From positions 1,736,001-1,800,000 of the forward strand of contig NZ_CP104144.1 of assembly GCF_025200715.1 (NCBI RefSeq): 64,000 nt of DNA, read 5' to 3'. This DNA comes from Rhizobium sullae. Its GTDB lineage: Bacteria > Pseudomonadota > Alphaproteobacteria > Rhizobiales > Rhizobiaceae. Positions 1 to 64,000 of this stretch are shown here, in pieces. Under the pieces are notes generated by a model. The model searched no databases. It was not told the DNA's origin and was given only the letters and a program-made list of their open reading frames with translations. Within the stretch, counting starts at the first letter, position 1, and every line of letters starts with the position of its first letter. The translations under genes and the position numbers were made by a program.

Positions 1-344
1 GTGAATATCCACCATTGCGCGATATCGCGTCCCTGTAGCGGCTTCGTCGGCGGCGTGAAGACGAGCGAGCCAGCCCGCAAATTCTGCTGCGGCGCGCCGG
101 GATAGTTGTGCGCCTCGGGTCGCTTTTCGGCAAAGGTGACATAGCCGGTCGCATTGACGAAGGCGAGAAAATCGCGATTGGTGACGGGCACTTCGTCCAT
201 CCAGAACCCATCGACCTTGACGGGATGGGCAGGTGCCTCCTCCGGGTAGTGATCGTTGGATCCCATCATGAAGGTTCCGCCGCCGATCCAGACCATGCCC
301 GGCTGTAGGCCTTCCTGTTCGACGCGCAATTCGGATATCTGCAT
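1..344 (-). CDS. formylglycine-generating-enzyme (SUMF1/FGE-sulfatase) domain protein, 3' end outside window
   Basis: The N-terminal 114 residues are visible. After a short lead the protein reads PGMVWIGGGTFMMGSN, then DGFWMDEVPVTNRDFLAFV. This is the typical opening of the FGE-sulfatase/SUMF1 fold used by formylglycine-generating enzymes and by related C-type-lectin-like enzymes such as EgtB. Members of the family that are true FGEs oxidise a cysteine of sulfatases to formylglycine. The active-site cysteines lie toward the C-terminus, outside the window, so activity cannot be judged. ATG at 344 is the first start of the frame. No signal peptide is evident. It is the last visible gene of a minus-strand cluster of exported proteins starting at 4393. 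Confidence 0.75.
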   Translation of the reverse strand, partial: MQISELRVEQEGLQPGMVWIGGGTFMMGSNDHYPEEAPAHPVKVDGFWMDEVPVTNRDFLAFVNATGYVTFAEKRPEAHNYPGAPQQNLRAGSLVFTPPTKPLQGRDIAQWWIF

Positions 345-417
345 GTGTCGTCTTCCTGTGCTTTTCGCTGAGGGCCAGTCTCCAGAAGCGCCGAACCCGC
401 GATCGTTGCTCTCTCAG

Positions 418-932
418 CTATTTCTTGTCGTCCACCGCGACCGCTGTCTGGCCCTCTCCCTTTTTCGCGTGCTCGGCTAGCATGTCGTAGGCGACGTAGT
501 ATTCATAGATGTTGCTGACGTACTGGACGGTTTCGCGTCCGACGATGGCAGCCGCGCCGTTTTCGACATTTCCGAACCAGCGGTTCTCGTCGAGCCCCAT
601 TTCCCTTGTCTGGCGCGGAATTTGCGCAGATTTCCCGGCCCGGCATTGTAGGCGGCGAAAGCAAAGAGGAGCTGTTCGCGCGGCGTCAGCTGCGGGTCGG
701 CGATATAAGTGTCGATCAGATGGCGCAGATACTTGTTGCCGGCCTGGATGTTGCTGTCAGCGCTCGACGAAATATCCTTGATGCCGAGGCGGCGCTTTTC
801 CATCGCGCCGAAATCGCCGGTATATTTACCCAGCGACATCGCCGTTTCCTGCCCCGTGGCAGCGCCAGGAATGAACGCGACGCCGACCAGCCCGCACAGC
901 ATCCGGAGTACGGCGAAAAACCGGTTTTCCAT
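418..932 (-). pseudogene. mltF: degraded membrane-bound lytic transglycosylase (MltF-type), internal deletion plus frameshift
   Basis: The reading begins with a signal peptide (ATG at 932 behind AAGGTGG) and the MltF-like N-terminus GKYTGDFGAMEKRR. It then jumps straight into the back half of an SLT lytic transglycosylase domain, IKDISSSADSNIQAGNKYLR, followed by FAAYNAGPGNL. MltF proteins are about 450-500 residues. Here the solute-binding-like domain and the front of the SLT domain, with its catalytic Glu, are missing. Near 600-612 the frame shifts: the true C-terminus (MGLDENRWFGNVENG onward, ending at 418) is in another frame from the first part, which would otherwise run to 477. Both lesions are visible directly, so the product should be non-functional. 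Confidence 0.78.
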
Positions 933-945
933 TAGGGCCACCTTG

Positions 946-1908
946 TCATTCTTCGACGGCTTGCCAGTCGTCGTTCGGATTGAATGTCTCGATCTTCGCA
1001 GCTATGTTCGACGTGTCGTCGCCCAGGTCAACTTCGTAGATGATGCCGTTCTTGTTGACGACGAAGGTCTTCACCCCGCTTATGCCATAATGGACGGGCC
1101 ATGCCACCAGCCCGAAGTTGGCGACCATGTTGCCGTTGATGACATAGTCGTAGGCTCCGCCGGCAATCGCATCTCCCTGATGCGTGAGGATGCGATAGCG
1201 ATAACCATGGAATCCGTTGCCGGCCTTGGCCGCCTTCAAATCTTCGCCGTCGGCAAGCGCCGGGCCGGCAGGGCTTTCCTCGCCACCGAAAGCCTCGGCC
1301 GGCCAGTAGAGACCATCCTGCGTGCCTTCGCTGCTGATGAGATTCTGCGCATATTCCAGTACACCATCGTCGTCGTGATCGGCGAGGGCATACTGTTCCT
1401 GCGCGGCGACATAGTCATGAATGGTGTCGATGGTTGAAAGTTCGTTGGCCCCGACCCGGCGATTTGCCACCTCCTCAAGCCCGACAAAGGTATCGAACGC
1501 CCATTTCCCGTCGTCGCCCTTAGAGATCGGGAAGGGGAACGGCCACCGCTCGCCGCCGATTTCCAGAACCTTGCGCCCGTTCACATCCTGAACGTCCAGC
1601 TTCTCCTTCAGACGCGCCTTTATGTCTGCGTAAGCCTCCGTCACGCCGTCGCTTGACTTGGTTTTGGCGGCGTCCAGGCCGAGCAGGGTTGTGAGCTTGC
1701 TCACGTCGCCGCCTTCGACCGTCGATTTGAACGCATCGACGGCTTCTTCGGGCGTGGCGAAGGTCGGTGGCTCCTGCGCGGAAGCGAAGTCCGAAATCGA
1801 CATGTTTTCGTCAGCGGTTTGTGCGTGGACGACCGACGCCAGCGCTGTGCCCGAGACAACTGCGGCGCAGGCCAGCGAGCGAAGAATGTTCTTGTAATCT
1901 GTGTTCAT
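946..1908 (-). CDS. DUF2950 family exported protein
   Basis: 320 residues with a signal peptide at the N-terminus (hydrophobic stretch ending ASVVHAQ). The body matches the DUF2950 family as I know it: an early FATPEEAVDAFKSTVEGGDVSKL segment (helical, NTF2-like pattern), GDDGKWAFDTFVG, a YVAAQEQYA block with an acidic DHDDDGV turn, and the C-terminal GYRYRILTHQG and TFVVNKNGIIYEVDLG. The function of the family is unknown. The start is well placed behind GGGAGAG. It lies 24 bp downstream of the DUF3300 gene in the same direction, the usual partner of DUF2950 in rhizobia and other proteobacteria, so the two probably share a transcript and an envelope role. Confidence 0.85.
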   Translation of the reverse strand: MNTDYKNILRSLACAAVVSGTALASVVHAQTADENMSISDFASAQEPPTFATPEEAVDAFKSTVEGGDVSKLTTLLGLDAAKTKSSDGVTEAYADIKARLKEKLDVQDVNGRKVLEIGGERWPFPFPISKGDDGKWAFDTFVGLEEVANRRVGANELSTIDTIHDYVAAQEQYALADHDDDGVLEYAQNLISSEGTQDGLYWPAEAFGGEESPAGPALADGEDLKAAKAGNGFHGYRYRILTHQGDAIAGGAYDYVINGNMVANFGLVAWPVHYGISGVKTFVVNKNGIIYEVDLGDDTSNIAAKIETFNPNDDWQAVEE

Positions 1909-1932
1909 TGTCAGCTCTCCCTTACGCCCGGA

Positions 1933-3306
1933 TTATCGGCGGCGTCCGCCACCGTGCCTGACCATCTTGTGACCGCCGCCGCCGCGATGCCCGCCTCCCA
2001 TGGAATGCCGGCCACGGTTGGAGGACAGGTTGGTGTGGTGGCGGTTTCCGGGATTGCCGAGCACCGAATTGTGTCTTGATGGGCGGTTCTGGACTCGCGC
2101 GCCCGCCTTCGGCTGCTTGATCTGTCGCGTTACATTCTTTTGGCCCGATCCTGCACGTACATTCGACGCCTTCTGCCGGTTGACTGAAGCATTTTGCGCT
2201 GCGTTGCGCGGGCGCTGGTTGGCGGCATTGGTGTTTCGGTTGCGAACCCGGTCTGCTTCCACCTTGCTCTTGCGGATGTCGTTTGCGGTAATCTTCGGTC
2301 GGTTGTTGACGATCTTATTGCCGCCTTCGCGGCGAATATCCTTCGCCTTGATGCCGATGTTGTTCTTGCGGTTTGCCTTGAAGTCGTTGCGCATCGCATT
2401 GTGGTCGATGCGATTGAACTGGTTCTTGTCGAACTTGATCTTGGACCGGTCGACGTTCTTCCAGTCGACATCGCCCATCTTGAACTTGTCGCGGTCTATG
2501 TCGATGTTGTTGAAGCACTTGTCGCAATCGATGTCGACGTCACCACCGTGCCAGTCGCCACCCCAGACGCCCCAATCGTCCCAGTCGACCACCGAGGCCC
2601 AAATTGCCCCCGTGACGGCGCCCGCAAAGAACGTTGCCGTCGGGTAGTAGTAGTTGGGGTATGGATCGGGATAGTAGCTGATCGGAGCCGTCGGATAGTC
2701 CGGTTCATAGAGCATTTGCGGCTCGTATTGCGGCACATAAACTTTCTCGGGATCCTTGGCCTGTATGACGACGGTATCGCCCTGGTTGACGACGGTGATC
2801 TTGTCGTCGCTTTTGATGACGTTATCCGCAACCGCCTTGTCGCGTAGCGTCTGTATGGAGATCAGCACATCCTTCTGCTGATAGGTGAGAGCGCTGCCGA
2901 GCGCCTGCGTCCATTCGAGATCGTCGCTCATCATCTTGACGACCTGCGGGTAGTTCAGAAGGGAAATGACACTGCCATCCCAGCTATCCTTGGGCTTCAA
3001 GTCCTTGTTGGTCTTCGATTGATCGAGAAACCGTTGCGCTTCCACGATCTGCAGCGGAAAGATCGACGCCGAGGTAATCACAGCGACGAGCTCGTCGGGA
3101 TAAAGGGCGATGCGAGCGACGAGCACCTCCAGTTCGTCTTCCGTAAGAAGATCATCCGCACCCGCATCCGCATTGGCCGCAGCTGCAGCCGTTTGGGAAG
3201 TATCCTGCGCCGTTGCTTCGGACATTAAGACAGGCGTCGCGGCGACCGACAACCAAAGCGCTGCCGATCCGAGCGAGCGCCCGATAAGGCTTAAAAGGTC
3301 TGACAT
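1933..3306 (-). CDS. DUF3300 family exported protein
   Basis: About 457 residues. ATG at 3306 is chosen because GGGAG lies 6-7 nt before it; an upstream in-frame start lacks this. A signal peptide (ending MSEATAQ) is followed by the DUF3300 core: LTEDELEVLVARIALYPDELVAVI, IVEAQRFLDQ, and VYVPQYEPQMLYEP. Next come a Tyr/Pro-rich segment, a possible single hydrophobic stretch (FFAGAVTGAIWASVV), and an Asp/Asn-rich region with a DIDCDKC pair of cysteines. The last roughly 170 residues are Arg/Asn/Gln-rich and end in a Gly/His/Arg tail, probably disordered and cationic, perhaps binding nucleic acid or envelope polymers. Function unknown. It is followed by DUF2950. Confidence 0.85.
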   Translation of the reverse strand: MSDLLSLIGRSLGSAALWLSVAATPVLMSEATAQDTSQTAAAAANADAGADDLLTEDELEVLVARIALYPDELVAVITSASIFPLQIVEAQRFLDQSKTNKDLKPKDSWDGSVISLLNYPQVVKMMSDDLEWTQALGSALTYQQKDVLISIQTLRDKAVADNVIKSDDKITVVNQGDTVVIQAKDPEKVYVPQYEPQMLYEPDYPTAPISYYPDPYPNYYYPTATFFAGAVTGAIWASVVDWDDWGVWGGDWHGGDVDIDCDKCFNNIDIDRDKFKMGDVDWKNVDRSKIKFDKNQFNRIDHNAMRNDFKANRKNNIGIKAKDIRREGGNKIVNNRPKITANDIRKSKVEADRVRNRNTNAANQRPRNAAQNASVNRQKASNVRAGSGQKNVTRQIKQPKAGARVQNRPSRHNSVLGNPGNRHHTNLSSNRGRHSMGGGHRGGGGHKMVRHGGGRRR

Positions 3307-3406
3307 GCCATCAACTCCCAATCCGTGGTCCTGAATGCGTCTGCACGTCATTGCGCTTCGTGGGCACTTTGCGGCTCTTGACAGTGTTACCGCGCGCCGT
3401 CGATGC

Positions 3407-4393
3407 CTATTGCGGATAAACCTGTTTCCAGTCGCTCTTCATGCTGGCGATTGTCCAACCGCGTTTCGGCCCTTCGTCCAGGCCCTTGTCCAGGCGCCCG
3501 ATATGGGACTGGCGATCATAGGCATATTCCCGTTCGGCATCGTCGTGGTGAACGATCAGCCCGAAGCTGCGCCCCGGGCGGGACGTCGTCCATTCCAGCA
3601 TTTGAAAGTCGCCGTCCGAGTTGCCAAAAGCGGCAATGGGGTGACGGCCGATATGGGTATAGATGCCAACCGGCTTGCCCGGTCCGTCATCGACGAAGTC
3701 GATTTCTGGCAAGCGGACGATCGCTGGTTTGCCGTTCGTCATCTCATATCTCGATTTGATCGACGAACCGACGACATTTTCCGGCTCAATGCCATAGACG
3801 CGCTGTGTCCAAGGTCGCATGAACTCGATGCCCCCACCCGAGACGATGAACACCTTGAAATCATTGGCCTTCAGATAAGAGACCAATTCGAGCATGGGTT
3901 GATAGACCATTTCGGTGTAGGACTTGCCCGTCTTCGGATGTTTCGCGGCGCCGATCCAGTCGCTTGCGATTTTCGTGAAGTCGTCGCTGGTCATGCCGGC
4001 ATGGCTGGCACCGATGAGCTGGACCAGCCCCTTCTCGCCGGACGCAGCAACGCCAGCAACATCGCCTGCCAGGACGGATTTGAACGGTTCGGTGTCCTTC
4101 CATTCAGGATGGTCAGGCGCAAGGGCCTTGATCCGGTCGAACGCAAAAGCAAGCTGGACATACATGGGCTGTTCGCCCCAGAGGGTCCCATCGTTGTCGA
4201 AGACTGCGACGCGCTCGTCAGGCCCCACGTAGTCGGTGCCACCTGCGCTCGTGACTGCCGCGACGAAATCGAGGATGCTCTGCTTCGTTGCACCGTCGTT
4301 CCAGGACGGGAGGTCATCCGCCCAAGCCACAAGCGGCGACAGCATCAGCATGAGTGCGGCGACAGGCGCTACGATCCTATGTAATCGAGACAT
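3407..4393 (-). CDS. exported HAD-superfamily phosphatase/hydrolase
   Basis: 328 residues with a signal peptide (ending PLVAWA). HAD motif I is VAVFDNDGTLW, with Asp nucleophile and DxDGT. Motif II is probably FKVFIVSGGG (Ser). Motif IV lies in IAAFGNSDGDFQML. The overall pattern is that of the periplasmic serine-phosphatase-like HAD proteins of rhizobia. It should hydrolyse a phosphomonoester in the periplasm; the substrate cannot be read from sequence. It heads the minus-strand cluster HAD-DUF3300-DUF2950-(mltF)-FGE. About 100 bp separate it from DUF3300, so the latter may also have its own promoter. Confidence 0.82.
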   Translation of the reverse strand: MSRLHRIVAPVAALMLMLSPLVAWADDLPSWNDGATKQSILDFVAAVTSAGGTDYVGPDERVAVFDNDGTLWGEQPMYVQLAFAFDRIKALAPDHPEWKDTEPFKSVLAGDVAGVAASGEKGLVQLIGASHAGMTSDDFTKIASDWIGAAKHPKTGKSYTEMVYQPMLELVSYLKANDFKVFIVSGGGIEFMRPWTQRVYGIEPENVVGSSIKSRYEMTNGKPAIVRLPEIDFVDDGPGKPVGIYTHIGRHPIAAFGNSDGDFQMLEWTTSRPGRSFGLIVHHDDAEREYAYDRQSHIGRLDKGLDEGPKRGWTIASMKSDWKQVYPQ

Positions 4394-4515
4394 AAGGGAA
4401 CCTCCGAATTCGGCCCGAGCTTAGAGAAAGAGCGAGGACAGTATTGGCATGGTTGGCATTGGTCATCGTCGAGAAATTCGCGACCGGGCATTCCCCCTGT
4501 ATCGTCAACTGGCCC

Positions 4516-4776
4516 CTAGCTCTCGTTTTCCGGGTTGGCGTGGCGGACTGCTTTCAGCGCGCCATGGATGAATTCTTCAATCTCCGCTTCGATTTCCTCA
4601 GTCAGCTGCTGGAAATCGCGCGCCCTGCCCTCATCCGCCCGCCAACGTTCGAGTGCACCTCGCGCGGTGGCGTAATCTTCACAAAGGCTCCGGAATTCCG
4701 GCATTCGTGCATAAAGTCTTCGGACGATCAGTTCGTGCGTTGGGAATTTCCTAACAACCGTGGCCAACTCCGACAT
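4516..4776 (-). CDS. small conserved hypothetical protein, 86 residues
   Basis: A compact, charged, mostly helical protein with the pattern LATVVRKFPTHELIVRRLYA, then RSLCEDYATARGALERW, and an acidic stretch EEIEAEIEEFI. Small proteins of this type are common in rhizobial genomes and have no assigned function. ATG at 4776 sits 8 nt after GAGG, and the base composition is that of coding DNA. It is followed by the HAD gene about 120 bp further on in the same direction. No membrane segment is seen. Confidence 0.6.
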   Translation of the reverse strand: MSELATVVRKFPTHELIVRRLYARMPEFRSLCEDYATARGALERWRADEGRARDFQQLTEEIEAEIEEFIHGALKAVRHANPENES

Positions 4777-4842
4777 GATGGCAACCTCGGACTAGTCCCC
4801 GATACGAGTAGTGTTGCTTGATTTCGCCAAGGGGGGAGGTGC

Positions 4843-4862
4843 GAACATGTACGAACATGTTC
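4843..4862. repeat. paired GAACATGT repeats with palindromic half
   Basis: GAACATGTAC is followed immediately by GAACATGTTC: a head-to-tail repeat with 10-bp period whose second copy is itself a perfect palindrome. It lies in the intergenic region between divergent genes (4776 minus, 4993 plus), directly after a G-rich GGGGGGAGG run. It has the look of a protein-binding site. The regulator is unknown. The spacing (GAAC-N6-GAAC) is one base short of the alphaproteobacterial LexA box. Confidence 0.35.
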
Positions 4863-4992
4863 CCCAGAAGCGCGCCGATGTACATTATGCAAGATGAATC
4901 GCAAGCTCGCTGCTGAGGGAGGCTTTTCCCGCCCGTGATCTTGCGTCATTGGCCGGCCTGGAGTTGGCGAGCGTCAAAGCGGGGTGCGCACG

Positions 4993-5205
4993 ATGACCGA
5001 TACGCATTCGTCTTCGTCCGTCGGAGCCACGGCTTCGCCACAGCATCGCGACGAGCGGAGGATCGGCGAGTTCCTGGCATCGCATGGCGGGCCTTTTTAT
5101 CAGCTGCAGGTGCAGCTGAAGCTCCTTAAGGAAAATAGCCTGCGTGCTGCACCGCGCGCGGCCCTCTTCGTCGCCCTCGCCTGGGGGAAGCATGCGCAGA
5201 GCTGA
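4993..5205 (+). pseudogene. truncated conserved hypothetical gene (N-terminal 65 residues)
   Basis: The segment reads RIGEFLASHGGPFYQLQVQL, then KLLKENSLRAAPRAALFVALAWG. This resembles the start of a family of rhizobial membrane proteins in which AxxFVxLAWG is followed by PLLLSL and further membrane helices (from memory of the family). Here the frame ends after KHAQS, inside the start region of the next gene, so everything after the first 60 residues is missing. ATG at 4993 is preferred over GTG at 4984. It overlaps the autotransporter start at 5192. Confidence 0.55.
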
Positions 5206-6862
5206 ATTCCATTTCCGACAAGCGGCATCGATGGCATATCTGGGTGCGGCGCTGATCGCTGGCCTCTGCGGGGTAGCCGGCGACGCATTTGCCGCGAACT
5301 GCAGTTCCCGCGGCGGCCTGGCCTATCTCGGCAACACGAAAGGGGCCACCGGCTCCGTCTGGCTTTCGGGAACGAGCGCCGGGTCTTTCGGTCTCGAAGC
5401 CGCGCAAGGCAATCAGACGGTTGACACCTGGAGCAAGAGCCAGCGCGGCCTCCATCTCTCGCTTTCGCCGGTCGTTTCAAACGGCAACGGTGGCACGCAC
5501 AAACTCTATGATATATCGAGCGGAAAACCGTGTCTGCTCGACACGCAGAACCAGATGCGTAGTGGTATCCTTCCGAACATCGACTGGCCGGACGGACGGC
5601 CGGATGTTGGCCCACAGCCAGTCTTCCCGGGTTTCGACTGGCCCGATGGTCGGCCGGACGTCGGCCCGCAGCCGGTGTTTCCGGGTTTCGACCGGCCCGA
5701 TGGCCGCCCGGACGTCGGCCCCCAGCCGGTCTTCCCGGGCATCGCCTGGCCTGATGGCCGCCCCGACGTCGGCCCGCAGCCTATCCCGCCGGATTTCAAT
5801 TGGCCCGACGGGCGGCCGGATGTCGGCCCGCAACCGGTGTTTCCGGGGGTCACGCCGCGCACCCCGACCGCCATCAGAGGCGGCCGCGTGGTTGCGGCCC
5901 GGACGCCGGACACCTGTATCGACCCGCGGTCGATAAATTCCAACAAGCAGCAACGCGACCTGCCGATCTGCCGGGACCTCGCTGCCGAAGAAGCCGCCGC
6001 CCAAAGCGCCGACCGATCACCCCAGGTGCCGTTGACGCCGGGCCGCGATCTGCCGGCGCCCTCGCTCTGGAACTTCTGGGCGGATATCCAGTTCGCAGAC
6101 ATATCCGACGAACGTTATGACCGCGACAGCGGCACGCTCGCCCGCTCGTTGACGATGGGTCTCGATCGCCGCATCACCAACGACCTCGTCGTCGGCATGA
6201 CCGTTTCCCTTGAGAACAGTTCGACCGATGCGTTCGACGGCACATTGGGCATCGACACGGAGGGCTTTAGCTTCGGCCCCTATGCGGCCTACCGCCTGTC
6301 GAAACACTGGGCGATCGAGGGATCGCTGACATACGGGCGCTACAACAACGATATCGACCTGAGCGTGCTGAGTGGCCGACAGGATTCGGAGCGTCTTGCC
6401 GGTGAAATCTCGCTCCACGGCCAATATAAAGTCGATGCCTATTTCATCCGCCCCAAGGCATCCGTTAGTTGGTCCCATATCGACAGCGACGCTTACGACC
6501 TCTCGGGCAGCATCCTCAACATACCGGTCAGCGTTTCCCTTCCCGGCGACAGCTTCAATTATGGCGTCCTCGATCTCTCGACCGAGGTCAGCCGTTACTT
6601 CCGTCTGCCGGACGGGCAGCCGTTCCTTGTCTTCGCAGAGCTTGGCGCGCAGTACGAATTCGAGCGACCGAACGACGGCAAGATACTGACCGGCGACCTG
6701 TCGGAAGTGACGCCTTCGCCCTGGGCGTTTTCGCTTCGCTCCGGATTCAGAATGCTGCTCAACGACAATTTGCAGATCGAAGCGACGGGCGGCTATCTGA
6801 GCTTCGGCCAGAAGGACCTCGACGCCTGGGAGGGCAAGCTCCACGTGTCATGGAGCTTCTGA
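5192..6862 (+). CDS. autotransporter-like outer-membrane beta-barrel protein with proline-rich repeat linker
   Basis: About 556 residues. ATG at 5192 is preceded by TGGGGGAAG. A signal-like hydrophobic stretch (LGAALIAGLCGVAGDAFA) is followed by a short exported domain (residues about 30-130), five 18-residue repeats of the type WPDGRPDVGPQPVFPGF, and a Thr/Arg/Pro linker. The C-terminal 260 residues alternate in beta-strand fashion, as in autotransporter barrels (FWADIQFADISDERYDR, GFSFGPYAAYRLSKHWAIEG, GFRMLLNDNLQIEATGGYL), and end in WSF, the terminal aromatic expected for BAM recognition. Likely a surface-exposed, self-inserted outer-membrane protein; the passenger is small. The gene converges on the HAD gene at 6868 with only 5 bp between. 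Confidence 0.8.
   Translation: MRRAEFHFRQAASMAYLGAALIAGLCGVAGDAFAANCSSRGGLAYLGNTKGATGSVWLSGTSAGSFGLEAAQGNQTVDTWSKSQRGLHLSLSPVVSNGNGGTHKLYDISSGKPCLLDTQNQMRSGILPNIDWPDGRPDVGPQPVFPGFDWPDGRPDVGPQPVFPGFDRPDGRPDVGPQPVFPGIAWPDGRPDVGPQPIPPDFNWPDGRPDVGPQPVFPGVTPRTPTAIRGGRVVAARTPDTCIDPRSINSNKQQRDLPICRDLAAEEAAAQSADRSPQVPLTPGRDLPAPSLWNFWADIQFADISDERYDRDSGTLARSLTMGLDRRITNDLVVGMTVSLENSSTDAFDGTLGIDTEGFSFGPYAAYRLSKHWAIEGSLTYGRYNNDIDLSVLSGRQDSERLAGEISLHGQYKVDAYFIRPKASVSWSHIDSDAYDLSGSILNIPVSVSLPGDSFNYGVLDLSTEVSRYFRLPDGQPFLVFAELGAQYEFERPNDGKILTGDLSEVTPSPWAFSLRSGFRMLLNDNLQIEATGGYLSFGQKDLDAWEGKLHVSWSF
5582..5851 (+). repeat. five tandem 54-bp repeats encoding WPDGRPDVGPQPVFPGF
   Basis: Units start at 5582, 5636, 5690, 5744 and 5798, each 18 codons. 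The protein units vary at the first residues (DW, DW, DR, AW, NW) and the fourth has PIPPDF for PVFPGF, while the DGRPDVGPQP core is unchanged. Codons differ between units, so this is not a very recent slippage product. The motif is Pro/Gly-rich with no cysteine, as expected of a stiff extended linker or an adhesive surface repeat. Confidence 0.9.
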
Positions 6863-6867
6863 GAGTG

Positions 6868-7611
6868 CTATGCTTCAATTGACTGACTGGCTGCCAACAA
6901 CGTCGACGTTAACTCTTCGGCTCCGGTTGCGACAGCAAAAGCGCCGGAAGTGGCAAGCAAGGCCTTCCTTGCCGGCCTTGGGTCGGCAGGATCGACGAAA
7001 CCTATGGCGATCATGCCAGCGGAAACCGCCGCCGCAACGCCATGCGGGCTATCATCGACCATGACGCAGCGTCCCGGTCGCGCCGAGAATTTCTCGGCGC
7101 AATGCAACAAGAGGTCGGGGGCCGGCTTTGGCCGGGCCACGATCTCAGCGCTGAAAACCCCCGGGTGAAAACTCTGCCAAAGATCGAGTTTGCCGAGACT
7201 GGCGCGAAGCCGGTGCATCGTACTGTTCGACGCAACACATTTCGGCCGGCTCAAGCTGGCGACGATCTCCCCGATGCCGGGCATTGGCATCAATGATCGC
7301 TCGAATTCGGCATAAAGCCGCCGATGCCAGGCCTGGAAGATGCTTGCGACGTCGCCCAAGCCATAGTCGCGCACGCACATGTCGCGGATCACGGCTTCCG
7401 AATTGCCAGTGAATTTTACGTGGGCTTCCGAAGGCGTGATTGCGACACCCGCCTCCTGCAGGGTTTCTGCAAGTGTGCGGCTCGCGATCGGCTCACTGTC
7501 GATGAGGACACCGTCGCAGTCGAAAATAACCAGATCAATGTTCTGAAGGAGATCGGGGTTGGAGCAATCGGAGGCGCCGGTGCAGTCTGTCGCCGATAAG
7601 GACACGTTCAC
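6868..7611 (-). CDS. HAD subfamily IA phosphatase
   Basis: 247 residues. Motif I is VIFDCDGVLIDSEP; motif II is the VASNSTMHRL segment; the motif III lysine is in ARPKPAPDLLL; motif IV is CVMVDDSPHGV. The cap domain lies between motifs I and II, as in beta-phosphoglucomutase/sugar-phosphatase-like members. It should hydrolyse a small phosphorylated metabolite in the cytoplasm. It overlaps the end of the glycerophosphodiesterase gene by 4 bp (translational coupling) and is the last gene of the ugp operon. A role in removing phosphate from a product of glycerophosphodiester breakdown, for example glycerol phosphate, is plausible but inferred. Confidence 0.85.
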   Translation of the reverse strand: MNVSLSATDCTGASDCSNPDLLQNIDLVIFDCDGVLIDSEPIASRTLAETLQEAGVAITPSEAHVKFTGNSEAVIRDMCVRDYGLGDVASIFQAWHRRLYAEFERSLMPMPGIGEIVASLSRPKCVASNSTMHRLRASLGKLDLWQSFHPGVFSAEIVARPKPAPDLLLHCAEKFSARPGRCVMVDDSPHGVAAAVSAGMIAIGFVDPADPRPARKALLATSGAFAVATGAEELTSTLLAASQSIEA

Positions 7612-8339
7612 GAACCCCGCACGCTAAGGGCAAGATCCGGCCTGTCCGTCGTGATCTGCCGGACGGGTTTGGCCAGCCAATAGGCAAGGTCGGCACTGTG
7701 ATTTGGCACCCATGCTCCGAGGCGGTCGAGGGGAATCAAGGATGTGATCTCGTCCCAGTGTGTGGCAAGGAGAGACTTCTCGATGGCAATTATATCAGAT
7801 AGTTCTTCAATTTTCTTAAGGCCAGATCTGAGGCCAAGGCGCTCGGCGGCTGCGCGGTCAAATGACGACAGCGTCCGGATATGCGGCGCAACCTCACGGA
7901 CAGTTTGAAGAACGTCAGAGTGGAAACTCGTCAGGAGCGAACGGCCGGCAAGCCCGAAGCTATCGACGAGGCTTGCCGCCCTCCTCTCAAGGCCGGAGTA
8001 AGCAACGCCATTCGCGTCGACCTTCAGCTCGATATGCAGCTCAAGGGAGCTGTCCTTGAATATCTCGAGGACCTCTTCAAGCGCCGGTATCGCGTCGCCG
8101 TCGCTGTCTTTCAGCGTGACGTTTTTGTGTTCGCCTGGAGCAAGGTCACAGACCGGCCCCGTATGATCGGTCGTGCGATCAAGCGTCGCGTCGTGGATGA
8201 CGAGCAGTTCGCCCGAACGGGTCAGGTGCACGTCAAACTCGACGCCGTCGACGGGCATTTCAGAGAGCTTGCGGAAACCCGAAACACTGTTTTCGGGCCA
8301 GAGATTGCGGCCGCCACGATGGCCGATGATGTAAACCAT
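7608..8339 (-). CDS. ugpQ: glycerophosphodiester phosphodiesterase
   Basis: 243 residues from ATG at 8339; the frame is open further upstream, but HRGG belongs at the extreme N-terminus in this family. GDPD motifs: IIGHRGGRNLWPENS (catalytic His, Asn, Glu), VEFDVHLTRSGELLVIHD (metal-binding Glu/Asp and catalytic His), LHIELKV (Glu). It hydrolyses glycerophosphodiesters to glycerol-3-phosphate and an alcohol, probably in the cytoplasm because no signal peptide is seen. It lies 32 bp after ugpE and overlaps the next gene by 4 bp, matching the UgpQ position in ugp operons. Confidence 0.9.
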   Translation of the reverse strand: MVYIIGHRGGRNLWPENSVSGFRKLSEMPVDGVEFDVHLTRSGELLVIHDATLDRTTDHTGPVCDLAPGEHKNVTLKDSDGDAIPALEEVLEIFKDSSLELHIELKVDANGVAYSGLERRAASLVDSFGLAGRSLLTSFHSDVLQTVREVAPHIRTLSSFDRAAAERLGLRSGLKKIEELSDIIAIEKSLLATHWDEITSLIPLDRLGAWVPNHSADLAYWLAKPVRQITTDRPDLALSVRGS

Positions 8340-8371
8340 GTTCGGAATTGTCCTTGTGTCTGGGCAAAGGC

Positions 8372-9292
8372 TTACTTGCCGGAATCCACCAGTCCCTTGG
8401 TAAACCAGCGTTGCATGAGGAGAATGACGGCTGCCGGCGGCAGCATGACGAAGAGAGCAGCGCTCATGGCGATGTTCCACGCAGGCACCGAATCCGACAC
8501 CGGGACCAGCTCCTTGAGACCCAGAATTGCAGTCGCCATGTTCTTGTCGGTGGTAAAGAGCAGCGGCCAGAGATACTGGTTCCAGCCATAGAGAAAGAGG
8601 ATGATTGCAAGTGCCGCAATGTTGGCGGTGGAAAGCGGCAGCAGCACATCCTTGAAGAATTTAAGGGGGCCCGCGCCATCGAGTTTCGCCGCCTCGCAGA
8701 GCTCCTCAGGCACGGTCAGGAAGAACTGGCGAAAGAGAAATGTCGCCGACGCGGAGGCAATCAGCGGCAGGATCAGGCCGCCATACGTGTTCACCATGTT
8801 CCACTTCAGGGATGTTTCAATACTGTAGCCGGTCAGAGCCTGTACCAGGCCGGAAAGACCGGTGATCCCCGAAAGCCAGCGGATGGGACCGGCGGCGTCA
8901 GCGACGGCCTCGTAAGTCGGGATGATGCGGACTTCCACCGGCAGCATCAAAGAAACGAAAATCAGCCAGAATGCGGTCATGCGGAATGGAAAACGGAAAT
9001 AGGTCACGGCAAAAGCCGCAATCAGCGAAATTGCCAGCTTGCCGATGACGATCCCGCCCGTAACGATGATCGAGTTGACGAAAAGCCGCGCAAAGTCGCC
9101 CTGCTTCCAGGCGATTGCGACATTCTCGATAAAATGCGAGCCCGGTACGAGCGGGAAAGGAGCCTGCTGGACCTCTTCCAGCGTGAGCGATCCTGCCACG
9201 AAGGCAAAGTAGAGCGGCAAGCATACGAAAGCGGCGCCAACCAGCAAGACGGCGTGACAGAAGATCGAAAGGCCGAGATTGCGTTCATCCAT
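8372..9292 (-). CDS. ugpE: sn-glycerol-3-phosphate/glycerophosphodiester ABC transporter permease UgpE
   Basis: 306 residues with six predicted membrane segments. The permease EAA loop reads EELCEAAKLDGAGPLKFF followed by DVLLPLS, the site that contacts the ATPase. The N-terminal CHAVLLVGAAFVCLPLYFA helix and the FVSLMLPVEVRIIPTY segment are typical of the MalG/UgpE group. It works with UgpA in the inner membrane, fed by UgpB and powered by UgpC. The start at 9292 is 2 bp after the ugpA stop, so the two are coupled. Confidence 0.88.
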   Translation of the reverse strand: MDERNLGLSIFCHAVLLVGAAFVCLPLYFAFVAGSLTLEEVQQAPFPLVPGSHFIENVAIAWKQGDFARLFVNSIIVTGGIVIGKLAISLIAAFAVTYFRFPFRMTAFWLIFVSLMLPVEVRIIPTYEAVADAAGPIRWLSGITGLSGLVQALTGYSIETSLKWNMVNTYGGLILPLIASASATFLFRQFFLTVPEELCEAAKLDGAGPLKFFKDVLLPLSTANIAALAIILFLYGWNQYLWPLLFTTDKNMATAILGLKELVPVSDSVPAWNIAMSAALFVMLPPAAVILLMQRWFTKGLVDSGK

Positions 9293-9294
9293 GG

Positions 9295-10287
9295 CTACAC
9301 CTGATAATTGACCTTGCGCTCGAGCGCGCGGAACTGAAGGACGGTGAAAAGAACCGCGACGATCATCAAGATCACCGACTGGGCAGCTGACGAACCCAGA
9401 TCGAGCTGCACAAACCCGTCCTGATAAACCTTATAGACGAGGCTGTTCGTGGCGCCCGCCGGCCCGCCGCGCGTAACGGCATCGATGATGCCGAAGGTTT
9501 CGAAGAGGCCGTAGACGAAGTTCATGACGGCCAGGAAGAATACCGTCGGCGAGGCAAGCGGCAGGGAAATGGTGAAGAACCGCCGAACGGGTCCTGCGCC
9601 ATCAAGCTTGGCAGCCTCCAGCAGCGAGGCTGGAACGGCGAGCAATGCGGCGACCAGGAAAATATAATCATAGCAGACGTTCTTCCAGATCGACGCAATC
9701 GTCACCAGAAGCTGTGCATCGAACGGTCGCCTGTTCGGATCCCAGGCGATGCCCAGAGCATGCAAGAACTGTGCGACCGGACCGACAGCCGGATTGAAGA
9801 GAAAGGCCCAAAGCACGCCGGATATGACAGGCGCGATCGCATAGGGCAGCAGGATGATGCTCTTGTAGATGCCGCGACCGCGGATGACAAAATCGGTCGC
9901 GAATGCAAAGAGCCCCGCAAGGCTAAGCGTCGCGATATTCTGGAGGAGCGTGAACCAGAGGGTAAAGACGGCGCTGCTTCTATATTCCGGGCTTGCAAGC
10001 AGCATCCGAAAATTCTTCAGCCCGACGAAGATCTGCAGCCCGCCGAACGGGTCGACCTGCACGAAGGCGAGCGACAGTGCCTTGTAGGAGGGAATGAAGA
10101 AAAAGAAGAGCAGGATCAACAACTGCGGCGCAACGAGCAGGCCCGCAAGCCAGGGCTTGTTGAAATGCGCGGCCTTGAGACCCGCTTCCGGCGCGCGCGC
10201 TGTTGCCAGGCCGGAAAATGGCCTTCCCAGGATGCGGAGGCGCCGTGCAGCGCCTCCGATTACCTGCACGGGATTACTTTCCCGCAT
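9295..10287 (-). CDS. ugpA: sn-glycerol-3-phosphate/glycerophosphodiester ABC transporter permease UgpA
   Basis: About 330 residues with six membrane helices. The first is LLVAPQLLILLFFFFIPSY and the EAA loop is LLEAAKLDGAGPVRRFFTI. It pairs with UgpE as the membrane channel. The ATG at 10287 overlaps the last 14 bp of ugpB; a GTG at 10269 is an alternative that would remove six residues. The longer open frame upstream is antisense to ugpB reading and lacks homology. The order ugpB-ugpA-ugpE-GDPD-HAD on the minus strand is a standard operon, with ugpC placed divergently. Confidence 0.88.
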   Translation of the reverse strand: MRESNPVQVIGGAARRLRILGRPFSGLATARAPEAGLKAAHFNKPWLAGLLVAPQLLILLFFFFIPSYKALSLAFVQVDPFGGLQIFVGLKNFRMLLASPEYRSSAVFTLWFTLLQNIATLSLAGLFAFATDFVIRGRGIYKSIILLPYAIAPVISGVLWAFLFNPAVGPVAQFLHALGIAWDPNRRPFDAQLLVTIASIWKNVCYDYIFLVAALLAVPASLLEAAKLDGAGPVRRFFTISLPLASPTVFFLAVMNFVYGLFETFGIIDAVTRGGPAGATNSLVYKVYQDGFVQLDLGSSAAQSVILMIVAVLFTVLQFRALERKVNYQV

Positions 10288-11632
10288 GGAGCTGCTCGTA
10301 TTGGCGAAGGATCTGATTTCCGCGGGAAGCCGCTGAATCAAGCGCCTGCTGGGCCGTCTTTTGGCCAGTCCAGACCCCTTGAATCTCTTCGACAAGAAGC
10401 GCCATCGACTGGTTGTGATTGCCGAAACGGAAGCCGCGGGAATTATCGTCCGGCGTGCCCCTGGAAAGCTGCAGAATGGCGATCTCGCGCGTCGGATGCT
10501 CCTTGTAATAGCCTTCCGCCTTGGCCTGCTCGTAGGCTGCGTTGGTGACCGGCACATACCCCGTCTGCTTGCTCCACCAGACCTGTGTCTTCGGTGAAGC
10601 GACGAAATTCAGGAACGCTGCTGCACCTTTATATTCGTCCTCGGATTTCCCCTTGAGCACCCAGAGCGCGCCGCCGCCGATCGTGCTGTTCTTCGGTTCG
10701 ATACCCTTCTCGTGCGGAAGGAAGGTCGCGCTCCATTTGAATTTTGCGCCCGCCTCCACCGCGGCATGCGCGGCCGTCGACGCGACATAGGTCGAGCAGG
10801 TGCCCGAGATGAAGAGCTGGTCTGGAGACAGTCCCTGGCCGGCGATCTGCAACACGCCATCGTCCATCCACTTTTTCAAGCGTTCCACCTGACCGACGAT
10901 CAGCGGGCTCTTATTGAAGACGAACTCGGTATCCAGCCCGCCAAAACCGTTGGCTTTGGTGCCGTACGGTTGGTCCTGGATGGCCGCATAATTCTCGATC
11001 AGGCTCCAGTAGAAGTCATTGGCGAGCGCCATCTGGCATTTCGAGATGCCTTTTTCCTTGATCGTATAAAGCTGCTTTTCAACTTCCTGCCACGTTTCGC
11101 CCGGTTTTTCGAAGCCGGCCGCCTTGAACTGCTCGGCATTGTACCAGAAGATTGGAGTCGAACTGTTGAACGGCATCGCGGCCGGCTTGCCATTGATGAG
11201 ATAGAAGCCCGCAACGGGTGCAACAAAATCGTTCCAATTGATCTTGAAGCCTTCCCGTTCCATGAGTTCAGGGACCGGAACAACCGCGCCGGACCGGTAC
11301 ATGGTCTGGAAGCCGCGTTCGGCAGCCTGGATCAAAACAGGCTGCTGGCCAACGCGATAGGCCGCAACCATCGCAGCCATGGTTTCCTCATAGTTGCCCT
11401 TGCTGACGCCGACGACCTCATACTTGTCCTGAGAGGCGTTGAAATCGGAGATCAGCTGTTTGGTGATCTCGGCAAGCCGGCCGTTGGCCGCATTCCACCA
11501 TTCGACCTTGACCCGATCTGCGGCGAGCGCATCTCCAGCAATCTGCAAGCCTAAGACCAGCGCTGCGGCACCAGCCGCAACGGTTTTGAAGGCCCTCCCG
11601 AGCGGGCCGTTTTCTAAAGACTTATCTGTCAT
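10274..11632 (-). CDS. ugpB: glycerol-3-phosphate/glycerophosphodiester-binding periplasmic protein UgpB
   Basis: 452 residues: a signal peptide (GLQIAGDALA), then the solute-binding fold. Recognisable UgpB blocks are VEWWNAANGRLAEI, KYEVVGVSKGNYEETMAA, NGKPAAMPFNSSTPIFWYN, TIGGGALWVL and GVWTGQKTAQQALDSA near the C-terminus. Their order and spacing match the E. coli protein as remembered. It captures glycerol-3-phosphate or glycerophosphodiesters such as glycerophosphocholine in the periplasm; which one cannot be told here. It is first in the minus-strand operon and diverges from ugpC across a 153-bp control region. Confidence 0.9.
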   Translation of the reverse strand: MTDKSLENGPLGRAFKTVAAGAAALVLGLQIAGDALAADRVKVEWWNAANGRLAEITKQLISDFNASQDKYEVVGVSKGNYEETMAAMVAAYRVGQQPVLIQAAERGFQTMYRSGAVVPVPELMEREGFKINWNDFVAPVAGFYLINGKPAAMPFNSSTPIFWYNAEQFKAAGFEKPGETWQEVEKQLYTIKEKGISKCQMALANDFYWSLIENYAAIQDQPYGTKANGFGGLDTEFVFNKSPLIVGQVERLKKWMDDGVLQIAGQGLSPDQLFISGTCSTYVASTAAHAAVEAGAKFKWSATFLPHEKGIEPKNSTIGGGALWVLKGKSEDEYKGAAAFLNFVASPKTQVWWSKQTGYVPVTNAAYEQAKAEGYYKEHPTREIAILQLSRGTPDDNSRGFRFGNHNQSMALLVEEIQGVWTGQKTAQQALDSAASRGNQILRQYEQLHAGK

Positions 11633-11728
11633 CTCGTTTTCCTCTCCATCGCCTGCTGTTTGTGAACCGGTTTTGTCGGCCGCGGCTGACCCCTCCCAAG
11701 GTGGCGATGAAAACAGGTTAGGGGCGAC

Positions 11729-11762
11729 TTGTTACAAATGTCAATAGCGTGTTACAAATGTA
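11729..11762. promoter_or_regulatory. paired direct repeats, candidate SorC operator between ugpB and ugpC
   Basis: TGTTACAAATG occurs at 11730-11740 and again at 11750-11760, centres 20 bp (two helical turns) apart, so a dimer or tetramer could bind one face of the DNA. It lies 24 nt before the ugpC start and about 100 bp before ugpB, in the only intergenic space able to serve both. SorC-family regulators bind repeated sites near their target promoters, and a sorC gene follows ugpC. The match of this regulator to this site is inference. Confidence 0.5.
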
Positions 11763-11785
11763 TGACAGGCGCACGGGAGGAACGA

Positions 11786-12832
11786 ATGGCAGCCATAGAA
11801 CTGATCGATCTGAAGAAGAATTACGGGCAGGTTCCAGCGGTCAAGGGCGTCAACCTGACAGTCGCCGACGGCGAAATGATCGTGCTTGTCGGACCTTCGG
11901 GCTGCGGGAAGTCGACGCTTTTAAGGATGATTGCCGGCCTTGAGAGCATCAGTTCCGGGCATTTGCGCATCGCCGGAACCGACGTCAGCAATGTCGAGCC
12001 AGCAAAGCGCGATATCGCGATGGTTTTCCAGAACTACGCGCTTTACCCGCACATGACGGTTCGTCAGAACCTCGAGTATGGATTGAAAAATCGTCGCGTC
12101 GCGCGCGTCGAAATCGACCGGCGCATTGCCGAAACCGCAGCGATCCTGGAAATCGGCGCTTTGCTCGATCGCCGTCCACGGCAACTGTCAGGCGGGCAGC
12201 GCCAGCGCGTTGCAATGGGCCGGGCAATCGTGCGCAATCCGACCGCTTTCCTCTTTGACGAGCCGCTTTCGAACCTCGACGCGAAGCTGCGCGTGCAGAT
12301 GCGGGTGGAAATCCGGCGCCTGCAGCGGCGGCTGAAGACGACAAGCCTCTACGTGACGCACGACCAGCTGGAAGCAATGACGCTCGCTGACCGTCTGGTC
12401 GTCATGAATGGCGGACGGATCGAACAGATCGGGACACCGATCGAAGTCTATCAGCGCCCGGAAACGCTCTTCGTCGCAGGCTTCATCGGATCGCCGCCGA
12501 TGAACTTCATCGACGTTGGAACGAACGGCACCATTGCGACGGACGAGCTCGCTATGACCGCCGACGCCGATATGATCGGCATTCGTCCAAGTGCCATCAG
12601 GCTCGGCGAAACCACCTCGCCTGCCCTTCGTTTCAAGGGCACGGTCGAACTCGTCGAAACGGTGGGCGACGAGAACCATGTCCATCTGCGCCTCAACGAT
12701 GCGAAGGACGAACTGATTGTCGCAAGCATTCCGGGCGACCAGAGAATTTCCGACGGTGAGACGGTTTTGTGCTTCGCGCTGGAAGACAGTCTGCACCTTT
12801 TCAACAGCGCGACAGGCCGGCGGGTCAACTAA
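11786..12832 (+). CDS. ugpC: glycerol-3-phosphate ABC transporter ATP-binding protein UgpC
   Basis: 348 residues from ATG at 11786 (GGGAGG 6 nt before); upstream in-frame starts lie inside the repeated operator and are rejected. Walker A GPSGCGKST is at residues 36-44, followed by Q-loop MVFQNYALYPHM, signature LSGGQRQRVAMGRAI, Walker B FLFDEPLSNLD and H-loop VTHDQLEAMT. The C-terminal quarter is the MalK/UgpC-type regulatory TOBE domain (GSPPMNFIDV onward). It energises the UgpA/UgpE channel. Placed divergently from ugpBAE, followed by the SorC regulator 97 bp later. Confidence 0.88.
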   Translation: MAAIELIDLKKNYGQVPAVKGVNLTVADGEMIVLVGPSGCGKSTLLRMIAGLESISSGHLRIAGTDVSNVEPAKRDIAMVFQNYALYPHMTVRQNLEYGLKNRRVARVEIDRRIAETAAILEIGALLDRRPRQLSGGQRQRVAMGRAIVRNPTAFLFDEPLSNLDAKLRVQMRVEIRRLQRRLKTTSLYVTHDQLEAMTLADRLVVMNGGRIEQIGTPIEVYQRPETLFVAGFIGSPPMNFIDVGTNGTIATDELAMTADADMIGIRPSAIRLGETTSPALRFKGTVELVETVGDENHVHLRLNDAKDELIVASIPGDQRISDGETVLCFALEDSLHLFNSATGRRVN

Positions 12833-12929
12833 CTGAGATGCGCGCAAAAATCACCGAGCCACGGCAATTGACAAGAGCGGCCAATCTGGTGCCCATAGCG
12901 GCGAAAGCAGAAGTTGTAAGAGCGGTCCG

Positions 12930-13934
12930 ATGACACAGGCAAAAGCGGCCGGCGCGCCAGCTGCACTTCCCGACGAACAGATGCAGGTTCGTGTGGTGTG
13001 GCTCTACTTCATGGAGGGGCGCACTCAAGGCGAGATTGCCGACGCGCTTTCCACCAACCGGCTTCGTGTCAACAAGATCATCGCCGAAGCCCGCCGCTCC
13101 GGCCTTGTGACGATCACCTTGAATTCGCGGCTCACAACCTGTGTCGAACTTGAGCAGAAGCTGATTTCGGAGTTTTCGCTGAGCCGGGCCATCATCGTGC
13201 CAACGCCGGCAGATCCCGATCTGATACCGGTGCTGCTCGGTCAGGCAACGGCGGACTATATCGCCCAGCTGCTCAACAATAGCAAACTGTCGGGGATTGG
13301 CGTCGGCTGGGGAGCCACACTGCGCGAAATGGTGCGTCACATGCCGTCCATGCGCCGGCCCGATGTCTGCGTGAATTCGGTGATGGGCGGACTGACGCAC
13401 GGGATCGAGATCAACACGTTCGACATCGCAAGCGACCTTGCCCGTCAATTGAACGCGCAATGCGCCTATCTTGCGGCTCCCATTTACGCCGGCAGCCCGG
13501 AATCCAGAACGGCAATCGTAACGCAGGACGTATTCCAGGCCGCTTTCCGGCAGATTGCAGCAAACGATCTTGTCGTGCTCAGCATCGGAGATATGAGCGA
13601 GCGCTCACTTCTGATGCGCTACGGCCTGCCGCAGGACGTTACAATCGACGAGCTTGTCGCCGCCGGCGCTTGTGGCGATGTTCTGGCGCAATTCATCGAC
13701 AGGAACGGAACCCCGATCGATCACCCGCTCAATCGAAGAGCGATCGCGCCGCCGCTGGAAGCGCTGCGCAAGATTCCGAACGTTGTTTTCGCCTCGGGCG
13801 GTATCAACAAAGTCGAGGCCATTGCCGCTGTCCTCTTGTCTGGACTTGGAACCGTCCTCGTCTGCGACGAAGATACGGCGCGCGCAGCTCTTTCGCTGGC
13901 AGCTCGCGCGGGATCGCCCGCGGAGTTGTCATGA
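12930..13934 (+). CDS. SorC-family transcriptional regulator
   Basis: 334 residues. The N-terminal winged-helix domain is seen in VVWLYFMEGRTQGEIADAL, then STNRLRVNKIIAEARRSGLV (residues about 25-65). The rest is the sugar-phosphate-isomerase-like effector domain with IGVGWGATLREM, LAAPIYAG, DLVVLSIGDMS and GAVGD-like GACGDVL, ending VVFASGGINKVEAIAAVL. SorC regulators sense a sugar or polyol phosphate. Given the neighbours, glycerol-3-phosphate or a related ester is the natural candidate. It probably controls both ugpC and the divergent ugpBAE operon. A second copy of its last 110 bp lies at 27268-27378. Confidence 0.88.
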   Translation: MTQAKAAGAPAALPDEQMQVRVVWLYFMEGRTQGEIADALSTNRLRVNKIIAEARRSGLVTITLNSRLTTCVELEQKLISEFSLSRAIIVPTPADPDLIPVLLGQATADYIAQLLNNSKLSGIGVGWGATLREMVRHMPSMRRPDVCVNSVMGGLTHGIEINTFDIASDLARQLNAQCAYLAAPIYAGSPESRTAIVTQDVFQAAFRQIAANDLVVLSIGDMSERSLLMRYGLPQDVTIDELVAAGACGDVLAQFIDRNGTPIDHPLNRRAIAPPLEALRKIPNVVFASGGINKVEAIAAVLLSGLGTVLVCDEDTARAALSLAARAGSPAELS

Positions 13935-14103
13935 GATGCATCGGCCCCTAGCGCCCGCGGAACCGAAAAGGGCATTGTGACCTTCACCTAACGTGCGAAC
14001 CGCGCGCACCGTTGGTCTTCGCCACAGATCCCTAACGCGTTTTGGTTACCGCGGCTTTGACATGTTGGAGCTGTGACGATCGACAAGAACCGTATCTAAG
14101 CAA

Positions 14104-14145
14104 GTTGGTCAACCCTTGACCAACCCAGTGTATCACCCTTATCCT
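14104..14145 (+). promoter_or_regulatory. vapB promoter with inverted-repeat operator over the -35 box
   Basis: A perfect inverted repeat, GTTGGTCAA / TTGACCAAC with a CCC spacer, covers 14104-14124. Its right arm contains TTGACC (14116-14121), a near-consensus -35. TATCCT at 14140-14145 lies 18 bp downstream as the -10. The antitoxin gene starts 62 nt later. Antitoxins of VapB/Phd type repress their own operon by binding such palindromes, so this is the expected autoregulatory operator. The 272-bp space between the sorC stop and vapB holds nothing else that I recognise. Confidence 0.65.
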
Positions 14146-14206
14146 TTCCTAAAATGAAGCGCGTCGTTGGCAGATCCGCTGGGCGCAATCGTCAGGGAGA
14201 GCCCGC

Positions 14207-14449
14207 ATGGCCGTCAACGTCAAAGTCGCCGAAGCAAAGACACATCTGTCGGAGCTGCTTTCCAAGGTGGAAGCCGGCGAAGAGGTCATCATCTCGCGCG
14301 GCAACACGCCTGTGGCCCGCCTCTCCCGCATTCGCCGCGAAAACGACGTTGATGCACTGATCGCCGAGATCAAGGCCCAACGCGCCGGCCGGCCGCACAC
14401 AACGCAGGATGAAATTCGTCAGTGGCGGGACGAAGGCCGCCGCTACTGA
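14207..14449 (+). CDS. vapB: type II antitoxin, Phd/YefM-like (VapB)
   Basis: 80 residues. The N-terminal Phd/YefM fold reads VKVAEAKTHLSELLSKVEAG, then EEVIISRGNTPVARL, the DNA-binding part. The C-terminal tail (AQRAGRPHTTQDEIRQWRDEG) would wrap the toxin. ATG at 14207 follows AGGGAG. The stop codon overlaps the toxin start (TGATG), so translation is coupled. It neutralises the PIN-domain RNase encoded next and represses the operon through the palindrome upstream. Confidence 0.87.
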   Translation: MAVNVKVAEAKTHLSELLSKVEAGEEVIISRGNTPVARLSRIRRENDVDALIAEIKAQRAGRPHTTQDEIRQWRDEGRRY

Positions 14450-14868
14450 TGTCGTTTATTCTCGACGCCTCCATTGCCGCAGCCTGGTTTCTCCCCGACG
14501 AACAGCACGAAGCCACCGATCAGCTGATGTCCAATCTGCGCTCGACAGTCGGCTTCGTGCCCAGTCTTTTTTGGTTCGAGACTCGCAATCTCTTTCTCAT
14601 GGCCGAACGACGCGGCCGACTGCGGCGAGGAGAAGCGCTGCTGGTAATGACCCAACTGCGAGCCCTATCGATCGAAGACGCCGGCTCGGGCGGTGACGGG
14701 CGGGTGCTCGAGCTGGCCAACCGGCACAGCCTGAGCGGCTATGATGCCAGCTATCTCGCATTGGCGCTGGCGCAGGGGATATCTTTGGCAACTGCAGACC
14801 GCAAGATGGCAGCCGCAGCTCGGATCGAAGGAGTGACTGTCCTTGGCCCGCTCGAGAACGAACATTAA
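14449..14868 (+). CDS. vapC: type II toxin, PIN-domain ribonuclease (VapC)
   Basis: 139 residues from ATG at 14449, overlapping the antitoxin stop. PIN-domain acidic residues are seen in FILDASIAAAWF (first Asp), FWFETRNLFL (Glu), LSGYDASYLALAL (Asp) and ATADRKM (Asp), the four-acid Mg site of VapC enzymes, which cut initiator tRNA or rRNA. The length is typical. The pair looks intact. Confidence 0.88.
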   Translation: MSFILDASIAAAWFLPDEQHEATDQLMSNLRSTVGFVPSLFWFETRNLFLMAERRGRLRRGEALLVMTQLRALSIEDAGSGGDGRVLELANRHSLSGYDASYLALALAQGISLATADRKMAAAARIEGVTVLGPLENEH

Positions 14869-14989
14869 GACTCGATCTGATCTGAACGCGCGCCGAAGCG
14901 TCAAGGTTGACGGTCATGCTGCTGCCCCTACACGTCAGGACGAACGGGCGCCTGCCACAGTGCATCGCTTGCGTCGATCCTCGCGGACG

Positions 14990-15256
14990 TCATCGTTGTG
15001 CACCCGATGTGTCGATCTTTTCCGCAAGCCAGATCTTGATGAGCGACTGATAAGGAACGTCGCGCTTGCTGGCTGCGACCTTGATCCGCTCAAGCAGCGC
15101 ATTCGGTAGTCGTAGCGAGATCGATGTGGAGGATGGTTTCAGGTTCGGCAGACGAACACGCTCTGCCTTGCTCCAGTCGGTATGATCGTCGGAATCCTGG
15201 CTTTCCCAGAAGGCGCGTTCTTCTGCTTCCGTCTTGAACCCGAATTCCTCTGGCAC
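14990..15256 (-). CDS. orphan BrnA/CopG-type antitoxin
   Basis: 88 residues beginning at a GTG (15256). The front reads EEFGFKTEAEERAFWESQDS, then DHTDWSKAERVRLPNLKPS; the back is the ribbon-helix-helix ISLRLPNALLERIKVAASKR, then DVPYQSLIKIWLAEKI. This is the COG5304/BrnA-like pattern. In complete systems a BrnT toxin gene sits just upstream. Here the upstream 180 bp contain no toxin frame, only the sigma-54 control region of the next operon. It may be a solitary regulator or a remnant. The GTG has only a weak GGGA before it, so the exact start is uncertain. Confidence 0.72.
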   Translation of the reverse strand: MPEEFGFKTEAEERAFWESQDSDDHTDWSKAERVRLPNLKPSSTSISLRLPNALLERIKVAASKRDVPYQSLIKIWLAEKIDTSGAQR

Positions 15257-15335
15257 ATTCCCAATGACGTGAACGCCGGCACATAACCGAAATAGAGGAC
15301 TGATGATTTAAGTGGCGCAAGGCGCCCAAAGGATG

Positions 15336-15352
15336 TGCAAGTGCATGCACTT
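15336..15352. promoter_or_regulatory. palindrome upstream of the sigma-54 promoter, possible activator site
   Basis: AAGTGCATGCACTT (15339-15352) is a perfect 14-bp palindrome, and GTGCA / TGCAC arms also flank it with a 6-nt spacer. It sits about 60 bp upstream of the -24 element at 15411, an ordinary distance for an enhancer-binding protein. It shares the TGCA core with NtrC sites but not their full TGCACC-N5-GGTGCA layout, so the regulator is not assigned. Confidence 0.4.
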
Positions 15353-15410
15353 TCTGCGGCGGAGGAACTCCTGCCTCGATTAATTCACGCAAAATCAATT
15401 ACTTAAAGTT

Positions 15411-15426
15411 TGGCACGGCTTTTGCT
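15411..15426 (+). promoter_or_regulatory. sigma-54 (RpoN) promoter of the guanidine operon
   Basis: TGGCACG (15411-15417), four bases, then TTGCT (15422-15426): an exact match to the -24/-12 sigma-54 consensus TGGCACG-N4-TTGCW. A start of transcription about 12 nt downstream would fall just ahead of the riboswitch. Sigma-54 is the nitrogen-limitation sigma factor, which fits an operon that releases ammonium from guanidine. An ATP-dependent activator such as NtrC would be required. Confidence 0.8.
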
Positions 15427-15442
15427 TCTCAATCTGTAGAGT

Positions 15443-15546
15443 TGGTGGCTAGGGTTCCGGCGCTTCGACAAGCGTGCTGGTCCGAGAGCTGCCACCGGTT
15501 GGGGAGACATCCCGCCGGGCACGGCGGGACAAAAGCCCGGGAGACC
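15443..15546 (+). promoter_or_regulatory. guanidine-I (ykkC) riboswitch aptamer
   Basis: The conserved ykkC elements appear in order: CTAGGGTTCCG near the 5' side, CTGGTCCGAGAGCT after the first hairpin, then GGGAGAC and, at the 3' side, ACAAAAGCCCGGGAGA. This arrangement is characteristic of the guanidine-I class, an ON switch for guanidine export or degradation genes. The genes downstream (transporter, carboxyguanidine deiminase subunits, carboxylase, allophanate hydrolase) are the classic ykkC-controlled set. Ends are approximate to about 5 nt. Confidence 0.92.
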
Positions 15547-15555
15547 TCGTTAGCC

Positions 15556-15615
15556 AAGGGATTGGCGGCGCGATGGTCCATGCCGATCCCTTTTTGAAGA
15601 AAAGCAAAAAAGGGA
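15556..15615 (+). promoter_or_regulatory. riboswitch expression platform: mutually exclusive hairpins controlling the Shine-Dalgarno
   Basis: Two helices compete. Helix A pairs AAGGGATTGGC (15556-15566) with GCCGATCCCTT (15582-15592), 11 bp including one U-G. Helix B pairs TCCCTTTTT (15587-15595) with AAAAAGGGA (15607-15615), 9 bp, and buries the AGGGA that serves the ATG at 15622. Both need 15587-15592, so only one can form: A exposes the ribosome-binding site, B hides it. Helix B is not followed by a T-run, so control is translational rather than by termination. Which state guanidine favours is inferred (ON switch, so A). Confidence 0.7.
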
Positions 15616-15621
15616 ATGTCA

Positions 15622-16695
15622 ATGCAGACTTTTTCGACGATGCTCTCCATCACCGCGCTGGCGGCTTCGCTGGCCTTCGGTACGACATCAAACGCCTTCG
15701 CAGCACCGAAGACCGACTTCAAGGTCGCCTGGTCGATCTATGTCGGCTGGATGCCGTGGGGCTACGCGAACGATCATGGCATCGTCAAGAAATGGGCCGA
15801 CAAATACGGCATCAAGATCGAAGTGATCCAGTTCAACGACTACGTTGAATCGATGAACCAGTACACGGCCGGCGCCTTCGACGCGGTCACGCTCACCAAC
15901 ATGGACGGCCTCTCCATTCCAGCAGCTGGCGGCGTCGATACGACCGCCGTCATCGTCGGTGACTTCTCCAATGGCAATGACGCGGTGATTCTCAAGGACA
16001 AGGCCAGCCTTGCCGACGTGAAGGGCCAGAACGTCAACCTCGTCGAATTTTCCGTGTCACACTATCTGTTCGCCCGGGCACTCGAGAGCCTCAAGCTGAC
16101 CGAACAGGACGTGAAGATCGTCAACACATCGGATGCCGACATGGTCGCCGCCTACAAGACGGCGGATGTCACGGCGATCGTCACCTGGAACCCGCTCGTC
16201 GCGACCATTCTCGAAGATCCGACGGCCAAGAAGGTTTTCGACAGTGCGCAGATCCCCGGAGAGATCATTGACCTGATGGTCGCCAATTCCGGCGTGCTGA
16301 AGGACAATCCGAATTTCGGCAAGGCCCTCGCCGGGATCTGGTACGAAACCGCGGCGCTGATGACGGCAGACAATGATGAAGGCAAAGCAGCGCGCGAAGC
16401 AATGGGCTCCGCATCCGGCACCGATCTGAAGGGCTTCGAAGCCCAGATCGCCGCCACCAAGCTGTTCGACAAGCCGGCCGATGCGGTCGCCTTTACGGCA
16501 TCGCCGAGCCTGCCAAAGACGATGGATCTGGTGCGCAAATTCCTATTCGAAAAAGGCCTGCTCGGCAGCGGTGCCGCGTCCGCAGACGTCATCGGCATCG
16601 AAATGCCGGACGGCAAGGTTCTCGGCGACAGCGGCAACGTCAAGCTACGCTTCACGGAGACCTACATGAAGGCCGCCGCTGACGGTTCGCTCTGA
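15622..16695 (+). CDS. guanidine ABC transporter substrate-binding protein (nitrate/taurine-like family)
   Basis: 357 residues. ATG 15622 is chosen over ATG 15616 because AGGGA (15611-15615) is 6 nt from the former and touches the latter. A signal peptide ends TTSNAFA. The body is an NMT1/SsuA-like binding fold: FKVAWSIYVGWMPWGYANDHGIVKKW, ESMNQYTAGAFDAVTLTN, VWNP-like IVTWNPLVATIL. As the first gene after a guanidine-I riboswitch, and next to guanidine catabolism genes, its ligand is very probably guanidine. Older annotations call these urea-carboxylase-associated transporters. Confidence 0.87.
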   Translation: MQTFSTMLSITALAASLAFGTTSNAFAAPKTDFKVAWSIYVGWMPWGYANDHGIVKKWADKYGIKIEVIQFNDYVESMNQYTAGAFDAVTLTNMDGLSIPAAGGVDTTAVIVGDFSNGNDAVILKDKASLADVKGQNVNLVEFSVSHYLFARALESLKLTEQDVKIVNTSDADMVAAYKTADVTAIVTWNPLVATILEDPTAKKVFDSAQIPGEIIDLMVANSGVLKDNPNFGKALAGIWYETAALMTADNDEGKAAREAMGSASGTDLKGFEAQIAATKLFDKPADAVAFTASPSLPKTMDLVRKFLFEKGLLGSGAASADVIGIEMPDGKVLGDSGNVKLRFTETYMKAAADGSL

Positions 16696-16704
16696 ACGAT
16701 CTCC

Positions 16705-16738
16705 AACGGCGGTGCGGGTTCCCTGTACCGCCGTTTTC
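16705..16738 (+). terminator. intrinsic-type hairpin between binding protein and permease genes
   Basis: AACGGCGGT (16705-16713) pairs perfectly with ACCGCCGTT (16727-16735), 13-nt loop, followed by TTTTCCTTT. The short T-run makes it a leaky terminator. Placed after the binding-protein gene, it would let that protein be made in excess over the permease and ATPase, a common arrangement in ABC uptake operons. Confidence 0.7.
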
Positions 16739-16760
16739 CTTTCATCACCGGAGCCATGTC

Positions 16761-17579
16761 ATGCGCTGGATCAACACCAGGCCGAGCCGGGGTGCACAAC
16801 TCACCTTGACGCTTCTGCCATTCGTGCTGCTGATTGCCGCCTATGGGGCGGGATCGATCGCGCGGCTGGCGGAAAATCCCAACGATAAGCTACTGCCCGG
16901 TCTCTCGGTGTTTGCCGATGCGATCAACCGGCTGGCCTTCCTACCGGATACGCGCACCGGCGACTACCTGCTGTGGTCTGATACCGTCGCTAGCCTGAGC
17001 CGGCTTTTCGCAGGCCTCGGGATTTCGACGGCAACGGCGCTGCTGATCGGCATGGCGATCGGCATGCTGCCCTATCTGCGTTCGCTGCTCGCGCCCTTCG
17101 CGGTCGTGATCTCCATGGTCCCGCCGCTGGCGCTGCTGCCCGTTCTTTTCATCGTCATGGGTCTTGGCGAAGCCTCGAAAATCGCACTGATCGTCATCGG
17201 CGTCGCGCCGACGATGATCCGTGACCTTGCCCTCAAGACGCTGGAACTGCCGCGCGAGCAGATCGTCAAGGCGGAAACGCTCGGAGGCTCGTCCTGGCAG
17301 ATTGCCCTACGCGTCGTGCTGCCGCAAATTCTGCCGCGCCTGATCACATGCCTCAGGTTGCAGTTGGGACCTGCCTGGCTGTTCCTCATTGCAGCGGAAG
17401 CGATTTCGTCAGACTCCGGGCTCGGCTATCGCATCTTCCTCGTCCGCCGTTATCTGTCGATGGATATCATCTTTCCCTATGTCGTCTGGATCACCCTGCT
17501 TGCCGTTCTGACCAACTTCGTCCTCGATCGGATCCGCATCGTCGTCTTCCCGTGGTCCGAGCTGGAGAAGCAGGGATGA
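16761..17579 (+). CDS. guanidine ABC transporter permease
   Basis: 272 residues with six hydrophobic segments, beginning LTLLPFVLLIAAYGAGSIA. The loop facing the ATPase reads LELPREQIVKAETLGGSSWQ, then IALRVVLPQ, the EAA-like motif of the nitrate/sulfonate/taurine (SsuC/TauC) branch. ATG 16761 has CGGAG 8 nt before; an ATG at 16756 lies in another frame. It overlaps the ATPase start by 4 bp (ATGA). It forms the inner-membrane channel of the riboswitch-controlled transporter. Confidence 0.87.
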   Translation: MRWINTRPSRGAQLTLTLLPFVLLIAAYGAGSIARLAENPNDKLLPGLSVFADAINRLAFLPDTRTGDYLLWSDTVASLSRLFAGLGISTATALLIGMAIGMLPYLRSLLAPFAVVISMVPPLALLPVLFIVMGLGEASKIALIVIGVAPTMIRDLALKTLELPREQIVKAETLGGSSWQIALRVVLPQILPRLITCLRLQLGPAWLFLIAAEAISSDSGLGYRIFLVRRYLSMDIIFPYVVWITLLAVLTNFVLDRIRIVVFPWSELEKQG

Positions 17580-18403
17580 GCGAACTGATCATCGACAACG
17601 TCTGGAAGGAATATGGCGACCAGATCGTGCTGGAGAACGTGTCGTTGACAGTCGCGTCCGGCGCCTTCGTCGCGCTCGTTGGCCCCTCCGGTTGCGGCAA
17701 GTCGACCTTCCTTCGCATGCTTCTTGGCCAGGAACGGGCGACCAGAGGCACGATCCTGTTGGACGGCGAGCCGCTGCCGCCCGAACCGGGTCCGGATCGC
17801 GGCGTCGTCTTCCAGCGCTATTCGGTGTTCCCGCACCTGACTGTGCTCGGCAATGTTCTGCTCGGCAAGGAACTGATATCCTCGCGATACAAGGCGAAGC
17901 TTTTCGGCGCAGCCCGGCGATCAGCCCTCGAGGAATCCCGGCAATTTATCGCGGAAGTCGGCCTTTCCGGCGCAGAAACCAAATATCCGGCGCAGCTTTC
18001 CGGCGGCATGCAGCAACGGCTGGCGCTGGCCCAGGCACTAATCATGAAACCGAAGGTTCTACTGCTCGACGAACCCTTCGGTGCGCTCGATCCCGGGATC
18101 CGCGCCGAAATCCACACGCTGATGAAGCGGCTCTGGAATGAAACGCAGATGACTGTTGTCATGGTCACGCACGACATGCGCGAGGCCTTCACACTCGCCA
18201 CCCGCGTCGTCGCCTTCGAGCGGCCACGCGACCGAGCGGAGGAAAAACAGCGCTACGGCGCGACCATCACCAAGGACATTGCCATTTGGCCGCCGCGCCG
18301 TGCGGGCGAGCCTTCACACTTTAGCCCTGACCGGGACGGCCCGGTTGTTTTGCAGGGCCCTCGCCGGGACGACCCGTCTTCCAGCCCGTCAGGAGAAAGA
18401 TAG
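17576..18403 (+). CDS. guanidine ABC transporter ATP-binding protein
   Basis: 275 residues. Walker A GPSGCGKST, Q-loop VVFQRYSVFPHLTVL, signature LSGGMQQRLALAQAL, Walker B VLLLDEPFGALDPG and H-loop VMVTHDMREAFTLA are all present. It belongs to the SsuB/TauB-like branch, with a C-terminal extension of about 50 residues. The start at 17576 overlaps the permease stop, and the next gene begins 2 bp after its stop, so the operon is tightly packed. Confidence 0.88.
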   Translation: MSELIIDNVWKEYGDQIVLENVSLTVASGAFVALVGPSGCGKSTFLRMLLGQERATRGTILLDGEPLPPEPGPDRGVVFQRYSVFPHLTVLGNVLLGKELISSRYKAKLFGAARRSALEESRQFIAEVGLSGAETKYPAQLSGGMQQRLALAQALIMKPKVLLLDEPFGALDPGIRAEIHTLMKRLWNETQMTVVMVTHDMREAFTLATRVVAFERPRDRAEEKQRYGATITKDIAIWPPRRAGEPSHFSPDRDGPVVLQGPRRDDPSSSPSGER

Positions 18404-18405
18404 CC

Positions 18406-19224
18406 ATGCACGTCCGACGTTCCGCAGAGGAAATCGCCGCCAACCGGCAACGCTACGAAGAACACCAGAGGAAGGGCTTGGAGTTCGCCCCCAAGGCGCT
18501 GCCCGTACCGAGCCCACTACCTGCGCCCGCAATCGAGGCTGGCCGCGTCATCCATCAGGAAACGATTCCGGGCGGCTGGTATTGGTCGACCCTGTTGAAG
18601 CGCGGCGAGGCGCTGCGGATCGATCAGCAGGAGGGCCTATCGACCGTCGCGCTGATCGCCTGGAACGCGGCCGACACCAGCGAAAGGCTCAATCTGGTCG
18701 ATACCGTCAAGGTTCAGTGGACGACCGCGCTCGGCAAGGGTCGGGTGATCTTCTCGGACATGGGCCGCGCAATGTTCTCGATGATCGAGGATAGCTCCGG
18801 CGCCCATGATTGCCTGATGGGCGGATCGACGGCCGCATCGAACGCCGCCAGATATCCGGGCGCAAATACCCGCAACACGCGCGACAACTTCATCCTCGCA
18901 GCCGGAAAGCTCGGTCTAGATCGACGCGATATTCCCGGCGTGCTCAATCTTTTCGCGCCTGTCCAAATCGATGATGCCGGCGGTTTCCACTGGCAAGGCA
19001 AGGCATCCAACGGCGGCGACTACGCCGAGTTGCGAGCCGAGATGGACCTGCTCGTCGGTCTCTCCAACTGCCCGCATCCGCTGGATCCCAATCCTGTGCA
19101 TGCGCCGGCACCGGTGACGGTCACCCGTTTCCGCGCCGCTGCGCCGGCAGCAGACGATCTTGCCCGCACCGCCACCGCCGAAGCCGTCCGCGGCTTCGAG
19201 AACAACGCCATGATGCAGGCTTGA
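18406..19224 (+). CDS. cgdA: carboxyguanidine deiminase subunit (urea amidolyase-associated protein 1, DUF1989)
   Basis: 272 residues of the UAAP1/DUF1989 type: an Arg/Glu-rich start (RRSAEEIAANRQRYEEHQRK), then VIHQETIPGGWYWSTLLKRGEALRI, GRVIFSDMGRAMFSMIEDSSGAHDC, NTRDNFILAAGKLGL and the Cys-containing VGLSNCPHPLDP. This protein and its neighbour were long annotated as urea-metabolism proteins. Published work on guanidine catabolism shows the pair to be a heteromeric deiminase converting carboxyguanidine to allophanate and ammonia. I assign A/B by gene order only; sequence alone does not settle the letter. Confidence 0.85.
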   Translation: MHVRRSAEEIAANRQRYEEHQRKGLEFAPKALPVPSPLPAPAIEAGRVIHQETIPGGWYWSTLLKRGEALRIDQQEGLSTVALIAWNAADTSERLNLVDTVKVQWTTALGKGRVIFSDMGRAMFSMIEDSSGAHDCLMGGSTAASNAARYPGANTRNTRDNFILAAGKLGLDRRDIPGVLNLFAPVQIDDAGGFHWQGKASNGGDYAELRAEMDLLVGLSNCPHPLDPNPVHAPAPVTVTRFRAAAPAADDLARTATAEAVRGFENNAMMQA

Positions 19225-19235
19225 GGAGGCCGACC

Positions 19236-19898
19236 ATGATCGATTTCATTCAGACCGACGCCTCGCGTACCGCCGAAAACGCAGCCCAGGATCATTTCAT
19301 CCCGGCCGAAGCGCCGTGGTCCGGCGTCGTGCGCAGGGGGCAAACGATCCGTATCGAGGACAGCTACGGCCAGCAGGCGATCGACACGCTGTTCTACAAG
19401 GCCGACGATTTCGCCGAACGCTATTCCAACCAGGACACGATGCGGGAACAGGGGGCAGCCTATGTCGGAACCGGAACTCGAATCATCTCCAACGAAGGCA
19501 ATGTCATGCTGAGGATGACGGCTGACAGTTGCGGCCGCCACGACACGTCGGCCGGCGCCTGCTCCTGCGAGAGCAACACCGTGCGCTTCGGCCACGGCAC
19601 CAAATATCTTCATGCCTGCCGCGACAATTTTTTGCTGGAGGTGATGAAGCATGGCATGAGCAAGCGCGACATCGTGCCCAACATCAACTTCTTCATGAAC
19701 GTGCCGATCAGCCCCGATGGCAAGATGACCATCGTCGATGGCATCTCCGCGCCTGGCGACTATGTGGAGCTGGTGGCCGAGATGGACGTGCTCTGCGTCA
19801 TTTCCAACTGCCCGCAAATCAACAATCCCTGCAACGGCTTTGATCCGACGCCGATCCGCGTGCTGATCTGGGACGCTACACCAGGTACCGTGGCCTGA
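19236..19898 (+). CDS. cgdB: carboxyguanidine deiminase subunit (urea amidolyase-associated protein 2, DUF1989)
   Basis: 220 residues from ATG 19236, which follows GAGGAGG by 6 nt and overrides earlier in-frame codons. The DUF1989 pattern parallels the previous gene: SGVVRRGQTIRIEDSYGQQAIDTL, DTMREQGAAYVGTG, CGRHDTSAGACSCESNTVRF (rich in His/Cys, probable metal site), CRDNFLLEVMKHGM and VISNCPQINNPCNGFDPTP. It partners the preceding subunit. It is 11 bp downstream of that gene and 2 bp upstream of the carboxylase. Confidence 0.85.
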   Translation: MIDFIQTDASRTAENAAQDHFIPAEAPWSGVVRRGQTIRIEDSYGQQAIDTLFYKADDFAERYSNQDTMREQGAAYVGTGTRIISNEGNVMLRMTADSCGRHDTSAGACSCESNTVRFGHGTKYLHACRDNFLLEVMKHGMSKRDIVPNINFFMNVPISPDGKMTIVDGISAPGDYVELVAEMDVLCVISNCPQINNPCNGFDPTPIRVLIWDATPGTVA

Positions 19899-19900
19899 GC

Positions 19901-22900
19901 ATGTTCAAGAAGGTCCTCATCGCCAACAGGGGCGAAATCGCCGTCCGGGTCATCCGGACATTGAAGACAATGGGCATCGCCTCCGTCGCCGTCTATTCCG
20001 ACGCCGACCGGTTCACCATGGCAACACGGCTCGCGGACGAAGCGGCGCGCCTGGGTCCGGCAGCGGCCACGGAAAGCTATCTGAACGTCGACGCCGTCAT
20101 CGCCGCCTGTAAGGCAACGGGCGCAGAGGCCGTGCATCCGGGCTATGGCTTCCTCTCGGAAAATATCGACTTTGCCGAGCGGCTCGCCGCCGAGGGCATC
20201 GTGTTCATCGGCCCGCGCCCGGAGCATCTTTCGGCTTTTGGCTTGAAACATACCGCACGCGAACTTGCACAGCGAAGCGGCGTGCCGCTTCTGCCGGGCA
20301 GCGGTCTGCTGGAAAGCTTGGAGATCGCGTTGACGACGGCCGAGACGATCGGCTATCCGGTCATGCTGAAATCGACTGCCGGCGGCGGCGGCATCGGCAT
20401 GCAGCTTTGCGCAGATCCGGCTTCACTCAAGACCTCCTTCGAAAGCGTACAGCGCACGGCGCGCGCCAGCTTCGGCGATGCCCGGGTGTATCTCGAGCGT
20501 TTCGTCGCCGACGCCCGCCATGTCGAAGTGCAGATCTTCGGCGACGGCAAGGGTAAGGTCGTGGCGCTCGGCGAACGGGATTGCTCGCTGCAGCGGCGCA
20601 ACCAGAAGGTCGTTGAAGAAACTCCGGCACCGGGCCTTTCGCCTGCAACACGCGCGCGGCTGCACAAGTCGGCAGTCGATCTGGGAAGCTCGGTGTCTTA
20701 TGCATCGGCCGGCACGGTCGAATTCATCTATGATCCGGCGCGAGGGGAATTCTACTTCCTCGAGGTCAATACGCGGCTACAGGTGGAGCATCCGGTAACC
20801 GAGGCCGTTTTCGGTATCGACCTCGTTGAATGGATGATCCGCCAGGCCGCGGGCGAGGATGTGCTTTCGGGTGCCGAAGCTCTGGCACCGAAAGGGGCGT
20901 CGATCGAAGTGCGCGTCTATGCCGAGATGCCGCACGCCGACTTCCGCCCGAGTGCCGGCTTGCTGACGGAGGTCGTGTTTCCCGCAAACCCTCGCATCGA
21001 CGGCTGGATCGAAACCGGCACGGAGGTGACGCCGTTCTACGATCCGATGCTTGCAAAAATCATCGTCGCGGCCGACGACCGTCCGGCGGCGATCGCAAAA
21101 CTTCAGGCAGCGCTTGCCGCGACGTCGATCACCGGGATCGAGACGAATCTCGACTACCTTCGCGCAATCGCCGCTTCCGATCTTCTCGCAAGCGGCAACG
21201 TCGCGACGACGGCTCTGCCCGATTTTGCCTTCGTGCCGGATGTCATCGAGGTTCTGTCCCCGGGCGCCCAGTCCAGTCTCCAGGAACTGCCCGGCCGCCT
21301 TGGCCTCTGGCATGTCGGCGTGCCGCCGAGCGGCCCGATGGACGAGCGATCCTTCCGCCATGCCAACCGTCTCGTCGGCAACGATGACACGACGGCTGCC
21401 TTGGAGCTGACCGTGTCCGGCCCGACACTGCGCTTTTACACCGATGTGGTGATTGCACTCGGCGGAGCGCACATGCCGATGACCTGTGATGGCCTTCGTC
21501 TGCCGCACGGCACGGGGGTGACCATTCGCGCCGGACAAGTGCTCTCCATCGGCGCCATCGACGGTCCCGGCCAGCGCGCCTATCTTGCGGTCGCGGGTGG
21601 CTTCGCGGCGGCGGTCGTGCTCGGCTCGCGGGCTACCTTCGATCTCGGCCAGTTCGGCGGCAACACGACCGGCACGCTGAAGACCGGTCATGTGCTGCAT
21701 CTTGCGCGGCAGACACCCGTCAAACCACCGCAGGCTGCTAACGAGCCCGCCGACCTCACGCGCGAATGGGACGTCGCCGTCCTCTACGGCCCTCATGGCG
21801 CACCGGATTTCTTTCGGCAGGACGATATCGACACCCTGTTTTCCACCGCCTACGAGGTGCATTTCAACAGCGCCCGCACCGGCGTCCGCCTCATCGGACC
21901 GGCACCAGAATGGGCACGCAGCGATGGCGGCGAGGCTGGGCTTCACCCCTCCAATCTGCACGACAACGCCTATGCTGTCGGCGCGATCGATTTCACAGGC
22001 GATATGCCGATCATTCTCGGTCCGGACGGCCCGAGCCTCGGCGGATTTGTCTGCCCGGCGGTGATTGCACGCGACGAGCAGTGGAAGATGGGTCAGTTCA
22101 AACCCGGTGATCGCATCCGCTTTCATGCGCTCGCTCGCCCGGACGATCCCGTCGCGGGCCCCGTTGTCCATCGGGTTTCGGATGTTGGCTCGGCAATCGT
22201 CGGAGCGCGGGACGAAGGCCCTGTCTGCGTGGTCTACCGCCGCCAGGGTGACGACAACCTGCTCGTCGAATATGGCCCGATGGCACTCGATATCGCGCTC
22301 AGGCTACGCGTGCACCTGCTGATGAAGGCCGTTGTGGAAGCGCGCCTTCCCGGCCTGATTGATCTCACCCCCGGCATCCGCTCGCTGCAGATCCACTACG
22401 ACGGGACAATGCTGACGCGAAAGCGTCTGCTTGGACTGTTACACGAGATCGAGACGACACTGCCGCCCGCGCAGGACGTGACGGTGCCGAGCCGCATCGT
22501 CCATCTGCCGCTGTCATGGAACGATCCGGATGCCGAGCTTGCCATGCGCAAGTATCAGGAACTGGTGCGCCCGAACGCGCCTTGGTGCCCGTCGAACATC
22601 GAGTTCATTCGCCGCATCAACGGATTGCCGGACGAACAAGCGGTCAAGGACATCGTCTTTGATGCCAGCTATCTCGTGCTGGGTCTTGGCGACGTCTATC
22701 TCGGCGCGCCGGTGGCAACACCAATCGATCCGCGCCACCGCCTTGTCACCACCAAGTACAACCCGGCCCGCACCTGGACCCCGGAAAATGCCGTAGGCAT
22801 CGGCGGCGCCTATATGTGCATCTACGGCATGGAAGGCCCAGGCGGCTATCAACTGTTCGGCCGCACCATCCAAGTCTGGAACACCTGGCGGCAGACGCCA

Positions 22901-23437
22901 GAATTCGCCAAGGGCAAGCCCTGGCTGCTCAACTTCTTCGACCAGATCCGCTTCTTCCCGGTCAGCCATGAGGAACTGACGGAGGCCCGCGCCATCTTCC
23001 CACATGGCGGTTATCCGGTGCGGATCGAGGAGACGGAATTCTCCTACGGAGCCTATGAGAAAGAACTGCACTCAAACGCTCAATCGATCGGCCGCTTCAA
23101 GGCGACGCAGCAGGCGGCTTTCGACGCCGAGCGGCAAAGCTGGATAGACGCTGGCCTCGACAGTTTCGTCAGCGACGAAGGCACGGGAGAAGGCCTTGAC
23201 GGCGATATTCCGGCTGACTGCTTCGGCGTTGCCAGCAGCGTTCCGGGCAATATCTGGAAACTGCTGGTCGAACCGGGTGCTTCCGTCACCGCCGGCGATA
23301 CGGTTGCCATCATCGAATCCATGAAAATGGAAATCAACGTCACTGCCCACGCGAACGGACGCGTCCGCGATCTGCGCGCCGGACCCGGGCGCAATGTTAA
23401 AGCCGGTGATATCATCGTCGTTCTGGAGAACTGCTGA
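19901..23437 (+). CDS. guanidine carboxylase (urea carboxylase family, biotin-dependent)
   Basis: 1178 residues in the usual order for the family. Biotin carboxylase comes first (residues 1-445: VLIANRGEIAVRVIRT, ATP-grasp loop KSTAGGGGIGMQ, EVNTRLQVEHPVTE). The KipA/KipI-like carboxyltransferase follows (about 455-1090: LPGRLGLWHVGVPPSGPMDER, KYNPARTWTPENAVGIGGAY, MEGPGGYQLFGRTIQ). The C-terminal biotinyl domain has IIESMKMEIN, with the biotin lysine at about 1142. It carboxylates guanidine (or, in true urea carboxylases, urea) using ATP and bicarbonate. The riboswitch and deiminase neighbours favour guanidine. There is no fused amidase; the hydrolase is separate, next door. Confidence 0.9.
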   Translation: MFKKVLIANRGEIAVRVIRTLKTMGIASVAVYSDADRFTMATRLADEAARLGPAAATESYLNVDAVIAACKATGAEAVHPGYGFLSENIDFAERLAAEGIVFIGPRPEHLSAFGLKHTARELAQRSGVPLLPGSGLLESLEIALTTAETIGYPVMLKSTAGGGGIGMQLCADPASLKTSFESVQRTARASFGDARVYLERFVADARHVEVQIFGDGKGKVVALGERDCSLQRRNQKVVEETPAPGLSPATRARLHKSAVDLGSSVSYASAGTVEFIYDPARGEFYFLEVNTRLQVEHPVTEAVFGIDLVEWMIRQAAGEDVLSGAEALAPKGASIEVRVYAEMPHADFRPSAGLLTEVVFPANPRIDGWIETGTEVTPFYDPMLAKIIVAADDRPAAIAKLQAALAATSITGIETNLDYLRAIAASDLLASGNVATTALPDFAFVPDVIEVLSPGAQSSLQELPGRLGLWHVGVPPSGPMDERSFRHANRLVGNDDTTAALELTVSGPTLRFYTDVVIALGGAHMPMTCDGLRLPHGTGVTIRAGQVLSIGAIDGPGQRAYLAVAGGFAAAVVLGSRATFDLGQFGGNTTGTLKTGHVLHLARQTPVKPPQAANEPADLTREWDVAVLYGPHGAPDFFRQDDIDTLFSTAYEVHFNSARTGVRLIGPAPEWARSDGGEAGLHPSNLHDNAYAVGAIDFTGDMPIILGPDGPSLGGFVCPAVIARDEQWKMGQFKPGDRIRFHALARPDDPVAGPVVHRVSDVGSAIVGARDEGPVCVVYRRQGDDNLLVEYGPMALDIALRLRVHLLMKAVVEARLPGLIDLTPGIRSLQIHYDGTMLTRKRLLGLLHEIETTLPPAQDVTVPSRIVHLPLSWNDPDAELAMRKYQELVRPNAPWCPSNIEFIRRINGLPDEQAVKDIVFDASYLVLGLGDVYLGAPVATPIDPRHRLVTTKYNPARTWTPENAVGIGGAYMCIYGMEGPGGYQLFGRTIQVWNTWRQTPEFAKGKPWLLNFFDQIRFFPVSHEELTEARAIFPHGGYPVRIEETEFSYGAYEKELHSNAQSIGRFKATQQAAFDAERQSWIDAGLDSFVSDEGTGEGLDGDIPADCFGVASSVPGNIWKLLVEPGASVTAGDTVAIIESMKMEINVTAHANGRVRDLRAGPGRNVKAGDIIVVLENC

Positions 23438-23438
23438 C

Positions 23439-25244
23439 ATGCTGCCGACAATTCTCGACCTCTCAACCGTTCGTGCTGCCTATCAATCCGGCCTGACGCC
23501 GCTCGATCTCGTTGAAGAGGTGATCAAGCGCCGCGCCGCCTCCAGGGATCCGGCGATCTTCATCACCGCCACGCCGGAGGAGGATTTGCGCTCTGCTGCC
23601 CGCGACCTGATGGCGCGCGCGCCCGAGCCAAACAGCTTGGCCCTCTGGGGTATCCCCTTCGCAGTAAAGGACAATATCGACGCCGCTGGCCTGCCAACCA
23701 CAGCCGCCTGCCCGGCCTTTGCCTATGAGCCGGCTGCGGATTCAACCGTGGTCCAGCGCCTCAAGGCGGCAGGCGCTATAGTCATCGGCAAGACCAACCT
23801 CGACCAATTCGCGACCGGGCTCAATGGCACGCGCTCTCCCCATGGCGCACCGCGCTCCGTCTTCGACCCGGCTTATGTGTCGGGCGGTTCGAGCTCAGGT
23901 TCGGCGGTCGCGGTCGCCTCCGGCCTTGCGACCTTCGCGCTCGGCACGGACACGGCCGGGTCCGGTCGCGTACCCGCCGCCTTCAACAATCTTGTCGGCA
24001 TCAAGCCGACCCCTGGGCTTGTGCCGAACGTCGGCGTCGTTCCAGCCTGCCGCAGCGTGGACGTGGTCACCGTGTTTGCCGCCACGGTTGGCGATGGTGT
24101 CGCGATCCGCAAAGTGATGGAAGGCTACGACGCAACCGATCCCTTCTCGCGTCACGCCGTGCCCGCAGTCCTCCCCGCCACCGGCTTGCGGATTGGGGTG
24201 TTGGAGTGCACCGAGCGAGAATTCTTCGGAAACGGGGATATCGAGGCGCTTTATGGTACGGCGATCGAGTGCGCGAAATCACTTGGCGCGACCATTGTGC
24301 CCTTCGATTATGCGCCGTTCCGGCAGGCGGCGGAACTTCTTTACAATGGCCCGTGGGTCGCCGAACGATTGGCAGCGGTCAAGGACTTCCTGACCAGCAA
24401 CGCGGATGATTTCGACCCGACGGTTCGCACCATCATCGAAGGCGCGAAGGCCTATGATGCCGTCGCTGCCTTCGAGGGTAAATACAAACTCGAAGCGCTG
24501 CGGCAAAAGACGAAGGCCGAGTGGACGAAGGTGGACATCCTGTTGCTGCCGACCGCGCCCACAACTTACACGGTCGAGGAGATGCTGGCCGATCCGATCG
24601 TGAAGAATGGCCATTTCGGGCGCTACACGAATTTCGTCAATCTCTACGACTATGCCGCAATCGCCATTCCGGCGGGCTTCGGGCACAATGGTCTGCCTGG
24701 CGGCGTGACGCTGATCGGCCCGACATTCACGGATGATGCACTCGCCCCGTTTGCCGACGCCATGCACCGGGCGCTTGGGGCCGGCATGGGCAAGGACAAG
24801 AAGGCATCGCTCCCAGAAGAAAGCCGGGTTGCACCGCTTGACGACGGCTTTGTTCCGATCGCTGTCGTCGGCGCCCATTTGACCGGCATGCCACTCAACC
24901 ACGAACTCACCGGACCGGGTGGATATCGCCTGAAAACCTGCCGCACAGCCGGTGACTACAGGCTCTTCGTGCTGCCGAACACTGTACCGCCAAAACCTGG
25001 CCTCATCCGCGAACCCGGTTTCGCCGGCAACGGGCTCGAGGTCGAAGTCTGGGCGCTTCCACCCGCAGCCTTCGGCAACTTCGTCCAGAAAATTCCGGGG
25101 CCGCTCGGCATTGGAAAGGTAACTCTCGAAGATGGCAGCAGCATCTCAGGTTTTCTCTGTGAGGCTTATGCCGTCGCAGACGCCGAGGAAGTGACCGCGC
25201 TCGGCGGATGGCGGGCTTACGTCGGGACGCAAATGGCAAGCTAA
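23439..25244 (+). CDS. atzF: allophanate hydrolase
   Basis: 601 residues. The amidase-signature domain occupies about 1-440 with the Ser-cisSer-Lys triad visible: Lys77 in FAVKDNID, cis-Ser151 in VSGGSSSGSAVAVA, Ser175 in GTDTAGSGRVPAA. The C-terminal roughly 150 residues (VAVVGAHLTGMPLNHEL-like IAVVGAHLTGMPLNHELTG onward) form the allophanate-hydrolase C-domain, which completes decarboxylation of the intermediate. It converts allophanate to ammonium and CO2, the last step of guanidine breakdown. ATG 23439 is 1 bp after the carboxylase stop. Confidence 0.92.
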   Translation: MLPTILDLSTVRAAYQSGLTPLDLVEEVIKRRAASRDPAIFITATPEEDLRSAARDLMARAPEPNSLALWGIPFAVKDNIDAAGLPTTAACPAFAYEPAADSTVVQRLKAAGAIVIGKTNLDQFATGLNGTRSPHGAPRSVFDPAYVSGGSSSGSAVAVASGLATFALGTDTAGSGRVPAAFNNLVGIKPTPGLVPNVGVVPACRSVDVVTVFAATVGDGVAIRKVMEGYDATDPFSRHAVPAVLPATGLRIGVLECTEREFFGNGDIEALYGTAIECAKSLGATIVPFDYAPFRQAAELLYNGPWVAERLAAVKDFLTSNADDFDPTVRTIIEGAKAYDAVAAFEGKYKLEALRQKTKAEWTKVDILLLPTAPTTYTVEEMLADPIVKNGHFGRYTNFVNLYDYAAIAIPAGFGHNGLPGGVTLIGPTFTDDALAPFADAMHRALGAGMGKDKKASLPEESRVAPLDDGFVPIAVVGAHLTGMPLNHELTGPGGYRLKTCRTAGDYRLFVLPNTVPPKPGLIREPGFAGNGLEVEVWALPPAAFGNFVQKIPGPLGIGKVTLEDGSSISGFLCEAYAVADAEEVTALGGWRAYVGTQMAS

Positions 25245-25260
25245 AGCCAGAGGGATGACA

Positions 25261-25338
25261 ATGGCGATTGCAAATATGATTATTCGTCTTCTCCGCGACG
25301 GATTCATTGCTCGAACCCAAACCATCGGCCTGAAATAA
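25261..25338 (+). CDS. possible 25-residue small protein at the end of the guanidine operon
   Basis: ATG at 25261 has AGAGGG 7 nt before it and encodes a short basic, partly hydrophobic peptide (MAIANMIIRLLRDGF then IARTQTIGLK). It begins 16 bp after the atzF stop in the same direction. There is no known homologue to my knowledge. It may be a genuine coupled small protein or a chance frame. Confidence 0.25.
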   Translation: MAIANMIIRLLRDGFIARTQTIGLK

Positions 25339-25414
25339 CGCCGAGGGCAGCGGGATTCGTACCTCAGGAAGCGGGGCTGTGCCAGATTTGGTCGTGGAAT
25401 CGAACCGACGCGGC

Positions 25415-25606
25415 TCAGGCGGTTTGTCGCATTGAGGCGGCGGAATGAATGATCAAGCTAAATCCGATCGGTGGGTGATCCACCCGCCCCCGCTCCTCCC
25501 TCGCAACCCGGACCAGCCGGTCGGATCGAGGGCTGACCGTCGGAGTGAGTGACAAGCCCCTGACTGTCGCATTTCTCTTATGTTCGTTTGCAAGCTCTTT
25601 GGTCAT
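25415..25606 (-). CDS. small hypothetical protein, 63 residues
   Basis: ATG at 25606 has GGAAAGGAAAA just upstream, a good ribosome-binding site. Longer upstream starts in the frame have none. The product is basic with the pattern ATVRGLSLTPTVSPRSDRLV followed by VAREERGRVDHPP and a short hydrophobic GFSLIIH. No domain is recognised. It stands alone between the guanidine operon and the IS110 element, so it may be an island cargo gene. Confidence 0.45.
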   Translation of the reverse strand: MTKELANEHKRNATVRGLSLTPTVSPRSDRLVRVAREERGRVDHPPIGFSLIIHSAASMRQTA

Positions 25607-25888
25607 GATTTTTCCTTTCCGGTTTTGACGACGAAAGCACATGCGCGAAGCTGTTGAACAAAGCAGGAGGCAGGGCATTTAGACGACGGTTGGCATACTC
25701 TTATGCGCGGGTTGGGTACCGCATTTCCGTGTGTTCGTCTGGGGCTGCCTCTGTCTAACATCGGGCATGGATTTTATCCGCCACATAGAAATGACGAGGG
25801 TTCCCCACCGGAGCCTGCCTCCATCTTTGTTCAACAGCAGATGTTTTGCTTCTCGACTGTTTGTCGCGTTTTGAACCGACGATAGTCT

Positions 25889-26998
25889 TTAGATTTTTGC
25901 TGTGGGAGCGACCTCCTGCCCGATCGCCCACAGGAACGCTGCCATTTCTCTCGCAATGGCGGTGACCGCGACGACCTTCGGCTTGCCGGCCGCCATCAGC
26001 CTGCGATAGCGCGCGCAAAGCCTCACCTGACCTTTCCAAGCAATCTCGCGAACCGTCTTTGGCAATCCCTCCAGCCGCGCCTGGATCCTCGAGCTTACGC
26101 GAGCCGGGAAGCGATATGTCCAGGCGCCTTCGATGAGGACCCGACGCGCCCTTGTGTTGCCTGCCTTGGTGATCCCACCACGTTTGACCCGTTCGCCGGT
26201 TGAGCTTTCCGATGGCACGAGACCGAGATACGCCATCAGCTGGCGAGGATTATCAAAGCGCCGGACATCGCCGATTTCGACGACAAAGGTGACCGCGGTC
26301 ATGAACGCAACGCCGCGCATCGCCTGGTAGGCGGCCACAACCGGGGCCATCGACCAGGATGCCGCGGTCTCGACCACCAGCTTGGTCAACCTGTCCAGAC
26401 GCACGCCGGCATCCTCGATGGCTTGGCAATATTCCGCCAACAGGATGTGGTGGGCGGGATGATCGAAGGCTTGGCACGCCAGCCATCTTTTATGGGCGCG
26501 CGTCCATGGTTTGCGGCCGGTATAGATCCTGCCATGACGCAACAAGAAAGACTGAAGTTGCTGACGCGCCTGCTTCAGCGCGTCGTTGGCAGCTTCCCGG
26601 GCCCGCACCAGGTCGCGGATCGCCTCATGGCCTTCATCCGGAACCCAGACCGCGGTCAGTTCACCCGCCCGGTGCAGGCGCGCCAGGCTTACGGCATCGC
26701 GGCGGTTGGTCTTCACCCGGTCGCCTGCACGCCTGGGCACCAGCGACGGCGCCACCACCACGCAGTCATGCCCCAGTTCAACAATCTGGCGGTAAAGACC
26801 GTAACCGGTCGGGCCGGCCTCATAACAAAAACGAAGCTTGGCTCCACGCTTGGAAAGCTTGGCGACCATCGACGCCGGCTCCGACGAGATATCGCCGAAA
26901 AACCGCACCTCGCCGTTACGACCGCCATCGGCAACCGCCACTGAAATCTTCAGCTTCGACGTATCCAAGCCGATGAAAAGTACGCTATTCTCTTTCAT
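25889..26998 (-). mobile_element. IS110-family transposase (recombinase) gene of an insertion sequence
   Basis: 369 residues. The N-terminal RuvC-like DEDD domain reads FIGLDTSKLKISVAVADGG (first Asp), RFCYEAGPTGYGLYR (Glu), then KTNRRDAVSLARLHRAGEL (Asp pair). The C-terminal transposase_20 domain has AMRGVAFMTAVTFVVEIGDV and YLGLVPSESSTGERVKRG, containing the catalytic Ser region, then ITKAGNTRARRVLIEGAW. The gene looks intact. IS110 elements lack clear inverted repeats and use a bridge RNA from a non-coding end, so I do not fix the element's borders. Non-coding flanks are 25607-25888 and 26999 to about 27110. Confidence 0.9.
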
Positions 26999-27267
26999 GG
27001 TTCGCCCTCGCTAAGCTTGGGGCTCGGCTCCGGCCAATCCAGAGCAACCCCCGATTTCAGCTTAACGCGGGGGCGGGCCACCTTCACCCCACGAACATAC
27101 GGTCTAAATGGCTGAGGTCCGTCTGACGGCTGAAGACGCCCAGAATGACATTTCTACTTTGCGCCACAGCGGACATTCGTACCTTGCTGCCATAATCTGA
27201 TCCGAACACGCGCCGAAGAGATCGGCGCACTCGATGCCGTCCTTCCTTTTGATCGACTCGAGCAGCT

Positions 27268-27378
27268 GGCGCTGTCCTCTTGTCCGGACTTGAAACCGTC
27301 CTCGTCAGCAACGAAGATAGGGCGCGCGCAGCGTTTTCGGTGGCAGCTCGCGCGGGATCGCCCGCAGATTTGCGGCAT
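27268..27378 (+). pseudogene. copied 3' tail of a SorC-family regulator gene
   Basis: The DNA from CTGGCGCTGTCCTCTTGTC onward is nearly the same as 13825-13930, the end of the intact sorC gene; the shared protein reads SGLETVLVSNEDRARAAFS (intact copy SGLGTVLVCDEDTARAALS) followed by AARAGSPADL. Only about 37 codons remain and nothing upstream resembles the rest of the gene. It marks either a duplicated and eroded regulator or a recombination scar. It lies between the IS110 element and the second VapBC. Confidence 0.7.
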
Positions 27379-27405
27379 TGGGCAGCAACGCGCATCAAAA
27401 GCGGC

Positions 27406-27540
27406 TTAGAATTTGAGTCGAAGAGTAATTCCGGCCGAAATTCCGCCATACCTCCAGACGTTGACCGCCCGTTCTTGTTGATCGAAAGAAGCAAGTCGCG
27501 ATCTTCTACAAAGCCAATAAAGAGTTCTTCGAGGTTAGTG
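27406..27540 (-). pseudogene. possible C-terminal remnant of an outer-membrane beta-barrel protein
   Basis: One minus-strand frame ends RYGGISAGITLRLKF then stop, the alternating pattern and terminal Phe of outer-membrane barrels; the segment before it, ERAVNVW, is compatible. A neighbouring frame carries EELFIGFVEDRDLLL, suggesting a frameshift near 27490. No start or upstream part can be found. The assignment rests on a short pattern only. Confidence 0.3.
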
Positions 27541-27960
27541 TGCATGGTTCCAAGGATTGAAGATACTAACGCCGGTCGACTCAAAATCAGCGGCGTTGCG
27601 CGTTACGACCGTCATCCCGTGGACCAGTGCTGTTGCGGCAATATACGCATCGTTGATCGGTTGGGGATCTGGAACATGTAGTCTGGCTGCCATCCTTGCG
27701 ACGGCGCCATCCACGGCCAGGATCCGATCCCCGAAGGCAGGCAAAACTTGTGTTTCAAGCCAAGCTCTAAAAATAGAGCCCTGCTCTGCATCGCGGCGCT
27801 CCTTTTGCAAAACGCCGATTTCAAGTTCATGAAGTGTAATTGCCGATATGAAAAGGGTGGCCGTCTCCAACGATTCAACCCACCGCGCAACGTTAGGATC
27901 AGCTTTGCCAAGCCGAACCTTGCGCAGCTCGGAAATGACGTTCGTATCCAGTAGCAGCAT
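27535..27960 (-). CDS. vapC: type II toxin, PIN-domain ribonuclease (VapC/FitB-like)
   Basis: About 141 residues. MLLLDTNVISELRK gives the first acidic residue, LHELEIGVLQ the Glu, INDAYIAATALVHG the third, and VTRNAADFESTGV the fourth. The pattern is of the FitB/VapC type, with TRNxxDF near the end. ATG at 27960 overlaps the antitoxin stop (TGATG). It appears intact, so this second VapBC should still be active. Confidence 0.88.
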   Translation of the reverse strand: MLLLDTNVISELRKVRLGKADPNVARWVESLETATLFISAITLHELEIGVLQKERRDAEQGSIFRAWLETQVLPAFGDRILAVDGAVARMAARLHVPDPQPINDAYIAATALVHGMTVVTRNAADFESTGVSIFNPWNHAH

Positions 27961-28214
27961 CAATCAAGATCCACCGGCGCTGCACGCTCAAGACGCGGCG
28001 GAATTTCCAGCTCAATATCCTCAAGTCCAGGCATGGCAAGCAGGTCCGCGATATTCTGCCTTTTCCCAGTAAGACGATGATAGTCCTCGATGCTCAGCAA
28101 AACCTGCGCTGTTCTTCCCCGGTTCGTGATGAACACCGGCCCCTGGCGCGTTGCCTTCTGCGCCCGGTTGGCGTTTTGCTGAAATTCGCGGCTCGAGATC
28201 GTTGTGATCGACAT
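27960..28214 (-). CDS. type II antitoxin, Phd/YefM family
   Basis: 84 residues. The Phd/YefM domain begins ITTISSREFQQNANRAQKAT, then GPVFITNRGRTAQVLLSIEDYHRL; the C-terminal QNIADLLAMPGLEDIELEIP segment binds the toxin. ATG at 28214 follows GAGGAG. A perfect inverted repeat lies 22-39 bp upstream (28236-28253). The partner toxin follows with a one-base overlap. Confidence 0.87.
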   Translation of the reverse strand: MSITTISSREFQQNANRAQKATRQGPVFITNRGRTAQVLLSIEDYHRLTGKRQNIADLLAMPGLEDIELEIPPRLERAAPVDLD

Positions 28215-28235
28215 GGCAATACTCCTCGCGAATAC

Positions 28236-28253
28236 CTAATGTTGACACATTAG
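28236..28253 (-). promoter_or_regulatory. inverted-repeat operator of the second VapBC/Phd module
   Basis: CTAATGT (28236-28242) and ACATTAG (28247-28253) are perfect 7-bp arms around TGAC, 22 bp before the antitoxin ATG. Position and symmetry match autoregulatory operators of Phd/VapB antitoxins. Its sequence is unrelated to the operator of the first VapBC at 14104. Confidence 0.6.
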
Positions 28254-28342
28254 AACATAGAGAGCCTATTGCAAGCTTTAAAGGCCAAAACTGGTCCGAC
28301 CCGCACTTCTCGTCGCGGCCCGTATTCCCAGTTGTTGCTCGT

Positions 28343-28675
28343 TCAGATCAGCGCAGGTTGCTGAACCAGCGGCTTGCCCTTGAAGGGCGCGACGTTGATC
28401 TCCCCTTCCCGCTTGCGAGTCTGGGCAATGTCGTAGCTATTCTGCATCCGCATTAGCGTGTCCATCGACACGCCGAACGCCTTTTCGATCCGCAGCGCCA
28501 TTTCCGGCGAGAGATGCGCACGCTCGTTCAGCACGGCCGACAACGCCGCCCGTGTAACACCGAGAATTTGCGCGGCACTCGTCACCGAAAGCCCAAGCGG
28601 TTCGATGATTTCACTTTTGATGAAGCCGCCGGGGTGGGCGGGACTCTTCATACGGATGCCCTGCGTCGCACTCAT
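28343..28675 (-). CDS. higA: HigA-family antitoxin (XRE helix-turn-helix)
   Basis: About 110 residues. ATG at 28675 lies 5 nt after AGGAGG; a GTG further up is inside that ribosome-binding site. The HigA pattern PAHPGGFIKSEIIEPLGLSV is followed by the helix-turn-helix TSAAQILGVTRAALSAVLNE and LSPEMALRIEKAFG. It would repress its promoter and bind HigB. The toxin gene lies immediately upstream and overlaps the ribosome-binding site, in the toxin-first order typical of higBA. Confidence 0.87.
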   Translation of the reverse strand: MSATQGIRMKSPAHPGGFIKSEIIEPLGLSVTSAAQILGVTRAALSAVLNERAHLSPEMALRIEKAFGVSMDTLMRMQNSYDIAQTRKREGEINVAPFKGKPLVQQPALI

Positions 28676-28684
28676 GGCCACCTC

Positions 28685-28855
28685 CTAGTGGTAATCTTCA
28701 TAATCGAGGTCGATGATCTCGATTTCGGCTTGGTTAATCCGGAACGTGATCCGCCAGTTCTTGGTCACGAATAGGCTCCATGCGCCTTTTCGGTCGCCGG
28801 TGAGCTGATGGGCCTTCCAGCTCGGAACCGTCCGCAATTCGTCTTCTCGCTCCAT
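28685..28855 (-). pseudogene. higB: HigB-family toxin, N-terminally truncated
   Basis: The frame encodes VPSWKAHQLTGDRKGAWSLF then VTKNWRITFRI and ends DLDYEDYH, the second half of a HigB/RelE-type mRNA interferase; complete proteins are about 92 residues. Here the frame opens only after a TAG, leaving 56 residues from ATG 28855 (59 from a GTG). The front helices are missing, and no other frame upstream supplies them. The toxin is probably inactive while its antitoxin is intact. Confidence 0.65.
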
Positions 28856-29049
28856 GTCCTGCACGCTCTACGAGGCCTCTGAACATTAAAAGGGGCATGG
28901 ATATACGGTAGGCAGATCATGAAAAATATGGCAAGTGCGACTTCCTGCACTTCGCATCGAAGCCTACCGAGCGTGCTGTTTCCTGTCGGCGGCGACCGGG
29001 AGCAAAATCAGCCCGCCTGCCCCCGGCACGCCTTCTTCTGGGGCGTCGA

Positions 29050-29492
29050 CAAGAGAGCAGCATTCCGCTTGACTTGTCTAAGGATGGTGTCGTCGCTGAT
29101 CGACATCCCGAGCCGTTGCATCAAGCGTTCGCCGGGCCGCCCGCCCGTATTATGGCCAAGCAGTCCGACTATTTCGGCGACCCTACTTGTGCGGCGGGCA
29201 TATGGGGAGGCAATTGCTGGGATCCGGTCATTAAACGTTTGCCGTTTGCACTGCCGATGTGTGCAACGCTAGCGGCTCAACTGGAGCTTCACCGTCACGG
29301 CATTACCTTGGATCGGCAGGTCTTGAAGCCTGCGGTACGACCAGCCGTGCCGATTTCTACTCCGGCATCGACGATCGGGCATATGCCTGACATTGGCCCG
29401 TAGGCAGACACAACCCAGTTGCCTTTGTCGGCAATTACTACGCTCTGCACTTTAATACCCGGACCGAGCGACCATTTCGATTTCGTTCGCAT
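29050..29492 (-). pseudogene. N-terminal part of an ISL3-family transposase, frameshifted and interrupted
   Basis: Reading the minus strand from ATG 29492: KSKWSLGPGIKVQSVVIADK and YGPMSGICP, which is the ISL3 zinc-binding front. After a frameshift come AVTVKLQLSR, stop TAG, RCTHRQCKRQTFNDRIPAIA, then SPYARRTSRVAEIVGLLGHN, GRPGERLMQRLGMSISDDTI and LRQVKRNAALLSTP. Homology stops near 29050, about 150 residues in. The rest of the transposase is absent here. A complementary C-terminal piece of the same family lies at 37653-37898. Confidence 0.8.
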
Positions 29493-30088
29493 GCCAGCTC
29501 ATACCGGTATCATCGCTACGGATCTGTTAACCACACAAATTGAGGAAGACCCGATTTAAGTGCCCAGACATCGACGGAACGTCCGCATTCTCAAAATTAG
29601 CTGCCACGCGACACTATAGTACCCGGAACACCTCTTCTTACTTTAACTACAGCAGCGCAACATGGATGTATTTTAGTTCTTATAGAAGGCAAACTATCGC
29701 TATATGATTACTATAACTTCACTTTTTAGCTCTAAGTGGCTACGTGCATTTCAAATGTGTTCGTACTATAAACAAAAGTGCAGGCGAAATACAATAGCCC
29801 GCATTGGGGAGATGTCTGGCCATGTCTTCATGGATTGCTGTTGCATTTTCTAGCTTACTCTTGCACATGAGGAATTAACCTTCGACGTTGTTATTATGGC
29901 AACCTCTAGGTACGGCCATTCACCTATTACCTTCTAACCGAAAATGAACCAGCGGTCCCAATCGGCGAGACGATCATAGTCTATCGCGAGCCGCAAATTC
30001 AATGCGCAAGGGTAGACCGGGCGGCGCGTTTGGCATCTGGCGCCTGGATCCCTCCCCTTGTCGCGATTTAAACCGAGGGAGAACCTCC
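29493..30088. other. AT-rich intergenic region upstream of the secreted repeat protein
   Basis: About 600 bp without a credible gene. From 29580 to 29940 it is clearly richer in A and T than everything around it (many TATA, TTTT, ACTATA words), unlike the host coding style. This suggests acquired DNA, and it is the only place for the promoter of the secretion module. The last 30 bp give GAGGGAGAACC before ATG 30089. I see no clear -35/-10 pair or riboswitch. Confidence 0.5.
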
Positions 30089-33000
30089 ATGGCACTCGAC
30101 ATCACGACCCAAGACATCATCATCGACGAGACCACCGGTCTTACCGACGACGATATTGACCCGTCCGGTTCGCCGCACAATAGCAATACCACGCTGCAAT
30201 ATCTGTTAAGTCTTGACGCTACCGGCGGCCTAACCTCACCGGAGGTCGCCTTCCAGACCAACTTCGTGGTGGCCTCGGCGAGTGCAGGGGAAAACATCAC
30301 CTCGGTCGTTCTCTCCCAGAACCTCAATGGAACCCCGTTTTCCACCACCGTCGGCGTGAACAGCGGCATTCAGACGGTCGATGGCAACTGGGTCTGGCTG
30401 TTCAAAAGCGCAGACCCGCTCCATCCAAACGTCGTGATCGGCGTCATCGGTACTTCTGATCCGCTCGTCGAGCCCGCTGAGACCGGGCCGCTCGCCTTCT
30501 CGTTTGCGCTGATCAACACCACCAACACCAATGCGGACCTGTACACGGTCCAGTACGTGCCGTTGCTCCATCCGGACGCCACCAACGCTGACGACCGCAT
30601 CGATCTGTCCAGCAAGGTCTTCGCCTCGGTCACGGGCACCAGCGTGGCTAATTTCTCAGGCCAGAACGCCGCTTCCGGCAATCATGATTTCTACCTGATC
30701 AATTCGCCCGATGATGCTTCCAAGCAGCTTCTGGTGATAGGTTTGAACGGTGGCACCGCCAACGTCAGTACACAGGGCTTCGGCATCAACAACCAGAGCA
30801 TCAATCCGAACGAAACGCTGCAGGTCGATTTTGTGACCGGCGGTAACCTGAACGCAGGTAGTGCCTCGCAAATCCAGTACGGCAGCCATCTCGAGACCAT
30901 CACGCAGGCCGGGTTCACGATCAACCAGATCACGCCTTCCAGTCCGGAATTACGGGTGGACATCAGTATCAGCGCCTTTAACAATACGGGCAACGAGCAA
31001 GGCTCGGGCTTCTTTGACGGCACTGCCACGAGTGCCGTTGACATCGTTAGCCTCAAGTTGACGGGTCAATCAGGGTTTGCTGCCACCATCACCACCGATG
31101 GCACCTATATCACGGCAGGCGGAAGCGTCACCGTCACCGGACTGAGCGGGAGCGGCAACATCGTCACCATCACCGGGCTCGATAACGTCACCACCGTCGA
31201 TATCACCACCAGCAGCCCAATGGATCGGCTGCAGGTTACGGGGGTCGATGCGAACGAAGGGCTCGACATCACCGAGTTCCATTTCTCGACGACGAATACC
31301 AACGCCTACAGTGAGGAGGTAGGCTCATTCATTAACTTTGACGACGATGGGCCGACGGCGGTGATCGTGGCGACCGGCAACAGCGTGGCGATGGACGAGT
31401 CGATCGGCGAGCGGCCGGCGAACTCGGCCGGCGCGGCGGATGCCAACGACACGGCGGATGACAATGTTGCGGGCAATCCGTTCCCGCTGGGCTACGGCAC
31501 GCCGATCGGGCTGCTGTCGAATGTCGACCTGGTCAACACCACGACGTCGACGGGCTCGGACAATGAAGGCGCGACGACGCATGTGACGCTGTCGATCGTG
31601 GGCGGCAACGGAACGGATTCCTTGCTGCTGACGACGGACAACAGTCAGATCTCGCTGTTCAACGAGAGCGGCGTGATTGTCGGCCGGGTGGACAATCCGG
31701 ACGGCACGTTCAATGCGACCGGGACGGTTGCGTTTGCGATCTCGATCAACGATCTGGGCGAGGTTACGGTCGCGCAGTATCTGTCGCTCAAGCACCCGAC
31801 TTCACCGGACAATTACGACGAGTCGGTTAATCTCGGCAGCCTGGTGAACGCGGTCGTGACCGTGACCGACGGCGATGGCGACATCGCCACCCAATCGATC
31901 GGCATCGGCAACGCGCTCCAGTTCCAGGACGACGGGCCGACGGCGGCGATCGTGGCGACCGGCAACAGCGTGGCGATGGACGAGTCGATCGGCGAGCGGC
32001 CGGCGAACTCGGCCGGCGCGGCGGATGCCAACGACACGGCGGATGATAATGTTGCGGGCAATCCGTTCCCGCTGGGCTACGGCACGCCGATCGGGCTGCT
32101 GTCGAATGTCGACCTGGTCAACACCACGACGTCGACGGGCTCGGACAATGAAGGCGCGACGACGCATGTGACGCTGTCGATCGTGGGCGGCAACGGGACG
32201 GATTCCTTGCTGCTGACGACGGACAACAGTCAGATCTCGCTGTTCAACGAGAGCGGCGTGATTGTCGGCCGGGTGGACAATCCGGACGGCACGTTCAATG
32301 CGACCGGGACGGTTGCGTTTGCGATCTCGATCAACGATCTGGGCGAGGTTACGGTCGCGCAGTATCTGTCGCTCAAGCACCCGACTTCACCGGACAATTA
32401 CGACGAGTCGGTTAATCTCGGCAGCCTGGTGAACGCGGTCGTGACCGTGACCGACGGCGATGGCGACATCGCCACCCAATCGATCGGCATCGGCAACGCG
32501 CTCCAGTTCCAGGACGATGGGCCGACGGCGGCGATCGTGGCGACCGGCAACAGCGTGGCGATGGACGAGTCGATCGGCGAGCGGCCGGCGAACTCGGCCG
32601 GCGCGGCGGATGCCAACGACACGGCGGATGACAATGTTGCGGGCAATCCGTTCCCGCTGGGCTACGGCACGCCGATCGGGCTGCTGTCGAATGTCGACCT
32701 GGTCAACACCACGACGTCGACGGGCTCGGACAATGAAGGCGCGACGACGCATGTGACGCTGTCGATCGTGGGCGGCAACGGAACGGATTCCTTGCTGCTG
32801 ACGACGGACAACAGTCAGATCTCGCTGTTCAACGAGAGCGGCGTGATTGTCGGCCGGGTGGACAATCCGGACGGCACGTTCAATGCGACCGGGACGGTTG
32901 CGTTTGCGATCTCGATCAACGATCTGGGCGAGGTTACGGTCGCGCAGTATCTGTCGCTCAAGCACCCGACTTCACCGGACAATTACGACGAGTCGGTTAA

Positions 33001-34465
33001 TCTCGGCAGCCTGGTGAACGCGGTCGTGACCGTGACCGACGGCGATGGCGACATCGCCACCCAATCGATCGGCATCGGCAACGCGCTCCAGTTCCAGGAC
33101 GACGGGCCGAAGATCACGGTGCCGTTTGACGGTGACCCCGGTACCGCAGGTATCCAGCACGAGACTCTGGCTAACGTGCTCAACGCGTCGGCCACCGGAG
33201 CCTTCGGGTACGATATCGGCGCGGATGCCCACGCGGCCGCGTTCTACACGGGCGGCGGTTCCGACTTTGTCGACCAGAATGGTGCACTTGCCGGCGTGCA
33301 GATCGGACTCACCGGCACGATCACAGGCGGCGGAGGAGGCAACGTCCTTACCTCGAATGTGACGCTTGCGTCGGAGAGTCTCACCTCCGCGACGTTCAAC
33401 TTCACCTTCACCTACGACAAGGACCCGGCGGCAGGCGTCCAGGCGGGCACGGCGGGCGGCACGCTCGTCTTCGACAAGGTTGCCGACACCTATACCATCA
33501 ACCTGACCGATCCGCTCGAAGGCTTCAGCTTCGACGTTATCCACACCAGTGAGCTCTTGTCCAAGGAGCCCACGAGCAACACGGGTCACCCGCAGATCGT
33601 GGTGGAACGGTTGCAGGCGGATGACCCGAACACGCCCGATGACGAAGACTTCTACGTGCAGTTCACGGGCAACGCGATCAACAGAGCCAACCCGTTCCGC
33701 CTGACGAACAATGGCGAGGGGTCATCCGCTGACGCCACGTTCACCGTGGGTGGTCACGAGATGGTGAGTAACACCAATGAAACATGGGTGTCTGCGACGC
33801 AGAGCACCAACGGTGTCGCCGGTGACACGATCCAGAAAGATGAACTGCTCACGTTGCGGTTCTTCAACAGCAACGTCGGTATTCAGAGCGAGGCTGTCAC
33901 CCCGACAGCGACCGCCGGCACCATGGCCATTAAGTTCGACGGCATCGGCAACAGCGAGGACCTGATGCTGATCCTCGATCTGATCGACAAGAACGGTGCC
34001 GACAACATCGCCGGCACCGCGGACGACAACTCCACGATCACGCGGGCCGTGTACGTGTCAAACGCCGACATCTTCAAGGCGGGTCAGGTCCCGGCCGCCT
34101 ACAGCAGCGAGTTCACGCTCGACAACAACGACGGCCTCGTGATCATCGAGCAGAACGACTACAACGCAGCCGGCGAAGACTACGTGTTGCAGGGTGCGCA
34201 GATCATGCAGTCGGGCAACGGGATCACCGGCAACAACACCGCGATCGACCTGATCAGGACGACCGGCGCTGGCGGCGCCAGCAATGCGACCACCAATCTG
34301 GTGAACTTCGACGCCGCCGACAACGACGTGCTGAAGATCACGGACATCGGCTTCACCTCGACGGTGACCGAGACGCCAGAAGCCCAGCTCGCCTTCGCCT
34401 TCCAGGTGGAGGACGCGGACGCGGATCAGACAGCGATGCAGCACATACTCGTTGACGTCGCCTAA
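30089..34465 (+). CDS. large secreted type I (RTX-adhesin-like) repeat protein, T1SS-143/DUF5801-type repeats
   Basis: 1458 residues from ATG 30089 (GAGGGAGAACC before it). Acidic, Asp/Thr/Asn/Gly-rich with no cysteine pattern and no signal peptide, as expected of a type I substrate. Residues about 1-420 form a unique head (TTQDIIIDETTGLTDDDI; two beta-domain blocks). Then come three 195-residue repeats starting DDGPTA, each with VAMDESIGERPA, TTHVTLSIVGGNGTDSLLL and VVTVTDGDGDIATQSIGIGN. A distinct C-terminal region of about 450 residues (VPFDGDPGTAGIQHETLANV onward) ends ADADQTAMQHILVDVA. Classical GGxGxDxux calcium nonapeptides are not seen. The following two genes encode its exporter. Probably a surface adhesin or matrix protein. 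Confidence 0.85.
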   Translation: MALDITTQDIIIDETTGLTDDDIDPSGSPHNSNTTLQYLLSLDATGGLTSPEVAFQTNFVVASASAGENITSVVLSQNLNGTPFSTTVGVNSGIQTVDGNWVWLFKSADPLHPNVVIGVIGTSDPLVEPAETGPLAFSFALINTTNTNADLYTVQYVPLLHPDATNADDRIDLSSKVFASVTGTSVANFSGQNAASGNHDFYLINSPDDASKQLLVIGLNGGTANVSTQGFGINNQSINPNETLQVDFVTGGNLNAGSASQIQYGSHLETITQAGFTINQITPSSPELRVDISISAFNNTGNEQGSGFFDGTATSAVDIVSLKLTGQSGFAATITTDGTYITAGGSVTVTGLSGSGNIVTITGLDNVTTVDITTSSPMDRLQVTGVDANEGLDITEFHFSTTNTNAYSEEVGSFINFDDDGPTAVIVATGNSVAMDESIGERPANSAGAADANDTADDNVAGNPFPLGYGTPIGLLSNVDLVNTTTSTGSDNEGATTHVTLSIVGGNGTDSLLLTTDNSQISLFNESGVIVGRVDNPDGTFNATGTVAFAISINDLGEVTVAQYLSLKHPTSPDNYDESVNLGSLVNAVVTVTDGDGDIATQSIGIGNALQFQDDGPTAAIVATGNSVAMDESIGERPANSAGAADANDTADDNVAGNPFPLGYGTPIGLLSNVDLVNTTTSTGSDNEGATTHVTLSIVGGNGTDSLLLTTDNSQISLFNESGVIVGRVDNPDGTFNATGTVAFAISINDLGEVTVAQYLSLKHPTSPDNYDESVNLGSLVNAVVTVTDGDGDIATQSIGIGNALQFQDDGPTAAIVATGNSVAMDESIGERPANSAGAADANDTADDNVAGNPFPLGYGTPIGLLSNVDLVNTTTSTGSDNEGATTHVTLSIVGGNGTDSLLLTTDNSQISLFNESGVIVGRVDNPDGTFNATGTVAFAISINDLGEVTVAQYLSLKHPTSPDNYDESVNLGSLVNAVVTVTDGDGDIATQSIGIGNALQFQDDGPKITVPFDGDPGTAGIQHETLANVLNASATGAFGYDIGADAHAAAFYTGGGSDFVDQNGALAGVQIGLTGTITGGGGGNVLTSNVTLASESLTSATFNFTFTYDKDPAAGVQAGTAGGTLVFDKVADTYTINLTDPLEGFSFDVIHTSELLSKEPTSNTGHPQIVVERLQADDPNTPDDEDFYVQFTGNAINRANPFRLTNNGEGSSADATFTVGGHEMVSNTNETWVSATQSTNGVAGDTIQKDELLTLRFFNSNVGIQSEAVTPTATAGTMAIKFDGIGNSEDLMLILDLIDKNGADNIAGTADDNSTITRAVYVSNADIFKAGQVPAAYSSEFTLDNNDGLVIIEQNDYNAAGEDYVLQGAQIMQSGNGITGNNTAIDLIRTTGAGGASNATTNLVNFDAADNDVLKITDIGFTSTVTETPEAQLAFAFQVEDADADQTAMQHILVDVA
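31349..33103 (+). repeat. three tandem 585-bp repeats, nearly identical
   Basis: The word GGGCCGACGGCG recurs at 31349, 31934 and 32519, and the copy at 33104 (GGGCCGAAG) starts the unique region, giving exact 585-bp spacing. Copies differ at only a handful of bases that I can see, such as GATAAT against GACAAT and GGGACG against GGAACG, all silent. Such identity points to recent amplification or ongoing gene conversion, so copy number may vary between strains. Confidence 0.93.
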
Positions 34466-34475
34466 CACTTGACCA

Positions 34476-34501
34476 ACGGGGGCAGCTGGCGTTGCCCCCG
34501 T
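34476..34501 (+). terminator. hairpin between the secreted protein gene and its exporter
   Basis: ACGGGGGCA (34476-34484) pairs perfectly with TGCCCCCGT (34493-34501), 8-nt loop, 10 bp after the stop codon. No T-run follows (ACTGCC), so it is more likely an attenuator or 3'-end-protecting stem than a full terminator. It would make the substrate mRNA more abundant than the exporter mRNA. Confidence 0.6.
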
Positions 34502-34543
34502 ACTGCCATTGCACGAGGTGTCATGTCGGATACCAGAGATTAA

Positions 34544-36271
34544 ATGATGAAAACCAACGAACAGGCCCCTGCTCTTCAGGTAGTGATGAAGGAGGCCGGA
34601 CGCGCCATCTGGCCACTTATCTGGTTCAGCGGTGGCATCAACGTGCTGATGCTGACCGGTGCGCTTTATATGCTCCAAGTCTATCACCGCGTGTTGTCCA
34701 GCCACAGCGTGGAAACATTGGTGATGCTTTCGCTGATGGCGGCAGGGGCGCTTGCGACAATGGCGGGTCTGGAGGTGGTGCGCGGGCGTCTTCTGGCAAC
34801 CGTCGGATCCTGGATGAACGCGCGGTTGGCACCCGTTCTCCTGACCGCATCGGTAGAATATGCCGCTTCAGCGCCTGGCCAAGTCAATGCCCGTCCGCTG
34901 CGCGACCTTGATCAAGTACGGAATTTCTTCACCAGCCCCAGCATTTTCCCGATCCTTGACGCGCCTTGGGCGCCACTGTTTTTCGGCGCCATATTTTTCA
35001 TGCACCCTTGGCTGGGTTGGTTGGCGCTGGGCGGCGGGATCGTCCTATTTTCGTTGGCATTGCTGAACGAATGGCTCACACGCAAACCGTTGACCGAGGC
35101 AGCAAGCGCACAGTCGCGGGCATACGGCCAGGCCGAGGCGGCGATCCGCAACGCCGAGGTCATTCAGGCAATGGGGATGTTGAAGCCACTGCTGGAGGGT
35201 TGGAAGGCGCATCAGGACCAGGCAAACAGAGGACAAGTGCTTGCTGCCAACCGTGGCGGCGTCATCGCGGCGATCGCGCGTTGTCACCGGCTGGCCCTGC
35301 AAATGGGCATTCTGGGCCTTGGGGCTTATCTCGTACTTCGCAACGAGGCTTCACCGGGAATCATGATCTCCGCCTCAATCCTGATGGGTCGGGCTTTGTC
35401 CCCGGTCGAGCAGGCGATCGGCACATGGAAGGCCACGGTGGGAGCGCGTGCCGCTTATCGGCGTCTCACCGCAGTTGCCGGTGAGCACCCGGAGGCCACG
35501 CCGGTTCTGCCATTACCGCGACCGAAAGGTAAGTTCGAGGCCGACAACATTGTCCTTGTCCGACAGGGAGGCGAGCACATCCTGAAAGGGATCAGCTTTC
35601 GCCTCGAGCCGGGTGAAGCAATGGCGTTGATCGGCCAGAGCGCGGCTGGCAAGACGAGTCTGGCGCGAATATTGGCCGGTGCCTGGCGTCCGTCCGCAGG
35701 GCGTGCGTTGCTGGACGGCATGGACGTTGCCCAATGGGCGGCGGAGGACCGTGGTCATTATGTCGGTTACTTGCCGCAGGATATCGAGCTCTTCGCCGGT
35801 ACCGTTGCCGAAAACATCTGCCGCTTCACCAAGCTCAGCCCAGTGATCTTCGACAAGGTTGTCAAGGCTGCGCAGCTGGCAGGAGTTCATGACCTCATCA
35901 AAGGCCTGCCGAAGGGCTACCTCACCGAGATCGGCGAATCCGGCGCGGTGCTGTCAGGAGGACAGCGCCAGCGCATTGGGCTCGCGCGAGCACTCTACGG
36001 CGACCCGGCCCTCATTATCCTCGACGAGCCCAATTCTAACCTCGACCGCGAAGGTGAGGACGCATTGATCGCAGCTCTCAGCGCAGTCAAGGCGGCTGGC
36101 ACGACCGTTATCCTGGTCGCGCACCGACCGAACATCATGGAGACAGTTGACAAGATATTGGTCCTCAACCGGGGCCAACAAGACCTCTTCGGTCCACGTG
36201 ACTATGTCTTCAATGAACTCGCCTCGCGCATCCGCAAGGTAACTCAGATGCCAACGATAGTGGCGAACTAA
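34544..36271 (+). CDS. type I secretion ABC transporter/permease (PrtD family)
   Basis: 575 residues. The membrane half (1-310) opens with IWFSGGINVLMLTGALYMLQ and holds the PrtD-like LRDLDQVRNFFTSPSIFPIL followed by DAPWAPLF. The ATPase half has Walker A GQSAAGKTS, signature LSGGQRQRIGLARAL, Walker B LIILDEPNSNLD and H-loop ILVAHRPNI. There is no peptidase C39 domain, as in exporters of RTX proteases and adhesins. It exports the repeat protein directly across both membranes with the HlyD-type partner and a TolC-type pore; no TolC gene is in the window. A tandem ATG leaves the start uncertain by one codon. Confidence 0.9.
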   Translation: MMKTNEQAPALQVVMKEAGRAIWPLIWFSGGINVLMLTGALYMLQVYHRVLSSHSVETLVMLSLMAAGALATMAGLEVVRGRLLATVGSWMNARLAPVLLTASVEYAASAPGQVNARPLRDLDQVRNFFTSPSIFPILDAPWAPLFFGAIFFMHPWLGWLALGGGIVLFSLALLNEWLTRKPLTEAASAQSRAYGQAEAAIRNAEVIQAMGMLKPLLEGWKAHQDQANRGQVLAANRGGVIAAIARCHRLALQMGILGLGAYLVLRNEASPGIMISASILMGRALSPVEQAIGTWKATVGARAAYRRLTAVAGEHPEATPVLPLPRPKGKFEADNIVLVRQGGEHILKGISFRLEPGEAMALIGQSAAGKTSLARILAGAWRPSAGRALLDGMDVAQWAAEDRGHYVGYLPQDIELFAGTVAENICRFTKLSPVIFDKVVKAAQLAGVHDLIKGLPKGYLTEIGESGAVLSGGQRQRIGLARALYGDPALIILDEPNSNLDREGEDALIAALSAVKAAGTTVILVAHRPNIMETVDKILVLNRGQQDLFGPRDYVFNELASRIRKVTQMPTIVAN

Positions 36272-36291
36272 GCAAGGAAACGGAAACAGCC

Positions 36292-37626
36292 ATGAAGGAT
36301 ATGAAGGTCGTTCCGTTGCCCGTTTCGCCACCCGCCGCCCCAGTTCCCCTGCGTCTCACAGGTGTGACGCTCACCGGCTTCGCGATCATGTTCCTGTTTT
36401 TCGGCATGGCCGGGGGTTGGGCGACGATTGCGCCGTTGGAAAGCGCCGCAGTGGCACCGGGCGTCATCAAGGTTGCCGGCGACCGCAAGCTCATCCAGCA
36501 CCTCGAGGGCGGCATCATAGCAGAGTTGAACGCCGCCAACGGTGATATCGTCAGGGCGGGTGAAATCCTCGTCCAGCTCGACAACACACAGGCGACGGCG
36601 AAGCTTGATCTGATCCACAATCGGATAGCAACGCGTGAGGCGCTGGCCGCTCGTCTGCGGGCTGAGCGGGATGGCAAGGTCGAGATCGAATTTGATCTGG
36701 GGCTGCTCGCAAACCCCGCTAAAGCCGCAAGGGACGCGGTGGCCTCACAGCGTGACGTGTTCGCAGCAAAGCACCACAACTTAAAGGACGAGCGGGAAAT
36801 CCTCAACCAGCGCCGTCGCCAGACCGAGGAAGAGATAACGGGACTGGAGGAGCTTATCATCACCGAGGACAAGCAGATTGAGGCGATCGAGAGTGAAACC
36901 AAAGACCTTGAAAGTCTCCTCAAGCGCGGGCTAGTCACCCGCGAGCGGAACCTGATGCTCAGGCGGCAACAGCGGGAGATCGAGGGGGAGCGCGCGACCA
37001 ACGTCGCGGCGATCGCTCGTGCCAGAAGCGCCATGGCCGAGATTGACATGCAAATCCTGAACCTCAACACGGTGCGGCTGAACGAGGCGGTCCAGGAATT
37101 GAGCAAGGTCGAGGCGGAGTTGTTTGACCTCAGACAGGAAGAGCGTGCCGCCAAGGACGTGCTTGCCCGTACCAACGTCGTTGCACCAGTCGACAGCATC
37201 GTCATGGACCTGAAGGTCCACACGACGGGCGGTGTCGTGAAACCCGGTGAGACACTGATGACAGTCGTGCCCCTCGGACAGCAACTCGTGGTCGAGGCCA
37301 TGGTCAGGCCAGAGGACGTCGAGACGATCGCCCCTGGACAGCGCGCACGCGTCAGTTTCCCGGCCTTTGCCCGCTACAATCTCCCTCCACTCGACGGCGT
37401 CGTGGAGATCGTGTCGGCTGACCGGATGGTGGAGGAGCGCACCGGGGCACCCTATTTCGCCGCGACCGTGTTGATCGATAAGAGCGAACTCGCCAAGCTG
37501 GAGGGCCGTAAGCTGCTGCCCGGCATGTCGAGCGAGGCGATGATCCGGACGGGTGCTCGCACCGTGCTTTCTTATCTGGCTGAGCCTATCACACAGAATC
37601 TCCGCCGAGCGATGCGCGAAAAATAG
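36292..37626 (+). CDS. type I secretion membrane-fusion protein (HlyD/PrtE family)
   Basis: 444 residues. One N-terminal membrane anchor (LTGFAIMFLFFGMAGGWATI), then the biotinyl-lipoyl half-domain IKVAGDRKLIQHLEGGIIAE (the typical HLEGGI motif), a long alpha-helical coiled-coil hairpin (about 95-270, many Glu/Arg heptads), the return lipoyl half APVDSIVMDLKVHTTGGVV followed by KPGETLM, and the beta-barrel end. It bridges the ABC exporter and the outer-membrane pore. It starts 20 bp after the ABC gene. Confidence 0.9.
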   Translation: MKDMKVVPLPVSPPAAPVPLRLTGVTLTGFAIMFLFFGMAGGWATIAPLESAAVAPGVIKVAGDRKLIQHLEGGIIAELNAANGDIVRAGEILVQLDNTQATAKLDLIHNRIATREALAARLRAERDGKVEIEFDLGLLANPAKAARDAVASQRDVFAAKHHNLKDEREILNQRRRQTEEEITGLEELIITEDKQIEAIESETKDLESLLKRGLVTRERNLMLRRQQREIEGERATNVAAIARARSAMAEIDMQILNLNTVRLNEAVQELSKVEAELFDLRQEERAAKDVLARTNVVAPVDSIVMDLKVHTTGGVVKPGETLMTVVPLGQQLVVEAMVRPEDVETIAPGQRARVSFPAFARYNLPPLDGVVEIVSADRMVEERTGAPYFAATVLIDKSELAKLEGRKLLPGMSSEAMIRTGARTVLSYLAEPITQNLRRAMREK

Positions 37627-37652
37627 TTTCGCGGTATATTTCGTAGCCGAGC

Positions 37653-37898
37653 CTCGAAGAATGGATCGATGATGCCATAATTTCTGGGCTCGCCTCCTTG
37701 GCCCGTTTTGCTCGCGTTTTTCGTCGAGATATCGACGCCGTCTGCAACGCCATCGACCTGCCCTGGAGCAATGTTCAGGCGGAAGGTCAGATCAACCGCC
37801 TGAAAATGATTAAACGTGCAATGCATGGCAGGGCAGGCCCTGAACTTCTTGGAGCAAGGATGACGCCGATCAAAATGGCCGATCTCCACACAAAGTGA
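37653..37898 (+). pseudogene. C-terminal remnant of an ISL3-family transposase
   Basis: The plus-strand frame reads LEEWIDDAIISGLASLARFA, then RVFRRDIDAVCNAIDLPWSN, VQAEGQINRLKMIKRAMHGR and AGPELLGARMTPIKMADLHTK before the stop. The NxQ-EGQINRLKxxKRxMyGRA pattern is the hallmark end of ISL3 transposases. Nothing upstream of 37653 continues it; the HlyD gene ends at 37626. The missing front half matches in kind the fragment at 29050-29492, on the other side of the secretion module and in opposite orientation. Confidence 0.8.
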
Positions 37899-37908
37899 GG
37901 CAGACCCC

Positions 37909-40550
37909 GTGCCTGCCGCCCAAACCCTGCGCCAGGCCGATGCGTTAGCGGACATGGTGGTGGAGGAATTACGACGCCGACGTATCCTTATGCCGGCGCG
38001 CGCGGCACTCGAAGCCATCACGCATGTGGCGATAAGGCGCGGTGTTCGCATCGCTCACCGGGCCTTGGCTGGCGGACTGTCAGAGGTCCAGAAGGTCGAA
38101 CTGGACAAACTTCTCGACCCGCGTGAGGGGACGGGTGTGACCGTTCTTGCCTGGGCGAGGTCACCAGCATTGTCGCCAGCCGCCGTCAACCTCGACAGGA
38201 TCGCCGAGCGCATTCGCCTTCTTCGGTCGCTGGCCCTGCCGGTGACGTTGATGGAGCGCATTCCGGCCAAGGTCTTCAATGAATTCGCCGCAGAGGGGAT
38301 GCGGATGAGCGCGCAGCATCTGCGCGACCTCAACACCGAACGCCGGCATGCCGTCCTGGCCGCGGCGGTGTTGCACCTTTCCCGCCATCTGACCGACGGC
38401 GCCATCGACATGTTCAAAAAACTCATGGGCATCTTGACTCGGCGAGCCGACAACCAGGCAGCCGCTCGCGTCACCCGGTCTGTCCGGGAGGTGCAGAAGC
38501 CGCTGAAGGACGTCTCGAAAGCTTGCCATGCGATCATCGAGGCCAGGGAGAAAGGCGAAGATATCGCCAAAGCGCTTGAACAGGTCATTCAGTGGCCGGT
38601 CTTCGCGACCAGTGTCCGGGCGGTCGATACGCTGATCGCGCCGGATGTCATCGACGGTAAAATCGAAATGCTCCAGCGCTATCCGACGATCCGGAAAATG
38701 GCGCCGGAATTTCTCTCTACCTTCGTGTTCCGCGGTCACGCCGTGGCGGCGAATCTCTTGCGGGCGCTCTCCGTGGTCGCGGATCTCTATCGTACCGGCA
38801 AACGGACGATACCGGACAACGCTCCCATTTCCTTCGCACCGAAAGGCTGGATGCCCCTTGTTCTGCAGGATGGCAAGATCGATCGCAGGGCTTACGAACT
38901 CTGCCTGTTCAGCGAGCTGAAACGCCGGCTCGATGCCGGTGATGTCTGGGTCGAGGGAGCCAAGCGCTTCCAGTCCTTCGAAAGCTTCCTCATCCCCACG
39001 CCGACATTCGAGCTGATGCGCGAGGAAGGCCCGCTTCCGGTTGCCGTCGATACCGACGTGGAAACTTACCTCCACCAGCAACGGCAGATCCTGAACGACG
39101 GACTGAGCGACCTTTCCCGTCTGGCCGCAGCCGGCCAACTCGACGATGTCGAATTGACCGGGGCGGGCTTCAGCGTCACGCCGCACAAGGCCATGTTTCC
39201 TGACATCGCGAAGTCACTGAAGCCGAAGGTGGAAAGCCGTCTGCCTGCGATCCGCATCGCCGATCTGTTGCTTGAGGTGGACGCCCGCACGGGATTTTCC
39301 AACACCTTCACCCATCTGCGCAGCGGTCGGACGGTTGACAACAAGCTTGCGCTCCTCACCGCCATTCTGGCGGACGGCATCAATCTCGGCCTCACCAGAA
39401 TGGCGGATGTTTCCCCCGGAATAACCATGCGCCAGCTCGCCTGGGCGCACGACTGGCATATTCGCGAGGAGGGTTACACCGCCGCGCACGCCATTCTCGT
39501 CAACGCCCAGAGGCAATTGCCTCTCGCAAAGCTGTGGGGCGACGGAACCACATCATCCTCCGATGGTCAGTATTTTCCGACAGGAGGGCACGCCGAAGCG
39601 ATCGGCGACCTCAACGCCCGCTATGGCCCCAATCCCGGAGCGAAATTCTATCGGTTCACCTCCGACCAGTATGGCGCTTTCTACATCATCGCCATGAACG
39701 CCAACGCGAGCGAGGCCATTTATGTCCTCGATGGTCTTCTCTATCATGGTAGCGATCTCGCCATCGAAACCCACTATGTCGATACCGGCGGGGTCAGCGA
39801 TATGAGCTTCGCCCTCTGCCATCTCGTCGGCTTCCAGCTCGTGCCCCGGCTACGTGGTCTCAAGGATCGCAGGCTTTATCTCTTCCCAGGCGACACACCT
39901 CCCGAAAACTTGGCATCGCTCGTCGGCGAACCCATCAATGTCGAGCGGATCAAGGCAAACTGGAATGACATCCTGCGCCTCGTCACGACGATCCGCTCCG
40001 GCCAGGTCCGGCCTTCGACCCTGCTGGCGAAGCTGTCCGCATTCCCGCGCCAGAACGGACTGGCGCTTGCGTTACGCGATATCGGGCGCATCAATCGGTC
40101 CATCTTCCTGCCCCAATAGTGGCAGAGCCCCGAAATGCGCAGGAACGCGACCGCCGGACTCAACAAGAGCGAAGCTCAGAACACCTTGGCCCGCGCGCTG
40201 TTCTTCAACCGTCTCGGAGAACTGCGGGACAGGACCTTCGAGAGCCAGTTCTATAGGGCGTCAGGACTGAACCTTCTGATCAATGCCATCGTCTACTGGA
40301 ATACGCTTTATCTCGAACCAGCTTTCGCCGAGCTCAACCGGGAAGGCATCGCCACGCCGCCCGACATTATCAAACACATCACCCCGCTCGGGTGGCAGCA
40401 TATCAGTCTCACCGGCGATTACATCTGGACCCCGACGGACAGCATCGATCTCAGGCCACTGCGGCGCGAAACATCTATCCTCGCAGCGCGATCACCGTAT
40501 GTTCTCAAAAGTCGGACAGATTCATCACTTTCGTGTCGTGATGCCAGTAC
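37909..40550 (+). pseudogene. tnpA: Tn3-family transposase TnpA, 5'-truncated with an in-frame amber codon
   Basis: The frame from 37909 encodes 736 residues of a Tn3 TnpA, including the DDE-region blocks TGFSNTFTHLRSGR, GLTRMADVSPGITMRQLAWA, LWGDGTTSSSDGQYF and LVGFQLVPRLRGLKDRRLYL. It stops at TAG (40117-40119). The same frame continues directly with RRNATAGLNKSEAQNTLARA, LFFNRLGELRDRTFESQFYR and [17 protein letters not shown], the true C-terminus. A full TnpA is about 990 residues, so roughly 110-130 N-terminal residues are also missing, cut at the ISL3 remnant. No resolvase or clear 38-bp inverted repeat was found. Not functional unless the amber is suppressed. Confidence 0.88.
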
Positions 40551-40748
40551 GTCCTCGCGCAACACCGAGCCGTCGGACGCAGCTATCAGAAGCGCTTCGC
40601 GAAGCGCATAGAGAGGGCTTGTTCCGATGTCGCCGTAGACGACACCGAGCGCGCCAAGCATCAAGATTTTAAGATTCGGCTGGCCAGACGAGTCTTGGGC
40701 TGTCGGTTGCGTGGGATCGGCGCCGCTGTCAGCGTCGGCGTTGGCCAT
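40551..40748 (-). pseudogene. kup: 5' fragment of a Kup potassium uptake protein
   Basis: From ATG 40748 the product begins with a polar head ([20 protein letters not shown]), then the Kup signature [20 protein letters not shown] followed by [20 protein letters not shown] and DVL. Kup proteins are about 630 residues with 12 membrane helices. Here homology ends abruptly near 40551, where the Tn3 sequence of the opposite strand begins; the open frame continues to 40419 without Kup character. The transposon evidently replaced the rest of the gene. Confidence 0.82.
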
Positions 40749-41449
40749 AAGAACTACTCCATCCAGAACTGGCGGGCCGCGATAGTTCTACTGCAACGCA
40801 TAAGCAACTGTTTCGTTGCCGCAACCCGGTCATGATCCATGCGCGCGCCGCCTACCAGCCCGAAGCCTTTAGGAACCGATGTGCTATTTTCCGATACCGC
40901 CTTGGTAGGCGGAAATCAGAAAGGGTGCGGTGTCTCTGGCCGCGACTGAATCATGCTCAATCGCCTTCGCCGCACAAAGATCATCGAAGATGCTCTGAAG
41001 AAGCCGCAATGGGATTGATTTTTACGCTGTTTTCGAGATCGCGAAGGCCCACGTAAAGCTGTTTGACAAAGTCTGAAATTAGGCATGAAGTCATTGTCCG
41101 AGACGGGGCACCATAGGCAGCTTTGTCTATCGCGCTCCGCCGGGTGATGAGACGATGGATGCTGCGCGGCACAACGAGCCCGATCAGTCGAGTACCGCCC
41201 CGATATTGAACGGCGCGGACGGGTTCGGCTCGTTGTTCCACGTCAAACTTTCGCATGCACCAGACAGAAGCCTCGCGGTTGGCCACCCAGCCGCTTGTCT
41301 GGCCGCTGGTGGCACCCCCCGATTGCGCTATCGTGCTCCTCCAACGTCTGGTTCAACTAGCAAGCAGCAATCCACGTCTGAGCTGCGCTCGAGCGACCTT
41401 GCGCGGACGATGGAAGAATGCCGTAAAATAAAATCGAAAGGCAACTGCC
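40749..41449. other. intergenic region between the kup fragment and the permease gene
   Basis: About 700 bp. The kup promoter should lie at its left end and the permease promoter at its right end. An open frame on the minus strand (40981-41286) lacks a convincing start, codon pattern or homologue. I recognise no RNA gene, terminator or IS end here. The permease ATG at 41450 follows the AAAGGC word by 8 nt. Confidence 0.5.
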
Positions 41450-42973
41450 ATGCCCGATGACAGCAAGCATGAAGGCGGAGTGATCTACCACATACCCGGC
41501 CAGGACTATTTCGACATACGCGGATTGAGGCGCCACGCCGGCGCCTTCTCGCTTTGGGCTCTTGGCGTCGGCGCCGTCATCTCCGGTGACTTCTCCGGCT
41601 GGAATCTGGGCTTTGCTGTCGGTGGTTGGGGTGGCATGTTTATCGGCACCATCCTGATTACCGTCATGTATCTCGGCCTTACCTACTCGATTGCAGAAAT
41701 GAGCCCGGCCCTGCCGCACACCGGCGGCGCGTATTCCTTCGCACGGACGGCCTTCGGTCCGTGGGGCGGTTTCATCACCGGCGTGGCGGAAAACATCGAA
41801 TACGTGCTGACACCTGCCGTCGTGGTATTCTTCATCGGCTCCTATCTGACCGGGATCTTCGGCACTCCGCTCGGCTTCCAGCCGGCTTGGTGGCTAATCG
41901 GCTACATCGTTTTCGTGGGCCTGAATGTGCGGGGGGTGGAGCTCTCATTTAACGTGACAGTGATCGTCACACTGATCGCCCTTGCCATTCTCGCATTCTT
42001 CTTCGTGAGTGCCGTCCCGTTCATGGACTTCGGCAAATATGCAATGAACATTGGCGTCGATCCCACGACCGGCACAGCCGTCGAACTTCCGGACGGCGGC
42101 GGGCCGTTTCTGCCGTTCGGCGTCTACGGCGTTCTGGCCTCGATGCCCTTCGCCGTCTGGCTGTTCCTGGCGATCGAGCAACTGCCGCTCGCCGCCGAAG
42201 AATCGGTTGACCCGAGACGGGACATGCCACGAGGCATCATGCTCGGCATGTTCACGCTGATTGCGACAGGCTTCCTGGTGCTTATCATCAATCCGGCCAT
42301 TCCAAGCGGCGCGTTCAAGCTTGGCTCGTCGGGCGAGCCTATCCTCGACGGCTTCCGTGCCATCTATGGAACGGGTTGGGCAAAGATTCTCGCACTGTTT
42401 GCCGTCGCAGGACTGATTGCCAGCTTCCACGCCATTATCTTCGCCTTCGGCCGGCAGATCTATTCGCTGTCGCGCGCCGGCTACTTCCCGCATTTTCTGT
42501 CAGTGACCCATGGCGCCCACAAGACACCGAACACGGCGTTGATCGCCGGTTCACTCGTCGGCTTCCTCGTCATGCTGGCTGTGTGGTTCACCCAGGGCGG
42601 CGAGCAGGCGGGCTCCTTCATCGGCGGCGTGCTTCTGAACATGGCCGTGTTCGGCGCGATGTTCTCTTACCTGTTGCAAGGGCTGACGTTCATCCAGCTT
42701 CGACGCGCCTTCCCGAACATCGAGCGGCCGTACCGCAGCCCGTTCGGCGTACCGGGTGCGGTCCTCACTGTTGTGATTGCGCTTGTCACGATCTTCTTCC
42801 AGCTCACCGATCCGCTCTATCAAAAGGGCGTCATCGGCGTGGCAATCTGGTATGCGCTCGCGATCGCATACTTCGCCGCTCATGGCCGCAAGACGCTGGT
42901 ATATTCGCCGGAGGAGGAGTTTGCGGTTAAGCAGCGCGAAGGTGCAGCATCCATCGACCGCGACCTCGCCTAA
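41450..42973 (+). CDS. ethanolamine-type amino acid permease (APC family)
   Basis: 507 residues with about 12 membrane segments. The first helix region has ALGVGAVISGDFSGWNLGFA (the APC G-x-G-x-x-x-G substrate-site motif in the ethanolamine-permease form GDFSGWN), then IAEMSPALPHTGGAYSFART and GVAENIEYVLTPAVVVFFIG. These are typical of the Eat subfamily, which imports ethanolamine; some members carry amino acids. No ethanolamine ammonia-lyase genes are near, so the substrate is tentative. The gene stands alone. Confidence 0.8.
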   Translation: MPDDSKHEGGVIYHIPGQDYFDIRGLRRHAGAFSLWALGVGAVISGDFSGWNLGFAVGGWGGMFIGTILITVMYLGLTYSIAEMSPALPHTGGAYSFARTAFGPWGGFITGVAENIEYVLTPAVVVFFIGSYLTGIFGTPLGFQPAWWLIGYIVFVGLNVRGVELSFNVTVIVTLIALAILAFFFVSAVPFMDFGKYAMNIGVDPTTGTAVELPDGGGPFLPFGVYGVLASMPFAVWLFLAIEQLPLAAEESVDPRRDMPRGIMLGMFTLIATGFLVLIINPAIPSGAFKLGSSGEPILDGFRAIYGTGWAKILALFAVAGLIASFHAIIFAFGRQIYSLSRAGYFPHFLSVTHGAHKTPNTALIAGSLVGFLVMLAVWFTQGGEQAGSFIGGVLLNMAVFGAMFSYLLQGLTFIQLRRAFPNIERPYRSPFGVPGAVLTVVIALVTIFFQLTDPLYQKGVIGVAIWYALAIAYFAAHGRKTLVYSPEEEFAVKQREGAASIDRDLA

Positions 42974-43040
42974 GCAAATATGGTCGCCACCAGAGTTCCG
43001 GTAGCATCATGGCGCCTGAAGCCATTTTGCGGCTTCACCG

Positions 43041-43190
43041 TCAGACTGGCGGGTGCGCAACAGTATGCCCGATCATCACTATGCCTGCCAACATCAGGCA
43101 TACGGCCGCGATCGCGCAGATCATACGAGCAGTTGGGAGATATCGGTTCATTCGGTCGAAACCTTCAAGGTCGCGTCCATCTTTTGTCAT
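43041..43190 (-). CDS. small single-membrane-pass protein coupled to nhaA, 49 residues
   Basis: ATG at 43190 overlaps the nhaA stop in an ATGA arrangement, so translation is coupled. The product has a charged head (TKDGRDLEGFDRMNRYLPTA) and one membrane helix (MICAIAAVCLMLAGIVMIGH) ending HPPV. No family is recognised. Size and position suggest an accessory or regulatory subunit of the antiporter, or a separate stress peptide; this is inference. Confidence 0.55.
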   Translation of the reverse strand: MTKDGRDLEGFDRMNRYLPTARMICAIAAVCLMLAGIVMIGHTVAHPPV

Positions 43191-44389
43191 ATGGATATTC
43201 GTGCCCGGCGCGACGAGAACCGAAGCATGAGATAACCTGCGATGCCAGAAACGCACGAGCCGATCAGGATGCCGAGCTTGGCCCGATCCTGAATCGCCTG
43301 GTCTTCGAAGGCGAGTTGCCCGACGAAGAGGCTCATCGTGAAGCCGATGCCGCACAGAAGCGCGATGCCCAGCATCTGCGGCCAGCTCGCGGATCGTGGT
43401 AAGCCCGCAAATCCGGCTCGCACCATCAACACGACGGCGCCGAGGACGCCGACGAGCTTGCCCGCTGCCAATCCCAACCCGACACCGAAAGTGACGGGTT
43501 CTGACAGCGACGCGAGCGTGACGTCCGTCAAGGAAACGCCGGCATTGGCGAAACCAAACAAGGGCACGATCACGAAGGCAACGGGACCCTGAAGGCCGTG
43601 TTCCAGCCGATGCAGGGGTGACTCCGAGTGTGACGCCTCGGGCATTCCTCGTGTCAGCTTCAGCGGGATGGTCAGGGCCAGAAGAACGCCTGCGATTGTA
43701 GCATGGATGCCCGACTGGAAAATAAGGCACCAAAGTGCAGCCCCCAGGACCAGGTAGGCAGCGAGACGACTGCCCCCCAATCGATTCATCCCTATCAAGG
43801 CGACGAACATGACCGCCGCGCCGCCAAGGGCCCAGTAGTTCAGGTCTCTTGCGTAAAAGAGCGCAATGATCACGACCGCCCCGAGGTCGTCGATGATGGC
43901 AAGGGCCGTCAGGAAGACCTTGAGAGTCACCGGAACACGCGGGCCAGCCAAAGAAAGCACGCCAAGCGCAAAGGCGATGTCGGTGGCCGTCGGGATCGCC
44001 CAACCATGTGCTGCGGTGGGATCGCTCCGATTGAAAGCAGCGTAGATTAATGCGGGAACGACCATGCCGCCAACCGCCGCAGCACCCGGCAGGATGCGGC
44101 GCGACCAACTTGAGAGCTGGCCATCCAGCATCTCACGCTTGATTTCCAGGCCGACGAGCAGGAAGAAAAGCGCCATCAGCGCATCGTTGATCCAGTGCTG
44201 CAGGCTCATCGGCCCAATAGAGACGTGCAGTGCAGCGAAATATGCGGAGGCCAGCGGCGAGTTGGCGATAACGATGGCCAGCAAAGCGACGATCATGAGC
44301 AGCAGGCCTGCAGACGTCTCGCTATCGAGAAATCGGCGGAAAGTAGAATGGATCAGGCCCTGGCCGCTCGGACGGTGTGACAAAGACAA
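43187..44389 (-). CDS. nhaA: Na+/H+ antiporter NhaA
   Basis: 400 residues with about 11-12 membrane segments. NhaA signatures: INDALMALFFLLVGLEIKRE, IPTATDIAFALGVLSL (helix IV TxxD) and LTALAIIDDLGAVVIIALFY with the Asp-Asp pair that binds Na+/H+, also GFxN-like PLFGFANAGVSL and LLCGIGFTMSLFVGQLAF near the end. It exchanges external protons for internal sodium in the inner membrane and helps at high pH or salt. The length matches the family. A 49-residue membrane protein is encoded immediately after it. Confidence 0.93.
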   Translation of the reverse strand: MSLSHRPSGQGLIHSTFRRFLDSETSAGLLLMIVALLAIVIANSPLASAYFAALHVSIGPMSLQHWINDALMALFFLLVGLEIKREMLDGQLSSWSRRILPGAAAVGGMVVPALIYAAFNRSDPTAAHGWAIPTATDIAFALGVLSLAGPRVPVTLKVFLTALAIIDDLGAVVIIALFYARDLNYWALGGAAVMFVALIGMNRLGGSRLAAYLVLGAALWCLIFQSGIHATIAGVLLALTIPLKLTRGMPEASHSESPLHRLEHGLQGPVAFVIVPLFGFANAGVSLTDVTLASLSEPVTFGVGLGLAAGKLVGVLGAVVLMVRAGFAGLPRSASWPQMLGIALLCGIGFTMSLFVGQLAFEDQAIQDRAKLGILIGSCVSGIAGYLMLRFSSRRARISI

Positions 44390-44648
44390 AGGGTCACGCT
44401 CCCGTGTGAGAGTTGATCAAAGTCTCCGTCGTTTTCGGGAATCCCGTGGCGCACGCAGCACACGCCATCGCTTGCAATCTAGGTCATTGAACGCAGTCGT
44501 GCCACTAAAATCGATGTTATCGAAGCTAGATTGCTGCCGGTCGCGCGATGGGGTTGTTAGGGCTGTTACTGTCGCGGTTCTCCAAGCTGAGGTTGATTGT
44601 AACAACTCGATTTAGGAAGGTCGCCCGATCAAAATGAAGGAGTTCGGG

Positions 44649-44990
44649 ATGGGTGAGAAACGCACGCGCGTCTACCACACCCTTGTTGAAGGTGCGAAAG
44701 ACGGTCTTACTGACAAAGGGTTCTCCGAATACGTCCTCGAGACCTGACGAAAGACCTCGAGCAAGCGCATCGTGCGCGCTTCGCTCCTCGCGCTTACCGA
44801 TCCCGACCTTCACGATCGGCACCTTCTTGATGTCGTCTACGCTTTGGCCGTCAAACACCGCCTCGACAACCTCGGCATCGCGAAAGATGACGCCGAAGAC
44901 GACGACATGACGAAACCGACGCACTTAACCGAGGCACCTGCCCCGCCCGCGGCAAATCTATCCTCAACGAGTACCCTGGAATTCAGATGA
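44649..44990 (+). pseudogene. conserved small alphaproteobacterial protein gene interrupted by an in-frame TGA
   Basis: ATG 44649 is 6 nt after AAGGAG. The frame gives MGEKRTRVYHTLVEGAKDGL, then TDKGFSEYVLET, TGA at 44745-44747, then RKTSSKRIVRASLLALTDPD, LHDRHLLDVVYALAVKHRLD and on to 44990. The part after the stop clearly continues the same small-protein family that I know from Rhizobium and relatives (ending SLLALTDPDxxDxxxLDVxYALAxKHRLD). A Cys or other sense codon is expected at the TGA, so a single base change seems to have broken it. Restart at a later codon is possible. Confidence 0.68.
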
Positions 44991-45100
44991 AGAGGCCGAG
45001 AAACCGCATTTGGGTCATCATCATCTTCGCCGTGTGCCTCGTCTTGGCCGTGGCTCAACTTGCGCTGTCGATCGCTATCTATTTCGGACGGCTTCCTTAG
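44987..45100 (+). CDS. 37-residue single-pass membrane protein
   Basis: ATG 44987 overlaps the stop of the preceding frame (ATGA). The peptide has a basic start (MKRPRNRI) and one long hydrophobic helix (WVIIIFAVCLVLAVAQLALS) and ends YFGRLP. The basic-inside layout suggests an inner-membrane anchor with its C-terminus outside. There is no known family. Coupling to the interrupted gene suggests the two were one unit. Confidence 0.45.
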   Translation: MKRPRNRIWVIIIFAVCLVLAVAQLALSIAIYFGRLP

Positions 45101-45188
45101 AGCGGTTCATTGCTTTTCGGAATCGGTGCGGATTCTCAAATCTGCCGAATGTGATTCATCATGGATGCTTGAATCGAGGCCAGCATCG

Positions 45189-45449
45189 ATGACGCAACCC
45201 TATTCGAATGATCTTCGTGAGCGCGTAGCGGCTCCAGTTGCGGCGGGTCAGAGCTGCCGGGTGGTGGAGCCGCATCGCACCTTCACCGTGGAGCGTATCG
45301 ATCAGACCTCGCATCTGACGCTGCATCGGCTGGAGGATGAGCTGGCCGCCCGGTGTGACCGTCTCCCGCAATGTCATCTGGCAATTCATGCGCCGTGAAG
45401 GCCTGAGCTTCGAAAAAACGCTGTTCGCCCTTGAGCAGGGCCGTGCCGA
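45189..45449 (+). pseudogene. IS630-family transposase remnant
   Basis: Starts with MTQPYSNDLRERVAAPVAAG followed by QSCRVVEPH, the IS630 N-terminal helix-turn-helix. After a deletion it resumes SHLTLHRLEDELAARC and, in a shifted frame, TVSRNVIWQFMRREGLSFEK followed by TLFALEQGRADI, from the IS630 linker before the DDE domain. The catalytic domain is absent: homology ends at 45449, where a fragment of another gene begins on the opposite strand. Confidence 0.72.
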
Positions 45450-45596
45450 CATTGCGGATAGCGCATTCAAGGTGATTTCGCGGCCGAAGCGGACCTTGAG
45501 ACGCGCATAAGCTTCGACTGATCCGCATTCGCGCAAATCGCCAATCGTCGAGATGTTCGCCTCGGCGAGACGGCAGGAGATGTATGGGCCGAGGCC
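45450..45596 (-). pseudogene. TfoX C-terminal domain fragment
   Basis: The minus strand encodes GLGPYISCRLAEANISTIGD, then LRECGSVEAYARLKVRFGRE and ITLNALSAM, a close likeness of the TfoX/Sxy C-terminal domain (LGPxxxxWLAEIGIxTVxDLRxxGxVEAYxRLK). No start or N-domain is present. Both ends join unrelated sequence sharply, so this is a fragment captured in a rearranged region. Confidence 0.65.
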
Positions 45597-45965
45597 GGCG
45601 GCGAACTCCGCACGATCTCGACGCCGACAGTGGACGCAAGCGGCACGGTAACCGGCAACAGCGGCTACACGATACACGGAGAGCTTGATAAACTGGCTAT
45701 GAACATCGCCGTTGCGCGCAACATGGCCGGCGTGCGTTATTATATCGACTATTATGAGACGTTGCGCCTTGGCGAACGGATTGCGGTATCGATAATTGAG
45801 GAGCACCTATCGCTCTACCCGGAGCCGGTGATGATGCGCTTCACCAGCTTCGATGGCGATCAGGTGAGAATAAGCAGCAATGGCGACACCGCAAGCGTGC
45901 ACGTGTATGACGCGACCGGGGCGCGTGGCGCATCAGAGAGTTGGTATGCGCGGTACGAGGACTGA
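45597..45965 (+). pseudogene. C-terminal fragment of a vanadium-dependent haloperoxidase/PAP2-like protein
   Basis: The plus-strand frame reads HGELDKLAMNIAVARNMAGV, then RYYIDYYETLRLGERIAVSI and IEEHLSLYPEPVMMRFTSFD before the stop at 45965. The ELxKLAxNIAxxRNxAGVHYxxDYxES segment carries the vanadate/phosphate-site Arg and the catalytic His region of vanadium haloperoxidases (here RY replaces HY at the usual His, one more sign of decay). The preceding roughly 400 residues are missing. Confidence 0.62.
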
Positions 45966-46297
45966 CGCATTTGGGCGGCGGGGCGGCCCGCTTTGCCAGG
46001 CGAAAAAACGGCAGTCTAACGTTTTGGTTCGAATGTTCAGAACGCCGAGCATCGGGGAAGCATGTCGGCTTCCGGGCCACATTCACGCGGGTCGATCCAG
46101 AGGAGCCACTGGCGGTTTGTGGCGCAAAGGAGCCATCTCGGGCTGTCTTGGCGGGCGACCGATTCCCTGAGGTTTATCGATGCGCGCCGCGGCGTGACGG
46201 CTGCCACCGAGTGCGTTGCGGTCCGCTTCGCTCAGCTTGTCGATATCGATCGTCATCGGGTACCTCGCGTTCGACCTCGCACCAAGCTGCCGCCGGC
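45966..46297. other. intergenic stretch without recognised gene
   Basis: About 330 bp with overlapping short frames on both strands, none with a good start and homologue. A minus-strand start at 46256 (MTIDIDKLSEAD) resembles the beginning of a small rhizobial protein for about ten residues only and then diverges. Most likely eroded DNA continuing the mosaic to the left. Confidence 0.4.
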
Positions 46298-46498
46298 CTA
46301 CCTCTGCGAGCACCGCAATGTTCGGCGCTCGATTACTTTTCCATCAGCTATGGCGTCGATCAGAAAATCTGACTCGGGCAAACGCAACTCAATGTTGTCA
46401 GTCCTTTTCCACCGAACGGTCCTGAGCCAGTCGACTGTCCATTGCAAACGCCATCGTTTTTCGCCGGACGGAATAGGGCCCGGCATTGCGAACGGCAT
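46298..46498 (-). CDS. possible small protein downstream of the second nrsF, 66 residues
   Basis: ATG at 46498 lies 8 bp after the stop of the NrsF-like gene, with AGGTGG (part of that gene's last codons) as a possible ribosome-binding site. The product has WRLQWTVDWLRTVRWKRTDN, then IELRLPESDFLIDAIADGKV. No family is recognised. The second half looks protein-like; position supports cotranslation, but evidence is thin. Confidence 0.33.
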   Translation of the reverse strand: MPFAMPGPIPSGEKRWRLQWTVDWLRTVRWKRTDNIELRLPESDFLIDAIADGKVIERRTLRCSQR

Positions 46499-46506
46499 AA
46501 TCGCAG

Positions 46507-47142
46507 CTACCACCTCAGAAAGCGTCGGCCCGCAAAATACCCCGCAACGGCCACAATGAGTATGGCGATTGGATACCAGGTGGCGACGAACAACGGACTG
46601 TCGTCGGGGCAATTGGAGGCGTAAAGCGTAGCGGCAATACCGGCGGAAGCCAATGCCGCGATTGCCCCGGCTTGACCGGGGTGATCCGGCGCACCATGGC
46701 GCATGACCAGAAAGAGGAACACGGTCGGCGCTAACGAGAGGATCGGGATGACCGTCAGGCAATGCAACGCGTTGTGGCCAACCAGTCTGCTTTCCCACAG
46801 ATCGGCTGGGGTGACAATCAACTCGATGGTAGCGGCGGCGATCAGCAGCGTTGGTGCCAGCAGCAGTAACCAGCGCCGAGCCGTTGCGCCCTCCCCTGGA
46901 CGGATAAGGCTCTCCATCAGCGATGCCGCCACAAAAAACAGTGCCAAGGTGGCAATGAACTTGAATGCGAAGCGCGCAGTCAGGATGGCTTGAGCAAAAT
47001 CAGGTCGAACACCCAGGACCGAAAAGAACACCAATCCCGCCACCAATGCGCCAGCAGCTGTCGCCAGAGCAAGCGCCCTCGAGAGATTGACGGGCCGCCG
47101 TGTGTCCTCTGATATCAGATTGATCAGGTCTTCCGTGTTCAC
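46507..47142 (-). CDS. NrsF-family (DUF1109) anti-sigma factor, second copy
   Basis: 211 residues with six membrane segments and the NrsF features: EDLINLISEDTRRPVNLSRA at the cytoplasmic N-terminus, the Cys in LVGHNALHCLTVIPILSLAP, and the second Cys in TLYASNCPDDSPLFVATWYP followed by IAI. In Caulobacter NrsF the paired cysteines sense heavy-metal stress and release sigma-F. It is about one-third identical in pattern to the first copy (47792-48427) and is separated from it by the chlorite-dismutase-family gene. Confidence 0.85.
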   Translation of the reverse strand: MNTEDLINLISEDTRRPVNLSRALALATAAGALVAGLVFFSVLGVRPDFAQAILTARFAFKFIATLALFFVAASLMESLIRPGEGATARRWLLLLAPTLLIAAATIELIVTPADLWESRLVGHNALHCLTVIPILSLAPTVFLFLVMRHGAPDHPGQAGAIAALASAGIAATLYASNCPDDSPLFVATWYPIAILIVAVAGYFAGRRFLRW

Positions 47143-47227
47143 TCAAGTACTCCGTTTGCGGCTGGCCTGACGAGAACCATCCCGTTTTGTCGTGCGACCT
47201 TGCGCAGGATTGGCTATCCTAGCATGA

Positions 47228-47785
47228 TCAACCATCTTGCCATATCCGCAAGCGGATCTCGACCTCACGTTCGACATAACGCCATTCTTCGGTCGCCCGC
47301 AATCGAAGGAGCATGGCATCAAATTGAGGGGCGCTTTCCTCGGCGAATTCGAACCACGTGAGAAAATCGAAAGGCTCGCCAAGATCATGACTGTGATAGA
47401 GGCGTCGAGCGACCGCAGGCAAATAGTCCATCCCGATCTGAAAATGCGCCGACCTCTCCTGAATGATGGCCCTGCGCTCGTCCTGAGCAAGAGACCACCA
47501 AAGATCCGACTTGCGGATCGGGATCAAGACCGCAAGGCATGCCTTTGCGCGGCCCAGCGGAGGTTGGCGTTCTCCAAGCCGATCGAGTTCCACACGGGTC
47601 GTGTATCGCGCGCTGCCGGCTGTTCCGCGCAGAACCCAGGCAGCATGAGCAGGTAATATGACCTGATTGGTGTCCATGACACTAAGACGAGGCGCAACAT
47701 CCAGACTCTTGCCAGCAATGGCGCGCGTTGCCTCGACCTGCCATTGGCCACTCTCACCAGCCACGAAGTATGTCGGCTTCACCAT
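47228..47785 (-). CDS. chlorite dismutase-family (heme) protein
   Basis: 185 residues. The pattern CLAVLIPIRKSDLWWSLAQD, then ERRAIIQERSAHFQIGMDYL, PAVARRLYHSHDLGEPFDFL and TWFEFAEESAPQFDAMLLRL matches the Cld/HemQ/DyP-like fold; the His in RLYHSHDLG is the probable proximal heme ligand. The short size resembles lineage-II chlorite dismutases. Whether it degrades chlorite or acts in heme/peroxide chemistry is open. It starts 6 bp after the first nrsF, so it belongs to the sigma-factor operon. Confidence 0.8.
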   Translation of the reverse strand: MVKPTYFVAGESGQWQVEATRAIAGKSLDVAPRLSVMDTNQVILPAHAAWVLRGTAGSARYTTRVELDRLGERQPPLGRAKACLAVLIPIRKSDLWWSLAQDERRAIIQERSAHFQIGMDYLPAVARRLYHSHDLGEPFDFLTWFEFAEESAPQFDAMLLRLRATEEWRYVEREVEIRLRIWQDG

Positions 47786-47791
47786 CCTGAC

Positions 47792-48427
47792 CTACCAGCG
47801 CAACATTATGTGGCCAAGCAAAGCACCGGTTCCGGCAACTATCGAAATGGCGATCGGATACCAGAGCATTACAAAGAGCGGACTGTCATCATCGCAATTT
47901 GTTGCGTAGAATGTCGCGGCAATCCCTGCCGCTACGAGCCCGGCAACAGCTCCCGCGACCGCCGGTCGGGTGGGGGCAGCGTATCGAAGCGCGTAGAGAA
48001 AACAGGCAAGAGGACCCACCGATAAGAAAGGGATAATCGTCAGGCAGAGGCTGGAATTATGCCCGATCATGCGCGTCACCCATGTCTCAGACGGCATGAC
48101 CAACAGTTCAAGGATCGCCGCTGCACTCATCAACAGAGCAGGAATCAATAGGCCCAATGCCGTCAACCGAACCGGGACGCCCGGTCTTCCAATCCGGAGC
48201 ATGACTATCCCACCCGTCAAGGCAAGAAATCCCGTGATCACGAATTTGAACAGGAAGCGGCCGGACTCGATGGCCGTGCCAAAGTCCGCACGCAAGCCGA
48301 TGACCGCGAAGAACGAAATGGCGGCGATCAAAGTGGCGGCAGTGGCAGCATGCATCAGGGCATGATCAAGATTCAGTCGAACCGGCGTATCCTGCACGAG
48401 CAGTTCGATCAACTCCTCAGTCTTCAT
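47792..48427 (-). CDS. nrsF: NrsF-family (DUF1109) anti-sigma factor
   Basis: 211 residues with six membrane segments. KTEELIELLVQDTPVRLNLD at the N-terminus, Cys in MIGHNSSLCLTIIPFLSVGP, Cys in TFYATNCDDDSPLFVMLWYP followed by IAISIVAG. It overlaps the sigma gene by 4 bp, the standard sigma/anti-sigma coupling. It should hold the ECF sigma factor at the inner membrane until the cysteines meet metal or oxidative stress. Confidence 0.9.
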   Translation of the reverse strand: MKTEELIELLVQDTPVRLNLDHALMHAATAATLIAAISFFAVIGLRADFGTAIESGRFLFKFVITGFLALTGGIVMLRIGRPGVPVRLTALGLLIPALLMSAAAILELLVMPSETWVTRMIGHNSSLCLTIIPFLSVGPLACFLYALRYAAPTRPAVAGAVAGLVAAGIAATFYATNCDDDSPLFVMLWYPIAISIVAGTGALLGHIMLRW

Positions 48428-48978
48428 GTCACACGCCCCGAATAGAGAGCAGCCAACCCCTTCAATGCCCTATGCAGGGAAACACGTACCGCCACCTCCG
48501 TCATTTTCAGCCTATCGGCCGTTTCCCGAACGCTTGACCCTTCAATCGATATCGATTGAACGATCGTTCGTTGCGGATCCTTGAGCTTGCCCAGAATCTG
48601 CTCGATATCGATGCGATCGGAGGCTGCGATGCGTTCGTCTGTTTTAAGTGTAGCAATGACGTCCTCAAGCGGTACCGACTGCCTGCCACGGCGCCGCAGG
48701 CTATCGACCACCTTGTTGCGAACGATTGCCGATAGCCATGGCCCCAATGGCCGTGACGGATCCCATGTCCCCCGCTTGAGATGGATAGTAAGCAGCACTT
48801 CCTGAACCACGTCCTCAGCCTCGCTGGCCGGCGCACCGAACTGGTCACAACGCTTCCGCGCCATCACCCGTAAATGTGGTGTGAGGGCCGTCAGGAATTT
48901 GCGATAGGCATGGCTGTCGCCCGCAATCGCGGAACGCAGCCAGGATGCCCATTCCTTTTCACGCGCCAGATCGTTCAT
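48424..48978 (-). CDS. sigF: ECF RNA polymerase sigma factor (SigF-like)
   Basis: 184 residues from ATG 48978 (AAGGA 8-9 nt before). Region 2 is HLRVMARKRCDQFGAPASEA, then EDVVQEVLLTIHLKRGTWDP and LGPWLSAIVRNKVVDSLRRR. Region 4 is LGKLKDPQRTIVQSISIEGS, then SVRETADRLKMTEVAVRVSL and HRALKGLAALYSG. No extra domain. Coupled to nrsF. A candidate self-regulated promoter lies 15-40 bp upstream (48993-49018), and the same promoter form occurs before four other transcription units in this window. Confidence 0.9.
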   Translation of the reverse strand: MNDLAREKEWASWLRSAIAGDSHAYRKFLTALTPHLRVMARKRCDQFGAPASEAEDVVQEVLLTIHLKRGTWDPSRPLGPWLSAIVRNKVVDSLRRRGRQSVPLEDVIATLKTDERIAASDRIDIEQILGKLKDPQRTIVQSISIEGSSVRETADRLKMTEVAVRVSLHRALKGLAALYSGRVT

Positions 48979-48992
48979 CCGACATATCCTTC

Positions 48993-49018
48993 TTCGGCGG
49001 TTCTCGTGCAATTGTTAC
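48993..49018 (-). promoter_or_regulatory. candidate ECF (SigF-type) promoter of the sigma operon
   Basis: On the minus strand GTAAC (49018-49014), 17 nt, then CGAA (48996-48993). This equals GTAACA-N16-CGAA and closely resembles the GTAACC-N16-CGAA form I recall for Caulobacter sigma-F promoters. It sits right before the sigma gene, implying autoregulation. Confidence 0.7.
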
Positions 49019-49086
49019 AGAGACCAGCCGGATTTTTTTGCGTGTGGGATATCGGGCCAAAGCGCGCAAGCGTTTGAACGTTCATG

Positions 49087-49701
49087 TCATCGATCATGAG
49101 ATAAGATCGTCTGACTGTGATTGGGTTCCAGCAGTGCAAAAATGGGTCTGATAAGGCCTTCCAGAAGGTCTCGTTCAGGACGCGTGCGCGCAAGCACGCG
49201 AATGCCAAGCAGGGTGCCGAGGAGGGTGCCGGCCATGTCGGATGCATTTGAAGAGCGATTGATCGATCCGTCTTCCTGGCCTCTTTCGACGCAGCGCTTG
49301 AAGAAAGCCTCAACCTGCACCAGGACTTGAGCCACCACCCGCTGAAACTCATCATCATGGGGTGCTACCTCGAGCGCGGAATTGACCAACATGCAGCCTT
49401 TTCGCTTGGTATCGCTCAACGACCGCTCAATGATTTCGTTGAAGAATGCGCCGATCGCCTCACGCGGCGGCTTCGTCTCAAACCGGCCGACACGGTCGCC
49501 GAAGCTCCGTTCGACATAGAAATCGAGCGCTTTGCGATAAAATGCGTGCTTGTCGCCAAAGGCATTGTAGATGCTTGCGGTGGTCAGCCCGATTGCCTGG
49601 GCCAGATCACGGAGTGACGTTGCCTCGTAGCCATGTTCCCAAAACCGCTCTACAGCCAGCAGTAATACTTTTTCTTCATCAAACTCTCTGGGTCTGGCCA
49701 T
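49087..49701 (-). CDS. TetR/AcrR-family transcriptional regulator
   Basis: 204 residues from ATG 49701. The N-terminal helix-turn-helix is RPREFDEEKVLLLAVERFWE, then HGYEATSLRDLAQAIGLTTA and SIYNAFGDKHAFYRKALDFY. The C-terminal ligand domain, with GCMLVNSALEVAPHDDEFQR and the TGTLLGTLLGIRVLARTRP-like segment, resembles the TetR_C_16/YcdC-type regulators. It lies upstream of the sigma gene in the same direction, 108 bp before it. Target unknown; probably itself and a nearby gene. Confidence 0.87.
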   Translation of the reverse strand: MARPREFDEEKVLLLAVERFWEHGYEATSLRDLAQAIGLTTASIYNAFGDKHAFYRKALDFYVERSFGDRVGRFETKPPREAIGAFFNEIIERSLSDTKRKGCMLVNSALEVAPHDDEFQRVVAQVLVQVEAFFKRCVERGQEDGSINRSSNASDMAGTLLGTLLGIRVLARTRPERDLLEGLIRPIFALLEPNHSQTILSHDR

Positions 49702-50022
49702 ATATCCTGTCTCCCAGAACATGGATCGAAACGGGCGACATGCCCAAGAGCATTGCTAATTCTTTTTAAGACATCCGATCTAAAACTCAACCGTGTGTGG
49801 TTGATAATTGTGCGAAAATTGGCGCTGCTTTCGGGATTGCGACGACAAGGGATATGCAGCCTTCGTTAATTCGAAGATTCAGACGTTGACCATGGCGTTT
49901 CCAGTCGACTGCGTCCCCGAAGTTGGAGAATCCAGTGTGATGTCTCGCCGCTTGAAACGCTCGAGAGCATTCTGTCTGGTTGGCCCGCATGATTGTGCCG
50001 GGCTCCAACCTTTGGCGACTTT
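49702..50022. other. intergenic region between the tetR gene and the redox operon
   Basis: About 320 bp. It holds the tetR promoter on its left and the 3' end of the redox operon on its right. TCTTTTTAAGACA near 49760 is AT-rich, but I see no clear -35/-10, palindrome or terminator stem, and no gene. Confidence 0.4.
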
Positions 50023-50232
50023 CTAATTCAATAATCTCAACGTCAGGCTGTTAAGGGCGGAGAGCAGCCCGACAACGGCAACCCCGAAGATCACGTAGCG
50101 CAGTTCTTCGAACGGGGTGCCGCTCAGATAGTCCAGACCATACTGCCACGCGAGGATGATCACGATGGTAGCCATCAGCGCCAGCAAAAGACCGAACAGA
50201 TGGCGCCAGAATCCTCTCCCATTCTGGGTCAT
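50023..50232 (-). CDS. small membrane protein, 69 residues
   Basis: Two hydrophobic segments (LFGLLLALMATIVIILAWQY and YVIFGVAVVGLLSALNSL) with a short polar loop. ATG at 50232 overlaps the preceding gene's end by 4 bp. Last gene of the ferric-reductase/Rieske operon. No family is recognised; probably a membrane subunit of the same complex. Confidence 0.6.
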   Translation of the reverse strand: MTQNGRGFWRHLFGLLLALMATIVIILAWQYGLDYLSGTPFEELRYVIFGVAVVGLLSALNSLTLRLLN

Positions 50233-50999
50233 GCTCCCGTCTCCTCGCGGAAACTATCGATCTTGAAAATCAGCAGATCATCGCGGCGTTCGATATTTCC
50301 TTCGAGCACCACCGGTAAACCGGTCATGTCGAGCAAGGCCGCCGGCATCGGTCCTCCGTCCTTTGAAGCGAGAAGAAAGAAAATGTGGCCGTCCACGGGT
50401 GCAGTGGAAACGAAGACCGGTGGAACACCTCCGGAGATACACAGATTGGCGCAGGCCTTGTGCGCGAGGCCGGTTCCCGGCTTCATGGCGCCAGCACTGC
50501 ATTTTCCGTCGCAGATCTCGCCCGTCAAACGCCACGAGCCGAGATTCTCCGACACGGGCGTAACCGGCAGGGCTGGTATTTGCAGTTTGGCTGCTTTCAG
50601 GTCGTCTTCGCCGCCGATCAGCAGCATGACCAGGTCTCCACGCTTAACGAAGATGCCACCTGCCTGTGCGGTTTTGCCCGCAAGTGGCAGCGCCCTGTCG
50701 TCAACCCCGAACTTGCCCGAGCCCGCCAGCATGACGGCGCGCGCGGGCTTTGTACCGTCGGCGGGAACACGAAGAATTGGATAGGGTTTCACCTCCATGG
50801 TGCCGACCAGATGCTCTCCGGAGAGTTCATCCGCATAACTGCCCGCCCCTGGACTTTCGGTATTAAGGGACAGCAACGCCGAAGTCGTCGCCATGGCGGC
50901 AATGAAGAACACAATGAACCCGATCATCAGCACCCTGACATCGGCTGGGACCTTCTTGAAGTAACCGACAAAAAATCCACGTTCTAAAGGCTTCAGCAT
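50229..50999 (-). CDS. membrane-anchored periplasmic protein with Cys/His motif, 256 residues
   Basis: ATG at 50999 overlaps the stop of the upstream gene (TGATG). One anchor helix (VLMIGFIVFFIAAMATTSAL) precedes a beta-rich periplasmic domain. Its centre has LTGEICDGKCSAGAMKPGTG followed by LAHKACANLCISGGVPPVFV: C-x3-C and, further on, H-x2-C-x3-C, likely to bind a metal or heme or be modified by redox chemistry. I know similar proteins only as hypothetical, next to ferric-reductase-like genes. Inferred to receive or donate electrons within this operon's complex. Confidence 0.6.
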   Translation of the reverse strand: MLKPLERGFFVGYFKKVPADVRVLMIGFIVFFIAAMATTSALLSLNTESPGAGSYADELSGEHLVGTMEVKPYPILRVPADGTKPARAVMLAGSGKFGVDDRALPLAGKTAQAGGIFVKRGDLVMLLIGGEDDLKAAKLQIPALPVTPVSENLGSWRLTGEICDGKCSAGAMKPGTGLAHKACANLCISGGVPPVFVSTAPVDGHIFFLLASKDGGPMPAALLDMTGLPVVLEGNIERRDDLLIFKIDSFREETGA

Positions 51000-52096
51000 C
51001 AAACCGTCCCTTCCTTTTTCGGCGCGGCAACCGCGGGAAGCAACTCCGCGGGGATCGCCAACGGCTCCAGCTTTGTGCCAAGAGGCAAAGGTTCCGGATC
51101 AACCAGAACGCTTGAGCCCTCCAGGCGAAGGCGATATTTGCGGATCCGCTCCCGGAACGGCGGTGGCGAACAACCGTCCTCGGGGCGATATTGATAGCCA
51201 TGCCATGGGCAGGTGATAAAGCCGATGACGACCTTGCCTTCGCCGATGGGCCCGTTCTGGTGCGAGCAGATATTGGATACGGCTGAAAGACCACCCTTTG
51301 AACGGAAGACGGCAATGCGCTCGCCGCCCGGTGCCGCCCCGATGATCGCCCTGCCTTCGGCAATCTCGCTGAGGTCACCGACGATCACCCAAGGCGCCTC
51401 GGGGGCCTTTTTCGACGCAGCCGCGTCAGCCGATGTCTCTCGCCGACCTGCGATAAGGTGCAGGACGCACAGCGTAGCCAATCCGCCGAGCGACAAAAAT
51501 GCCAAAGCAAGATCCCGGCGATCGATCAGAGCGCCGAGCGCCACATGCAGGATGACCGCAGCATAGGCGAAGTAGACGCTCATGTGGATCGCCTTCCACA
51601 CCGGCGGCGTCAGGAAGGAAAGCCAGAAATCGTGGCTGGTTACCGCAAGGACCGCCAGAATGACGAGCGCGAAGACGCCGAAGAGTTCGAAAGGAAAGCC
51701 GGCGGTGCTCGTGAAGCTGGTATTGCTGGTGAAGAGCGCCGTGAGCTGTGGTGTTGGACTAAAGGAGAAATACCATCCGAGCACATAGTAGGCATGCGTG
51801 GCTGCAATGATCGCGGTCATCACGCCAAAATGGCGGCGATTGTAGAGGAGCGGAATGAAACGGGCATCGATCCGCGCCAGCGGCCCGATTGCGAGGACGA
51901 TGGTCAGCATCAGCAGGGCCAGAGACCCGAAGGCACGCATCCGTTGGATCGGCAGGTCGGTATCCCGGAGCGCAGAGGATATGACTGGGCCCAGCCGCAG
52001 GAAAATAAGGATGTAGATGAAGATCCCGGCCAGCATGACCGCGTCATAGATGATCTTGGTCCTGTTCCAGATGACCGGCTTGTAGGAGAGGCTCAC
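50999..52096 (-). CDS. ferric-reductase-like membrane cytochrome fused to a Rieske [2Fe-2S] domain
   Basis: 365 residues. The front half has about six membrane helices with paired His in helices (NRRHFGVMTAIIAATHAYYV and WKAIHMSVYFAYAAVILHVA), the bis-heme arrangement of ferric-reductase/YedZ-like proteins. From about residue 235 a Rieske domain follows, with CSHQNG and CPWHGYQY, the two Cys-His pairs that hold the cluster, on the cytoplasmic or periplasmic face. Electrons could pass from the cluster to the hemes. The fusion is unusual but not unknown. It overlaps both neighbours by a few bases. Confidence 0.82.
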   Translation of the reverse strand: MSLSYKPVIWNRTKIIYDAVMLAGIFIYILIFLRLGPVISSALRDTDLPIQRMRAFGSLALLMLTIVLAIGPLARIDARFIPLLYNRRHFGVMTAIIAATHAYYVLGWYFSFSPTPQLTALFTSNTSFTSTAGFPFELFGVFALVILAVLAVTSHDFWLSFLTPPVWKAIHMSVYFAYAAVILHVALGALIDRRDLALAFLSLGGLATLCVLHLIAGRRETSADAAASKKAPEAPWVIVGDLSEIAEGRAIIGAAPGGERIAVFRSKGGLSAVSNICSHQNGPIGEGKVVIGFITCPWHGYQYRPEDGCSPPPFRERIRKYRLRLEGSSVLVDPEPLPLGTKLEPLAIPAELLPAVAAPKKEGTV

Positions 52097-52257
52097 GGTT
52101 GCTTATCCCCCTGTGCTGCAGTGGCATCCAGGCGCACGGCTGGCGCATCGGCCGGCAGTTTCGGAACGCTCGCGAAGATAACGACAAGCATGATCGGGAG
52201 AACGACCGCAATGCCTGTCCAGATCACAATGTGAGCGCGACGGTGACGGCGCTGCAT
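52093..52257 (-). CDS. small single-pass membrane protein, 54 residues
   Basis: MQRRHRRAHIVIWTGIAVVL begins a basic head and one membrane helix (through VVLPIMLVVIFASVP), with a short polar tail. It starts 1 bp after the stop of the gene before and overlaps the ferric-reductase/Rieske gene by 4 bp. The placement suggests a subunit of the same membrane complex. Confidence 0.65.
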   Translation of the reverse strand: MQRRHRRAHIVIWTGIAVVLPIMLVVIFASVPKLPADAPAVRLDATAAQGDKQP

Positions 52258-52258
52258 G

Positions 52259-52474
52259 CTAGCGTTCTCCCCTGGAAAGATTGGCCCACCGCCAGACGAC
52301 CAGCGGCCAGAGGAGAACGAGCCCAGGGATAAGGAGCGGCCGAACCGCATAGGCGTCACGTGCTCCCGGATCGACCTTGTCGAATCCGAACAGCAGAAAG
52401 GCGACGGCGACGGCAAGACCGATGCCGGCCCAAAGCATCAATCCTGCGGAGACGGGATCGGACATCGAAACCAT
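52259..52474 (-). CDS. small membrane protein, 71 residues
   Basis: ATG 52474 is chosen because GAGGGG lies 4-5 nt before it; ATG 52465 is an alternative. Two hydrophobic segments: SAGLMLWAGIGLAVAVAFLL and LLIPGLVLLWPLVVWRWANL. No family is recognised. It starts 7 bp after the SDR gene and is 1 bp before the next small membrane gene, so it is translated as part of the operon. Confidence 0.62.
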   Translation of the reverse strand: MVSMSDPVSAGLMLWAGIGLAVAVAFLLFGFDKVDPGARDAYAVRPLLIPGLVLLWPLVVWRWANLSRGER

Positions 52475-52481
52475 GGGCCCC

Positions 52482-53201
52482 TCAGATGCGGCCGGTCGCC
52501 GGTATGGCCGCACCAGTGACGATGCCTCCTGCAGGCGAAATGAGGAACCCTATGAGCTTGGCGATATCCGTTGGCTGAACCCAGCTGTTCGTCTTCGCAT
52601 TCGGCATCGCCGACCGGTTTTGCGGCGTGTCGATCGTGCCCGGCAAAATACAGTTGGCGGTAATGCGCTTGTCGCGGTTTTCCGCGGCGATGGCTTCCGT
52701 AAGCCGTATCACCGCCCCTTTCGATGCTGCATAGGCGGCTTGATTGGCGCCGGCCTTTAGTCCCGGCGCTGCCGCGACATGGACGATGCGGCCGTAACCT
52801 GCCTGCTGCATCGGTTTCAGGACCGCCGCACTAATTGCATAAGCCGTTCTGGCATTCATGTGAAACAACTGATCCCACTGGTGCACACCCGTCTCATCGA
52901 CCGGTCCTGTCTGGAAGCCGCCGACGGTATTGGCGAGCGCGTCGAGCCGGCCAAATCTCGCGAGCGTTTTTTCGACCGCCTCCTGGCATGACGTCAAATC
53001 GGCGAGATCCATGCCGCCGATCAGTAGGATTTCGCTACTCTCGGGCAGGCTATCTGCCAATTTTTCCAAGGCTTCCGAATTATGCTCAACGCAGACGAGC
53101 CGCGTACCGTTCGCCGCAAGCTCCCTGACGACGGCGCTTCCAAGGTTTCCTGCTGCGCCCGTAACCATGACAACGGGGCTTGTTCCTGTTGCTTCACTCA
53201 T
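52482..53201 (-). CDS. short-chain dehydrogenase/reductase
   Basis: 239 residues from ATG 53201. Rossmann motif VVMVTGAAGNLGSAVVREL (TGxxxxxG), NTVGG in place of the usual NNAG, and the catalytic YAASK with Ser upstream. The C-terminal ISPAGGIVTGAAIPATGR is typical. NAD(P)H-dependent reduction of an unknown carbonyl. First gene of the operon that continues into the ferric-reductase/Rieske genes, with an ECF-type promoter at 53254-53279. Confidence 0.88.
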   Translation of the reverse strand: MSEATGTSPVVMVTGAAGNLGSAVVRELAANGTRLVCVEHNSEALEKLADSLPESSEILLIGGMDLADLTSCQEAVEKTLARFGRLDALANTVGGFQTGPVDETGVHQWDQLFHMNARTAYAISAAVLKPMQQAGYGRIVHVAAAPGLKAGANQAAYAASKGAVIRLTEAIAAENRDKRITANCILPGTIDTPQNRSAMPNAKTNSWVQPTDIAKLIGFLISPAGGIVTGAAIPATGRI

Positions 53202-53253
53202 GATGGTCCCGCCCTTTCGAGTTGTGGCCGCCTGCAAAGGCCTGCCCCCGTAA

Positions 53254-53279
53254 TTCGCGGCAGCACATGGTTTTGTTAC
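53254..53279 (-). promoter_or_regulatory. candidate ECF (SigF-type) promoter of the SDR/redox operon
   Basis: Minus strand GTAAC (53279-53275), 17 nt, CGAA (53257-53254): the same 26-bp layout as the promoter before sigF. It lies 53 bp before the SDR start. A second such element on the other strand (53360) drives the divergent operon. Confidence 0.68.
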
Positions 53280-53359
53280 ATGTGTTTTTAGGAAAATTCC
53301 CGCCCGCTCGGCGACGCCCAGAAATATCGATGCGGCTGCGAAAAATTTCAGGACCGGCT

Positions 53360-53385
53360 GTAACGAACCACCTGACGCGACCGTA
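53360..53385 (+). promoter_or_regulatory. candidate ECF (SigF-type) promoter of the TPR/TPP-enzyme operon
   Basis: Plus strand GTAAC (53360-53364), 17 nt, then CGTA (53382-53385), one base off the CGAA of the other sites. It lies 72 bp before the TPR gene start and back to back with the SDR promoter. Confidence 0.6.
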
Positions 53386-53457
53386 AAGGTCTCTGTCGGA
53401 CGAAGGGTGATGGGATCTCGAGGGTTCTGATCGGCGTCCTCCTGAAGGAGCAAACGA

Positions 53458-54786
53458 ATGAAGCGCGATGCTTACGGTCTCATGACCAGCACTGACAGCA
53501 ACGAGGCACAACGGGCATTCGAGAATGCCGTATTTGGTCTGGCGGCGCATCGGCCAAGTACTGGTGTGGCCATCCAGTCAACTTTGGCAGCCGACCCCCA
53601 TCATGTTGCCGGCCATGCGCTGAAGGGCTTTGCAAATCTGATATTGGCGCGGTCGGAGCTCGACGAACCGGCTACCAAGGCACTTGTTGATGCGCAGGCA
53701 GCGCTGATGGTCAGAGGCGGAGGAACCGGTGACGAGCGCACCCTTGTGAAAGCACTGGAGGCCGCCGTCGAAGGCTCGTTTTCGCGTGCGACGGATATTC
53801 TCGACGACGGTTTCGAGGATCGGTCGGTGACGTTCTTGCCTTTTAAGATTTCGCAGGCTCTGCGTTTCATGCTTGGCGATGCCCGCGGGATGCTACGGGC
53901 CAGCACGCGTGCAGTCGCCCGCCTTGACACCAGCACGACGGCGAAGGGCTTTATTCTTGGTTGCCACGCGTTTTCGCTTGAAGAGCATGGTCGGTATGCC
54001 GAGGCGCTTGCCGCGGGGCAGCTTGCGGTTGCTCTGCAGCCCGATGATTCCTGGGGCCTTCACGCCGTCTCGCATGTCTTCGAGATGCGGGGCGATACGG
54101 AAGAAGGCATTGATTGGCTCGAGGCGAACCGCAAGGCCTGGTCGCGCTGCAACAATTTCTCCTTTCATATGGCTTGGCATCTCGGTCTGCTACACCTGGA
54201 ACGCGGCGATCATGATCGGGTGCTGCAGATCTACGACGACGACGTTCGCCCACAGCAAACCGACGATTTCCGAGACATGGCGAATGCTGTCTCGCTCCTG
54301 TGGCGGATGGAGCAATCGGGAGCTCATGTCGGTGATCGCTGGACCGATCTGGCAGAAATAGCCCATCGTCGAAAGGCGGACACGACCTTGATTTTTGCAG
54401 CTCTGCATAATCTTGCCGCCATGGTTGCCGTTGGCGACCGCGATGGAGCTGTGGAGCTTGTATCGCATATAGAAGCCAAGGCGCTTGGCATGGATGACCA
54501 GGGCCGCGTCGCCGCCGAGATCGGTGTACCGATGGCGCGCGTTCTCACGGGTCTCGATGCTCCGGCGGACCGCCACATGCTCGAACGCATGGTGGCGAAC
54601 CTGCCAAAGATCGGCGGCAGCAACGCACAGCGCGACTTTTTCGTCCTCGCGCTCGCCAGGGCGATGGCGACCGACGGCAATAATGTCGGTGTTTCGCGTA
54701 TCGGCCAGATTCGCCAGCGGCTGAAGGCCGACGACCGACTGTTCAAATCCATCGAACATTCGGTTGGCATGAGTTTGTCTGCCTGA
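53458..54786 (+). CDS. TPR protein of the TTC38 family
   Basis: 442 residues, entirely helical. Repeated helix pairs include ADPHHVAGHALKGFANLILA, then LEEHGRYAEALAAGQLAVAL, DDSWGLHAVSHVFEMRGDTE, FHMAWHLGLLHLERGDHDRV and RRKADTTLIFAALHNLAAMV. HAVSHVFEMRG and FHMAWHLALLHLE are the recognisable TTC38 blocks. The bacterial function is unknown. No signal peptide. GAAGGAG precedes the ATG. First gene of an operon that continues with a membrane protein and three enzymes. Confidence 0.85.
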   Translation: MKRDAYGLMTSTDSNEAQRAFENAVFGLAAHRPSTGVAIQSTLAADPHHVAGHALKGFANLILARSELDEPATKALVDAQAALMVRGGGTGDERTLVKALEAAVEGSFSRATDILDDGFEDRSVTFLPFKISQALRFMLGDARGMLRASTRAVARLDTSTTAKGFILGCHAFSLEEHGRYAEALAAGQLAVALQPDDSWGLHAVSHVFEMRGDTEEGIDWLEANRKAWSRCNNFSFHMAWHLGLLHLERGDHDRVLQIYDDDVRPQQTDDFRDMANAVSLLWRMEQSGAHVGDRWTDLAEIAHRRKADTTLIFAALHNLAAMVAVGDRDGAVELVSHIEAKALGMDDQGRVAAEIGVPMARVLTGLDAPADRHMLERMVANLPKIGGSNAQRDFFVLALARAMATDGNNVGVSRIGQIRQRLKADDRLFKSIEHSVGMSLSA

Positions 54787-54813
54787 TCTCACTTCAAAGA
54801 AAGGAAAAACACG

Positions 54814-55296
54814 ATGTCCATGATGGAAACGCAAAAGACAAGCGTCTTCCCTGAAATTCAACCGAGCCTCGGCCGGACGATTATTCTTTCCGGACTTGCC
54901 GCCAATATTACCTGGGAAATCTGGGCACGGCTGATCACGCCGTTGTGGGTTGGCGGACCGCTGGAGCCGGCTGCTCTTGTTCAATCGGTGTTTGGTTTCA
55001 ACAATTTGTTGCTGGCCGAAATGATCCACGCGATCGTCGGTGTCGTTTTTTATCCGATCGGCTACCTGTTCATCGCCCGGCCGTTGCAGCGGCTGATCGT
55101 CCCCAAACTGCCATTACTGTTGACAGGTATCGGCTTCGGCATCGGTCTTTGGATCTTCGCCCTTTACGTCATGGCACACCTGTTTGGCGGCCAACCGGCA
55201 TTTCTCGGTTTTGTTACACTCACCTGGGCGTCGCTGATCGGCCACATGCTGTTTGGTACGGTTGTCGCGTTCGTCGTCCGCCGCATGGAACGCTAG
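54814..55296 (+). CDS. integral membrane protein, 160 residues
   Basis: Four hydrophobic segments: IILSGLAANITWEIWARLIT, then LAEMIHAIVGVVFYPIGYLF, LLLTGIGFGIGLWIFALYVM and FVTLTWASLIGHMLFGTVVA. An AAAGGAAA ribosome-binding site lies 8 nt before the ATG. It resembles small conserved proteobacterial membrane proteins of unknown function. 27 bp after the TPR gene. Confidence 0.7.
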   Translation: MSMMETQKTSVFPEIQPSLGRTIILSGLAANITWEIWARLITPLWVGGPLEPAALVQSVFGFNNLLLAEMIHAIVGVVFYPIGYLFIARPLQRLIVPKLPLLLTGIGFGIGLWIFALYVMAHLFGGQPAFLGFVTLTWASLIGHMLFGTVVAFVVRRMER

Positions 55297-55309
55297 ACCT
55301 GTTGGGACT

Positions 55310-55345
55310 AGGCCTGCCCGGTTCCGCCAACCAGCGGGCAGGCCT
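55310..55345 (+). terminator. GC-rich 11-bp hairpin between the membrane protein and TPP-enzyme genes
   Basis: AGGCCTGCCCG (55310-55320) and CGGGCAGGCCT (55335-55345) are perfect arms with a 14-nt loop, 14 bp after a stop codon. No T-run follows, so it may reduce read-through or protect the upstream mRNA rather than end transcription fully. Confidence 0.55.
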
Positions 55346-55418
55346 CTCAACATATTGGTTTTCATCACCAAGTCTAACACTGAACACAATTCAGTTGACC
55401 AAATTCGAGAGATTTATA

Positions 55419-57050
55419 GTGACCGCTGAAAGCTTCGTAACGCCGAGAGTTGCCGACATCGTCGCCAGGACGCTTCATGCCCATGGCGTCCGTCATGCCT
55501 TTGGCATGCCGGGCGGAGAAGTAGTCACGCTGATAGACGGCCTGGAGGCCTCAGGCATCGCCTTTCACCTTGCACGCCATGAAACCGCGGCGGCGATCAT
55601 GGCGGCAGGCGCTTGCGCGATGACGCAAAACCCGGAACTTCTAGTGACGACGGTTGGCCCGGGCCTTGCCAATGCGGTAAACGGCATCGCCGACGCTGCC
55701 CAGGAGCGCGTCCCTTTGATCGTCATATCCGGCATTGTCGACCGTCCGACCCGCGCGCGTTACACCCATCAGGTGATCGACCATGCACAGTTGCTGCGAC
55801 CGCTGGTCAAGGCTTCTTTCGAGATTGAGCCTGAGAGCGCTGCTTCCACGGTCGCTCGTGCACTCGCGCTTGCCACGACGGAGCCGATGGGTCCCGTCCA
55901 TCTTGACCTGTCTCCGGCGATGGCTGCCGCGGTCTCGCCAACCTTGAATGTCATTTCGCCTCCGAAGCTTCTGAAGCCCTCGGTAACAGTGACGGATCCA
56001 GCCGTTCACACACTTTCCGAAAGGATTGGCCGGGCGCAACGACCACTTTTTATCGCTGGTCTTGACGCGGTGCGAGATCATGCCGGTCCGGCACTCCAGC
56101 ACTTGGTCGAAAAAATTGGCGCACCGGTTATCACAACCTATAAGGCCAAGGGCATCATCCCCGAGAACCACCCGCTGTCGCTTGGCGCCGCCGGATTGTC
56201 ACCGCTGGCGGATCAAATTCTACTGAACCTGGTCCGGGATTCGGATATGGTCCTGTTGATTGGATATGACCCAATCGAAATGCGGCTCGGCTGGCTGGAT
56301 TTCGTCGGAGATCCAGCAAAGCTTGTGGAGATTTCCGATATTGCCCCGGACCACGGCATGCATCATGCCGGAACCAGAATCCAGACTGCACCTCGACCCT
56401 ACCTACTGGCGCTGGCCGATATTCACGCGGGGCACAAGACCTGGACGACTGGCGAACCCGCCGCCGTGAAAAACGAACTTGCCCGTTTATTCGCAAGCAA
56501 TGGCAGCTGGGGACCGCATGCAATTATCGAAGCGCTCAATGCAGCTGCCGGTCAGGAATCGATCGTCACCGTCGACAGCGGGGCGCATCGGATTCTCCTG
56601 TCGCAGAAGTGGATTGCGCCGCGGTCGATGTCATTGCTGCAATCGGCGGGCTTTTGCACCATGAACGCGGCCTTGCCGCTTGCGATCGGTGCCAAGGTCG
56701 CCGATCCATCGCGTCCGGTTTTCGCCGTGATGGGCGACGGCGGTCTTGAGATGGGAATCGGCGAGCTAGCTACGTTACGCGATCTTAATCTGCCTATCAC
56801 CATCGTGCTTTTTCAGGATCGCAGCCTGGCGCTGATTGCCCTGAAGCAGGCATCCGCCGGTCTGAAATCGGCCGGCGTCACGCTCGGCGAAACTGACTTT
56901 GCCGCCGTCGCGCGAGGTTTCGGCGGTTATGGTTTCAATGTGGAGAATTGTGATGACTTCCGTAACGAGCTTGAGGCAGCCCGCGAGCGCGAAGGCTTTA
57001 CCCTCATCGCCTGCAAATTCGATGCAACCGCCTACGACGGCGCCTTCTGA
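55419..57050 (+). CDS. thiamine-pyrophosphate-dependent enzyme (acetolactate synthase/decarboxylase-like)
   Basis: 543 residues from a GTG at 55419. The N-domain has VRHAFGMPGGEVVTLIDGLE, then HLARHETAAAIMAAGACAMT (catalytic Glu) and TTVGPGLANAVNGIADAAQE. The central domain follows, and the C-domain carries the TPP/Mg motif FAVMGDGGLEMGIGELATLR then DLNLPITIVLFQDRSLALI. It should cleave or ligate a 2-oxoacid or acyl-CoA derivative; the substrate is not deducible. The adjacent CoA-transferase recalls the oxalyl-CoA decarboxylase/formyl-CoA transferase pairing, but the protein is not a clear oxalyl-CoA decarboxylase. Confidence 0.85.
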   Translation: MTAESFVTPRVADIVARTLHAHGVRHAFGMPGGEVVTLIDGLEASGIAFHLARHETAAAIMAAGACAMTQNPELLVTTVGPGLANAVNGIADAAQERVPLIVISGIVDRPTRARYTHQVIDHAQLLRPLVKASFEIEPESAASTVARALALATTEPMGPVHLDLSPAMAAAVSPTLNVISPPKLLKPSVTVTDPAVHTLSERIGRAQRPLFIAGLDAVRDHAGPALQHLVEKIGAPVITTYKAKGIIPENHPLSLGAAGLSPLADQILLNLVRDSDMVLLIGYDPIEMRLGWLDFVGDPAKLVEISDIAPDHGMHHAGTRIQTAPRPYLLALADIHAGHKTWTTGEPAAVKNELARLFASNGSWGPHAIIEALNAAAGQESIVTVDSGAHRILLSQKWIAPRSMSLLQSAGFCTMNAALPLAIGAKVADPSRPVFAVMGDGGLEMGIGELATLRDLNLPITIVLFQDRSLALIALKQASAGLKSAGVTLGETDFAAVARGFGGYGFNVENCDDFRNELEAAREREGFTLIACKFDATAYDGAF

Positions 57051-58179
57051 ACCCACCCAGGCGACAGGTTCAGCCCCCCAGAAGGTCAAGCGCCCCCGTG
57101 ATCCGCGGCTCGACTTTTTCCGTGGTGTCGGCATGCTGATTATCCTTTTGGCCCATATCCCAAACAACGGGTGGGCATTGTGGATTCCGGCGCGCTTCGG
57201 TTTTTCCGACGCCACGGAAATGTTCGTCTTCCAGTCGGGAATGGCCTCGGCCATCGCCTTCGGCTCGACCTTCGATCGCAGCGGTGCGGTTGCGCTCATT
57301 GCCCGCGTCGCTCAACGTGTCTGGCAGATTTTTTGGGCCCACATTGCGGTCTTTGTCGTCGTTGCTGCCATCATGGTTGTCGCCGGAACCCGCTATGACG
57401 GTGTCACCTATGTCGATAGTCTTAACCTCGTACCTTTCATGAAGGACCCGGGCAATCTTCTCGTCGGCCTGCTGACGCTGCGTTATGTGCCGAACTATTT
57501 CGACATTCTGCCGATGTACATCGTCATTCTGGCGTTGATGCCGGGAATGATCCTTGCATCAAAGGTCCATCGCTTTCTGCCATTCGCCATGATGGTTGCC
57601 TTGTGGCTGGCGACCCAGTTCGACCTGACCGGGCTGCCGGCGGAGCCCTGGTCGGATCGCCGATGGTTCTTTAACCCCTTCGGATGGCAGTTGCTGTTCT
57701 TCACCGGTTTCTTCCTGATGCGCGGCGGCCTTCCTGCCCCCGGCTTCGACCGCAGGTTGATGGCCCTTGCGGTTGCCGTCGTGATCCTGACCGTGCCGTT
57801 TGCCTGGGTACGGTTCCACGATGCGCATCCAGCCTTCCAAATGGCCGCTACCAAGCTTTTCCCCCTCACCGACAAGACCGACTTCGGCCTGCTGCGCTTC
57901 GTTCATTTCATGGCGCTCTGCTATATCGCCGTACATCTCGTCGGTAAGAAAGGCTCGCGGCTGCGCGGCCCTGCCGTGCGCGTTCTGACGGTAGTTGGTC
58001 AGCAATCGCTCGCCGTCTTCATCACCGGTATTGTGATTGCCCAGCCGATCGGTATTGCGCTTGATCATGCCGGTCGCACCACTTCTGCAGAGGCAATTGG
58101 AAACCTGATTGGCTTCGGCGTGCTCGTAGGAACCGCCTATCTCGTACGCTGGTTCAAGAGTTCCCCCTGGAAATCGTGA
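56953..58179 (+). CDS. OpgC-type membrane acyltransferase
   Basis: About 408 residues. RDPRLDFFRGVGMLIILLAH opens the OpgC domain, with IPARFGFSDATEMFVFQSGM and ten or so membrane helices to the end. Family members transfer succinyl or other acyl groups to periplasmic glucans. The start is uncertain: ATG 56953 has GGAG 7 nt before it but overlaps the previous gene by 98 bp; ATG 57022 has no ribosome-binding site and overlaps by 29 bp. In this operon it might modify a glucan or another polyol with an acyl group from a CoA donor. Confidence 0.82.
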   Translation: MTSVTSLRQPASAKALPSSPANSMQPPTTAPSEPTQATGSAPQKVKRPRDPRLDFFRGVGMLIILLAHIPNNGWALWIPARFGFSDATEMFVFQSGMASAIAFGSTFDRSGAVALIARVAQRVWQIFWAHIAVFVVVAAIMVVAGTRYDGVTYVDSLNLVPFMKDPGNLLVGLLTLRYVPNYFDILPMYIVILALMPGMILASKVHRFLPFAMMVALWLATQFDLTGLPAEPWSDRRWFFNPFGWQLLFFTGFFLMRGGLPAPGFDRRLMALAVAVVILTVPFAWVRFHDAHPAFQMAATKLFPLTDKTDFGLLRFVHFMALCYIAVHLVGKKGSRLRGPAVRVLTVVGQQSLAVFITGIVIAQPIGIALDHAGRTTSAEAIGNLIGFGVLVGTAYLVRWFKSSPWKS

Positions 58180-58188
58180 GAATCCCTA

Positions 58189-59400
58189 ATGTCTGACCAT
58201 CAAAAACCCGCCAGCCTCGAAGGTCTGCGCATTCTCGACCTGTCGCGGATTCTCGCTGGACCAACCTGCACGCAGCTGCTCGCCGATCTCGGTGCCGACG
58301 TCGTCAAGGTCGAGCGGCCTGATACTGGCGACGACACCCGCAGTTGGGGGCCGCCCTTTGTGCCGGATGCCGACGGTGGCGACAGTGATCTCAGCGCGTA
58401 TTTCCTGTCAGCCAACCGCAACAAGCGATCAATAGCCATCGATCTCGCCAGCGATGAAGGTGTTGCACTTGTCGAGCGGCTGGCGGCTGTCTCGGACGTG
58501 GTGATCGAAAACTACAAGCCGGGCGATCTCTACCGGCGCGGACTCGGCTATGAGGATATTCGCAAGATCAAGCCGGATATCGTCTGGTGTGCGATATCCG
58601 GTTTCGGTCAAACCGGACCCTATGCCGAGCGAACCGGCTATGATTTTCTCGTCCAGGCGATGGGCGGCATCATGAGCATCACCGGCGAAAGCAATGCGGC
58701 CGGTGGCCGGCCCCTCAAGGTCGGCCTTGGCATCGCCGACGTGATGTGCGGCATGTATGCGACCGTCGGCATCCTCGCCGCTCTGCGCCATCGCGACCGC
58801 ACGGGCGAAGGCCAGTATATCGATCTGGCGCTTTATGACACGCAAGTTGCCTGGCTTATCAATGCCGCGACGAACCATCTGGTTTCGGGAAAGGTGCCAA
58901 GTCGGATCGGCAACCGGCATCCCAACATCGCTCCCTACCAGACCTTTACAACGGCTGCTGGTGAAATCGCCATCGCAGTCGGAAACGATCAGCAGTTCGC
59001 CCGCTTCTGTACGGCGATCGGCTGTCCCGATCTGGCGGGCGACGAGCGGTTTCGCCGCAACCGTGATCGCGTTGTTAATGTCGATGCACTGGACCGGCTT
59101 GTGACCGAGGCTCTACAAGCCGACACCGCCGAAAACTGGGAGCAGCGCCTTGTCCATGCCGAAATCCCTGCGGGCCGGGTCGCCACGATCGATCAGGTCG
59201 TGACCAATCCGCATACCTTGGCGCGTGAAATGATCATGCCCATGGAAACAGTGGACGGACAAACCGTCCACCTGCTCGGCAACCCACTCAAAATGTCCGC
59301 AACTCCGGTTCGTTTCGATCGGGCGCCGCCGCATGTCGATCAGGATAAGGACGCCATCCTTCGCGAACTCACGATGCTCGAAGCTGCTCGCCGGACTTAA
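58189..59400 (+). CDS. CaiB/BaiF-type (family III) CoA transferase
   Basis: 403 residues. LRILDLSRILAGPTCTQLLA, then DLGADVVKVERPDTGDDTRS at the N-terminus, with the catalytic Asp expected in the GYDFLVQAMGGIMSITGE segment, followed by IADVMCGMYATVGILAALRH. These mark a family III enzyme that moves CoA between carboxylic acids. It starts 9 bp after the acyltransferase. Substrate unknown; together with the TPP enzyme it may form a short acyl-CoA pathway. Confidence 0.9.
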   Translation: MSDHQKPASLEGLRILDLSRILAGPTCTQLLADLGADVVKVERPDTGDDTRSWGPPFVPDADGGDSDLSAYFLSANRNKRSIAIDLASDEGVALVERLAAVSDVVIENYKPGDLYRRGLGYEDIRKIKPDIVWCAISGFGQTGPYAERTGYDFLVQAMGGIMSITGESNAAGGRPLKVGLGIADVMCGMYATVGILAALRHRDRTGEGQYIDLALYDTQVAWLINAATNHLVSGKVPSRIGNRHPNIAPYQTFTTAAGEIAIAVGNDQQFARFCTAIGCPDLAGDERFRRNRDRVVNVDALDRLVTEALQADTAENWEQRLVHAEIPAGRVATIDQVVTNPHTLAREMIMPMETVDGQTVHLLGNPLKMSATPVRFDRAPPHVDQDKDAILRELTMLEAARRT

Positions 59401-59594
59401 ACTGTCGCTTGATCGTGTCGCGAAAAAGGTCTTTGCGAAGGACGCCGGAATGGGTCGTCTTGCCGATGACAGGGCGACGTGCCGACAAAGTTGAGGGCGA
59501 GCGCTTGATTGCCATCTCGCTTCTGACGCACTGTATTCGCGATCTCGTTGAGCCTGGCGTCACCTTCGCTCTGGGCGGCCGGCGTCGTCGTCAT
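59397..59594 (-). other. short minus-strand frame between the CoA transferase and YHS genes, doubtful
   Basis: The 255-bp gap 59401-59655 has one plausible minus-strand frame (65 residues, GDARLNEIANTVRQKRDGNQ then ALALNFVG). A second frame over its end reads VIGKTTHSGVLRKDLFRDTI. This could be a frameshifted small gene or chance. No homologue is recognised. Otherwise the gap holds the 3' ends of two convergent genes. Confidence 0.2.
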
Positions 59595-59655
59595 CAACCT
59601 GAAAAGGTCCCTATCCGCAACCGGGCGGGTAGGTGGTTCATGTTGGCATCGGGAC

Positions 59656-60108
59656 TTACGGATCAGGTTGTGCCCTGACCTTATCCCAGTTTGCGTCGGC
59701 CTTTTTGATATACCCGCTGACGTCCTGCCTCCACGTCTTGAGGACGCTGTCATTGTAGTTGAGGTAGAGCTTGCCATCGACCACGGTAAAGGCTTGGGGT
59801 TCGGTCGACGCCTTGTGGCCTTGCGCCGTTCCAAAGGCGCAATAACCGCCATACTGCGGAGCAAAATGTCCCGGGTTGGCGGCGAATGCACCGCGATGTG
59901 CGGCGGATGCAAAGTGGAACGTCGCCCCTTGGTAGGTTGCCGTGTATTTGTCCGACCCTTTCACCGGCTTATGGTCGGTGAAATAGGCGACGGGATCATA
60001 GCCGTTGATGGCCACTCCATTCGTCGTAAAAATCTCCGCGGAATAGCCGACAGAGGCGAAGGAAAGTGCCGCCGCAAGCGGCAGAATGGGACGTAATGAG
60101 ATCGTCAT
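59656..60108 (-). CDS. exported YHS-domain protein
   Basis: 150 residues: a signal peptide (ILPLAAALSFASVGYSA), then INGYDPVAYFTDHKPVKGSD, the YHS-domain consensus, with HFASAAHRGAFAANPGHFAP and YGGYCAFGTAQGHKA (the Cys-containing metal-binding part). YHS domains bind copper or other metals. Likely a periplasmic metal-binding stress protein. An ECF-type promoter lies 39 bp upstream (60147-60172), consistent with the sigma-F regulon's known tie to metal stress. Confidence 0.87.
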   Translation of the reverse strand: MTISLRPILPLAAALSFASVGYSAEIFTTNGVAINGYDPVAYFTDHKPVKGSDKYTATYQGATFHFASAAHRGAFAANPGHFAPQYGGYCAFGTAQGHKASTEPQAFTVVDGKLYLNYNDSVLKTWRQDVSGYIKKADANWDKVRAQPDP

Positions 60109-60146
60109 GGTGTTATCCTTCTGTTGAACGAAAGCGACCTGCCTTC

Positions 60147-60172
60147 TTCGTCACGGGATGCGTAGACGTTAC
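60147..60172 (-). promoter_or_regulatory. candidate ECF (SigF-type) promoter of the YHS gene
   Basis: Minus strand GTAAC (60172-60168), 17 nt, CGAA (60150-60147), the same layout as the sites at 49018, 53279 and 62796, and 39 bp before the YHS start. Confidence 0.68.
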
Positions 60173-60342
60173 ATCCAGGCTGTTCACACCTTTGTGTGGA
60201 GAGGGATGGACCGATTACACACCTGTCGCCAATCCGGGACAGACAGCCATGTCATAAGCAGTTGGTCCAACGGGCCAATTCCTTACGCGCCAGGGGGCTT
60301 TGAAACAGTCTGCACAACATTGCGACAAATTGGAATGAGTGA

Positions 60343-61215
60343 TTACCGTCTCGTTCCCACGGCTAATACCACCGTCGAGCGGAGCACAACCCGGTTGTCC
60401 GTTGCAATCCGATCGACCACCGTTAAGATCGCGTCATCCACCCGGCGACGGTCATTGTCATCGAGCGTGGCATAAGCACCCATGTAGCCGTGCAACTCTC
60501 GAACGTCGTCAAGATAGGACTGGCCAGCGGGCCCCTCCCAGACGACCTCGATCTCTTCAATCTCGAGCGCGGAGAGGCCTGCTCCCTTGAGCTCCGCGCG
60601 CAGTCGGTCCGGGTCCGCAAGCGTTGTGAACCCCTCGGGTGGCGCCGGCGGTGCCATATTCGGGTAAACGGCACGAAGCGCTTCCGCCATAACAAGGAAG
60701 GGGCCACCGCCAGGCAGCTTGCGCCACGTCGCAACGCATGCTTTACCGCCCGCGCGGGTCACGCGAACTTGTTCCGCAAGCCCTCGCCGCCAGTCAGGAA
60801 AGATGCTGGCGCCAATCAGCGAGAAGGTCGCATCAAAGCCTTCATCTTCGAGGACGAGCTTCTGCCCGTCCATCAGCCGGGCGCCGCTTGCCGGGAAAGG
60901 AGCGAGCCGTTGCGACAGAAGATTCACCATACCCGGCGCATTGTCGACAGCGAGCACCGCCGCGCCGCGCAGGGCCGCAGGCACACTCAGCGCTCCCGCC
61001 CCAGCTGCAATGTCAAGTACCTGCGTTCCCCATCGAATGTCTCCGACCCGATCCAGCGCGGCAGCGGCGATCTGGCCTGTATTGCGGTTCGCCGTCATCT
61101 CGTAGACGCGTGCGAAATCGTCCGTCATGTGGGGATGTTCGACAGTTGGCTCTGCCCGGGGAATCCAGGTTGATTCCGCATCACTTCTTACCGTCGGCCT
61201 GTCTGAATTCTGCAT
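60343..61215 (-). CDS. SAM-dependent methyltransferase with a leader copied from the DoxX gene
   Basis: About 290 residues. The core begins DDFARVYEMTANRNTGQIAA and has the SAM motif VLDIAAGAGALSVPAALRGA followed by AVLAVDNAPGMVNLL. The first roughly 30 residues (MQNSDRPTVRSDAESTWIPR then AE) are not methyltransferase sequence; they match the first residues of the DoxX gene at 62073 (MQNSDSPTIKNEAESTWIPR then AE), and so does the DNA before the ATG including GAGGGAG. The enzyme's substrate is unknown. The product is a chimera produced by duplication of the promoter-proximal end. Confidence 0.85.
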   Translation of the reverse strand: MQNSDRPTVRSDAESTWIPRAEPTVEHPHMTDDFARVYEMTANRNTGQIAAAALDRVGDIRWGTQVLDIAAGAGALSVPAALRGAAVLAVDNAPGMVNLLSQRLAPFPASGARLMDGQKLVLEDEGFDATFSLIGASIFPDWRRGLAEQVRVTRAGGKACVATWRKLPGGGPFLVMAEALRAVYPNMAPPAPPEGFTTLADPDRLRAELKGAGLSALEIEEIEVVWEGPAGQSYLDDVRELHGYMGAYATLDDNDRRRVDDAILTVVDRIATDNRVVLRSTVVLAVGTRR

Positions 61216-61392
61216 CTTAAACTCCCTCGTGTGGAACAATCAATTCATCGGCTCACACAGTGATCGACGCTGGCTGCTCAGTTTGATAACAGTCTGTCGT
61301 CAAGGTCATTGGTCTTTCCCTTGATACTTGGTAGCGACACTCCTGTTACGTCTGTCCGCACTGGAGCATCACATTTCGGGACTTCACGACCG

Positions 61393-61538
61393 CGTATGCG
61401 TCTGTCTGAACATGAGTTCATTGCGAACACATCGAGAGCGCCACTTCAATTCCAGCTCCCGGATTTTGCGGTCCTTCTCGGACACTTCCCTGATCATCTG
61501 CTCCATGCGGGCGTCGGCCGTGCGCGATATCTCCCAGA
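61393..61538 (-). pseudogene. duplicated 3' fragment of the 184-residue hypothetical gene
   Basis: Almost identical to 62113-62259 apart from single-base indels and substitutions. It would encode ISRTADARMEQMIREVSEKD then RKIRELELK, the tail of the gene at 62138-62692. No upstream part of that gene is present here: the next gene on the left side of the copy is DoxX. It is one half of the duplication that also supplied the methyltransferase leader. The surrounding 402-bp gap (61216-61617) holds no other gene. Confidence 0.85.
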
Positions 61539-61617
61539 GAGCAGGGCGGCGATGATCAGCCGTGACATGACATGAGCCTCGGAACGGAAGGGGAGAGCGT
61601 TGACGACTTTCGTGTCC

Positions 61618-62073
61618 TCAGTCGCGGTCGACGAGGATCTTGCTGACCAGCGCCACGATCTGGTCGCGATGCGCCCAGGCTACCATCACGCTCAGCGCGA
61701 AGAGCACGATCGCGGGGACGGGCGAGCCCGGCAGCACGAAGAGATGGGTCAAGGTGGCGCCAACCATGATCGCGGCGAGCAGAAGCGCACCGAGCGAGGC
61801 CACAGCCGGGACGAATAGCGCGGCCGCGCCGATCAGCTCGAGTGTTCCGGTGAAATACCGAAACCACTGCCCGAGCCCGATCTGCTCGAAGTTCTGAACC
61901 AACATCGGCAGGCCGTAGAGGTTGGCGCTGCCGGCGGCGATGAAGGCCGCAGCAAGGAGAAGCTTGACGCTCCACAGTCCGATTTGACGCCAGCGCGGCG
62001 CGGGCTGCTCTGCCCGGGGGATCCAGGTTGATTCCGCCTCATTCTTTATCGTCGGGCTGTCTGAATTCTGCAT
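61618..62073 (-). CDS. DoxX-family membrane protein
   Basis: 151 residues. After the 24-residue leader MQNSDSPTIKNEAESTWIPR the DoxX body has four membrane segments: LWSVKLLLAAAFIAAGSANL, then YFTGTLELIGAAALFVPAVA, LGALLLAAIMVGATLTHLFV and AIVLFALSVMVAWAHRDQIV. The DoxX/SURF4 families work in membrane redox or sulfur chemistry, mostly uncharacterised. DoxX genes accompany ECF/metal-stress operons in several proteobacteria. GAGGGAG precedes the ATG. Confidence 0.85.
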   Translation of the reverse strand: MQNSDSPTIKNEAESTWIPRAEQPAPRWRQIGLWSVKLLLAAAFIAAGSANLYGLPMLVQNFEQIGLGQWFRYFTGTLELIGAAALFVPAVASLGALLLAAIMVGATLTHLFVLPGSPVPAIVLFALSVMVAWAHRDQIVALVSKILVDRD

Positions 62074-62137
62074 GGTAAACTCCCTCGTATGGAACAATCA
62101 ATTCTACGGCTGCGCATGCGTCTGTCTGAACATGAGT

Positions 62138-62692
62138 TCATTGCGAACACATCGAGAGCGCCACCTTCAATTCCAGCTCCCGGATTTTGCGGTCCTTCTC
62201 GGACACTTCCTTGATCATCTGCTCCATGCGGGCGTCCGGCGCGCGCGATATCTCCCAGAATGTCACGGTGAAAATCACAGGTACGGTGGCGGCAGTTCTA
62301 TCGTCGATAGCTGCCAGTTGATCTGACTGCTGCGATGGACTTTCCGTCGCGACACGGCCCCAAAGCTTGAGAGTGCAACCGGCGCCTGTATCGCAGCGAA
62401 CGAAGGCTTCCACCGCCGCTTCGCGTCGGACAACGGTGCGGCGAAACGCCGTGCTTTCGACGTGTATGCGAAACGTGGATCCATCGATGACATGGGGAAG
62501 CATCGCAACACTCGACACGGTCTCGAACACAATCCCGGGGCGTATCCGGGAATAATCGATCGCCAACTCCCGATGCGCCTGAACCAGATGAGCAATGCTC
62601 GGAGTGATCGCCTGCCCCCAGACGGCCGCGCCTTCTCCGAAATGATGAACAATAGCATGGCCGATGTTTGGACATGTAATTGACTGCAGCAT
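62138..62692 (-). CDS. hypothetical protein, 184 residues, with coiled-coil tail
   Basis: AAGGA lies 8-9 nt before ATG 62692. The body has ITPSIAHLVQAHRELAIDYS, then IVFETVSSVAMLPHVIDGST and FIVTFWEI-like VIFTVTFWEISRAPDARM. The last 30 residues (MEQMIKEVSEKDRKIRELEL) form a probable coiled coil. No family is recognised. First gene of an operon with DoxX and the methyltransferase, with an ECF-type promoter upstream at 62771-62796. Confidence 0.62.
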   Translation of the reverse strand: MLQSITCPNIGHAIVHHFGEGAAVWGQAITPSIAHLVQAHRELAIDYSRIRPGIVFETVSSVAMLPHVIDGSTFRIHVESTAFRRTVVRREAAVEAFVRCDTGAGCTLKLWGRVATESPSQQSDQLAAIDDRTAATVPVIFTVTFWEISRAPDARMEQMIKEVSEKDRKIRELELKVALSMCSQ

Positions 62693-62770
62693 GAGGGTGT
62701 TCCTTTGTAATCCTCGAACGATCCGTCAGCATCGCGTCGGATCAGGTTTCGCGACCTTGCTGCCTGCTAA

Positions 62771-62796
62771 TTCGTGGGAATGCAGGCGGTTGTTAC
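62771..62796 (-). promoter_or_regulatory. candidate ECF (SigF-type) promoter of the hypothetical/DoxX/methyltransferase operon
   Basis: Minus strand GTAAC (62796-62792), 17 nt, CGAA (62774-62771), 79 bp before the start at 62692. Same architecture as the other four sites in the window. Confidence 0.68.
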
Positions 62797-62825
62797 AAAG
62801 GATCTTCGTTTTTTTGCAGCCCGGT

Positions 62826-63635
62826 TCATTTGGGAAAGCCCACCGCTGTCAGGCCAGCATCAAGCATATCGGCCCGTGCCTCATGGCCGTCGTTATGGAT
62901 GCACATGACACTGTCGCCCCGAATGCAGTCCGGGACATCGTCGCACTCGATGCTATCCAGCGTGACTTTCTTCGCAGCCTTCATGTCGCATTTGGCGCGC
63001 TCACGCAGAATGGCCAAGCTTTTGAGCGCATCGCCTTGATGGAATTTGGTGCCAATCGCCCGACCGGCGAGCGGAAATGTCTGATCCGCGGTCCCATGAA
63101 AATGTACCATTGGAGGAAGATCGGCGACGCAGTCATCCGGTTTTGGAAGAGGATTCCAGAACACGCCGGAGAAAGTCACCATCGCCGCGGCTTTCTCCCC
63201 CTGCTGGCAGGCGGTGTACCAAGCCATCGATGCGCCGATGGAAAAACCACCGATCACCGTCCGGTCCGGGGTAAAACCGTAGCGTTGCCGCAGGTCATCA
63301 AAGACATTCGCGATGAACGCCATTTCATCGCGACCCTGGCTGGGGCCGTGTGGAAAAGACCACCTCCCCTCGATGCCATCGACGGCTACATAGGCCAGAT
63401 GATGCGCGAGCGTCATCTCGATCAGGGAGCGTTGCTGCATCTGCAACCTAGCGGAGCTTTTGAAACCATGGAAATAGACAAAGACGCCGCGAATGTCGCC
63501 ATCTTGCGGCAACTCGATCCGATAGTTTCCGTCCTTGACCGTACAAGCAGTCTGCGCTCCGCAGAGCATTGCGGAAGAAACAGTAAGAGGCATGACGGCG
63601 ATGAGGAGGAGAGCAGCGAGCGGGCATGTGCGCAT
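62826..63635 (-). CDS. exported alpha/beta-hydrolase (feruloyl-esterase/PHB-depolymerase LpqC type)
   Basis: 269 residues from ATG 63635, since the preceding open frame has no signal peptide or homology. A signal peptide (LAALLLIAVMPLTVSSA) is followed by GVFVYFHGFKSSARLQMQQR, the nucleophile elbow VIGGFSIGASMAWY (GxSxG), an Asp in VHFHGTADQTFPLAG and a His in HNDGHEARADML. These form the Ser-Asp-His triad of CE1-type esterases and polyhydroxyalkanoate depolymerases. It should hydrolyse an ester in the periplasm or outside. It lies upstream of, and reads toward, the 62692 gene, with that operon's own promoter in between. Confidence 0.85.
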   Translation of the reverse strand: MRTCPLAALLLIAVMPLTVSSAMLCGAQTACTVKDGNYRIELPQDGDIRGVFVYFHGFKSSARLQMQQRSLIEMTLAHHLAYVAVDGIEGRWSFPHGPSQGRDEMAFIANVFDDLRQRYGFTPDRTVIGGFSIGASMAWYTACQQGEKAAAMVTFSGVFWNPLPKPDDCVADLPPMVHFHGTADQTFPLAGRAIGTKFHQGDALKSLAILRERAKCDMKAAKKVTLDSIECDDVPDCIRGDSVMCIHNDGHEARADMLDAGLTAVGFPK

Positions 63636-63886
63636 GAAGGTATCACCGGTGCTTATAATGAGAAGTCTGTCAGAGTCCTGATGAGTGGCGAGCAGTTTGC
63701 GCAAGACATGTGCAATAGCGTGCGGGACCGCGTCTTCACGTCTGGTGTGTTGTGCCGACGCTGCAGGGAAAGTCTGGATCTCAGGTGCAGATCGTCGGCG
63801 TAAGCGCGCCCACGCCCCTGGCTTGTCGACGCAGGTTTCGTCGAAGAGCGGCTCTCGTCCAATGGCGACAGGTCCGACCTGCCAGG

Positions 63887-64000
63887 TCAAGCATTGCTTT
63901 TGCCGTCAGGCAGGTCAATGCCGATCGCAGCCTGATCCTCGATACTGCCATTCCGGAAACCATAGACGGCCGCGGTTCGGACGAAATGAGCGAGCCGGTC
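63887..64000 (-). CDS. C-terminal 37 residues of a gene entering from the right edge
   Basis: The minus frame open at the window edge reads DRLAHFVRTAAVYGFRNGSI then EDQAAIGIDLPDGKSNA and stops at 63887. It has the composition of a true protein end, but too little is seen to name the family. The 251 bp between it and the esterase contain no gene that I can support. Confidence 0.4.
   Translation of the reverse strand, partial: DRLAHFVRTAAVYGFRNGSIEDQAAIGIDLPDGKSNA

Follow-up and report, generated by a model that had tools for sequence, protein, structure and literature searches.

A consensus sigma-54 promoter directly ahead of a predicted guanidine-I riboswitch in a guanidine-assimilation operon of Rhizobium sullae, and recurrence of the pairing among Pseudomonadota

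It is likely that, in a guanidine-assimilation operon of Rhizobium sullae analysed within a 64,000-nucleotide stretch of DNA (the window), the control region joins sigma-54 initiation, probably under NtrC, and riboswitch control in series. The underlying architecture of promoter and aptamer is real, recurrent and non-random, and in the samples surveyed guanidine-I riboswitches that precede import and degradation genes as a rule show the pairing. From the sequence we strongly infer that such a region would function as an AND gate for nitrogen shortage and guanidine. A sequence-only reading of the window had proposed the same gate; its two-input architecture is strongly supported by comparison, while its details concerning a palindrome and translation came out weaker.

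The promoter was found exactly where, and with the sequence with which, it had first been read: TGGCACGGCTTTTGCT at 15411–15426 is an exact match to the sigma-54 consensus, with GG at -24, GC at -12, the fixed spacing and the TGGCAYR-N4-TTGCW context. Within the 64-kb window there is a single exact TGGCACGNNNNTTGCW, versus a mean of 0.02 in shuffled windows; with one mismatch allowed in the pattern, 0.79 occurrences would be expected by chance. Because the GC box is placed at -12 relative to the start in the accessible text of PMC4842269, and the -12 C is nucleotide 15425, transcription would start at ∼15437, 1 base ahead of the first position of the RF00442 model, and the RNA would therefore begin with the aptamer. 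The initial description had the promoter ending about 17 nt before the first conserved aptamer bases; the adjacency holds, and the geometry is tighter, with the predicted +1 directly abutting the aptamer. The check with the ykkC-I covariance model suggested by the sequence-only reading was run and gave a full-length match (model positions 1–107) of 83.3 bits, above the gathering score of 63; the 7.6-Mb genome contained no other RF00442 match at E ≤ 0.001. The element precedes guanidine-related genes (matches to TIGR03427, PF09347, TIGR02712 and TIGR02713) and is a predicted riboswitch that would bind guanidine and switch.

Table 1. Features of the control region and operon (window coordinates)
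Feature	Position	Strand	Details
Candidate NtrC-type activator dyad CGCCCAAAGGATGTGCA (CGC-N11-GCA)	15323–15339	+	Centre ∼80 bp upstream of -24; imperfect
Palindrome AAGTGCATGCACTT of the sequence-only reading	15339–15352		Adjoins dyad; core GTGCATGCAC
Sigma-54 (RpoN) promoter, -24 TGGCACG / -12 TTGCT	15411–15426	+	Exact consensus match
Predicted transcription start	15437	+	12 nt after -12 C (15425)
Guanidine-I (ykkC) riboswitch aptamer (predicted)	15438–15545	+	RF00442, 83.3 bits (gathering score 63)
Hairpin then U5, possible intrinsic terminator of riboswitch platform	15556–15595	+	Stretch 15546–15600 folds at -20.4 kcal/mol
Purine-rich ribosome-binding region AAAAAGGG	15607–15614	+	Complementary to CCCTTTTT at 15588–15595
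ABC importer substrate-binding protein	15622–16695	+	TIGR03427, 546 bits; scanned from ORF start 15616, start 15622 our choice
ABC importer permease	16761–17579	+	PF00528
ABC importer ATPase	17576–18403	+	PF00005; start placed by domain position
Guanidine-II-like element inside 3′ coding end of ATPase gene	18328–18377	+	RF01068, 29.5 bits, E 0.0036 (4-kb search)
DUF1989 protein, UAAP1 type, carboxyguanidine deiminase subunit-like	18406–19224	+	PF09347, TIGR03425
DUF1989 protein, UAAP2 type, carboxyguanidine deiminase subunit-like	19221–19898	+	PF09347, TIGR03424
Urea carboxylase family enzyme	19901–23437	+	TIGR02712, 1782.7 bits
Allophanate hydrolase	23394–25244	+	TIGR02713, 767.3 bits; start approximate

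The DUF1989 family, to which two of the operon's products belong, we take to be COG3665. Residue 697 of the carboxylase is an aspartate and was aligned to N1330 of the yeast urea amidolyase 5i8i, presumably the substrate-specificity position. The accessible portion of a 2025 review ascribes Asp to guanidine carboxylases and Asn to urea carboxylases (PMC12186494), and by its active-site Asp the enzyme is predicted to be a guanidine carboxylase. In the same portion, guanidine-I operons with guanidine carboxylase, carboxyguanidine deiminase and allophanate hydrolase are described, the aptamer family and gene kinds being those found here, and the available part of PMC11410670 has CgdA and CgdB falling in PF09347. 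Upstream of the operon, a PIN-domain protein (PF01850) is encoded at 14422–14868 (+ strand) and a CopG-type antitoxin (PF12441) at 14990–15256 (- strand), the latter divergent from the operon; an IS110-family transposase (25889–26998, - strand) is encoded just downstream.

Recurrence was surveyed with RF00442 in 394 genomes taken to be Rhizobiaceae (57 over the cut-off, 60 loci) and 398 taken to be Pseudomonadota (41 over the cut-off, 55 loci); matches under the Rfam cut-off (12 and 3, respectively) were left out. With 6 loci shared, the surveys gave 109 distinct guanidine-I loci. Sigma-54 sites were scored on our own scale (maximum 16.5), with a threshold of 14.5 set after the scores were seen. 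This survey of ykkC loci, likewise suggested at the outset, found a site scoring ≥14.5 within 150 nt upstream in 94 of the 109 (family survey, 55/60; phylum survey, 45/55), the loci being related by descent and the counts not independent events. A score of at least 15 was reached by 90 loci and of at least 14 by 95; 15 scored below 14.5. By comparison, 1.8% of dinucleotide shuffles reached 14.5 and 0.8% reached 15, and at ≥14.5 the control windows in the same loci gave 6/392 upstream and 22/1535 downstream. Read on the opposite strand, 1 of the 109 upstream stretches reached 14.5.

When named genomes were scanned for TGGC-N7-TTGC with the aptamer core downstream, at least 120 matches in at least 118 stretches were returned. 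Among the 120 matches listed, 97 passed a strict aptamer-motif rule and 22 more were aptamers by eye; the locus end cuts the aptamer of L055, and L082 was rejected as a chance match, not an aptamer. The positions left free by the pattern followed the sigma-54 consensus (A in 115, Y in 118 and R in 116 of the 120 listed), and carriers among the listed matches included Rhizobium, Mesorhizobium, Bradyrhizobium, Devosia, Azospirillum, Acinetobacter and Solimonas. Two leader geometries were seen among the 94 scored sites. In 58, all from loci of the window's own class, the -12 C lay 11–18 nt before the aptamer (mode 13), so that the start would coincide with the aptamer's first bases (short-leader loci). 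The other 36, outside that class, had the -12 C 35–85 nt before the aptamer (long-leader loci) and are probably from beta- and gammaproteobacteria. A binding-protein homologue lay within 800 nt downstream in 81 of the 95 loci scoring ≥14, and the remaining 14 had homologues of the importer or the enzymes, those in L170 and L197 being weak. Homologues of the operon proteins still followed 12 of the 14 loci below 14, and therefore other promoters can serve; L173 and L205 had no such homologues, L173 having a ureohydrolase-like ORF by eye.

How the aptamer would act on expression was considered for the leader between aptamer and first gene, using hand-picked rhizobial-type loci as the related leaders for comparison. 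Hairpins near-identical to that at 15556–15595 were present in related leaders, with one compensatory change (by eye) in L181. A simple terminator scan admitting loops of 3–8 only gave no match there, and probably missed the hairpin through this loop limit; no competing antiterminator for it was identified in the window leader. We consider it more likely that guanidine acts on transcription termination in this leader than on translation. Translation control, in which the CCCUUUUU strand would pair with the AAAAAGGG region unless the 15556–15592 hairpin forms and frees the start site, is possible though doubtful. At least 6 complementary bases between the hairpin 3′ strand or U-tract and the ribosome-binding region were counted in 21 of 26 hand-picked related leaders; L016, L019 and L020, whose U-tract is interrupted, had 5 nt. 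A hairpin of ≤ -10 kcal/mol ahead of a U-tract (our own rule) occurred in only 39 of the 109 leaders, for which reason the terminator was dropped as a general rule for guanidine-I leaders. These counts speak for translation control; however, A/U-rich complementarity arises easily, the window hairpin and U-tract have a good intrinsic terminator form, and guanidine-I switches are described in the accessible part of PMC11410670 as permitting transcription only with guanidine. As to the original proposal that guanidine gates translation, the hairpin and U-tract suggest that it may act on termination instead, although the U-tract is also complementary to the ribosome-binding region.

For the activator, inverted repeats of trimers (gaps 0–17) were counted upstream of the promoters in 135 of 155 sequences, those ≥70% identical over 110 nt having been dropped; 21 Acinetobacter loci with a different upstream region were left out, and dyads seen at least 8 times were considered. 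The sequences were mostly from short-leader loci, with some from outside the alphaproteobacteria. TGC-N11-GCA was the top enriched dyad (55/135 versus 11.6 expected), and 38 of its 64 occurrences were centred 66–100 bp before the -24 element. In the text available of a 2023 paper, the same motif is named as that of NtrC in Sinorhizobium meliloti, with the dyad geometry of the enriched motif, and is stated to be recognisable at promoters that NtrC activates, glnII among them; the case differs from ours in that it was studied at an NtrC-repressed sRNA promoter without a sigma-54 signature (PMC10746234). The dyad of the window shares its position and 17-bp geometry with dyads in several rhizobial relatives and is not significant alone, 8 of 40 shuffles scoring as high; among the relatives, the upstream sequence of R. 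sullae locus L098 almost matches that of the window. As to the palindrome read as lying where an activator would bind, it is present but not general: among 36 hand-picked rhizobial-type upstream sequences, which include near-duplicates, only 10 have its core.

The canonical NtrC consensus was set aside as the short-leader activator site, since the box showed no enrichment in these loci (2/58 at ≥8.5) and the dyad count gave TGC-N11-GCA. In the long-leader loci, the canonical box reached a score of ≥8.5 in 18/36 versus 1.7% of shuffles, and GCAC-N7-GTGC was found in 10/36 versus 0.1 expected. The R. sullae genome itself contains ntrC (TIGR01818, 698.5 bits versus a cut-off of 558.6). Motif and gene content together suggest that the activator is probably NtrC. 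A search of the genome for the dyad together with a sigma-54 promoter gave 28 matches versus 8 for the reversed pattern and was set aside as evidence. That the promoter is sigma-54-dependent and answers to some other enhancer-binding protein with another physiological input is unlikely: seven further ntrC-model matches in the genome reach well beyond the receiver domain, the window dyad is imperfect and the Acinetobacter loci have repeats of another kind just upstream of -24, but the dyad with the highest enrichment is spaced as for NtrC, the long-leader loci are enriched in canonical NtrC boxes and the operon's substrate supplies nitrogen. The Acinetobacter repeats, of the GTATTAC/GTAATAC type, were observed at most ∼40 bp upstream of -24 in most of the 21 loci (e.g. 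L032, L035, L087, L097, L100 and L136) and are perhaps a further regulator site.

A chance sigma-54 match, with the operon transcribed from an ordinary sigma-70-type promoter, is highly improbable, for although consensus matches alone prove nothing and 15/109 loci lack a site, the site recurs at a narrow distance with constrained unspecified bases, and a simple scan of 15200–15700 found no sigma-70-like site. The sigma factor itself is encoded in the R. sullae genome (G000; two PF04552 matches), and its DNA-binding domain was found in 89 of the 92 genomes having an over-cutoff guanidine-I locus. Both rpoN and the promoter were absent from G621 and G718; in G086, a 380-contig assembly, no rpoN was detected and the promoter was kept. 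The association between rpoN and promoter gave Fisher p values of 0.04 at a threshold of 14 and 0.05 at 14.5, and the joint absence is suggestive only. A split rpoN match over two open frames was also observed in G442 (C1:1827989–1828464), whose guanidine-I locus L172 is without a sigma-54 site; the split may be a real loss or an assembly error.

Guanidine-II riboswitches were sought in a phylum-level sample of 398 genomes, and 30 returned loci were examined. None of these 30 had a sigma-54 site at ≥14.5, and the four that reached 14.0 were without the -12 GC, giving 4/30 at a threshold of 14 versus 95/109 for guanidine-I. Ten of the 30 sit among guanidine-operon homologues; in 12 of the 20 others the first ORFs were inspected, and all 12 had an SMR-like (exporter-like) ORF, the six that were scored all being over the SugE cut-off. 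The contrast between guanidine-I and guanidine-II loci therefore indicates that the sigma-54 link goes with import/degradation operons, not with guanidine sensing as such.

In the mechanism we propose, nitrogen limitation would lead an enhancer-binding protein, most likely phosphorylated NtrC near 15323–15339, to activate sigma-54 RNA polymerase at 15411–15426. By the computed geometry, the transcript would start at ∼15437 with the aptamer made first. Without guanidine the leader would be shut off, more likely by the 15556–15595 hairpin and U-tract than by a hidden ribosome-binding site; with guanidine bound, expression would run on into the importer and degradation genes. The Klebsiella oxytoca nas operon, according to the accessible parts of PMC5424462 and PMC7496416, combines Ntr control with NasR antitermination of its leader. 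As there, a nitrogen-source operon would be placed under general nitrogen control and substrate control of the leader in series; unlike there, where nitrate is sensed by a leader-binding protein, NasR, an RNA aptamer would here sense guanidine directly. The system of the window could thus be viewed as an RNA analogue of Klebsiella nas control.

In searches of open full-text literature, no report linking sigma-54 or NtrC to a guanidine riboswitch was recognised, and the novelty of the link is provisional. The accessible text of PMC12186494 has no 'sigma', and single matches to 'Ntr' and 'promoter' fall in its reference list. Sigma-54 control of 102 COG3665 genes, 59% of them called urea carboxylase, is predicted in PMC12316311, the main text of which has no 'guanidine' and a single 'riboswitch' in a reference title. 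The operon gene names were not found in the nitrogen-response papers searched. PMC8066629, which mentions guanidine, riboswitch and rpoN, was rejected as a prior link, guanidine being there only an RNA-purification contaminant.

What guanidine means for bacterial physiology is described as elusive in the 2025 review (PMC12186494). If proteobacterial guanidine-I catabolic operons mostly lie behind nitrogen-type promoters, and the sampled exporter riboswitches do not, guanidine would be met as food and not only as poison. We consider it fairly likely that the guanidine-I import/degradation riboswitches of Pseudomonadota form a fixed part of the Ntr/sigma-54 regulon, with promoter and aptamer travelling as one cassette and the alphaproteobacterial RNA starting at the aptamer's first bases; free guanidine would thus be read there as a nitrogen source for shortage only, and exporter riboswitches would stand outside. 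Such a natural two-input gate, in which riboswitch control would follow sigma-54 initiation, is directly testable, and predicts that these operons would be little expressed in laboratory media rich in ammonium, even when guanidine is present.

Two further RNA elements were observed. The guanidine-II-like element in the window falls short of the RF01068 gathering score of 32, whereas among 16 hand-picked related loci 8 had an RF01068 element over the cut-off. Such an aptamer, lying within the 3′ end of the ATPase coding sequence and a short way ahead of the next gene, was seen in the window and in 8 of 9 relatives examined (L176, L178, L179, L182, L183, L184, L198 and L226; absent from L181), being under the Rfam cut-off in the window and L198. 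The operon may accordingly combine two classes of guanidine riboswitch, of which one would also be translated into a peptide tail. A P0 helix, between the transcript's first bases and the aptamer 3′ flank, was dropped for the window, being weak in its own group. Across 58 loci, 50% had at least 5 Watson–Crick pairs versus 33% (maximum 41%) with swapped partners, and the pairing was clear in the GTGCAG/CTGCAC group. In L171, L180, L186, L195, L196, L198, L199, L201–L203 and L221, the transcript's first 6–8 bases, counted from the predicted start, could pair with the bases just 3′ of the aptamer, the outer pair being C-G in some and T-A in others, and this pairing is a possible extra closing helix that would begin at the start site.
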